A DNA stretch of 34,674 bases from Microbacteriaceae bacterium (GCA_947443745.1 CANEXL010000008.1:1-34674); one strand, 5' to 3'. Shown: positions 1 through 34,674, counted from the stretch's first letter. Program-made: numbers and translations. The notes: generated by a model not told the origin, from the letters alone.

Positions 1-2
1 CT

Positions 3-941
3 CCACTACCCTCGCTGTCCTCGGAGGTCGCCGTGAGTGACCACTGCGTTCCCGCACCTCTGTTGCTCGGCTTGCTCGACGAACCGGAGGACCAGCGGCA
101 ATCCGTCGCTCACTATGTTCCTGCGCGCGATGGGCACCTGCTGCTAACCGGTGATCAAGGCTCGGGACGCTCTCGAACGTTGAGTCTCCTGGCTGATCAG
201 GCATTGATCACGAAACCCCTGGGCGCCCACGATGCGGAGGGAGCCTGGGATGCCTTGACGACCGTCATTCCCGATGGCACTCTCGTGCTGATCGATGACA
301 TAGAGGCGCTTCTCGCGACGTTCACGCTTGAGCACCGCGATGCCTTTGTCGAAGCGTTGATGGCCTTGTTGCGAACGGGACCGAGCCGTGGCATTTACCT
401 CGTCATTGCCTCGCACGGTGGGGCGCTCTACGCCACCGCCTGGATGGCCCTCATGAAATCAACTCTGACACTTGGGCCGGCGGCGGGAAGGGCTACGTGG
501 CAGAACCATGCCGTGCAGCTTGCCCTCGGGGAACGACCCCCACAGGGAGCTTTAGCCTCTGCGAGTGTGTCAAAAGTTCTGTGGCACCCTGGCCAACCGT
601 TCGTCGTCGTCAGCCCGCGGCCGAGGCTTCGATTGGCCGAGCTCTCGGCCGCAGCCACTGCCGCCGTGCACTTCACCGATGTGGGCCGCCTTGAGAGCCA
701 GCCTCTCCAGATAACGTCCGAAGATTCAGCGCAGGTTTTTATCGGGGATGTCGAGGATTGGCAGTCACAGTACTCATTGCTTGCCAAGCTCAGGCCCCAC
801 GCGACGTTTATCTTCGATGATTGTTCGCCAGCGGAGGTTCGCGCCGTTCGGCGTTCGCGCGATGTTTTGCCACACACGCAACGAGGCCTCGCTGTCAGCG
901 TGACTCCCGAGGGCGCCATGAGTCGGGTGAGACTGACCTAG
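3..941 (+). CDS. C-terminal part of an FtsK/SpoIIIE/EccC-like multi-ATPase protein (5' end outside window)
   Basis: Frame is open from base 3 with no stop before the listed GTG at 33; degenerate P-loop GDQGSGRS and Walker B-like LVLIDDIEAL; ends with TAG at 939-941. Confidence 0.6.
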   Translation, partial: PLPSLSSEVAVSDHCVPAPLLLGLLDEPEDQRQSVAHYVPARDGHLLLTGDQGSGRSRTLSLLADQALITKPLGAHDAEGAWDALTTVIPDGTLVLIDDIEALLATFTLEHRDAFVEALMALLRTGPSRGIYLVIASHGGALYATAWMALMKSTLTLGPAAGRATWQNHAVQLALGERPPQGALASASVSKVLWHPGQPFVVVSPRPRLRLAELSAAATAAVHFTDVGRLESQPLQITSEDSAQVFIGDVEDWQSQYSLLAKLRPHATFIFDDCSPAEVRAVRRSRDVLPHTQRGLAVSVTPEGAMSRVRLT

Positions 942-1055
942 TGCCGCATTTGCGAACGAAATTGACGTTCCGCAGAGGTTCTCATAACCTGAAATCTTGT
1001 AAGGTCACCGGCCTTCGTTATCGAGAAGAACCAAGAGCGAACAGGAGTCCTCCTC

Positions 1056-1388
1056 GTGCAGGATCAAGAAAAGAACGCGTCAACCGAATCCGTCGTGGCG
1101 CTCACCGCAGAGATCAGAAGTCTTCCCGGTCATGAATCCCGCGTCGCGAATCTCCTCTCCGGCTACACGACTCAGGTTCGTGCCGAGGAGGGCAATCGCT
1201 TCTTTGCCGCCTCGTCAAGCCAAACCGACCCGACACTTTTTCTCGTCTACGAGGAATACCGGGATGCTGCAGCCTTTCAGGCGCACCTTCACGCATCTGA
1301 GAATGCCGTCTTCAACGCCGCACTCTCCGAACACGTCTCCGACGGGGGTTCCGTGCTGACGATGCTCAACCTGATTGACGCTAGCTAG
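1056..1388 (+). CDS. Antibiotic biosynthesis monooxygenase (ABM)-domain protein / putative quinol monooxygenase
   Basis: 110 aa, pattern 'VVALTAEIRSLPGHESRVANLL...EEGNRFFAASSSQTDPTLFLVYEEYRDAAAFQAHLHA' typical of ABM fold; AGGAG upstream of GTG 1056. Confidence 0.8.
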   Translation: MQDQEKNASTESVVALTAEIRSLPGHESRVANLLSGYTTQVRAEEGNRFFAASSSQTDPTLFLVYEEYRDAAAFQAHLHASENAVFNAALSEHVSDGGSVLTMLNLIDAS

Positions 1389-2500
1389 GCGAAAACCGAC
1401 TCTAGGTCGCGGCACTCCACTCCGACAGCCGCGGCGACGGCGGGGTTAACGACCGAACCCTCGTGGGTGTTCAGTCCCAGCTTGAGGGCGGGGTCCGCGG
1501 CAAGCGCCTTCTTCCAGCCGTGGTTTGCCACAGCGCGAACGTAGGGGAGCGTGGCGTTGGTCAGCGCATACGTCGATGTGTTGGGCACGGCGCCGGGCAT
1601 GTTCGCTACGCAATAGAAGAGCGAATTGTGCACGGTGAACGTGGGATCGGCATGCGTCGTGGCATGGGTGTCGGCAAAGCAACCTCCCTGATCCACAGCG
1701 ATGTCCACGAGGACGCTGCCGGGCTTCATGCGCGAGACGAGGTCGTTGCTCACGAGCTTGGGGGCTTTAGCTCCGGGAATCAAAACGGATCCGATAACCA
1801 GGTCGGCCGTCAGCAGTGCCTTCTCAATTTCAAAGGAGTTGGACGCGATTGTCTTGATGCGACCTTCGTAGAGGGCATCGAGCTCGCGCAGGCGGAAGAG
1901 GTTCGTGTCGAGAACGGTCACGTCGGCACCCATTCCAACGGCAATCTGAACGGAGTTGGTGCCGGCAACGCCGCCACCGAGAACGACGACCTTGGCGGGG
2001 TGAGTTCCGGGAACGCCGGGAACGAGAAGTCCGGGTCCGCCGTTGGGCTTGAGCATTGCGGCCGCACCCACGATGGGGGCCAAACGGCCGGCAACCTCAC
2101 TCATGGGCGCCAGCAAAGGAAGCGCACGGGTGGGAAGCTGAACCGTCTCGTAGGCAATAGCCGTGACCTTGGCGGCAACGAGAGCATGCGTCAACGCAGG
2201 TTCAGCGGCCAGGTGTAGATAGGTGAAGAGCACGAGTCCCTCGCGAAAGTATTGGTACTCGCTCGCGACAGGCTCCTTGACCTTGAGGAGAACGTCAGCG
2301 GCAGCCCAGACGGACGCGGCGTCCGCGAGGATGGTGGCACCCGCCGTGACGTATTCGGCATCCGTGATGGAAGAGCCCAGACCGGCCCCCGCCTGAACGA
2401 GAACCTCGTGACCGTTGGCAACCAGATCGTGCACGCCAGCCGGTGTTATCGCAACGCGAAACTCATTGTTCTTGATTTCGGTGGGGACTGCGACCTTCAT
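1385..2500 (-). CDS. ald: Alanine dehydrogenase
   Basis: MKVAVPTEIKNNEFRVAITPAGV..., KVVVLGGGVAGTNSVQIAVGMGADVTVLD Rossmann motif; start at MKVAVP (2500) rather than the longer ORF start 2590. Confidence 0.93.
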   Translation of the reverse strand: MKVAVPTEIKNNEFRVAITPAGVHDLVANGHEVLVQAGAGLGSSITDAEYVTAGATILADAASVWAAADVLLKVKEPVASEYQYFREGLVLFTYLHLAAEPALTHALVAAKVTAIAYETVQLPTRALPLLAPMSEVAGRLAPIVGAAAMLKPNGGPGLLVPGVPGTHPAKVVVLGGGVAGTNSVQIAVGMGADVTVLDTNLFRLRELDALYEGRIKTIASNSFEIEKALLTADLVIGSVLIPGAKAPKLVSNDLVSRMKPGSVLVDIAVDQGGCFADTHATTHADPTFTVHNSLFYCVANMPGAVPNTSTYALTNATLPYVRAVANHGWKKALAADPALKLGLNTHEGSVVNPAVAAAVGVECRDLESVFA

Positions 2501-2736
2501 GATTCTCCTTGGCTGCGCGGCGGCTTTGGATAACCCCGTCGACAACACCATACCGGGGGAGACTGACGAAAAGGAATGCTTTATGACCATTTTGGTACGG
2601 ATTTCGTAAATTTTGTGTAACTTTCATGCGCATTTGCACATTCGGCCTGCATGGACACGGTCATGTGTGCCAGTATCAGGACACGTACCGTCGGAGGCAG
2701 TGATGCTCTCGGCCACATCAGGGGAGCACTCAGATT

Positions 2737-3951
2737 ATGACCGAACGCGACATGCCAAAAGATCCTCGAGTTCAAGCTCTGATCAAACACGCGATGAGTT
2801 CGAAGGTCACGAGACGCACTCTTCTTGCTTCCGCTGGAGCGGGCGCCGTCGTTGCCGGGCTCGCTGCGTGTGCCCCCGGGGCCAGCGCCACCATCACTCC
2901 CGCCGCCGACACCTCTGCCGCCGACAAGACACTGCGCTGGGCAAACTGGCCTCTCTACATTGACGTTGACGATGCGGGCGCTTATCCCACTCTCGTGGCG
3001 TTCGAAGCACAATCGGGCATCACGGTGGACTACCAAGAGGCCATCTCCTCCAACGAAGAGTTCTACGCCGTTGTGAAGGATCAACTCGAACTGGGGCAAG
3101 ACATCGGGTATGACTTGATGACCCTCACCGACTACTTTGCAGCCCGCATGGTGCGTCGCGGTGTTGCTCAGCCCATCGACATGGCGGCCATGCCCAATGT
3201 CGCAGCGAACCTGTCACCAGGGCTCGCGAACATCACCTATGACCCAGGACGCATGTACTCCATCCCCTGGCAGTCAGGCCTCACTGGCCTGGGGTGGAAC
3301 AACGCAGATTTCCCCGGCGGCATGACGTCTGTCGAAGAACTGTGGGATCCCTTGCTCAAAGGAAAGATCACTCTGCTCAATGCGTGGACCGACACGATTG
3401 GTCTCATCATGCAGAGTCAAGGGGTCAACATCGACGGAGACTGGGGTCAGGATCAGTTCGACGCTGCTCTCGAGGTCGTCTCGAAGCAGGTCGCTGATGG
3501 TCAGGTTCGTGCCTTCACCGGCAACAACTACAGCGAAGAATTCGCGAGTGGCAACATTACGGCTGCCATGGTCTGGTCGGGCGACCTGTTCATCATGAAC
3601 ACCGAAGCCCAGTCGGACAAGTACGGATTTGCCGTCCCAGAAAAGGGTGGATACCTGTGGAGTGACAACTTCATGATCCCCATGGGCTCTGCACACAAGG
3701 CCAACGCCGAGGAACTCATTAACTACTACTACGACCCGGCTGTTGCGGCGCAGGTTGCGGCCTACGTGAACTACATCACCCCTGTCGTGGGTGCTCAAGA
3801 AGAGATGATGAAGATTGACCCCGCTCTGGCGGCGAACCCCCTCATCTTCCCCGATGCGGCAACCCTCGCTCGCTCGCACGCCTTCCGTCAGCTCACCCCC
3901 GAAGAGGACTCCGCCTACTCGATTGCCTTCGAGAAGGCCAAGGTCGCCTAG
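2737..3951 (+). CDS. Spermidine/putrescine-type ABC transporter substrate-binding lipoprotein
   Basis: Twin-arginine plus lipobox-like N-terminus (VTRRTLLASAGAGAVVAGLAAC), PotD-like body (LRWANWPLYID...), followed by ATPase and two permeases. Confidence 0.88.
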   Translation: MTERDMPKDPRVQALIKHAMSSKVTRRTLLASAGAGAVVAGLAACAPGASATITPAADTSAADKTLRWANWPLYIDVDDAGAYPTLVAFEAQSGITVDYQEAISSNEEFYAVVKDQLELGQDIGYDLMTLTDYFAARMVRRGVAQPIDMAAMPNVAANLSPGLANITYDPGRMYSIPWQSGLTGLGWNNADFPGGMTSVEELWDPLLKGKITLLNAWTDTIGLIMQSQGVNIDGDWGQDQFDAALEVVSKQVADGQVRAFTGNNYSEEFASGNITAAMVWSGDLFIMNTEAQSDKYGFAVPEKGGYLWSDNFMIPMGSAHKANAEELINYYYDPAVAAQVAAYVNYITPVVGAQEEMMKIDPALAANPLIFPDAATLARSHAFRQLTPEEDSAYSIAFEKAKVA

Positions 3952-5151
3952 GTGGCAACGGGCACATTTGCCGAGAGTGGTGCCGACCTTGAACTGGTGG
4001 GCATCACCAAGCGCTTCCCCGGTTTTACCGCCATCGAGAATCTCGACCTCTACATTCCCGCCGGGTCGTTCTTTGCGTTGCTCGGCCCCAGCGGCTGCGG
4101 CAAGACGACGACTCTGCGGCTCGTTGCCGGGCTCGAAGACCCCACGGAAGGCAAGATCTTGGTCGGCGGTAAAGACGTCACCAACACCAAGCCCTACCAG
4201 CGCCCCGTCAACACTGTTTTTCAAAGCTATGCACTCTTTCCGCACATGACGGTGCTCGAAAACGTGGCATTTGGGTTGCATCGTCGTGGCATCAAGGATG
4301 CGGTGGCCAAGGCTCATGAAGCCTTGCTTTTGGTTGAGTTGGATCACGTTTCCAACCGCAAGCCTCAGCAGCTTTCCGGTGGCCAGCAGCAGCGTGTTGC
4401 GCTCGCGCGTGCCATTGTCAATCGCCCCGCATTGCTCCTGCTCGACGAGCCCCTCGGTGCACTCGACTTGAAGCTTCGCCGTCAGATGCAACTTGAGCTG
4501 AAGGCCATCCAAACTGAGGTGGGACTGACCTTCTTGCACGTCACGCACGACCAAGAGGAAGCCATGACCATGGCCGACACGGTGGCCGTCATGAACAAGG
4601 GCCACATTGAGCAAATGGGCGCTCCGCAGGAGCTGTACGAAATGCCTCGAACGGCATTCGTCGCCAGTTTCCTCGGCCAATCCAACCTTTTCACGGGGGA
4701 GGTCTCCGCCGGCCCCGCGGACTCCCTCTCGCTAGAGATTGGCGGAAATCGCATTGTCGTTCCGCGATCTCGTGCTGCACGCCATACCGGCAAAGTCACG
4801 CTCGGTGTTCGTCCCGAAAAACTGACTCTGCACACCGAAGCCCCCGCTCACGACGCGACCCGCAACGTTCTGAATGGCGGAACGGTCAAGGATGTCTCCT
4901 CTAGCGGCGTCAGCACCCAGTACATTGTGTCGTTCCCCAACGTGGGAGACATTGTGGTTTTCGCGCAAAACATGGTTTTTGGCCCCGTCGTCCACGAGGG
5001 TGCCTCCGTCTCCGTGTCCTGGAACATCGAGCGCGGATTCGGTCTTGAGGACCACCCGGAAGAGGCTGGAAAGTTCGTGCCGGACGACAGCACCGCGAGC
5101 ATTGCCGTCGCTCAGCGCAAGGCGCTGTTCGCGGAGCTCGAGGGGGCATAA
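3952..5151 (+). CDS. potA: Polyamine-type ABC transporter ATP-binding protein (PotA-like)
   Basis: Walker [12 protein letters not shown], signature [14 protein letters not shown], Walker [14 protein letters not shown]-loop [10 protein letters not shown]-terminal TOBE-like region; GTG immediately after the upstream TAG. Confidence 0.93.
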
Positions 5152-5153
5152 CC

Positions 5154-6068
5154 GTGGCATTTGCGGCTTTCGCCAGTTCGGCGCAGGCAGTTGATGCGGC
5201 GCCCCGAAAGAGCTCAAAAGTTGCGCTCGTTCTGCTGGCACCGGGTCTCGCCTATCTCGCTCTCTTCTTTCTTACCCCGCTCATCGCCCTGATTCTCACC
5301 TCTCTTCAAGCGCCTGCGCTCTACGGCGACATGGGGGAGTTCGTCTATGCGTTCCGCTGGGAAAACTACGTTTCCGTCGTCAATGAGTACGGCGATACGT
5401 TCCTGCGTTCCTTCGGATACGCCCTGATCGCGACAGTCGCGGCGCTGCTTGTCAGCTATCCCATCGCCTATTTCATTGGGGTGTGGGCGCGCAAATGGCC
5501 TGTGGTTCAAGCTGTTGCGCTCATCCTCGTCATTGCACCCTTCTTCATTTCCTTCCTCCTGAGGACCCTCGCGTGGAAGCAGATTTTCAGCGATGACAGC
5601 TGGACCATGGAGACGCTCAAGGCCCTGTCGATTCTGGGGCCGGATGCGCACTTCACGGGCACCCCATTTGCCGTCATCTTCGGTCTCACCTACAACTTCA
5701 TCCCGTTCATGACGTTGCCCATCTACACGACGTTGGAGCGCCTCGACACGCGTTATCTGGAGGCCAGTGGCGACCTCTACGCCAGGCCCAGCACGACGTT
5801 TTTCAAGGTCACGTTGCCGCTGTCGATGCCCGGAATCGTGTCGGGAACGTTGCTGACCTTCATTCCCGCATCCGGTGACTACATCAACGCTTCGGGAGAC
5901 TTCTTGGGTGGGCCAGGAACGCAGATGGTCGGTAACGCGATTCAATCGAACTTCTTGGTCATCCTGCAATATCCGGCGGCGGCGGCGCTGTCGATTATGT
6001 TGATGGCCGTCATTCTGGTCATTGTCGCGATTTATGTGAAACGTAGCGGAACCGAGGACCTGATCTAA
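5154..6068 (+). CDS. potB: Polyamine-type ABC transporter permease (PotB-like)
   Basis: Multi-TM protein with BPD_transp_1-like EAA segment 'LEASGDLYARPSTTFFKVTLPLSMPGIVSG'. Confidence 0.88.
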   Translation: MAFAAFASSAQAVDAAPRKSSKVALVLLAPGLAYLALFFLTPLIALILTSLQAPALYGDMGEFVYAFRWENYVSVVNEYGDTFLRSFGYALIATVAALLVSYPIAYFIGVWARKWPVVQAVALILVIAPFFISFLLRTLAWKQIFSDDSWTMETLKALSILGPDAHFTGTPFAVIFGLTYNFIPFMTLPIYTTLERLDTRYLEASGDLYARPSTTFFKVTLPLSMPGIVSGTLLTFIPASGDYINASGDFLGGPGTQMVGNAIQSNFLVILQYPAAAALSIMLMAVILVIVAIYVKRSGTEDLI

Positions 6069-6871
6069 TGAGATTCTCCTTTGGCAAGGCACTTCTGCCC
6101 ATCTACACGGTGCTCGCACTCGTCTTTTTGTTGATTCCCATCGGCTACACCTTTGTGTTCTCGTTCAACGCCTCAGATAAGTCCAACATTGTCTGGCGCG
6201 GGTTTACGTTCGAGAACTGGACGACGGTCTGCAACGCTCAGGGTGTCTGCGATTCGTTTGTGAACAGCATCATCATCGGCGTGGTGGCGACGGCTTTGGC
6301 GACAGCCATTGGAACGGCCATGGCCATTGCGTTGGTTCGGTACCGCTTCCGATTCCGCGGCCCGGTCACGCTGCTGCTGTTCTTGCCGATGGCAACCCCC
6401 GAAGTTGTCATGGGAGCCGGATTGGCGTCTCAATTCTTGACCGCCGGAGTGGAAAAGGGAATGGTCACGATCATCATCGCCCACACCCTGTTCTGCCTGA
6501 GCTTTGTGGTGGTCACGGTCAAGGCGCGTGTCTCGAGCCTGGATCCTGCACTAGAAGAAGCCGGCCGTGATCTCTATGGTTCCCCAGCACAGGTTTTCTG
6601 GCGCATCACGTTCCCGTTGCTTCTGCCGGGAATTATGGCGGCAGCCCTGCTGTCCTTCGCGCTCAGCTTCGACGATTTCATCATTACGTACTTCAACTCG
6701 GGAAGCGTCTACACGTTCCCCAAGTTTGTCTATATCTCGGCGGCGAGAGGGATCCCGGCTCAGGCAAACGTTATTGCCTCGGCGGTATTCTTCCTAGCCT
6801 TAGCGATTGTGATTGTGTCGCAGGTGTTCGCATCCCGCAAGGCCAAAAAGCTGGCGGCACCGATCAGCTAA
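6068..6871 (+). CDS. potC: Polyamine-type ABC transporter permease (PotC-like)
   Basis: Multi-TM; EAA loop 'LEEAGRDLYGSPAQVFWRITFPLLLPGI'; start overlaps upstream stop (TAATG). Confidence 0.9.
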   Translation: MRFSFGKALLPIYTVLALVFLLIPIGYTFVFSFNASDKSNIVWRGFTFENWTTVCNAQGVCDSFVNSIIIGVVATALATAIGTAMAIALVRYRFRFRGPVTLLLFLPMATPEVVMGAGLASQFLTAGVEKGMVTIIIAHTLFCLSFVVVTVKARVSSLDPALEEAGRDLYGSPAQVFWRITFPLLLPGIMAAALLSFALSFDDFIITYFNSGSVYTFPKFVYISAARGIPAQANVIASAVFFLALAIVIVSQVFASRKAKKLAAPIS

Positions 6872-6885
6872 TGGACAGCTGAGAC

Positions 6886-6921
6886 GGTTGGCTCAGGGGT
6901 TGGCTCAGGGGTTGGCTCAGG
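6886..6921. repeat. Perfect 12-bp tandem repeat, 3 copies (GGTTGGCTCAGG)
   Basis: Read directly at 6886-6897, 6898-6909, 6910-6921 in the gap between convergent potC-like and asparaginase genes. Confidence 0.95.
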
Positions 6922-6933
6922 AGTCGGGTGGCG

Positions 6934-7926
6934 CTAGATGGTGGCGCGGATGACTCCGACGGGTTTTCCGCCGCCTAAAACAGTGAGGCCGAGGTGGGGG
7001 GCAACCGCGTCAACTTGAGCTTGGGCAATGGCGCCGACGCGCACCAAGAGCTGCAGCCCGACGATGGCGGCGGCACGGAGATTGCCATCCAGAATTTTGA
7101 GGGCAACGGTTGTGCCGTCCCAGGTGGAGAGAACCATGACGCCCTCGGCGCCAATCTTGGCAAAGAGACCCATCTTTTCGATGATGACGGTATCGGGTTC
7201 GCCGTCCCCACCGGCGGCCCGCGGATTGGCCAGGACGGCTGCTCGCAAGGAGGCGGCGCTGCGCAGCATCGCGAAGGGCGAATCGACCGACGCAGTGCTC
7301 AGGCCACGAATACCGCGCGCGAGGGCCACAAGCGACATGGCGTGAACGGGCGCTCCGCAGCCATCGATTCCGGTGGCGACAACCTTTTCTCCCGTGAAGC
7401 GTTCCACGATATCGAGAACGCGCTTTTGCAACGGATGCCCCGGGTCGAGATAACCCGCGGTCGGCCAGTCGTTCTGCACGCAGGCCAGCAGCATGGCGGC
7501 GTGCTTGCCGGAGCAGTTCATGTAGACCGGGTCGGCGCCCATGCTGGCCAGAACAAGTTCGTTACGCATGCTCTTATCGGTGGGCCAGTCGGCGGGGCAT
7601 TCCAGAGCATCGGAATTGAGCCTGGCTCGCTCCAGCAACTGGCGAACCAGGGCAGCATGGCTGGCCGAACCCGTGTGGCTTCCGGTAGCGATTGCCGCCT
7701 GTTCGCCCGCAAGTTCGACCCCCGACGCCATCACAGCAATAGCTTGAAAAGGCTTCATGGCAGAACGAGGAAAAACGGGCGCGTCGGGGTTGCCCAGCCG
7801 CAGCAAGGGTTCAGCTGTCAGCCCGTCGAGAACGACGGCACTTCCGGCATGGCGCGACTCAATGAAGCCGCTTCGCTCGTAGACCGCTAATTCGACAGAC
7901 TCGTCGACGGATGCTGTTTCGGCCAC
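6934..7926 (-). CDS. Asparaginase (L-asparaginase II family)
   Basis: AVYERSGFIESRHAGSAVVLD..., PVFPRSAMKPFQAIAVMASG, YMNCSGKHAAMLLAC, GIDGCGAPVHAMSL motifs. Confidence 0.9.
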   Translation of the reverse strand: MAETASVDESVELAVYERSGFIESRHAGSAVVLDGLTAEPLLRLGNPDAPVFPRSAMKPFQAIAVMASGVELAGEQAAIATGSHTGSASHAALVRQLLERARLNSDALECPADWPTDKSMRNELVLASMGADPVYMNCSGKHAAMLLACVQNDWPTAGYLDPGHPLQKRVLDIVERFTGEKVVATGIDGCGAPVHAMSLVALARGIRGLSTASVDSPFAMLRSAASLRAAVLANPRAAGGDGEPDTVIIEKMGLFAKIGAEGVMVLSTWDGTTVALKILDGNLRAAAIVGLQLLVRVGAIAQAQVDAVAPHLGLTVLGGGKPVGVIRATI

Positions 7927-7944
7927 GGGCGTGATGAGCGCTAG

Positions 7945-9294
7945 CTAGAGAGCCGCGAGCGCATCATCGATGACCGAGAGAGCGTCAAGGATGAGGGCGT
8001 CACTAATCTTGACACTGGGCAGGAATCGAAGAACGTTGCCGTACGTGCCAGCGCTCAGAATCAGAACACCTTGCTCTGCCGCGTAGTTCACCACGTGGGT
8101 GACAGCCTCGGCGTAGGGCTCTTTCGTGCCGGGGTGAACGAGCTCGATGGCAATCATCGCGCCCTTGCCGCGAACGTCACCGATGACCGAGCGCTTGGCC
8201 TGCATGGCGATGAGACCGCCCTTGAGAACCTTTTCGACGCGCTGAGCTTCGCCGATGAGGTTGTCCTTTTCGATTTCCTCGAAGACGGCGATGGAAGCGG
8301 CGCACGAGACGGGGTTTCCCCCGAAAGTGCCGCCGAGGCCACCGACGTGCGTGGCATCCATGATGTCGGCGCGACCAATGACACCGGCGATAGGCATGCC
8401 ACCACCCATTCCCTTGGCGACGGTCATCATGTCAGGCACGAGACCGAATGATTCGCTGGCGAAGTAGAAACCGGTGCGGGCAACGCCGGACTGAACTTCA
8501 TCGGCGATGAAGACAACGTTGTTGGCCGTGCACCATTCCTGGAGCGCGGTGAGGTAACCGTCGGCGGGAACCATGAAGCCACCCTCACCTTGAATGGGCT
8601 CAACAAAAATGCAGGCGAGGTCCGCAGCGCCAACGGTCTTCTCCCAGTAGGAGATGGTGCGCTTGGCGGCTTGTTCGCCGGTCAGGCCATCGTGGTACGG
8701 GTTGGAACTGGGGGCGCGGAACACGGAGGCTCCGAGGGGGCCAAAGCCCGTGCCATAAGGCGCGTTCTTGAAGTTCATGGCCATGGTGAGGTTGGTGCGG
8801 CCGTGATACGCGTGGTCGAGAACACCGACACCGTTCTTGCCGGTGAACTTGCGGGCAATCTTGACCGCGTTTTCCACTGCTTCGGCGCCCGAGTTCGCAA
8901 GCATGACGCGCTTGGCGTGTGTGCCGGGGGAGTGCTTGACGAGATTTTCCGCCACGCGGATGTACCCCTCATAGGGGGTAACGGTGAAGCACGTGTGAAT
9001 GACGTGGGCCGCCTGCGCGGCGATGGCGGCGACGACGGCATCGTTTGTGTTCCCAATGGTGTTGACGCCGATGCCAGCGGCTAGGTCGATGAAGTGGTTG
9101 CCATCGATGTCAACCAAAATCGATCCGTGCGCACGGTCAATGTAGACGGGAAGCGCAGCACCAACGCCGGGAGGAACAACCTGTTTGCGGCGCTCGTGCA
9201 TGGCAACAGAGAGCGGACCGGGAATCGCGGTTACAACGCGACGTTCGTCGGCAATGGGGGCTACAACAACGGGGCTGGTAAGCGTGTCAGACAT
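7945..9294 (-). CDS. gabT: 4-aminobutyrate aminotransferase (class III PLP aminotransferase)
   Basis: [52 protein letters not shown] (PLP lysine). Confidence 0.92.
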
Positions 9295-9374
9295 GCCTCT
9301 ATACTATGCGGCCGGACACGAAAGATCTCATTTCGCTCCACGGAAGTGCCCGCATTGGTGCAAAGATAACTCTC

Positions 9375-10457
9375 GTGCGACGCATCATTATTCTCGGTTC
9401 CACTGGGTCCATCGGTACCCAGGCCCTCGACGTTATTCGCGCCAATCGCGACCGGTTTGACGTCGTTGGCCTCGGGGTTGGCTCCAATCGCGATGAGCTC
9501 GCCCGTCAGGCCGCCGAGTTCGGGGTTTCCGCCACGGCAGTGGGGCATGACGAAGCCGAACAGCTCGTTCGTGACACGGATGCTGACGTGGTCCTGAACG
9601 GCATCACCGGGTCGGTCGGACTTGGCGCCACCCTTGCGGCCCTCGAGACTGGAAAGACGCTGGCGTTGGCGAACAAAGAGAGCCTCATTGTGGGCGGTTC
9701 GCTTGTCACCGCGCTGGCTGCTCCCGGACAAATCGTTCCGGTCGACTCCGAACATTCCGCTATTGCGCAGTGCCTCGTGTCGGGCACCCATGCCGAGGTT
9801 TCGCGTCTGGTACTCACGGCATCCGGGGGTCCATTTCGCGGCCGCACCCGTGAATCGCTGACAAACGTGACGCCGCGGGAGGCTCTCGCGCATCCCACGT
9901 GGGACATGGGGCTCGTCGTCACCACAAATTCCTCGACGCTGGTGAATAAGGGTCTTGAGGTTATTGAGGCGCACCTGCTTTTCGACATTCCGTTCGAGCG
10001 CATTGCCGTCACCGTGCATCCGCAATCCATCGTGCATTCCATGGTCGAATTCATTGACGGATCCACGATCGCGCAAGCGTCACCCCCCGACATGAGGTTG
10101 CCCATCTCGCTCGGCTTGGATTGGCCCCATCGTGTCGCCAACGTCGGGGTTCCGCTGGATTGGACGACGGCGCAGCAGTGGACATTCGAGCCACTGGATG
10201 AGGTGGCATTTCCGGCGGTTCGCTTGGCGAAAGAGGTCGGCGTTGCCGGGCTCACGTTCCCCGCCGTTTTCAACGCGGCCAACGAGGAAGCGGTCATCGC
10301 CTTCCACGCCGGCACGATTGGGTACCTCGACATCATCGAGACGATCCAACGCGTCGTCGGCGAGCACGATCCGCAAACATCCGTGCTTACTCGTGAAGGC
10401 GTTTTGGAGGCGGAACGTTGGGCGCGAGCGCGAGCTCAAGAGGTCATCGGCCGCTAA
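9375..10457 (+). CDS. dxr: 1-deoxy-D-xylulose-5-phosphate reductoisomerase
   Basis: [70 protein letters not shown]. The GTG at 9375 fits the domain start; ORF can extend to ATG 9306. Confidence 0.93.
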
Positions 10458-10549
10458 ACGACCCCCGGTCACCAACTTCACCGATTGTCATTATGGGTCG
10501 GAGTCTTTCTTTTTCGTTGCGGTTATCGGCCGGCTTCGTTTGAGGCAGA

Positions 10550-11911
10550 TTGTCAGAGTTGGACAGTAATCTGAACAACGTGGAAAACGTGTGGCTCTTC
10601 GTCTTAGGCGTCGTAATTTTTGTTATTGGTTTGGCTATCTCAATTGCTTTGCATGAGATGGGGCACCTCATTCCGGCGAAGCTTTTTGGCGTACGCGTTC
10701 GGCAGTACATGATTGGCTTTGGACCAACCCTCTTCTCTCGCACCAAGGGCGAGACGGAGTATGGCGTGAAGGCCATTCCTCTCGGCGGTTATATTTCGAT
10801 GTCGGGCATGTTCCCTCCCGGCAAGAACCCCGAAGCATCCGCGTCAAAATCTCGACGACTCTTCGGAAAACTCGTTCAAGATGCGCGCGAAGCCAGCGAT
10901 GAGAGCATGACGGATACTGCCCCCGATCGGGCTTTCTACCACCTGCCCGTTTACAAGCGCGTCATCATCATGCTCGGTGGCCCCTTCATGAACCTCGTGA
11001 TCGCGTTCGTTCTTTTTGCGGTTCTTCTCATGGGCTTTGGGCAAATTCAGTCCACAAATACCGTCTCCTCGGTTTCGCAATGCGTTCTTGCGGCCACCTC
11101 GACCCAGACAGCCTGCGCCCCGGGCGACCCCGTCTCTCCGGGCGCGGCCGCAGGCATCCTCCCCGGTGACACCTTGGTGTCCTTCGACGGTCAGGCGTTG
11201 TCAGACTGGAATCAGACCACCGCCATCATCCGTGAATCTGCCGGAAAGCCCGTTGCCGTCGTTGTCTTGCGTGGCGGAGTTGAGACGGCACTCACCATTA
11301 CGCCCGTGGCCACCGAGCGGCTCGAATACACCGCTGCCGGCGCACCCGTTCTTGGCGCCGATGGCAAGCAGGCCGTGAGTACCGTTGGTTTCGTCGGTAT
11401 CGGCCCCAAGCCTGATTTCGTCCCACAACCCATCACTGCCGTCTTGCCCGCGATGGGCGAGAACATCGCTGGAGTGGCGAATGTCATTGCGAACTTGCCC
11501 GAGCGTCTCGGCGGCGTGGCAAATGCCGCATTTGGGAGTGGTGAGCGCGAAGCTAACGGTCCCATCAGCGTCGTGGGTGTTGGTCGAGTCGCCGGTGAGA
11601 TTGCCAGCACTGATGCCATCCCCGTTCAAAGCAAAGTAGCCTCCCTCATCGGGGTCTTAGCCTCGTTGAACATCGCCCTCTTCGTCTTCAACCTCGTTCC
11701 GCTTCTTCCCCTTGATGGCGGACACATCGCCGGTGCCCTCTGGGAGGCCATCCGCCGCGGGTGGGCACGCCTTCGTCAGAAAGCCGATCCGGGCCCCTTC
11801 GACACCGCGAAGCTCATGCCACTGACTCTCGTCGTCGGAGTGCTCTTCATGGGCATGACGGCTCTCCTCATCTATGCGGACATCTTCAAGCCAGTGAACT
11901 TCTTTGGATAG
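10550..11911 (+). CDS. rseP: Membrane-embedded site-2 zinc metalloprotease (RseP/M50 family)
   Basis: HEMGH near N-terminus, PDZ-like middle ([17 protein letters not shown]), C-terminal [14 protein letters not shown]; between dxr and ispG. TTG start uncertain. Confidence 0.9.
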
Positions 11912-11973
11912 GAAGCGTCACACCTGCGCTTCTGTGGACATACTTTCAGCTTCGGCGTCGTAGGCTATTGCTC

Positions 11974-13122
11974 GTGCCCGCTATTAATTTGGGAATGCCC
12001 AAAAAACCAGAAATCCTCGCTCCCCGCCGCAAATCTCGCCAAATCAAAGTTGGCAAGGTTCTCGTCGGTGGTGATGCTCAAGTCAGTGTGCAGTCCATGT
12101 GCACCACTCCGACAACCGACATCAACTCGACACTGCAGCAGATTGCCGAACTGACGGCATCTGGTTGCGACATCGTTCGCGTTGCGGTGCCGAGTCGTGA
12201 CGATGCTGAAGTTCTTCCCATCATTGCGAAGAAGAGCCAGATTCCGGTTATCGCCGATATTCACTTCCAGCCCGCGTACGTTTACGCTGCCATCGATGCC
12301 GGGTGTGCCGCGGTTCGGGTGAACCCCGGAAACATTCGCAAGTTTGATGACCAGGTAGGCGAGATTGCCAAGCGTGCCAAGGCTGCTGGTGTGAGCATCC
12401 GCATCGGCGTGAATGCCGGTTCGCTCGATCCCCGCCTCATGGAGAAGTACGGCAAAGCAACCCCGGAGGCTCTCGTCGAGAGTGCCGTCTGGGAGGCAAG
12501 CCTCTTCGAAGAACACGATTTTCATGACTTCAAGATTTCGGTCAAGCACAATGACCCCGTCATCATGGTCAAGGCGTATCGCCTGTTGGCTGAGCGTGGC
12601 GACTGGCCATTGCACCTTGGTGTGACCGAGGCGGGCCCGTCATTCCAAGGAACGATTAAGTCCTCGACGGCATTTGGTATTTTGCTGGGCGAGGGCATTG
12701 GCGACACCATTCGTGTCTCTCTTTCTGCCCCTCCCGCCGAAGAAATCAAGGTTGGTCTGCAGATTTTGCAGTCGCTGAACCTGCGCGAGCGCAAGCTTGA
12801 AATCGTGTCGTGCCCCAGCTGTGGACGCGCCCAAGTTGACGTGTACAAGCTCGCCAACGACGTGACTGCCGGTCTCGAAGGCATGACCGTGCCCCTCCGT
12901 GTTGCTGTTATGGGCTGCGTTGTCAACGGCCCCGGTGAAGCTCGTGACGCCGATCTCGGTGTTGCCTCGGGTAACGGCAAGGGTCAAATCTTTGTTCGCG
13001 GCGAGGTCGTCAAGACCGTGCCCGAAAGTGAAATTGTGGCCACCCTCATCGAAGAGGCCAACCGCCTCGCCGCCGAGATGCCCACCAGTGAGGTCGGAAC
13101 CGTTCAGGTCATCACGGCCTAA
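11974..13122 (+). CDS. ispG: 4-hydroxy-3-methylbut-2-en-1-yl diphosphate synthase
   Basis: [35 protein letters not shown]-like '[14 protein letters not shown]', [18 protein letters not shown]; probable GTG start 11974 ([13 protein letters not shown]), not 11761. Confidence 0.94.
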
Positions 13123-13167
13123 ATTACGTCCGTTCATCTGGTCATCCTGGCCGCGGTTGCCGATTCG

Positions 13168-13200
13168 AGGGTTTGTCAGGGTTGATCCTGCCAAAACCCT
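13168..13200 (+). other. Imperfect hairpin AGGGTTTGTCAGG...CCTGCCAAAACCCT between ispG and MFS gene
   Basis: AGGGTTT/AAACCCT plus inner AGG/CCT with a bulge and a mismatch; no T-tract. Confidence 0.5.
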
Positions 13201-13206
13201 GAGGGG

Positions 13207-13212
13207 TATAAC
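13207..13212 (+). promoter_or_regulatory. Putative -10 element TATAAC close to MFS start
   Basis: TATAAC ends 9 nt before GTG 13222; clear -35 not found; consistent with a leaderless transcript. Confidence 0.35.
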
Positions 13213-13221
13213 CTTCAGTTC

Positions 13222-14478
13222 GTGAGCATCATTCTCGATTACCCCGCCCTTCAGCGACGAACCCTTCGGGTGTTGGCCAGTGGTCAAGTTCTTGGTGGTC
13301 TCGGGATGGGCGCTGCGTTTTCGCTCGGATCCCTTTTGGCAGCGGATATTGGCGGCTCGCCCGCCTACGCCGGCCTCTCGGCCACAATGTCGACACTCGG
13401 CGCTGCTGTCTTCGCCATTCCCCTTGCCCGTTTCGCTGGCCGTTTTGGACGACGATTTGCCCTCTCTCTCGGGGCGACCATTGCTCTGGTCGGCGCTATC
13501 TCCGTTGTCGTTGCAGCCGCTGATCGTAACTTTCCCGTCCTCCTCATCAGCATGCTCGTGCTCGGAGCCGGAAGCGCCGTCAATCTGCAAACCCGTTTCG
13601 CGGCCGCTGATTTAGCCGATCCCAGCAGGCGTGCCCGGGATCTTTCCCTTGTCGTCTGGGCGACCACCATCGGTGTCGTCGCAGGGCCCAACCTTGTCGG
13701 GCCCGGGGATGCTGTCGGAGAGAGCCTGGGACTTCCGCCACTGACAGGTGCCTTTGCCCTCGCGGCCGTGGCCCAACTCTGTGCGGCGATTTTGTACCTG
13801 AGCGCTCTTCGTCCGGATCCGTTGTTCCTCGCCCGAGCCCGGCAAAGCGCCACCGGTGTCACTCAACCGGCCGCCAAGCGCGGCTTCGGAGCTGCTGTAC
13901 GCATTCTGGCGTCAACGCCGAAGGCAGCCGTGGCCGTCTTCACCTTGGCTTTCAGTCACGCCACCATGGTCGCCGTGATGGCCATGACACCGGTTCACCT
14001 CGCGTTGCACGGTGTCATCATTCCCCTGATTGGCCTGACCATCAGCCTCCATACGGCCGGAATGTATGGGTTCTCGCCCGTGTTTGGGTGGCTCGCCGAC
14101 CGGTGGGGCCGAGCGACCGTTATTTTGATCGGCCAAACAATCTTGCTCGCATCACTCATCGTCAACTTCAGCGCGCCCGATTCGGTGGCCGCGGTCACCG
14201 TTGCCCTCGTGCTGCTGGGTCTTGGCTGGTCGGCCTCCACGGTCGCCGGGTCCGCGTTGCTCACGGAATCAGTGGCGCCTCAAGATCGCACCACCGTGCA
14301 GGGGTTCTCCGACACGGTGATGAGTTTGGCGGGGGCCGGGGGAGGCGCTTTAGCCGGTGTTATTTTGGCGGCCGTGGGCTACGGCATGCTCAATGTGGTT
14401 GCAATGTCGCTGGTTATGGCGGTGACTCTGGCCGTGATTCTGGTCTGCTGGCGGCGGACGCCCGCTCCCACGACATAA
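13222..14478 (+). CDS. MFS transporter
   Basis: 12-TM-like hydrophobic pattern; '[15 protein letters not shown]' and '[16 protein letters not shown]' MFS loops. Confidence 0.85.
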
Positions 14479-14488
14479 AATGGGGGTC

Positions 14489-16252
14489 GTGCCAACACGA
14501 CTCTCACACCTATTCCTGCGTACCCTCCGCGAAGACCCGGCTGAAGCCGAGGTCACCAGCCACCGGCTTTTGTTGCGTGCTGGCTATATCCGCCGCCAGG
14601 CCCCGGGCATTTTCGCCTGGTTGCCGCTCGGTTTGCGAGTGAAGGCCAAGGTCGAGGCGATCATCCGGGAAGAAATGACGGTTGCCGGGGCTCAAGAAGT
14701 CCATTTCCCTGCGCTGCTCCCCAAGGAGCCCTACGAGGTCACCGGCCGGTGGGAAGAGTACGGAAGTGGCATTTTCCGCCTCAAGGACCGCAAGGATGCG
14801 GACTATCTTTTGGCTCCCACCCACGAAGAGGTCTTCACGCTGCTGGTGAAGGACATGTACACCAGCTACAAGGACCTCCCTGTCTGCCTGTACCAGATCC
14901 AAGATAAGTACCGCGACGAAGCACGCCCCCGCGCGGGGCTGCTGCGCGGCCGCGAGTTTACGATGAAAGACGCGTATTCGTTCGATGTGTCGGATGAGGG
15001 CCTGGCCATCAGCTACCAGGCACAACGTGATGCCTACGAGCGCATCTTCTCTCGCCTGGGGCTGAACTATGTCATCGTCACGGCGGATGCTGGCGCCATG
15101 GGCGGTTCGCGCTCAGAGGAGTTCTTGCACCCGACCGAGGTGGGCGAAGACTCTTTCGTTCGGAACGCTTCGGGTTACGCCGCAAACGTTGAGGCCTTCC
15201 GTACCGTCGTGCCCGCGAGCATTCCTCTGGATGGCCTTGCCGCCGCCGAGGTATTCGAGTCGCCGAACACCCCGACCATCGCCTCGCTGGTGGACTTCGT
15301 GAATGCCAACCACCCCCATCCTGCTGGCCGGGCCTGGACCGCTGCCGACACGTTGAAGAACGTTGTCTTGGCGCTCACCCACCTCGATGGCACGCGCGAG
15401 CTCATCGCCGTGGGTCTTCCCGGTGACCGTGAAGTGGAACTCTCCCGCATCGAGATCGCCTTCTCGCCCGCCGCTGTAGAGGCGGCCACAGAGGAAGATT
15501 TCGCGAAAAACAAGGCTCTCGTCAAGGGCTACATCGGCCCCTGGTCGGCTGCCGGCCCGGTTCTCGGCGCCGAGGCAACCTCCAAGATTCGCTTCTTCGT
15601 GGATCCTCGCGTTGTCGAGGGAACCGCCTGGATTACCGGCGCCAACCTGCACGAGCGTCACGCTCTGAACGTCACCGCCGGTCGCGACTTCATCGCCGAT
15701 GGTGTCATCGAGGCATCGGATGTTCGCGCAGGTGACCCCGCCCCCGATGGTTCTGGTCCCGTGGAGATTGCCCGCGGAATGGAAATCGGTCACGTCTTCC
15801 AGCTGGGTCGCAAGTACGCCGAGGCGTTGGGGCTCAAGGTTCTCGACGAGAACGGCAAGTTGGCCACCGTGACGATGGGTTCCTATGGAATTGGGGTCAC
15901 CCGCATCCTGGCCGTTATCGCTGAGACGAATAACGACGAGAAGGGCCTCATTTGGCCCGAAAACGTTGCGCCCTTCGACATCCATGTCATTGCGACCGGC
16001 AAAGACGAAGCGGTGTACGAGGCGGCCGAGAAAATTGTGGCCGACCTCGAGGCAGCTCGTTACGAGGTGCTGTATGACGACCGGCCTAAGGCTTCTCCCG
16101 GAGTGAAGTTCGGCGACGCTGAACTCATTGGTGTTCCCAAGATCATCATTGTGGGCAAGGGTTTGGCCGACGGTGTTGTCGAACTATGGAATCGCCGCAC
16201 GGGTGAGCGTGTTTCGGTCCCCGTGGCAGAGGTACTCGGCCACCTGAGCTAA
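14489..16252 (+). CDS. proS: Prolyl-tRNA synthetase
   Basis: [71 protein letters not shown]-terminal anticodon-binding domain; GTG 14489 or ATG 14480 start. Confidence 0.95.
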
Positions 16253-16311
16253 ACTGAAACTTCGTTCGCCGGGAGGCAAGCGGTAACTGGTGCGAATATA
16301 GGAGGCCCGTC

Positions 16312-17376
16312 GTGGACATCGATCTCAGAGTTCTCAAACTCATGGAAACTGAGAAGGGCATCCCCTTTGACGAGCTCGTCGAAATCATCGAGCAGGCCAT
16401 TCTTATCGCCTATCAGAAGCACATGGTTCAAAACGAGCCACTGCCCAAGCCGATTCGTCAGCCCAAGGGTGCTCCGGGAGCCAAAGTTGTTCCCGAGGTT
16501 CGCCCGGCGATTGAGCTTCCTGACGCTCGCGTCGAGCTGGACCGCAAGACCGGCATTGTCACCATCTTTGTTCCCGAAAAGGACGACGAGGGCCACATCA
16601 TTGGTGAGTCCATCGCCGACGGTGAAGACTTTGGTCGCATCGCCGCCGCCGCCGCCAAGCAGGTTATCTTCCAGCGTCTGCGCGATATCGCCGATGACGC
16701 TGTTTTGGGCGAGTTCAAGGGCCGTGAAGGCGACATTGTTGCTGGTGTGATTCAGCAGGGCCCCAACCCCCGCATGATTCACATTGACTTGGGTTCCGTC
16801 GAGGCCATCATGCCTCCCGAGGAGCAGGTTCCTGGCGAAGAGTACGTGCACGGCGCACGCATCCGTGTGTATGTGACGGCCGTCGCTCGTGGTCTCAAGG
16901 GCCCCATGGTTACCGTTTCGCGCACGCACCCGCAGCTCGTTCGCAAGTTGTTCGTGCTTGAGGTTCCCGAAATCGCCAACGGTTTGGTCGAAATCGTCGC
17001 TCTCGCTCGCGAGGCAGGACACCGCACCAAGATTGCCGTTCGCGCCACGGACCCCGCCATCAACGCCAAGGGCGCCTGCATTGGCGAGCTCGGCCGTCGC
17101 GTTCGTGCCGTCACCGAAGAGCTGAACGACGAAAAGGTCGACATCGTCGATTACTCGCCGGATTTGGCAACCTTCGTGGCCAGCGCCCTTTCTCCCGCAA
17201 AGGTGACGAGCTCCTACGTTCTCGACAAGGAGACCAAGGCTGTTCGCGCTCTGGTTCCCGATTACCAGCTGTCGCTGGCCATCGGTAAGGAGGGCCAAAA
17301 TGCCCGCCTTGCGGCCAAGCTCACCGGCGCCAAGATCGACATCCAGCCCGACTCGATCCTTGAGGGCGACGACTAA
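16312..17376 (+). CDS. nusA: Transcription termination/antitermination factor NusA
   Basis: [38 protein letters not shown]1 and KH regions ([43 protein letters not shown]); GGAGG at 16301. Confidence 0.96.
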
Positions 17377-17413
17377 CAGGGAGTCCTGGCGACGGGCGTC
17401 GTCGACAAGTTTG

Positions 17414-17436
17414 CCGCCTCCCATCTTTGGGAGCGG
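17414..17436 (+). other. Hairpin CCGC(C)TCCCA-TCTT-TGGGAGCGG between nusA and ylxR
   Basis: 9-bp stem with one bulged C, TCTT loop; no following T-tract. Confidence 0.6.
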
Positions 17437-17450
17437 CTAAGTGGGGTAAC

Positions 17451-17756
17451 ATGGAACCGGTTAGAACGTGCATCGGCTGCCGTCAACGGGCTGATAAGTC
17501 CGCACTCGTGCGGATTGTCGCCACGGAGGGCATTGCCGTCGTAGATTTTTCTGCGGTGGCTTCAGGCCGGGGTGCATGGGTCCATCCACACAATGAGTGT
17601 GTGAACCAGGCGGTGAAGCGCCGAGCTTTCGGGCGCGCGCTTCGAACCGAAATCACCAATACTCACGAAATCGTCAGCTCGCTGGCGACCCAGGGGTTCG
17701 CCGTCGGCGAGCCTGACACCAACCAAACAAAGGCTGAACGGCTAATGGACAACTAA
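17451..17756 (+). CDS. ylxR: YlxR family (DUF448) RNA-binding protein
   Basis: MEPVRTCIGCRQRADKSALVRIVA...GRGAWVHPHNECVNQAVKRRAFGRAL; between nusA and infB. Confidence 0.92.
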   Translation: MEPVRTCIGCRQRADKSALVRIVATEGIAVVDFSAVASGRGAWVHPHNECVNQAVKRRAFGRALRTEITNTHEIVSSLATQGFAVGEPDTNQTKAERLMDN

Positions 17757-17791
17757 TGAGTGACTCGAAATGAGTTCCGTCCGTTTGTAAT

Positions 17792-17824
17792 GGTCTGGTC
17801 CTGTAATTAGGGCTCAGACCCTAA
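17792..17824 (+). promoter_or_regulatory. Two mutually exclusive hairpins upstream of infB (possible attenuator/leader element)
   Basis: GGTCTG (17792-17797)/CAGACC (17815-17820) with inner CCT/AGG; alternative TTAGGG (17807-17812)/CCCTAA (17819-17824). They share bases. Confidence 0.4.
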
Positions 17825-17836
17825 GACAGGAGAATT

Positions 17837-20734
17837 GTGGCTGCCAAACCACGCGTACACGAAATCGCTGCTGAATATGGCATCGATAGCAAGCATGCTC
17901 TCGCGAAGTTGAAAGACCTCGGCGAGTTCGTCAAAGGACCTTCGTCCACTATTGAACCTCCCGTAGCGCGCAAGCTACGTGCCGCCCTTGAGGCTGAGGG
18001 CAACAAGCCCGCGACTGCTAAGGATGCTGTTGGGGATGCCGCTGGAGCGAAAGCTTCGGCGCCCGCTTCGGTTCCGTCTGCTCAGGCTCCGGCTCCGACC
18101 ACGACGGCCGCCAGCGCGCCGGCGGCTCCATCAGCCCCTGCTGCTCCCGCATCCAGCGCGACACCGGGCCCCGCGGCTCCTGCCGCGCCGTCCGCTCCTG
18201 CCGCTGCCGAAGCACCCGCCTCTGTGCCGTCCGCACAGGCACCGGCTCCCAGCACAGCTGGATCGACTCCCTCGACTCCAGCACCCGCTCCGTCGGCAGC
18301 ACCCACCTCGGCTTCGTCTGCTGCTCCAGCGGCTCCCGCCGATGCTGGCGCTCCCACCGATGGTGCAGCTCCCAAGGCTCCCGGCTCCACGCGTCCCGGC
18401 AATAACCCCTTCGCTTCGGCGCAGGGCATGGGTACGCGTCCCGCCGGTGCACCTCGTCCCGGCAACAACCCCGTCGCTTCGGCGCAGGGCATGGGCACCC
18501 GTCCCGCCGGAACCCCCGGTCCCAGCAACATTCCTCGCCCCATGGCTCCTCGTCCCGGTGGCAGCATGCCTCGTCCCGGTGGCGCAGGTGGCCCCGGTGG
18601 TCGTCCCGGCGGTCCCGGTCGTCCCGGCGGTGCCGGAACAAGCTTCCAGCGTCCCGGTGGCGCCGGCGGCGCTCGTCCCGGCTTTGCCGGCGCTGGTGCT
18701 GGTGCACCCGGTGCTCCAGGTGGAGCAGCTCGTCCCGGCTTTGGCCCCAACCGTCCCCCCGCTGGTGGTGCAGGCGGCCGCGGCCGTGGCCCCGGTGGTG
18801 GAACCGCTGGTGCGTTTGGTCGCGGAGGCGGCAAGAGCAAGGCACGTAAGTCGAAGCGGACCAAAAGGGCCGAGTTCGAGCTGCGCGAAGCCCCTTCGCT
18901 TGGTGGCGTTAGCGTTCCCCGTGGCGATGGCACGACGGTCATCCGTCTTCGTCGTGGCGCCTCGATCTCTGACTTCGCCGACAAGATCAACGCCAGCCCC
19001 GGCAACCTGGTAACCGTTCTCTTCCACCTCGGTGAGATGGCAACGGCCACGGAGTCTCTCGATGAGGCCACGTTCCAGGTTCTCGGTGAAGAACTGGGAT
19101 TCAGAATTCTTGTTGTCAGCCCCGAAGAGGAAGACAAGGAGCTTCTCGAAGCCTTCGACATCGACCTCGAGCAGGAGCTTGAAGACGAGACCGACGAAGA
19201 TCTCGAGATTCGTCCCCCCGTCGTCACCGTCATGGGTCACGTTGACCATGGAAAGACGCGCCTGCTCGACAGCATCCGTAAAACGAATGTTGTTGCGGGC
19301 GAAGCCGGTGGAATCACGCAGCACATTGGTGCGTACCAGGTTCACACCATGCACGAGGGTATCGAACGCGCCATCACCTTCATTGACACACCGGGCCACG
19401 AGGCGTTTACCGCCATGCGTGCCCGTGGTGCGCAGGCAACTGACATCGCGATCCTTGTGGTGGCAGCAGACGACGGCATCATGCCTCAGACCATTGAGGC
19501 ACTCAACCACGCGCAAGCCGCTGGGGTGCCCATCGTTGTGGCCGTCAACAAGGTTGACAAGCCCGACGCCAACCCGGCCAAGGTTCGTCAGCAGCTCACC
19601 GAATTCGGCCTCGTTGCCGAAGAGTACGGAGGAGACGTCATGTTCGTCGACGTTTCGGCCCTCACCGGTTTGAACGTTGACGCTCTGCTCGATGCCGTTC
19701 TGCTCACCGCAGACGCTGGCCTCGACCTGCGCGCGAACCCCAACAAGGCCGCACGCGGTATCGCTATCGAGGCTCGCCTCGATAAGGGCCGTGGCGCCGT
19801 GGCAACCGTACTCATTGAGTCGGGAACCCTCCGCGTTGGTGACGCCATCGTTGCGGGTACGGCTTATGGCCGCGTTCGCGCCATGATGGATGAGAACGGT
19901 GACCCCGTCAAGGAAGCCACTCCTTCTCGTCCCGTCCAGGTTCAGGGTCTCTCGAGCGTTCCTCGCGCCGGCGACACCTTCCTCGTTACGGCAGAAGACC
20001 GCACGGCTCGTCAGATCGCTGAGAAGCGTGAAGCTGCCGAACGTAACGCTCTGCTGGCGAAGGGTCGCAAGCGTATCTCGCTTGAAGACTTCACGCGTGC
20101 TCTCGAAGAGGGCAAGGTCGAGTCGCTCAACCTCATCATCAAGGGTGACGTTTCGGGTGCTGTTGAAGCCCTCGAAGAGTCGCTCCTCAAGATCGAGGTC
20201 GACGACTCCGTGCAGCTGCGCATCATCCACCGTGGTGTGGGTGCGGTCACCGAGAGCGACGTCAACCTCGCTACGGTCGACAACGCCGTCATCATCGGAT
20301 TCAACGTTCGCCCCGACGTCAAAGCACGTGAACGTGCTGCGCGTGAGGGTGTCGACATCCGGTTCTACTCGGTCATCTATGGTGCCCTCGAAGACATTGA
20401 GCACTCCCTCAAGGGCATGCTCAAGCCTGAATTCGAAGAGATCCAGTCGGGTGTTGCCGAGGTTCGAGAGATCTTCCGCTCGAGCAAGTTCGGAAACGTT
20501 GCCGGTTGTATCGTTCGCAGCGGAACCATCACGCGAAACTCGAAGGCCCGCGTTATTCGCGAGGGCATCGTTATCGCCGATGGTCTTGCCATCGAGTCGC
20601 TTCGTCGCTTCAAGGATGACGCCACCGAGGTCCGCACGGACTTCGAGTGTGGTATCGGCCTGGGTAAGTACAACGACATCATGCTCGGCGACGAGATCGA
20701 GACGATCGAGATGAAAGAAAAGCCCCGCGTCTAA
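17837..20734 (+). CDS. infB: Translation initiation factor IF-2
   Basis: IF2_N-like N-terminus [24 protein letters not shown], long A/P/G-rich linker, G-domain [49 protein letters not shown] before GTG 17837. Confidence 0.97.
18392..18517 (+). repeat. Tandem duplication of a 63-bp (21-codon) unit inside infB linker
   Basis: [21 protein letters not shown] / [21 protein letters not shown], units starting at 18392 and 18455. Confidence 0.85.
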
Positions 20735-20741
20735 ACCTTGT

Positions 20742-20786
20742 AAGAAAGGGGTCACGCCGCGCAACCCGCAGCATGACCCCTTTCTT
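20742..20786 (+). terminator. Strong hairpin between infB and rbfA (terminator/attenuator or processing site)
   Basis: Perfect 13-bp inverted repeat AAGAAAGGGGTCA (20742-20754) / TGACCCCTTTCTT (20774-20786), 19-nt loop; no clean T-tract after it. Confidence 0.6.
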
Positions 20787-20824
20787 GCTCCACTTTTCAC
20801 CAGAGACAACAGATAGGCACCAAC

Positions 20825-21334
20825 ATGGTCGATCACGCCAGAGCACGCAAGCTCGGTGAACGCATCAAGGTCATCGTGGCCGAAGCTCTCGAGCGCGGTG
20901 TCGTCAAAGACACTCGCCTCGGCTTTGTCACGATTACGGATGTTCGCTGCACCGGCGACCTTCAGCACGCCACAATTTTTTACACCGTTTACGGCAGTGA
21001 CGAAGAGCGGGCCGAGACGCAGGCGGCCCTCAAAGCCAACACCGGGCGCATCCGGGGTGAAGTGGGGCGTAATCTCAACATTCGTCTGACCCCCGTCATC
21101 GAGTTCATGCTCGACGCGTTGCCAGAGAATGCCCAGAGCATCAACGACTTGCTGGAGAAGGCGCGCGAGCAGGACTCAGCGGTCGAGGGCATGGCGAAAA
21201 ACGCGGTTTATGCCGGCGACGCCGACCCCTACGTCAAGCCTCGCGAAATCCACGACGAAGAATCAGCGCCTCGCATCAACCCGTGGGCTGATGGAGTGGG
21301 CGACGACGAAGATTCCTCGGCCGACAAAGCCTAA
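20825..21334 (+). CDS. rbfA: Ribosome-binding factor A
   Basis: MVDHARARKLGERIKVIVAEALERGVVKDTRLGFVTITDVRCTGDLQHATIFYTVYG...; downstream of infB. Confidence 0.93.
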   Translation: MVDHARARKLGERIKVIVAEALERGVVKDTRLGFVTITDVRCTGDLQHATIFYTVYGSDEERAETQAALKANTGRIRGEVGRNLNIRLTPVIEFMLDALPENAQSINDLLEKAREQDSAVEGMAKNAVYAGDADPYVKPREIHDEESAPRINPWADGVGDDEDSSADKA

Positions 21335-21378
21335 ATCTTCCCGATCGATGGTGACGCTCTGACGGGACCGAGAAAGCC

Positions 21379-21675
21379 TTACGGCGCCTGTGGTGTCGCT
21401 GGCTTCGTGCCCTTCAGGCGGTGCACCTCAGCGTCGATAGCGGCTTCGCTCATAATTCTTGGATTGCGAGCATACGCGTCAATCCCGGTAAAGAGCGCTC
21501 CAATACCCATGCCGAAGATGGCCCAGATCGGCCAGTAGTACGTTCCAAAGCTGGTCAGCGCCCAGATGATGGTGAGCATGACAGTGACAGCCAACCAAAT
21601 CCAGAGGTACCCCTTGAAATCTGCCTGTTTCTTGAGTTGCTTCTTGGCAATCTCGCGAATTTCGTTCTCATCCAT
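21379..21675 (-). CDS. 2TM domain-containing small membrane protein
   Basis: 98 aa, two hydrophobic segments (LWIWLAVTVMLTIIWALT; YWPIWAIFGMGIGALFTG) with charged termini, 2TM-domain-like. Confidence 0.7.
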   Translation of the reverse strand: MDENEIREIAKKQLKKQADFKGYLWIWLAVTVMLTIIWALTSFGTYYWPIWAIFGMGIGALFTGIDAYARNPRIMSEAAIDAEVHRLKGTKPATPQAP

Positions 21676-21677
21676 GT

Positions 21678-21699
21678 AAAAAAGTTTAGCCCGGGGCTA
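21678..21699 (-). terminator. Putative intrinsic terminator overlapping the nucleotidyltransferase stop codon
   Basis: On minus strand TAGCC-CCG-GGCTA followed by AACTTTTTT; short (5-bp) stem. Confidence 0.4.
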
Positions 21700-22797
21700 T
21701 TTGTGAGTGCTCATTTTAAAGAAACCTTTCAGCCCCTGTTCATGAAGCTCTTGCCGCGCTCCCCGCAGGTACAGCGATAACGCGCGAGCCCGAAGAGGGA
21801 CAGCATTTCGAGGAACCGCGTCGTGAAGGCCCAATTGCCTCACGATAAGTGGCTGCTGCACGGTGAGCATCAGAAGTCGACTCAGAAAAATGCTCGATGT
21901 GTTCTTGGAAATGTCGAGCAACGTTATTGCCCGAGGGCTGCGCAGCGACGAGAGTGCATCCAGAACCTGCGACGGCACCGCTACGTGATATTTCTCGCGA
22001 AGCACGCGTAATTGACGTGTCACGGGGCGAGCCCAGCCGAGGGAACGAACCTCGCTGACGAAGAGCTCCCAATCGATTGTCGTCTCCGCGATAAGAAGCG
22101 ACGCATCCAGAACCCACCGGATGGGCGAGACCTCATTGCGTGCAGCACCATGCATGAGCGTGTGCAGCATGTGGTCGGTGGGGGAGAGCGTGAATGCCGC
22201 GAAACCAGAGACGGTCACGGCAACTTTGCGCGCGAAGAGCCGGTCTTCGAAACCAGGGTCCAACATCCCCATGTACAGGCCCCACTGCAGGTCGACGGCC
22301 TCCGTGCCGCGTTGCATGTTGATGCCAATTTTGTTATTGAGAAAGATGTCGGGACTCTTGTGGCCATCGGCCCGAAAACCCGCGGCGGCCAGTTTTTTAT
22401 GAACGGATGCTCGATCCTGCTGCCGAACCAAAATGTCCATGTCGTCACAGGGTCGCGTCGGCGGATCGGACCCATAGACCAGGGTTTGCAAGGCTAGGCC
22501 CTTCAAAATGAGGTAGTCCTCAGGTTGCAGAATGGTATTCACCGACGTGAGCGTCGGCATGCCCTGCACATTGAACAGGTACCAATACCGGGTGTAGATG
22601 CCCTTGAGAATGCCGTGATTGCGGGCGGTAATCCCGAGTCGTTCGAGTTTGCGATACAGATAAGGAACCAGTCGCTGGGAGCCACCGTCGATGTCATCCA
22701 TGGGCACAACGCGTTCCCACTCGCGCAGAGCGGCCTCGGTGTCTTCAGGCGCGGCAAGGCAAGCAGCGACGACCAGATCTTCGGGGATAACGCTCAC
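21697..22797 (-). CDS. Nucleotidyltransferase family protein (NTP_transf_5-like)
   Basis: PTRPCDDMDILVRQQDRASVHKKLAAAGF catalytic-region pattern, DLQWGLY and LSPTDHMLHTLMHGA segments characteristic of this family. Confidence 0.8.
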   Translation of the reverse strand: MSVIPEDLVVAACLAAPEDTEAALREWERVVPMDDIDGGSQRLVPYLYRKLERLGITARNHGILKGIYTRYWYLFNVQGMPTLTSVNTILQPEDYLILKGLALQTLVYGSDPPTRPCDDMDILVRQQDRASVHKKLAAAGFRADGHKSPDIFLNNKIGINMQRGTEAVDLQWGLYMGMLDPGFEDRLFARKVAVTVSGFAAFTLSPTDHMLHTLMHGAARNEVSPIRWVLDASLLIAETTIDWELFVSEVRSLGWARPVTRQLRVLREKYHVAVPSQVLDALSSLRSPRAITLLDISKNTSSIFLSRLLMLTVQQPLIVRQLGLHDAVPRNAVPLRARALSLYLRGARQELHEQGLKGFFKMSTHK

Positions 22798-22832
22798 GAC
22801 TCGACGCTCACGACTCGACGCTCACGACTCGA
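22791..22832 (-). repeat. Perfect 14-bp tandem repeat x3 at GT2/nucleotidyltransferase junction (minus-strand unit GTCGAGTCGTGAGC)
   Basis: Copies at + strand 22791-22804, 22805-22818, 22819-22832; each contains GTGA stop/start overlap. Confidence 0.97.
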
Positions 22833-23517
22833 CGCCCCGGCGGTCAGCATTTTCCGGATGCCGGAGGCGAATCAGGTCAAAGAATTTGTCGTAGTTTCCG
22901 GCGCGGCGAGAAACGTTGGCGGCGTGGATGCGACGCCGGGCGAGGAGGTCATCAATGCGGACGATCTTCAATCCTTTGTCGTGGGCGCCGAGATACCAAC
23001 GCGCCCACGAGTGGTTATCGCCGTCCATCGGACCGAACGAAGCGAAGGCCGAGCGCCGCACAATCGTCGCCGAATTGATGGGTGCCGTCAGTGTTGTGCC
23101 GAGATGACTGAAGCGCGCTGTTCCTTCGGCGTATCCGGGGTCAATGAAATTGACGATTGTGCCGTAGGCAAGATCAGCATCAGATTGCAGGAGGGCTCGC
23201 ACGAGAGTGCTCACGGCCGCGGGCTCGAGCAGGTCATCGTCGTCGAGAAAATAGAGAATTTCTCCGGTCGTCGCAGCCAACCCGGCAGTTCTGGCAACCC
23301 CAATGCCCGGGCGGTCTGCAATCGTGTGCGGTATGGCGTTCTCCACCAAGTACTCCAGCGTTCCATCCGTGGAATGACCGTAGGCAACAAGAAAATCAAT
23401 ATTTTCATAATCTTGAGCACGCACACTGGCAATCGCTTGGATCAAAAACTCTCGCCGCTCCTGGGTCGGGATGACGACGCTCACGTGAGGCAGGGTGTTG
23501 GCTATGGAGGAACTCAT
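22822..23517 (-). CDS. Glycosyltransferase family 2
   Basis: PHVSVVIPTQERREFLIQAIASVRAQDYENIDFLVAYGHSTDGTLEYL...ILYFLDDDDLLEP; ATGA overlap with upstream GT4. Confidence 0.9.
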   Translation of the reverse strand: MSSSIANTLPHVSVVIPTQERREFLIQAIASVRAQDYENIDFLVAYGHSTDGTLEYLVENAIPHTIADRPGIGVARTAGLAATTGEILYFLDDDDLLEPAAVSTLVRALLQSDADLAYGTIVNFIDPGYAEGTARFSHLGTTLTAPINSATIVRRSAFASFGPMDGDNHSWARWYLGAHDKGLKIVRIDDLLARRRIHAANVSRRAGNYDKFFDLIRLRHPENADRRGVES

Positions 23518-24632
23518 GGTGTGGTGATCCCCTCGTACAGGGCGAGGTAGCTCGCCACACAGGCGTCAAGAGAAAAGGTTTCAACGGCATCGCGGCGGGC
23601 CTGGGCGCCAAATGTCGTGGCTGCCGCAGGATCTGTCGCCATGAAATACAGCGTCGCCGAGAGGTCAAAGATATCTCCCGGCCGAAACAACATGCCGTTT
23701 TCTCGATGGTGAACAACTTCGGGAAGTCCGCCGGAGCGAGAAGCCACGACAGCCCTGCCCGCCATCAGCGCTTCGGCAGCCACGAGCCCGAAGGGCTCCT
23801 GCCAGATGGACGGCACCACGACGAAATGAGAGTTTTTCAGATGGTCGGCGATGTTCGCTCGGGATGTCCAGCCGAGAAGTTCGACGCTTTCCTCAAGCCC
23901 GAGATGGCGAATGTAGCGCTCGAGAGCTACTCGCTCAGGGCCTTCGCCGGCAATCTTGAGCCGAGCAGGGCCGATGCGAGGAAGCAGTGTGGACCATGCC
24001 GAAAGAAGGACTGGGAACCCTTTTTCGGGGGAGAGACGCCCCGATGCAAAGACCTGCAGATCAGTGGTCGGTGGTGGTTGGGGAACGGGGCGTTGGGCGA
24101 CGCCATTCAGGATGAGGTGCGTGCGGTGCCCAAGTGCCGGGAAATGGCGCAAAAAATCATCGAAGACGAATCGTGAAACGGCCACCACCGCATCACTGAT
24201 GTCGTTGGGTAAAGCGAGGAGCGCGAGATATGTAGGCGTGGGATTGTCGACGATGTTGTGCAGAGTGTGCACCACCTTTGCCCCCGTGGCAACTTTGATG
24301 GCCTTGAGGAGAAGGGTGTCTTGTCCGCCAGCATTGTGAAAATGAATCACGTCGGGCGCAAATTCCGTCGCAATTCGATTCATCTGCGACGAAACGACAT
24401 GAAGCCCGTGCGCCCCGAGGGGCCCTTTCATCGCCGCAAAGTTAAAGCGGTGGATGGGTGGGCCGTCGGAGGCGTCATCCAGAACGTAGGGCGGGTCATC
24501 CGGGGAGGACGTTTGGGCAAAAATGAGAACGTCGTTTCCCCCGCGACTCATCGCCGACGAAATATCGTGAACGAAGTTCTCGCGCCCTCCTTGGACGGGG
24601 AGGTAGGGGAACGCCCACTGCAAAATCTTCAT
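23514..24632 (-). CDS. Glycosyltransferase family 4 (GT-B)
   Basis: MKILQWAFPYLPVQGGRENFVHDISSAMSRGG, LSPEKGFPVLLSAW, VVPSIWQEPFGLVAAEALMAGRAVVASRSGGLPEVV. Confidence 0.93.
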   Translation of the reverse strand: MKILQWAFPYLPVQGGRENFVHDISSAMSRGGNDVLIFAQTSSPDDPPYVLDDASDGPPIHRFNFAAMKGPLGAHGLHVVSSQMNRIATEFAPDVIHFHNAGGQDTLLLKAIKVATGAKVVHTLHNIVDNPTPTYLALLALPNDISDAVVAVSRFVFDDFLRHFPALGHRTHLILNGVAQRPVPQPPPTTDLQVFASGRLSPEKGFPVLLSAWSTLLPRIGPARLKIAGEGPERVALERYIRHLGLEESVELLGWTSRANIADHLKNSHFVVVPSIWQEPFGLVAAEALMAGRAVVASRSGGLPEVVHHRENGMLFRPGDIFDLSATLYFMATDPAAATTFGAQARRDAVETFSLDACVASYLALYEGITTP

Positions 24633-25624
24633 GAGTCCACCAGGTTCGCTACTTTGTTGAGGGCCGGTCGCAGGTCGGGGGTCACGACCATGGAATAGAG
24701 CGGGATCTCGCGGGTGAGATTCTTGAGCGCCTGCAGGGTTCGCGCGGGGTGCATGCCCATGCCCAGTGAATTGGGAGCGAGCGCGGCGATGACAGCGTCA
24801 ACGCCCACGGCCGAAAAAGAAAATTTGGCACCCACGGTGGGAACCACAATCGCGGTGATTTTTTGGCGTGGTGTCATGGCATCCGGTGCAACGCTGTCAA
24901 GAAAAAAGAGATCCTTGTCCTCGCCCTCTTCGAGCACGTGAGGGGCGTAAGAAGACCACGCCGGGCTCGACTTCGCCAACTTGAGGGTCTTGAAAATTGA
25001 GAACAGTTCGTGATTTTGGCGAGCCCGAACGTTGGAATCAATCAGGAGAAAGTCGTCGCCGAGCGACGTGAATCCTTCAAGAACTCCGGCCGCAACGAGC
25101 GAGGACTTACCAGATCCGCCACGATTCGTGATGAGAATGCCGTTTTGATTGTTTCCGAGTGTCCCGCCGTGCACGGAGTCCAAGGACAGCTCAGCCAGAA
25201 ATCCCTGCAGGACGACACGCATATATTCGGGACGTGTGAGCAGTTGCTCCGTCACTGCCGCAATCACCAAAACGAAGATCTTCGTGTCTTCATTCCAGAA
25301 AAGAAGAGAGTGAGAACTTCCAAAGTACTGGCAGGTCACAGCACCGTCGCTCAGCCTCGGGGAGTGCCAGCGCCAGGGGATGCGCTCAACGGGAATGTCC
25401 GTATCTTCGCGAAAAACCACTAGAAGTCGCGTCTCTGGCGTTGCGTCGTCCGTGGTGATGAGGTGACTCATTGTCTGGAGGAACGAATTCAATCGCTGAC
25501 GTTGTGACGTTTCAACCGAGACGACGTGATGACCGAACTGGGCAGAAGCTTTCACGGTTGACGCGCCATCAAAGCTGTCGACGAGTTGTTGGTAATAGGG
25601 AGCAACCCCCGGTGTTGTCATCAC
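24629..25624 (-). CDS. HprK-like (HPr kinase/phosphorylase-related) P-loop protein
   Basis: LDSVHGGTLGNNQNGILITNRGGSGKSSLVAAGVLEGFTSLGDDFLLID: H-x-G, P-loop and GDD pattern as in HprK-related kinases; GTG start overlaps PqqD-like stop. Confidence 0.75.
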   Translation of the reverse strand: MMTTPGVAPYYQQLVDSFDGASTVKASAQFGHHVVSVETSQRQRLNSFLQTMSHLITTDDATPETRLLVVFREDTDIPVERIPWRWHSPRLSDGAVTCQYFGSSHSLLFWNEDTKIFVLVIAAVTEQLLTRPEYMRVVLQGFLAELSLDSVHGGTLGNNQNGILITNRGGSGKSSLVAAGVLEGFTSLGDDFLLIDSNVRARQNHELFSIFKTLKLAKSSPAWSSYAPHVLEEGEDKDLFFLDSVAPDAMTPRQKITAIVVPTVGAKFSFSAVGVDAVIAALAPNSLGMGMHPARTLQALKNLTREIPLYSMVVTPDLRPALNKVANLVDS

Positions 25625-25962
25625 CGGAGCTTGGGCCAGCCGTCTTCGTCGACTTCGTGGATGGGATCGGCGAGGAGCAACTCGCTCATCTCCGTGTATT
25701 TGAGAAAGGCGATGCTGGCATCGACGGCGGTATCCGGGAGAGGCACGGCGTCACCTTCGAATACTCCCTCGGTCGTCATCAGAGAAAGAACAGAAACCTC
25801 CTCTGGCGAGAACGTGTTTTCTCCCGCCAGAACTTTGGCCCAGACCGCTCCGCCCAGCGGCGTCAGGGAGTAGTAGGCGCCCGTCCTCAGATTGATGAGG
25901 ATGGTGTCCTCACCAATGGTGTCCCCGATGAAGTCCCGAGATTGGGTCATTCTAAAAGCCAT
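25621..25962 (-). CDS. PqqD-like protein (candidate RiPP recognition element/peptide chaperone fold)
   Basis: TILINLRTGAYYSLTPLGGAVWAKVLAGENTFSPEEVSVLSLMTTEGV...: PqqD-type pattern (hydrophobic beta hairpin, YYsLn-g-a-iW). Start 25962 or 25950. Confidence 0.75.
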   Translation of the reverse strand: MAFRMTQSRDFIGDTIGEDTILINLRTGAYYSLTPLGGAVWAKVLAGENTFSPEEVSVLSLMTTEGVFEGDAVPLPDTAVDASIAFLKYTEMSELLLADPIHEVDEDGWPKLR

Positions 25963-25973
25963 TTACCGAGCAT
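25947..25973 (-). other. Possible leader micro-ORF (MLGKWLLE*) coupled to the PqqD-like gene
   Basis: Minus strand GAGGA-AGAT-ATG CTC GGT AAA TGG CTT TTA GAA TGA; TGA overlaps in-frame ATG (25950) of PqqD-like ORF. Confidence 0.3.
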
Positions 25974-26050
25974 ATCTTCCTCAGAGAAACAACAGCAGTT
26001 GCGTTGGGCGTTTTCTTTGCGAGATTTCCATCAGATAGATGGATCGCCCT

Positions 26051-26911
26051 CTAGGACGGAAGGGTAAGCGTTCCGACATTCGTCAGTTCGACGAGGCCAT
26101 CCTTCAGAAGTCCGGCGAGTGCTCTTCCGCGTCCCGCGGCATCCGGCCAGGCGTCATCAAGATCGGACTGAGCAACGGCAACCGACGAAGCCCGCAGCAC
26201 GGCGAGAATTGCTCCTCGAGCCTGACGATCACTACCCTCATACTTCTTTTGCCGCGCCTTCGTTGGCCCGTCATGGGCCGGATACCCGGCGGCTCGCCAG
26301 GCGCAGGTGTCCCGAATCGGACATTCCTCACACCGAGGATTGCGCGCGGTGCAGACGAGCGCGCCAAGTTCCATGACGCCGATGTTGAAGGTGGGGGAGC
26401 GCTCGGGCCCGGGGAGCAGTGCCCGCATGGCCTCCATGTCACTCTTTTCCCGCGGGGGACCAGGCTCGGCCTGCCCCAGAGTGTGACGGGCAATAACCCG
26501 CCGGATGTTCGTATCAACCACCGGTTCGTGAGCGCCGAACATGAAGACGGCGACAGCGCGCGCGGTGTAGGAACCCACACCCGGAAGGGAGAGGAGAGAG
26601 TCCACATCGGAGGGAACCACCCCGCCAAAATCGCGCGTGATGGTCACGGCGCACGCGTGTAGCCACAGCGCTCGCCGGGGATACCCGAGGTTTGCCCACG
26701 CCCGCACGGCGTCTCCCGCTGGAGCGGCCGCGAGATCGGCCGGCGTTGGCCACCGCTGGAGCCATTCGTTAAGACGGGGGATGACTCGAGCCACCGGGGT
26801 CTGCTGCAACATGAACTCGCTGACGAGGGCACCCCACGGGGTGAAATCGGGCTGGCGCCACGGCAGATCGCGACCGTTGGCCTCATACCAATCGATGATG
26901 TTCTGTTGCAC
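26051..26911 (-). CDS. mutY: A/G-specific adenine glycosylase
   Basis: YEANGRDLPWRQPDFTPWGALVSEFMLQQTPVARVIPRLNEWL, LPGVGSYTARAVAVF, C-x6-C-x2-C-x5-C cluster (CTARNPRCEECPIRDTC); probable GTG start 26911. Confidence 0.92.
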   Translation of the reverse strand: MQQNIIDWYEANGRDLPWRQPDFTPWGALVSEFMLQQTPVARVIPRLNEWLQRWPTPADLAAAPAGDAVRAWANLGYPRRALWLHACAVTITRDFGGVVPSDVDSLLSLPGVGSYTARAVAVFMFGAHEPVVDTNIRRVIARHTLGQAEPGPPREKSDMEAMRALLPGPERSPTFNIGVMELGALVCTARNPRCEECPIRDTCAWRAAGYPAHDGPTKARQKKYEGSDRQARGAILAVLRASSVAVAQSDLDDAWPDAAGRGRALAGLLKDGLVELTNVGTLTLPS

Positions 26912-26980
26912 ACGGAAAAGTCTAGGTCGGCGCCGAACAGGTTTTTGGACACACGGGCGACCAGTTGCGCAAATGACGGC

Positions 26981-26986
26981 GATAAT
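26981..26986 (+). promoter_or_regulatory. Putative -10 element GATAAT just upstream of truB
   Basis: GATAAT ends 6 nt before GTG 26993; suggests leaderless mRNA; -35 not convincing. Confidence 0.35.
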
Positions 26987-26992
26987 TGAGGA

Positions 26993-27967
26993 GTGCCACA
27001 CTCTTCCGCCGATGCGCCCAACGGCATTTTGCTCGTTGACAAGCCTCAGGGGCTGACCAGTCACGACGTTGTCGCGCGCACCCGCAAGAAGGCAGACACG
27101 CGTCGGGTGGGCCACGCCGGCACCCTTGACCCGATGGCGACGGGATTGCTCATCTTGGGGCTCGGTTCCTCGACACGCCTTCTCACCTACATCGTGGGCC
27201 TGGATAAGGAATATGTCGCGACCATCCGGCTCGGTACCTCCACGACGACCGATGATGCCGAGGGCGAGAGCTTGGGCACTGCCCCGGCGGCCCAGGTTCA
27301 GCGTGTCACCGCAAGCGCCATCTCCGAGGGCGTCGCTACGTTGACCGGGGAGATCGAACAGGTTCCCAGCTCAGTGAGCGCCATCAAGGTGGATGGCCAC
27401 CGCGCTTACGCGCTCGTTCGCGCCGGTCACGACGTTCAGCTGAAGGCGCGGGCCGTCACCGTCTCGGAGTTTGACATCCTGAGCGTCATTCCGACAACGG
27501 ATGCCGAGGGTAACGCCGTCATCGACGTTGAGGTGCGCGTCGTTTGTTCCTCCGGCACCTATATTCGCGCCCTGGCTCGGGATCTCGGTTTCAAACTTGG
27601 CGTGGGTGGACACCTCACGGCCTTGCGCCGCACGCGGATTGGTGGCTTCCACGTGACGGATGCGCTCGATATTTATGACGTGGCCGAACCGCCGGTCTTG
27701 ATTGGCCCAGCAGACGTCGCACGTCGAGTCTTTGCTTCGATTGACCTCTCACTGGAGCAAGCCGTTGATTTGAGCCACGGCAAAAAGATTGAACTTGAGG
27801 GACAGCCTGAGTCCAAGGAGCCTGTGGCCGCCATTGGCCCGGAGGATAGGCTGGTAGGGCTGATTGCAGTGAAGGCGGGGTTCTCCCGCGTCCTCCTCAA
27901 CTTTCCCCCCTACGACCCAATTGCCGCCGGCGATGAAGTCGATCTAACGGAGACAACCACCTCATGA
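26993..27967 (+). CDS. truB: tRNA pseudouridine(55) synthase
   Basis: GILLVDKPQGLTSHDVVARTRKKADTRRVGHAGTLDPMATGLLILGLG; canonical TruB motifs. Confidence 0.95.
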   Translation: MPHSSADAPNGILLVDKPQGLTSHDVVARTRKKADTRRVGHAGTLDPMATGLLILGLGSSTRLLTYIVGLDKEYVATIRLGTSTTTDDAEGESLGTAPAAQVQRVTASAISEGVATLTGEIEQVPSSVSAIKVDGHRAYALVRAGHDVQLKARAVTVSEFDILSVIPTTDAEGNAVIDVEVRVVCSSGTYIRALARDLGFKLGVGGHLTALRRTRIGGFHVTDALDIYDVAEPPVLIGPADVARRVFASIDLSLEQAVDLSHGKKIELEGQPESKEPVAAIGPEDRLVGLIAVKAGFSRVLLNFPPYDPIAAGDEVDLTETTTS

Positions 27968-28332
27968 TCGAATGGCTGACACTCCTTCAAATCTTGGTCG
28001 CCGTCATAGGCGGTGCCATTGCCGTCCTCTTGGGACTCATCGGCCGCCGCCCCAATGACCTCACGATGGCCTTTACCGGTGTCGTGGCGTTGCTGCTCAT
28101 CGTGCAACTCGGTGTGGCCATTGCCTCGCCCCTGATGGGCAATGAACCATCCGGATCTCTGCTCGAGTTCTATATCTACCTCATCAGTGCGATCATTGTG
28201 CCCTTCGCCGCTGGGTTCTGGGCCCTGGTGGATCGCAGCCGGTGGAGCACCGTCATCTTGGGTGTGGCGTGTTTAGCAGTGGCGGTCATGCTGTACCGCA
28301 TGAGTCAGATCTGGTTCATCCAGAGCGTTTAG
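27964..28332 (+). CDS. Small membrane protein of unknown function
   Basis: 122 aa, four hydrophobic segments; ATGA overlap with truB stop. Confidence 0.75.
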   Translation: MIEWLTLLQILVAVIGGAIAVLLGLIGRRPNDLTMAFTGVVALLLIVQLGVAIASPLMGNEPSGSLLEFYIYLISAIIVPFAAGFWALVDRSRWSTVILGVACLAVAVMLYRMSQIWFIQSV

Positions 28333-28359
28333 CAACAGCGAACTAGAATTAGGCACGAT

Positions 28360-28809
28360 ATGACTGCAACAACACCTCCTCGCATCGCCCCCGTGCGCGC
28401 CCGTCGGTCGGGAGTCGGTCGAGTCTTGATTGCCGTCTACGCCGTCTTGGCGCTCGCTGCTCTGGGCCGCTCCGGGTTTCAGCTGGCAACGAAATTCAAC
28501 GAGGCTCCCTTCGCCTACGTGCTGTCCGCTGTCGCTGCCGTGGTCTACGTTGTGGCGACGATTTCGCTCATCGCACCGGGACGAGCCTGGGCCCGCGTCG
28601 CCTGGGTGACCATCAGCTTTGAACTTGCGGGAGTGCTCATTGTCGGCTTCCTGAGCGTCTTTGTGCCATCGCTGTTTCAACACCACACGGTCTGGTCCAT
28701 CTATGGCATCGACTACGTTTTCTTGCCGTTGGTCATGCCCATCTTGGGGCTGTTGTGGTTGCGCCGCACCCGAGCAGAACGCATCACGGCTTCGGAGAAT
28801 GCCCAATGA
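28360..28809 (+). CDS. Small membrane protein of unknown function
   Basis: 149 aa, about four TM segments; stop overlaps ribF start (ATGA). Confidence 0.75.
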   Translation: MTATTPPRIAPVRARRSGVGRVLIAVYAVLALAALGRSGFQLATKFNEAPFAYVLSAVAAVVYVVATISLIAPGRAWARVAWVTISFELAGVLIVGFLSVFVPSLFQHHTVWSIYGIDYVFLPLVMPILGLLWLRRTRAERITASENAQ

Positions 28810-29738
28810 CAACATATTGGTCGCTCGGTGAGATTCCTGAGGATTTTGGCCCCAGCGCCATTACGATTGGCAAATTTGATGGCGTTCACATTGGCCACGT
28901 TGAAATCATCCGTCAGCTGGATGACATTTCTCAAACGCGTGGACTGACCGCAACCGTCGTTACCTTTGACAAGCACCCGGCAGCACTGTTTCGGCCAGAG
29001 GCGAAGCCTGTCGAAATAACCGGCATGGCTCGTCGCATTGAACTCATTGAGCACGCCGGGGTTCAGACCAACCTCGTACTGCCCTTTACCCACGAGCTAG
29101 CCGCGCTCAGCCCCCGTGATTTTGTCACGACGGTGCTCATCACGGCGCTGCACGCGCAGGTTGTTCTGGTCGGGCACGACTTCAGGTTTGGCGCTCACGC
29201 CGAGGGTGATGTGCAGATGCTGCGCGCCCTTGGGGTGGAGCTCGGCTTTGATGTCATCCTCATCGACGATGTCTCTACCGTTAACGGTCAGCGCGTGTCT
29301 TCGTCGCAGATCCGCGTGCTGATGGGCGAGGGCGACGTTGAGGCTGCTGGTGCCTTGCTGGGCCGTATGCCAGCCGTGCGTGGGGCCGTCGTGCATGGCG
29401 CAAAGCGCGGGCGCGAGTTGGGGTATCCCACCGCAAATCTTTCCCAAGAATCAACGGGGCTTATTCCCGCCGACGGAGTCTATGCCGGTTGGTTCACCGA
29501 CGACGGTGTGCGGTATCCCGCTGCAATCTCCGTGGGCTCGAATCCAACATTCGAGGGAGTCCACCTTCGAACGGTCGAGGCGTTCCTGCTGGATGCCTCC
29601 CTAGATCTCTATGGCCATGTCGTGATTGTCGAATTTGCTGCACGACTGCGCGGCATGGTGGCCTTTGACGGTATCGAGGCACTTATTCATCAGATGGACA
29701 CCGATGTCCTGGATGTGCGCAAAGTCTTGTCCCTCTAG
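28806..29738 (+). CDS. ribF: Bifunctional riboflavin kinase/FAD synthetase
   Basis: AITIGKFDGVHIGHVEII, VVTFDKHPAALFRPE, GHDFRFGAHAEGD, C-terminal GRELGYPTANLSQE; start at MTTYWS 28806. Confidence 0.94.
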   Translation: MTTYWSLGEIPEDFGPSAITIGKFDGVHIGHVEIIRQLDDISQTRGLTATVVTFDKHPAALFRPEAKPVEITGMARRIELIEHAGVQTNLVLPFTHELAALSPRDFVTTVLITALHAQVVLVGHDFRFGAHAEGDVQMLRALGVELGFDVILIDDVSTVNGQRVSSSQIRVLMGEGDVEAAGALLGRMPAVRGAVVHGAKRGRELGYPTANLSQESTGLIPADGVYAGWFTDDGVRYPAAISVGSNPTFEGVHLRTVEAFLLDASLDLYGHVVIVEFAARLRGMVAFDGIEALIHQMDTDVLDVRKVLSL

Positions 29739-29750
29739 AGGGCGGTAAAC

Positions 29751-31007
29751 ATGACATCCCCCCACAGCCCGCAACGCAATCCTCGCATCTGGGCTGGCCG
29801 TGCCTTCGCCTTTGTCGGCGTGATTGTCGTCGCCGCGAGCATGCGGGCGGCCGTAAGTGCGGTCTCGCCCATTCTTTCGTTGATTGAGGGGGACGTCCCT
29901 TTCACCCCCGTCGATGTCGGGATTCTGGGAATGCTCGCCCCGTTCTCCTTTGCGCTCTTCGGCCTTGCCGCACCGTGGGCCGCCCGAAGGATCGGGCTGG
30001 AGTGGACGCTCATCTCGGCAGGTCTGCTTATCGCCTTCGGTCAGGTCATGCGGGCCCTCACCACTGACGCAAACGGCTTCTTAGGCTGGAGCGTGGTCGC
30101 CCTGGCGGGCATCGGTGCGGGCAACGTTCTCTTGCCCCCCATTGTAAAAAAGTACTTCCCCGACCAAATCCAATTCATGTCCGCTCTGTATGTCACGGTC
30201 ATGGTTGCGGCGACAATGTTTCCGCCTCTCGTCACGGCACCGATTGCCGAACTCACGAATTGGCGCTTCTCTCTTGCTTCGTGGGCAATCATCGCTGTCG
30301 TTGCGGTGATCCCGTGGCTCGCTGTGATTGTTCGCCGACGCGCCATCGATAAACCGGTCGAGGCGCCCCACAACCGAAACATCACCAAACTCGTCTGGGC
30401 GTCGCCCCTCAGCTGGGCCATCACGCTCGGGTTTGCCACCGCTTCCTTCAACGCGTACACGATGCTCACCTGGCTTCCGGTGATGCTTCAGGAGCGCGAT
30501 GGGCTGACGCCCGCGCAAACCGGAGTCATGCTCGCGTTTTACGCATTACTAGGGCTGCCAGCGGGCTTGTTCGGACCTTACCTTGTGGCGCGAATGAAAA
30601 ATGTCAGCGGGCTTTTCTATCTTTCGGGTGCGACCCTCATCACGGGTTACCTGGGCTTGCTCCTCTTTCCAGGAACAGCGACTCTCCTCTGGGTTGGTCT
30701 CGCCGGTCTTGGCCCACTGCTGTTTCCAGTGTGTCTGGTTCTCGTCAATCTGCGCACACGCACGCAGGCAGGCTCCGTTGCTCTCAGCGGGATGGCGCAG
30801 GGGCTGGGCTACGCGTTGGGAGCCCTAGGGCCGCTGGCCGTGGGAGTCTTTCATGCTTCGACTCCCAGCTGGACACCGATGCTCGTGATGGTCATCGCCT
30901 CGGGGCTGGTCGCCATTGGTGCCGGAATTGTCATGCGCAAAAATGTCATGGTTGACGGAACGCAAGTGGGGAGCCCAGCGCCGCCCCTGCCGCCGATGCC
31001 GAATTAG
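29751..31007 (+). CDS. MFS transporter (CynX/NimT-like)
   Basis: 12-TM pattern, 'MRAAVSAVSPILSLIEGD' N-terminal segment typical of CynX/NimT-type MFS. Confidence 0.82.
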   Translation: MTSPHSPQRNPRIWAGRAFAFVGVIVVAASMRAAVSAVSPILSLIEGDVPFTPVDVGILGMLAPFSFALFGLAAPWAARRIGLEWTLISAGLLIAFGQVMRALTTDANGFLGWSVVALAGIGAGNVLLPPIVKKYFPDQIQFMSALYVTVMVAATMFPPLVTAPIAELTNWRFSLASWAIIAVVAVIPWLAVIVRRRAIDKPVEAPHNRNITKLVWASPLSWAITLGFATASFNAYTMLTWLPVMLQERDGLTPAQTGVMLAFYALLGLPAGLFGPYLVARMKNVSGLFYLSGATLITGYLGLLLFPGTATLLWVGLAGLGPLLFPVCLVLVNLRTRTQAGSVALSGMAQGLGYALGALGPLAVGVFHASTPSWTPMLVMVIASGLVAIGAGIVMRKNVMVDGTQVGSPAPPLPPMPN

Positions 31008-31060
31008 AGCGTCCGCCGACCATCCCTGGCCGCCCGACCAGTCCGCCCGAAAGCACATAT

Positions 31061-31074
31061 TGCTCATATGAGCA
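31061..31074. promoter_or_regulatory. 14-bp perfect palindrome TGCTCATATGAGCA, candidate operator of the downstream SorC/DeoR regulator
   Basis: Palindrome read directly, about 17 bp upstream of a -35-like hexamer. Confidence 0.5.
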
Positions 31075-31090
31075 TCATTTTGCGCAGATG

Positions 31091-31119
31091 TTGCCAAGCC
31101 GCACAAAAGCGCCTATTCT
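31091..31119 (+). promoter_or_regulatory. Candidate sigma70-type promoter TTGCCA-N17-TATTCT
   Basis: TTGCCA 31091-31096 and TATTCT 31114-31119 with 17-bp spacing, upstream of regulator gene. Confidence 0.5.
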
Positions 31120-31149
31120 CTAGATAACAGCTTGTTTTCTGGAGGTTCC

Positions 31150-32103
31150 ATGTTTAACGCCGATCTCACCCTCGCGGTGCGGGCTTCTGAGTTGTACTAC
31201 AACTCAGACATGACCCAAGACGACATCGGCGCCGAACTCGGTATTTCCCGGTGGAAGGTCGGGCGACTCCTGACTGCCGCGCGGGACGCCGGCATCGTGC
31301 GGATCACCATCGTGCATCCGCGGGCCCGTCAAAATGAACTCGAGCAAAAGCTTCGTGAGCGCTACGGATTAGCCGAGGCCGTGGTTGTTCCCGCAACGCG
31401 CGGTGACGGCTACGACGAGGTGCAAGAACGCGTTGCCGCCGCTGCCGCAACCTATCTTTCTTTGCTGAAGCCAACCCCGCGCATTTTGGGGCTGAGCTGG
31501 GGACGAACCCTCGATCGCATCGCCGAGTCGCTTCCGCAGGGCTGGGCCGATGGCACGCAAATCGTGCAGATCAATGGCGGAGTGTCCTTGACCTCTCGGT
31601 CAGAGAACGCCAGCCAGACGGCGATGACCATGGCGCGCAAGTCCGAGGGCAGCATCACGTTGCTTCCGACTCCCGCGATTTTGGAGCGGGCCGAGACGCG
31701 TGTCCTCATTCAAGATGATCGCACCATTGCCGGTGTTCTCGACCTGGCCGCATCCGCCAATGTTTTCTTGTTCAGTGCCGGCCCCGCCGACGACACCTCC
31801 GTGCTGCTGGAGAGCGGTTACATTTCTCCCGCGGACTTGAACCGTCTTATTTTGCATGGGGCTGTCGGCGATGTCGTCGGGCGCTTCATCGATGCCGACG
31901 GCAAGATTGTCGATACTGCCCTCGACGCTCGCACCCTGGGTGTCGAGCACGAACAGCTGCGAAAAGCAGCCATTAGTATTGCGGTCATTGCGGGCGCATC
32001 CAAGCAAGAGATCGCCAAGGCCGTTGCTGGCAGTGGCCTCTGCACAGTGTTGGTCACCGACGAGCAAACCGCGTTGGCCCTATTAGTTGGAGGAGACCAA
32101 TGA
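31150..32103 (+). CDS. SorC/DeoR-type sugar-binding transcriptional regulator
   Basis: N-terminal HTH (SELYYNSDMTQDDIGAELGISRWKVGRLLTAARDAGIVRI), SorC-type effector domain; GGAGG before ATG 31150; precedes deoC. Confidence 0.88.
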   Translation: MFNADLTLAVRASELYYNSDMTQDDIGAELGISRWKVGRLLTAARDAGIVRITIVHPRARQNELEQKLRERYGLAEAVVVPATRGDGYDEVQERVAAAAATYLSLLKPTPRILGLSWGRTLDRIAESLPQGWADGTQIVQINGGVSLTSRSENASQTAMTMARKSEGSITLLPTPAILERAETRVLIQDDRTIAGVLDLAASANVFLFSAGPADDTSVLLESGYISPADLNRLILHGAVGDVVGRFIDADGKIVDTALDARTLGVEHEQLRKAAISIAVIAGASKQEIAKAVAGSGLCTVLVTDEQTALALLVGGDQ

Positions 32104-33095
32104 GCACAACATCCACCGATCATGCCCGTTCCCTGTTGGGAACAGATTTCTCGGAAACGAACCTGAAAGCCGTGCTGGCGGGCCTTCCTGGTGTTGACGC
32201 CGTGGGGCTCGAGGCTCGCGCGGCCGATCTCGGAACGCGCAGCATCAAGACCAGTTCCAAGGCCTGGGCGATCGACAAGATCATCTCGTTGATTGACCTC
32301 ACCACGCTGGAGGGTGCCGATACTCCCGGCAAGGTTCACTCCCTTGCTGCTAAGGGAATGCTTCCCGATCCAGCAAACCCCGCAACACCTCGCGTCGCTG
32401 CCTTGTGCGTTTATGGCGACATGGTTGGTCACGCTGTCGACGCCTTGGGCGCGCTTCATGGCGATCCGGATGCGGGACTCATCAGCATCGCTGCCGTCGC
32501 CACCGCGTTCCCCAGCGGCCGCTCCTCGCGCGCCATCAAGCTTGCAGACACTCGTGATGCCGTTCTGGCCGGCGCCGACGAAATCGACATGGTCATCGAC
32601 CGCGGCGCCTTCCTCTCCGGCAAGTTGGGCCACGTCTTCGAAGAAATTCAAGCCGTCAAAGAGGCCTGTGTTCGCGCCGATGGCACCTCCGCTCATCTGA
32701 AGGTCATCCTCGAGACCGGTGAGTTGAACACCTACGACAACATTCGTTCAGCATCCTGGTTGGCCATGCTGGCCGGGGGAGACTTCATCAAGACCTCGAC
32801 CGGAAAGGTCGCGCCAGCTGCGACGCTTCCCGTCACTCTGCTCATGCTGGAGGCCGTGCGCGACTGGTACCAGCAGACGGGGCTGAAGGTCGGCGTCAAG
32901 CCCGCCGGTGGCATCCGCACCTCCAAAGACGCGATCAAGTATCTCGTGACCGTCTCTGAGACGGTCGGCGAGGAATGGCTCACCCCGCACCTCTTCCGGT
33001 TTGGTGCCTCGAGCCTGCTCAACGATGTTTTGCTCCAACGCCAGAAGCTTTCAACGGGTCATTACTCCGGTCCCGACTACGTGACGATCGATTAG
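32100..33095 (+). CDS. deoC: Deoxyribose-phosphate aldolase
   Basis: IDLTTLEGADTPGKV, LKVILETGEL, FIKTSTGK, VGVKPAGGIRT motifs (Schiff-base lysine region). Confidence 0.94.
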   Translation: MSTTSTDHARSLLGTDFSETNLKAVLAGLPGVDAVGLEARAADLGTRSIKTSSKAWAIDKIISLIDLTTLEGADTPGKVHSLAAKGMLPDPANPATPRVAALCVYGDMVGHAVDALGALHGDPDAGLISIAAVATAFPSGRSSRAIKLADTRDAVLAGADEIDMVIDRGAFLSGKLGHVFEEIQAVKEACVRADGTSAHLKVILETGELNTYDNIRSASWLAMLAGGDFIKTSTGKVAPAATLPVTLLMLEAVRDWYQQTGLKVGVKPAGGIRTSKDAIKYLVTVSETVGEEWLTPHLFRFGASSLLNDVLLQRQKLSTGHYSGPDYVTID

Positions 33096-33104
33096 GACAG
33101 ACAC

Positions 33105-34547
33105 ATGTCATTCTTGGAATACGCCCCCGCGCCCGAGTCCACTGGGCTCCTCAACCTTCGCGAACACTACGGACACTTCATCGGTGGTGAGTTCGTCGAA
33201 GGCTCTGGTGAGTCCTTCGCGAGCATCTCTCCGTCAACGGAGAAGCACATTGCGACCTTCGCTACCGGAACCGATGAAGACGTTAACCGGGCCGTCGTCT
33301 CTGCCCGCAAGGCCTATGACACTGTCTGGTCGAAGCTCTCCGGTGCTGACCGTGCGAAGTACCTCTTTCGCATCGCCCGCATCATTCAGGAGCGCGCCCG
33401 CGAGCTCGCCGTTGCCGAAACCCTCGATAACGGAAAGCCCATCAAGGAGACCCGCGACGCGGACATCCCCTTGGCCGCAGCCTGGTTCTTCTACTACGCC
33501 GGATGGGCCGACAAGCTCGACTACGCCGGCATGGGCGCCAACCCTCGCGCCCTCGGTGTCGCCGGGCAAATTATTCCGTGGAACTTCCCGCTGCTCATGC
33601 TCTCGTGGAAGATTGCCCCCGCCTTGGCTGCCGGCAACACGGTCGTGCTGAAGCCCGCCGAGACCACTCCTTTGACCGCGATGCTGTTTGCTGAGATTTG
33701 CCAGCAGGCTGACCTGCCGGCCGGTGTCGTCAACATCGTCACGGGCGCGGGCGCCACGGGACGGGCCATTGTGGAACATCCCGACATCAACAAGATTGCC
33801 TTCACCGGTTCAACGGCAGTGGGGCGCGGCATTGCCCGTACCGTCGCCGGAACCGGAAAGAAGCTGACTCTGGAGCTCGGCGGAAAGGGTGCCAACATCG
33901 TCTTCGATGACGCCCCTATCGACCAAGCCGTCGAGGGAATCATCTCGGGTATTTTCTTCAACCAGGGTCAGGTGTGCTGCGCCGGATCTCGTCTGCTCGT
34001 GCAGGAGAACATCCATGATGAGGTTGTCGACCGTCTGAAGACGCGTCTGGGAACACTGCGCCTCGGAGATCCGTTGGATAAGAACACCGACATCGGTGCC
34101 ATCAACTCCAAGGTTCAGTTAGAGCGAATCACCGCATTGGTCGCCAAAGGCGAGGCCGAAGGCGGAGAACGCTGGAGTGCTGCGTGCGAGATCCCTGACA
34201 AGGGATTCTGGTTCCCCCCCACGCTGTTCACCGGTGTTCAGACGAGCAACACGGTTGCTCGCGATGAGATCTTCGGCCCCGTGCTGTCGATCCTTACCTT
34301 CCGCACTCCGGCCGAGGCCATTGCCAAGGCCAACAACACTCCCTACGGTCTTTCTGCAGGAATCTGGAGCGACAAGGGCAGCCGCATTCTGGCCGTAGCC
34401 GACAAGCTGCGTGCCGGGGTCATCTGGGCCAACACGTTCAACAAGTTCGATCCCGCGAGCCCCTTTGGTGGCTACAAGGAATCGGGATTCGGCCGCGAAG
34501 GCGGAATCCAAGGACTCTCCGCCTACCTCGAAGGAGGCGTGCGATGA
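33105..34547 (+). CDS. Aldehyde dehydrogenase
   Basis: IIPWNFPLLMLSWKIAPALAAGNTVVLKPAE, FTGSTAVGRGIA, LELGGKGANIVFDD, FFNQGQVCCAGSRLLV. Confidence 0.94.
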   Translation: MSFLEYAPAPESTGLLNLREHYGHFIGGEFVEGSGESFASISPSTEKHIATFATGTDEDVNRAVVSARKAYDTVWSKLSGADRAKYLFRIARIIQERARELAVAETLDNGKPIKETRDADIPLAAAWFFYYAGWADKLDYAGMGANPRALGVAGQIIPWNFPLLMLSWKIAPALAAGNTVVLKPAETTPLTAMLFAEICQQADLPAGVVNIVTGAGATGRAIVEHPDINKIAFTGSTAVGRGIARTVAGTGKKLTLELGGKGANIVFDDAPIDQAVEGIISGIFFNQGQVCCAGSRLLVQENIHDEVVDRLKTRLGTLRLGDPLDKNTDIGAINSKVQLERITALVAKGEAEGGERWSAACEIPDKGFWFPPTLFTGVQTSNTVARDEIFGPVLSILTFRTPAEAIAKANNTPYGLSAGIWSDKGSRILAVADKLRAGVIWANTFNKFDPASPFGGYKESGFGREGGIQGLSAYLEGGVR

Positions 34548-34674
34548 GCCGCCTAGCTGTTCCCAAGACCTACAAGCTCTTCATCGGCGGCAAGTTTCCG
34601 CGCAGTGAATCGGGCCGTGTGTATGAAATTCTGTCGACCAAGGGAGACTTCGTGGCCAACGCCGCCCTCGCTTC
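34544..34674 (+). CDS. Second aldehyde dehydrogenase (3'-truncated by window edge)
   Basis: MSRLAVPKTYKLFIGGKFPRSESGRVYEI... typical ALDH N-terminus; ATGA overlap with preceding ALDH stop. Confidence 0.75.
   Translation, partial: MSRLAVPKTYKLFIGGKFPRSESGRVYEILSTKGDFVANAALA

Follow-up and report, generated by a model that had tools for sequence, protein, structure and literature searches.

The stretch of DNA analysed here, hereafter the window, comprises 34,674 nucleotides from a Microbacteriaceae bacterium and harbors, on the minus strand at positions 21697-25962, five adjacent reading frames, all of which are open. In gene order, these encode a predicted PqqD-type RRE of 113 aa with a shortened second helix (25621..25962), a predicted HprK/PEPCK-fold kinase of 331 aa (24629..25624), a GT4 glycosyltransferase of 372 aa (23514..24632), a short GT2 glycosyltransferase of 231 aa (22822..23517), and an NTP_transf_5 (PF14907) nucleotidyltransferase-like protein of 366 aa (21697..22797). 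The first three junctions are 4-nt overlaps (GTGA, ATGA, and ATGA), and the GT2 and NTP_transf_5 genes meet at three copies of a 14-nt repeat (GCGTCGAGTCGTGA; 22794..22835, minus strand), each of which contains a GTGA, as read directly from the sequence. An earlier note on this DNA had described five minus-strand genes with these three overlaps and the repeat junction; its description is confirmed, and its proposal that the genes form one unit is supported. The RNA fold upstream of the operon is unremarkable (z -1.2).

Regarding the family assignments made in the earlier note, those of the GT4, GT2, and NTP_transf_5 proteins are all clear by Pfam. The GT4 enzyme (PF00534/PF13439) passes the cut-off with an E of 1e-33 for PF00534, the GT2 enzyme with an E of 5e-21 for PF00535, and the NTP_transf_5 protein with 103.6 bits against a PF14907 cut-off of 31.2 (E 1.7e-29). 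Catalytic motifs are intact in the NTP_transf_5 protein (KG 99-100, D-x-D 119-121), in the GT2 enzyme (DDDD), and in the GT4 enzyme (E-x7-E). The NTP_transf_5 protein is the sole PF14907 match in its own genome, and no solved structure is related to it by sequence. The PqqD-like protein alone reaches 14.8 bits, below the Pfam cut-off of 23.4, and is so divergent that a PF05402 search of its own genome returns nothing at E 0.001, while typical relatives pass PF05402 (56.8 vs. 23.4). A profile built from 81 PqqD relatives finds the lasso RREs TbiB1 (E 3e-18), PbaB1, and TfuB1, and the family profile also matches LppB (9x8z, E 6.8e-7). The AF2 model of the window protein (pLDDT 81) falls in the RRE fold by AlphaFold and Foldseek, with TbiB1 as its best PDB matches, the match being moderate (best E 2e-3). 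Family profile and predicted fold together place the protein in the PqqD / RRE superfamily, with an RRE wHTH fold, and the PqqD-like call holds although the single-protein Pfam score lies below the cut-off.

The HprK-like protein alone also misses the Pfam cut-off. Its family profile matches HPr kinase 1jb1 (E 1.6e-7), and a Foldseek search with its AF2 model (pLDDT 92) finds PEPCK closest (E 8e-10) and HPr kinase next (E 4e-6); the motifs H152, GGSGKS 169-174, and GDD 189-191 are intact. With its predicted fold, Walker A motif, catalytic His, and DD, the protein is assigned to the HprK/PEPCK superfamily, so that the HprK-like call stands on family profile, modelled fold, and conserved motifs. 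HPr-rel cassettes pair an HprK-related kinase with PqqD-like and nucleotidyltransferase genes. The HprK-related kinase is what HPr-rel-A and HPr-rel-B (NCBIfam TIGR04352, TIGR04355) have in common with the present cassette, but the scores are far below the cut-offs, and the HPr-rel-A identity raised in the earlier note is rejected (TIGR04352, 21.8 bits vs. a cut-off of 200).

In the infB-rbfA-truB region, the cassette is flanked by mutY and a small gene for a 2TM domain and lies within a 4.36-kb segment (21691..26050) that has no counterpart in the one other genome of the genus that was compared. In that genome, the 2TM gene lies right next to mutY and the sequence reads ..CCGTCCTAG|GCTAAAACCATGG.., the bar marking the point at which the window cassette is inserted; the two genomes agree up to the mutY stop and again from GCTAAA onward. 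Since the PqqD tail described below is present in just 4/400 genomes of the family, gain by transfer is likelier than loss from the sister genome. The GC3 and GC of the cassette are near the values of the neighbouring genes, and composition is therefore no marker of transfer. A defence-system or phage origin was also considered and rejected: no window protein matched PADLOC, and the three proteins compared with PHROG had no match there.

The hallmark of the cassette is a PqqD-type RRE, the domain with which RiPP pathways bind peptides, with a long, highly conserved C-terminal tail, [YF][TS]DMQDLLLLDPIHEVD..GWP. A flexible linker is followed by F/Y-x-x-P-x-L and then by the block [KR][YF][TS]DM[QE][DE]LLLLDPIH[ED]VD..GWP. 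In the window protein, the block is YTEMSELLLADPIHEVDEDGWP (residues 89-110; 25633..25698, minus strand), and this protein is the sole match of the tail profile in its own genome (E 1.5e-16). By column statistics on 81 relatives, the block averages 3.1 bits/column outside forced columns vs. 1.9 in the domain. The scan pattern used to collect relatives forced the block core, offsets -5 to +4, so that invariance there is partly imposed; six relatives found first through their kinase (L018-L022, L027) show the core free of this bias. The window protein keeps the block with its groove helix shortened and the upstream [FYW]xxP missing, and this retention where the putative latch is lost argues that the block has a role of its own. 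Considering that offset -9 is T/S in 71/81 sequences and D/E/A/R in the other 10/81, nearly all of them with the kinase present, Thr at this offset was rejected as an obligatory phosphosite, and from its sequence the block probably does not hold an obligatory Ser/Thr phosphosite. Kinase-less loci keep both block and exporter, hence the block need not serve the kinase. AF2 confidence in the tail is low (54-59). The tail can be used as a name tag with which to find and annotate hundreds of loci. This hyperconserved tail, the leader-like motif of the relatives, and the MsbA-like exporter found in about half of them had been overlooked in the earlier note.

The first relatives were found with the kinase alone. 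In most of these, a PqqD-like gene adjoins the kinase gene, and in relatives of the right kinase subfamily the PqqD-like protein carries the conserved tail. When 84,980 species genomes were scanned for the tail together with PqqD, 378 loci were obtained, the best 80 of which belong to Actinomycetota, Acidobacteria, Cyanobacteria, Chloroflexi, Nitrospirota, Proteobacteria and Deltaproteobacteria, Bacteroidetes, Verrucomicrobiota, Lentisphaerae, Chlamydiae, Gemmatimonadaceae, and others. By profile annotation, these best 80 loci contain a kinase (69), GT2 (71), NTP_transf_5 (57), an ABC exporter (37), and GT4 (19). When only the 53 loci with at least 8 kb downstream are counted, a kinase can be found in 49, GT2 in 50, NTP_transf_5 in 42, an MsbA-like exporter in 28, and GT4 in 13, with kinase, GT2, and NTP_transf_5 occurring together in 42. 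The kinase is naturally fused to GT2 in eight loci. In six loci it is absent and the exporter present, several of these having AMP-binding enzymes, methyl- or sulfotransferases; sulfotransferases, sugar epimerases, and methyltransferases are also among the accessory genes near relatives. In 33 cassette genomes, all 39 full-length kinase-subfamily matches share a contig with a tail and lie near it, the weaker matches being partial P-loop matches; since the kinase profile derives from the cassette members themselves, this contig sharing shows absence elsewhere and not independent discovery. The window genes are one instance of a conserved cassette that occurs across many bacterial phyla. Co-conservation in related genomes, the lack of which would, according to the earlier note, refute its reading, is not seen at close range, the genus relative lacking the cassette and the tail being rare in the family, but it does appear across other phyla, where the same partners recur wherever the tailed PqqD occurs and the cassette itself is therefore co-conserved.

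No separate peptide bearing the tail was found in the 33 genomes: the 38 tail matches, one or two per genome, are all PqqD proteins, and a second tail-bearing protein was thus rejected. A hidden linked precursor was rejected as well, since no family reaching further than close relatives emerged from 2057 small ORFs in DNA left uncovered at the loci; across the 80 loci no closely linked small ORF is conserved, except within a trio of closely related cyanobacteria. In 75/79 loci, the gap that follows the PqqD gene does not exceed 59 nt, and the window operon has no room for a separate precursor. The earlier note had reported no linked precursor gene, and the lack of room and of any recurrent small-ORF family agrees with this; its statement that lasso cyclase and B2 protease are missing from the window cassette is supported by Pfam annotation. 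The 25 Pfam families seen most often among 112 other neighbours of relatives do not include a peptidase. The bait-like tail that the RRE itself usually carries may explain the missing separate substrate gene.

Before the block, an aromatic residue at -18 and Pro at -15 ([FYW]xxP) can be found in 79/87 tails, mostly as [FY]xxPxL. The leader motif of the precursors of lasso peptides and of linear polyphosphorylated peptides (LPP) is [Y/W]xxPx[L/V/I/F/A] (PMC13381572, PMC10368454), and in leader-bound crystal structures of LppB, PbaB1, TbiB1, and TfuB1 it lies in the RRE groove (PMC13381572). The tail motif has the same spacing, and the groove residues Y39, I48, F/L83, L87, and L92 (PbaB1 numbering) are conserved among the PqqD relatives. 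In LppB, D70 hydrogen-bonds the leader Tyr (PMC13381572). At the corresponding column, which was named in advance from the structure, Asp is present in 5/12 tails with Tyr(-18) vs. 1/66 with Phe, which has no hydroxyl (Fisher p 2e-4), a pairing that arose four times independently and has p 7.5e-4 in a clade-preserving test. This pairing draws on just 12 Tyr sequences; it is the best of 577 column-residue tests, the motif itself aside, although in 1/100 label shuffles the best p across all columns was lower. Moreover, the PqqD proteins with a shortened groove helix (that of the window, L020, L021, L022, L027, and L189, amounting to about four lineages) are without [FYW]xxP in every case, whereas almost all of the remaining proteins carry it. 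An automatic 2-by-2 table of helix length against motif gives p 1e-6, at a slightly different length cut and with L190, whose helix is intact by eye, misplaced. Considering the leader-like motif, the Tyr-Asp co-occurrence, and the missing motif where the groove helix is shortened, it is probable, with statistical support from these comparisons, that in most relatives the tail motif latches into the groove of its own RRE. The part of the LPP leader after the motif makes no RRE contact and has been proposed to contact modifying enzymes (PMC13381572); by analogy, the block may contact such enzymes in cis.

The closest known system is LPP (lppA-K-B-S-D-N; PMC13381572, Nat Commun 2026). Like LPP, the window cassette has a discrete LppB-type RRE, an HprK-like kinase (by fold and profile), and an NTP transferase; the likeness extends to the MsbA-like exporter of about half the relatives (28/53 well-covered loci), to glycosyltransferase-rich surroundings, and to the [Y/W]xxPx[L/V/I/F/A] motif, present in cassette tails as [FYW]xxP. 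However, the window cassette lacks an LppA precursor gene (motif YxxPxVLxHQxIxFETxxS), an SpI-type leader peptidase, and the MsbA-like exporter, and is therefore not filed as LPP. In addition, the cassette motif is carried by the tail of the RRE itself, the core includes short GT2 enzymes, and the cassette occurs in many phyla whereas LPP is mainly found in Bacillota. Paeninodin/pseudomycoidin-type lasso clusters (PMC8498205, PMC9266682, PMC10368454) have a PqqD-type B1, an HprK-type kinase, and an NTP_transf_5-type N protein in common with the cassette, and often an ABC exporter too. In contrast to these, the window cassette has no precursor, B2 peptidase, or Asn-synthase-like cyclase, and its RRE tail is new; the lasso precursor, B2, and cyclase genes are not among the common neighbours of relatives either, and a lasso cluster identity was rejected for want of cyclase and B2. 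With regard to SynChlorMet (ScmC/ScmD, TIGR04249/TIGR04248), the kinase and PqqD of relatives match weakly, below cut-offs, and the window cassette differs in having no radical SAM enzyme. Neither the tail sequence nor the gene set was found in the open-access literature (CC0, CC BY, CC BY-SA), to which the search extended, subscription papers and preprints being outside its scope.

In lasso pathways, the kinase phosphorylates a peptide Ser and PsmN adds hexoses (PMC8498205, PMC9266682), and homology to these two enzymes supports phosphorylation and sugar chemistry, the best guess of the earlier note. We infer the chemistry, its step order, and export. The latched motif would present the block to partner enzymes, like the C-terminal part of a bound leader; the HprK-like kinase would, by homology, phosphorylate an acceptor, to whose phosphate NTP_transf_5 would add a sugar/hexose or nucleotide unit, as PsmN does in pseudomycoidin; the GT2/GT4 enzymes would extend the sugar unit and, where present, the MsbA-like pump would export the product. 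The window member would have lost the latch; it retains the block and all catalytic motifs. This RRE-scaffolded phospho-glycosylation pathway, with the motif latched in most relatives, is a reading that we hold to be evenly poised between right and wrong.

The nature of the acceptor allows other readings. The groove-bound cis motif is compatible with auto-inhibition, and the tail could be a pseudo-leader closing the groove until the real leader of an unlinked peptide or protein substrate displaces it, as known relatives of this RRE type all use separate precursors (PMC13381572) and in one cassette relative an LPXTG-like surface protein is encoded immediately upstream (L020:8247-8798). The absence of a second tail-bearing protein and of any linked small ORF conserved across loci, one close cyanobacterial trio excepted, makes this rather unlikely. 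The tail could instead be the substrate itself, the RRE being fused to its own precursor and the block serving as scaffold peptide for the phospho-sugar, like cofactor/scaffold peptides elsewhere. The strong conservation of the block relative to the domain, the leader-like motif right before it, the lack of another linked substrate, and the confinement of the tail to PqqD proteins in 33 genomes all fit, but the block has no universally conserved Ser/Thr/Tyr, a helix N-cap accounts for the pattern at offset -9, LppK accepted Ser alone and not Thr or Tyr (PMC13381572), and no peptidase is conserved nearby, which leaves this proposal doubtful.

The many glycosyltransferases, sulfotransferases, NDP-sugar epimerases, and methyltransferases nearby, and a kinase model closest to PEPCK, a small-molecule enzyme, would suit a surface glycan, lipid, or metabolite as acceptor, with the RRE a mere scaffold; given that RREs otherwise mark peptide pathways and that pairing of kinase with NTP_transf_5 is known from peptide tailoring, such a non-peptide acceptor is improbable. 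As for decay of the cassette in this genome after transfer, the PqqD protein is missing part of its groove helix as well as FxxP, and the 14-nt repeat has separated GT2 from NTP_transf_5. This is nonetheless very unlikely, for five open frames, intact catalytic motifs, overlaps, and tail block are kept, and the loss of helix and motif is common to the other actinobacterial relatives L020, L021, and L022. A more far-reaching reading is a precursor-less RiPP-like system spread through many phyla, with an RRE that acts as its own leader and a conserved tail that offers a reusable scaffold or attachment site for building a phospho-glycan, which is then exported; this we regard as unlikely.

An RRE is generally seen as the place where a separate precursor peptide docks. 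If true, a large family with a leader motif held in cis next to a block that outconserves the fold would point to an RRE that inhibits itself, scaffolds in cis, or serves as its own substrate. Besides many uncultured lineages, the cassette occurs in cultured cyanobacteria (Oscillatoria, Chamaesiphon) and is therefore testable. It would extend HprK-like/NTP_transf_5 phosphate-and-sugar tailoring far beyond lasso peptides and LPPs.

Tailed PqqD, which carries the conserved C-terminal block, can be found without the HprK-like kinase that usually partners it, as at the related loci L050, L051, L052, L070, L095, and L035. These loci, where an ABC exporter accompanies the PqqD and where AMP-binding/PP-binding, methyltransferase, and sulfotransferase genes are present, varying by locus, show that tail with an alternative, second group of partners. 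At L023, L026, L028, and L029, an HprK-like kinase gene adjoins those of a tail-less PqqD and a Transglut_core3 protein resembling B2, the lasso-cluster peptidase; no lasso cyclase was recognised among the genes checked there, and a DUF2079 membrane protein is next in line at L023.

The HprK-like kinase can be naturally fused to a GT2 domain (L089:14731-16539 and seven further loci). In one relative (L019, genome G516), the PqqD region is flanked by two HprK-like genes, and glycosyltransferase, carbamoyltransferase-like, and dTDP-sugar isomerase genes are also present. In the window, the GT2/NTP_transf_5 junction consists of three copies of a 14-nt repeat (22794-22835), each containing a GTGA stop-start; because 14 is not divisible by 3, it depends on the number of copies whether or not these genes overlap.

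At a single locus, the actinobacterial L020, a 183-aa LPXTG-type anchor protein (PF00746; L020:8247-8798, plus strand) is encoded immediately 5' of the PqqD gene, and is possibly a linked acceptor.
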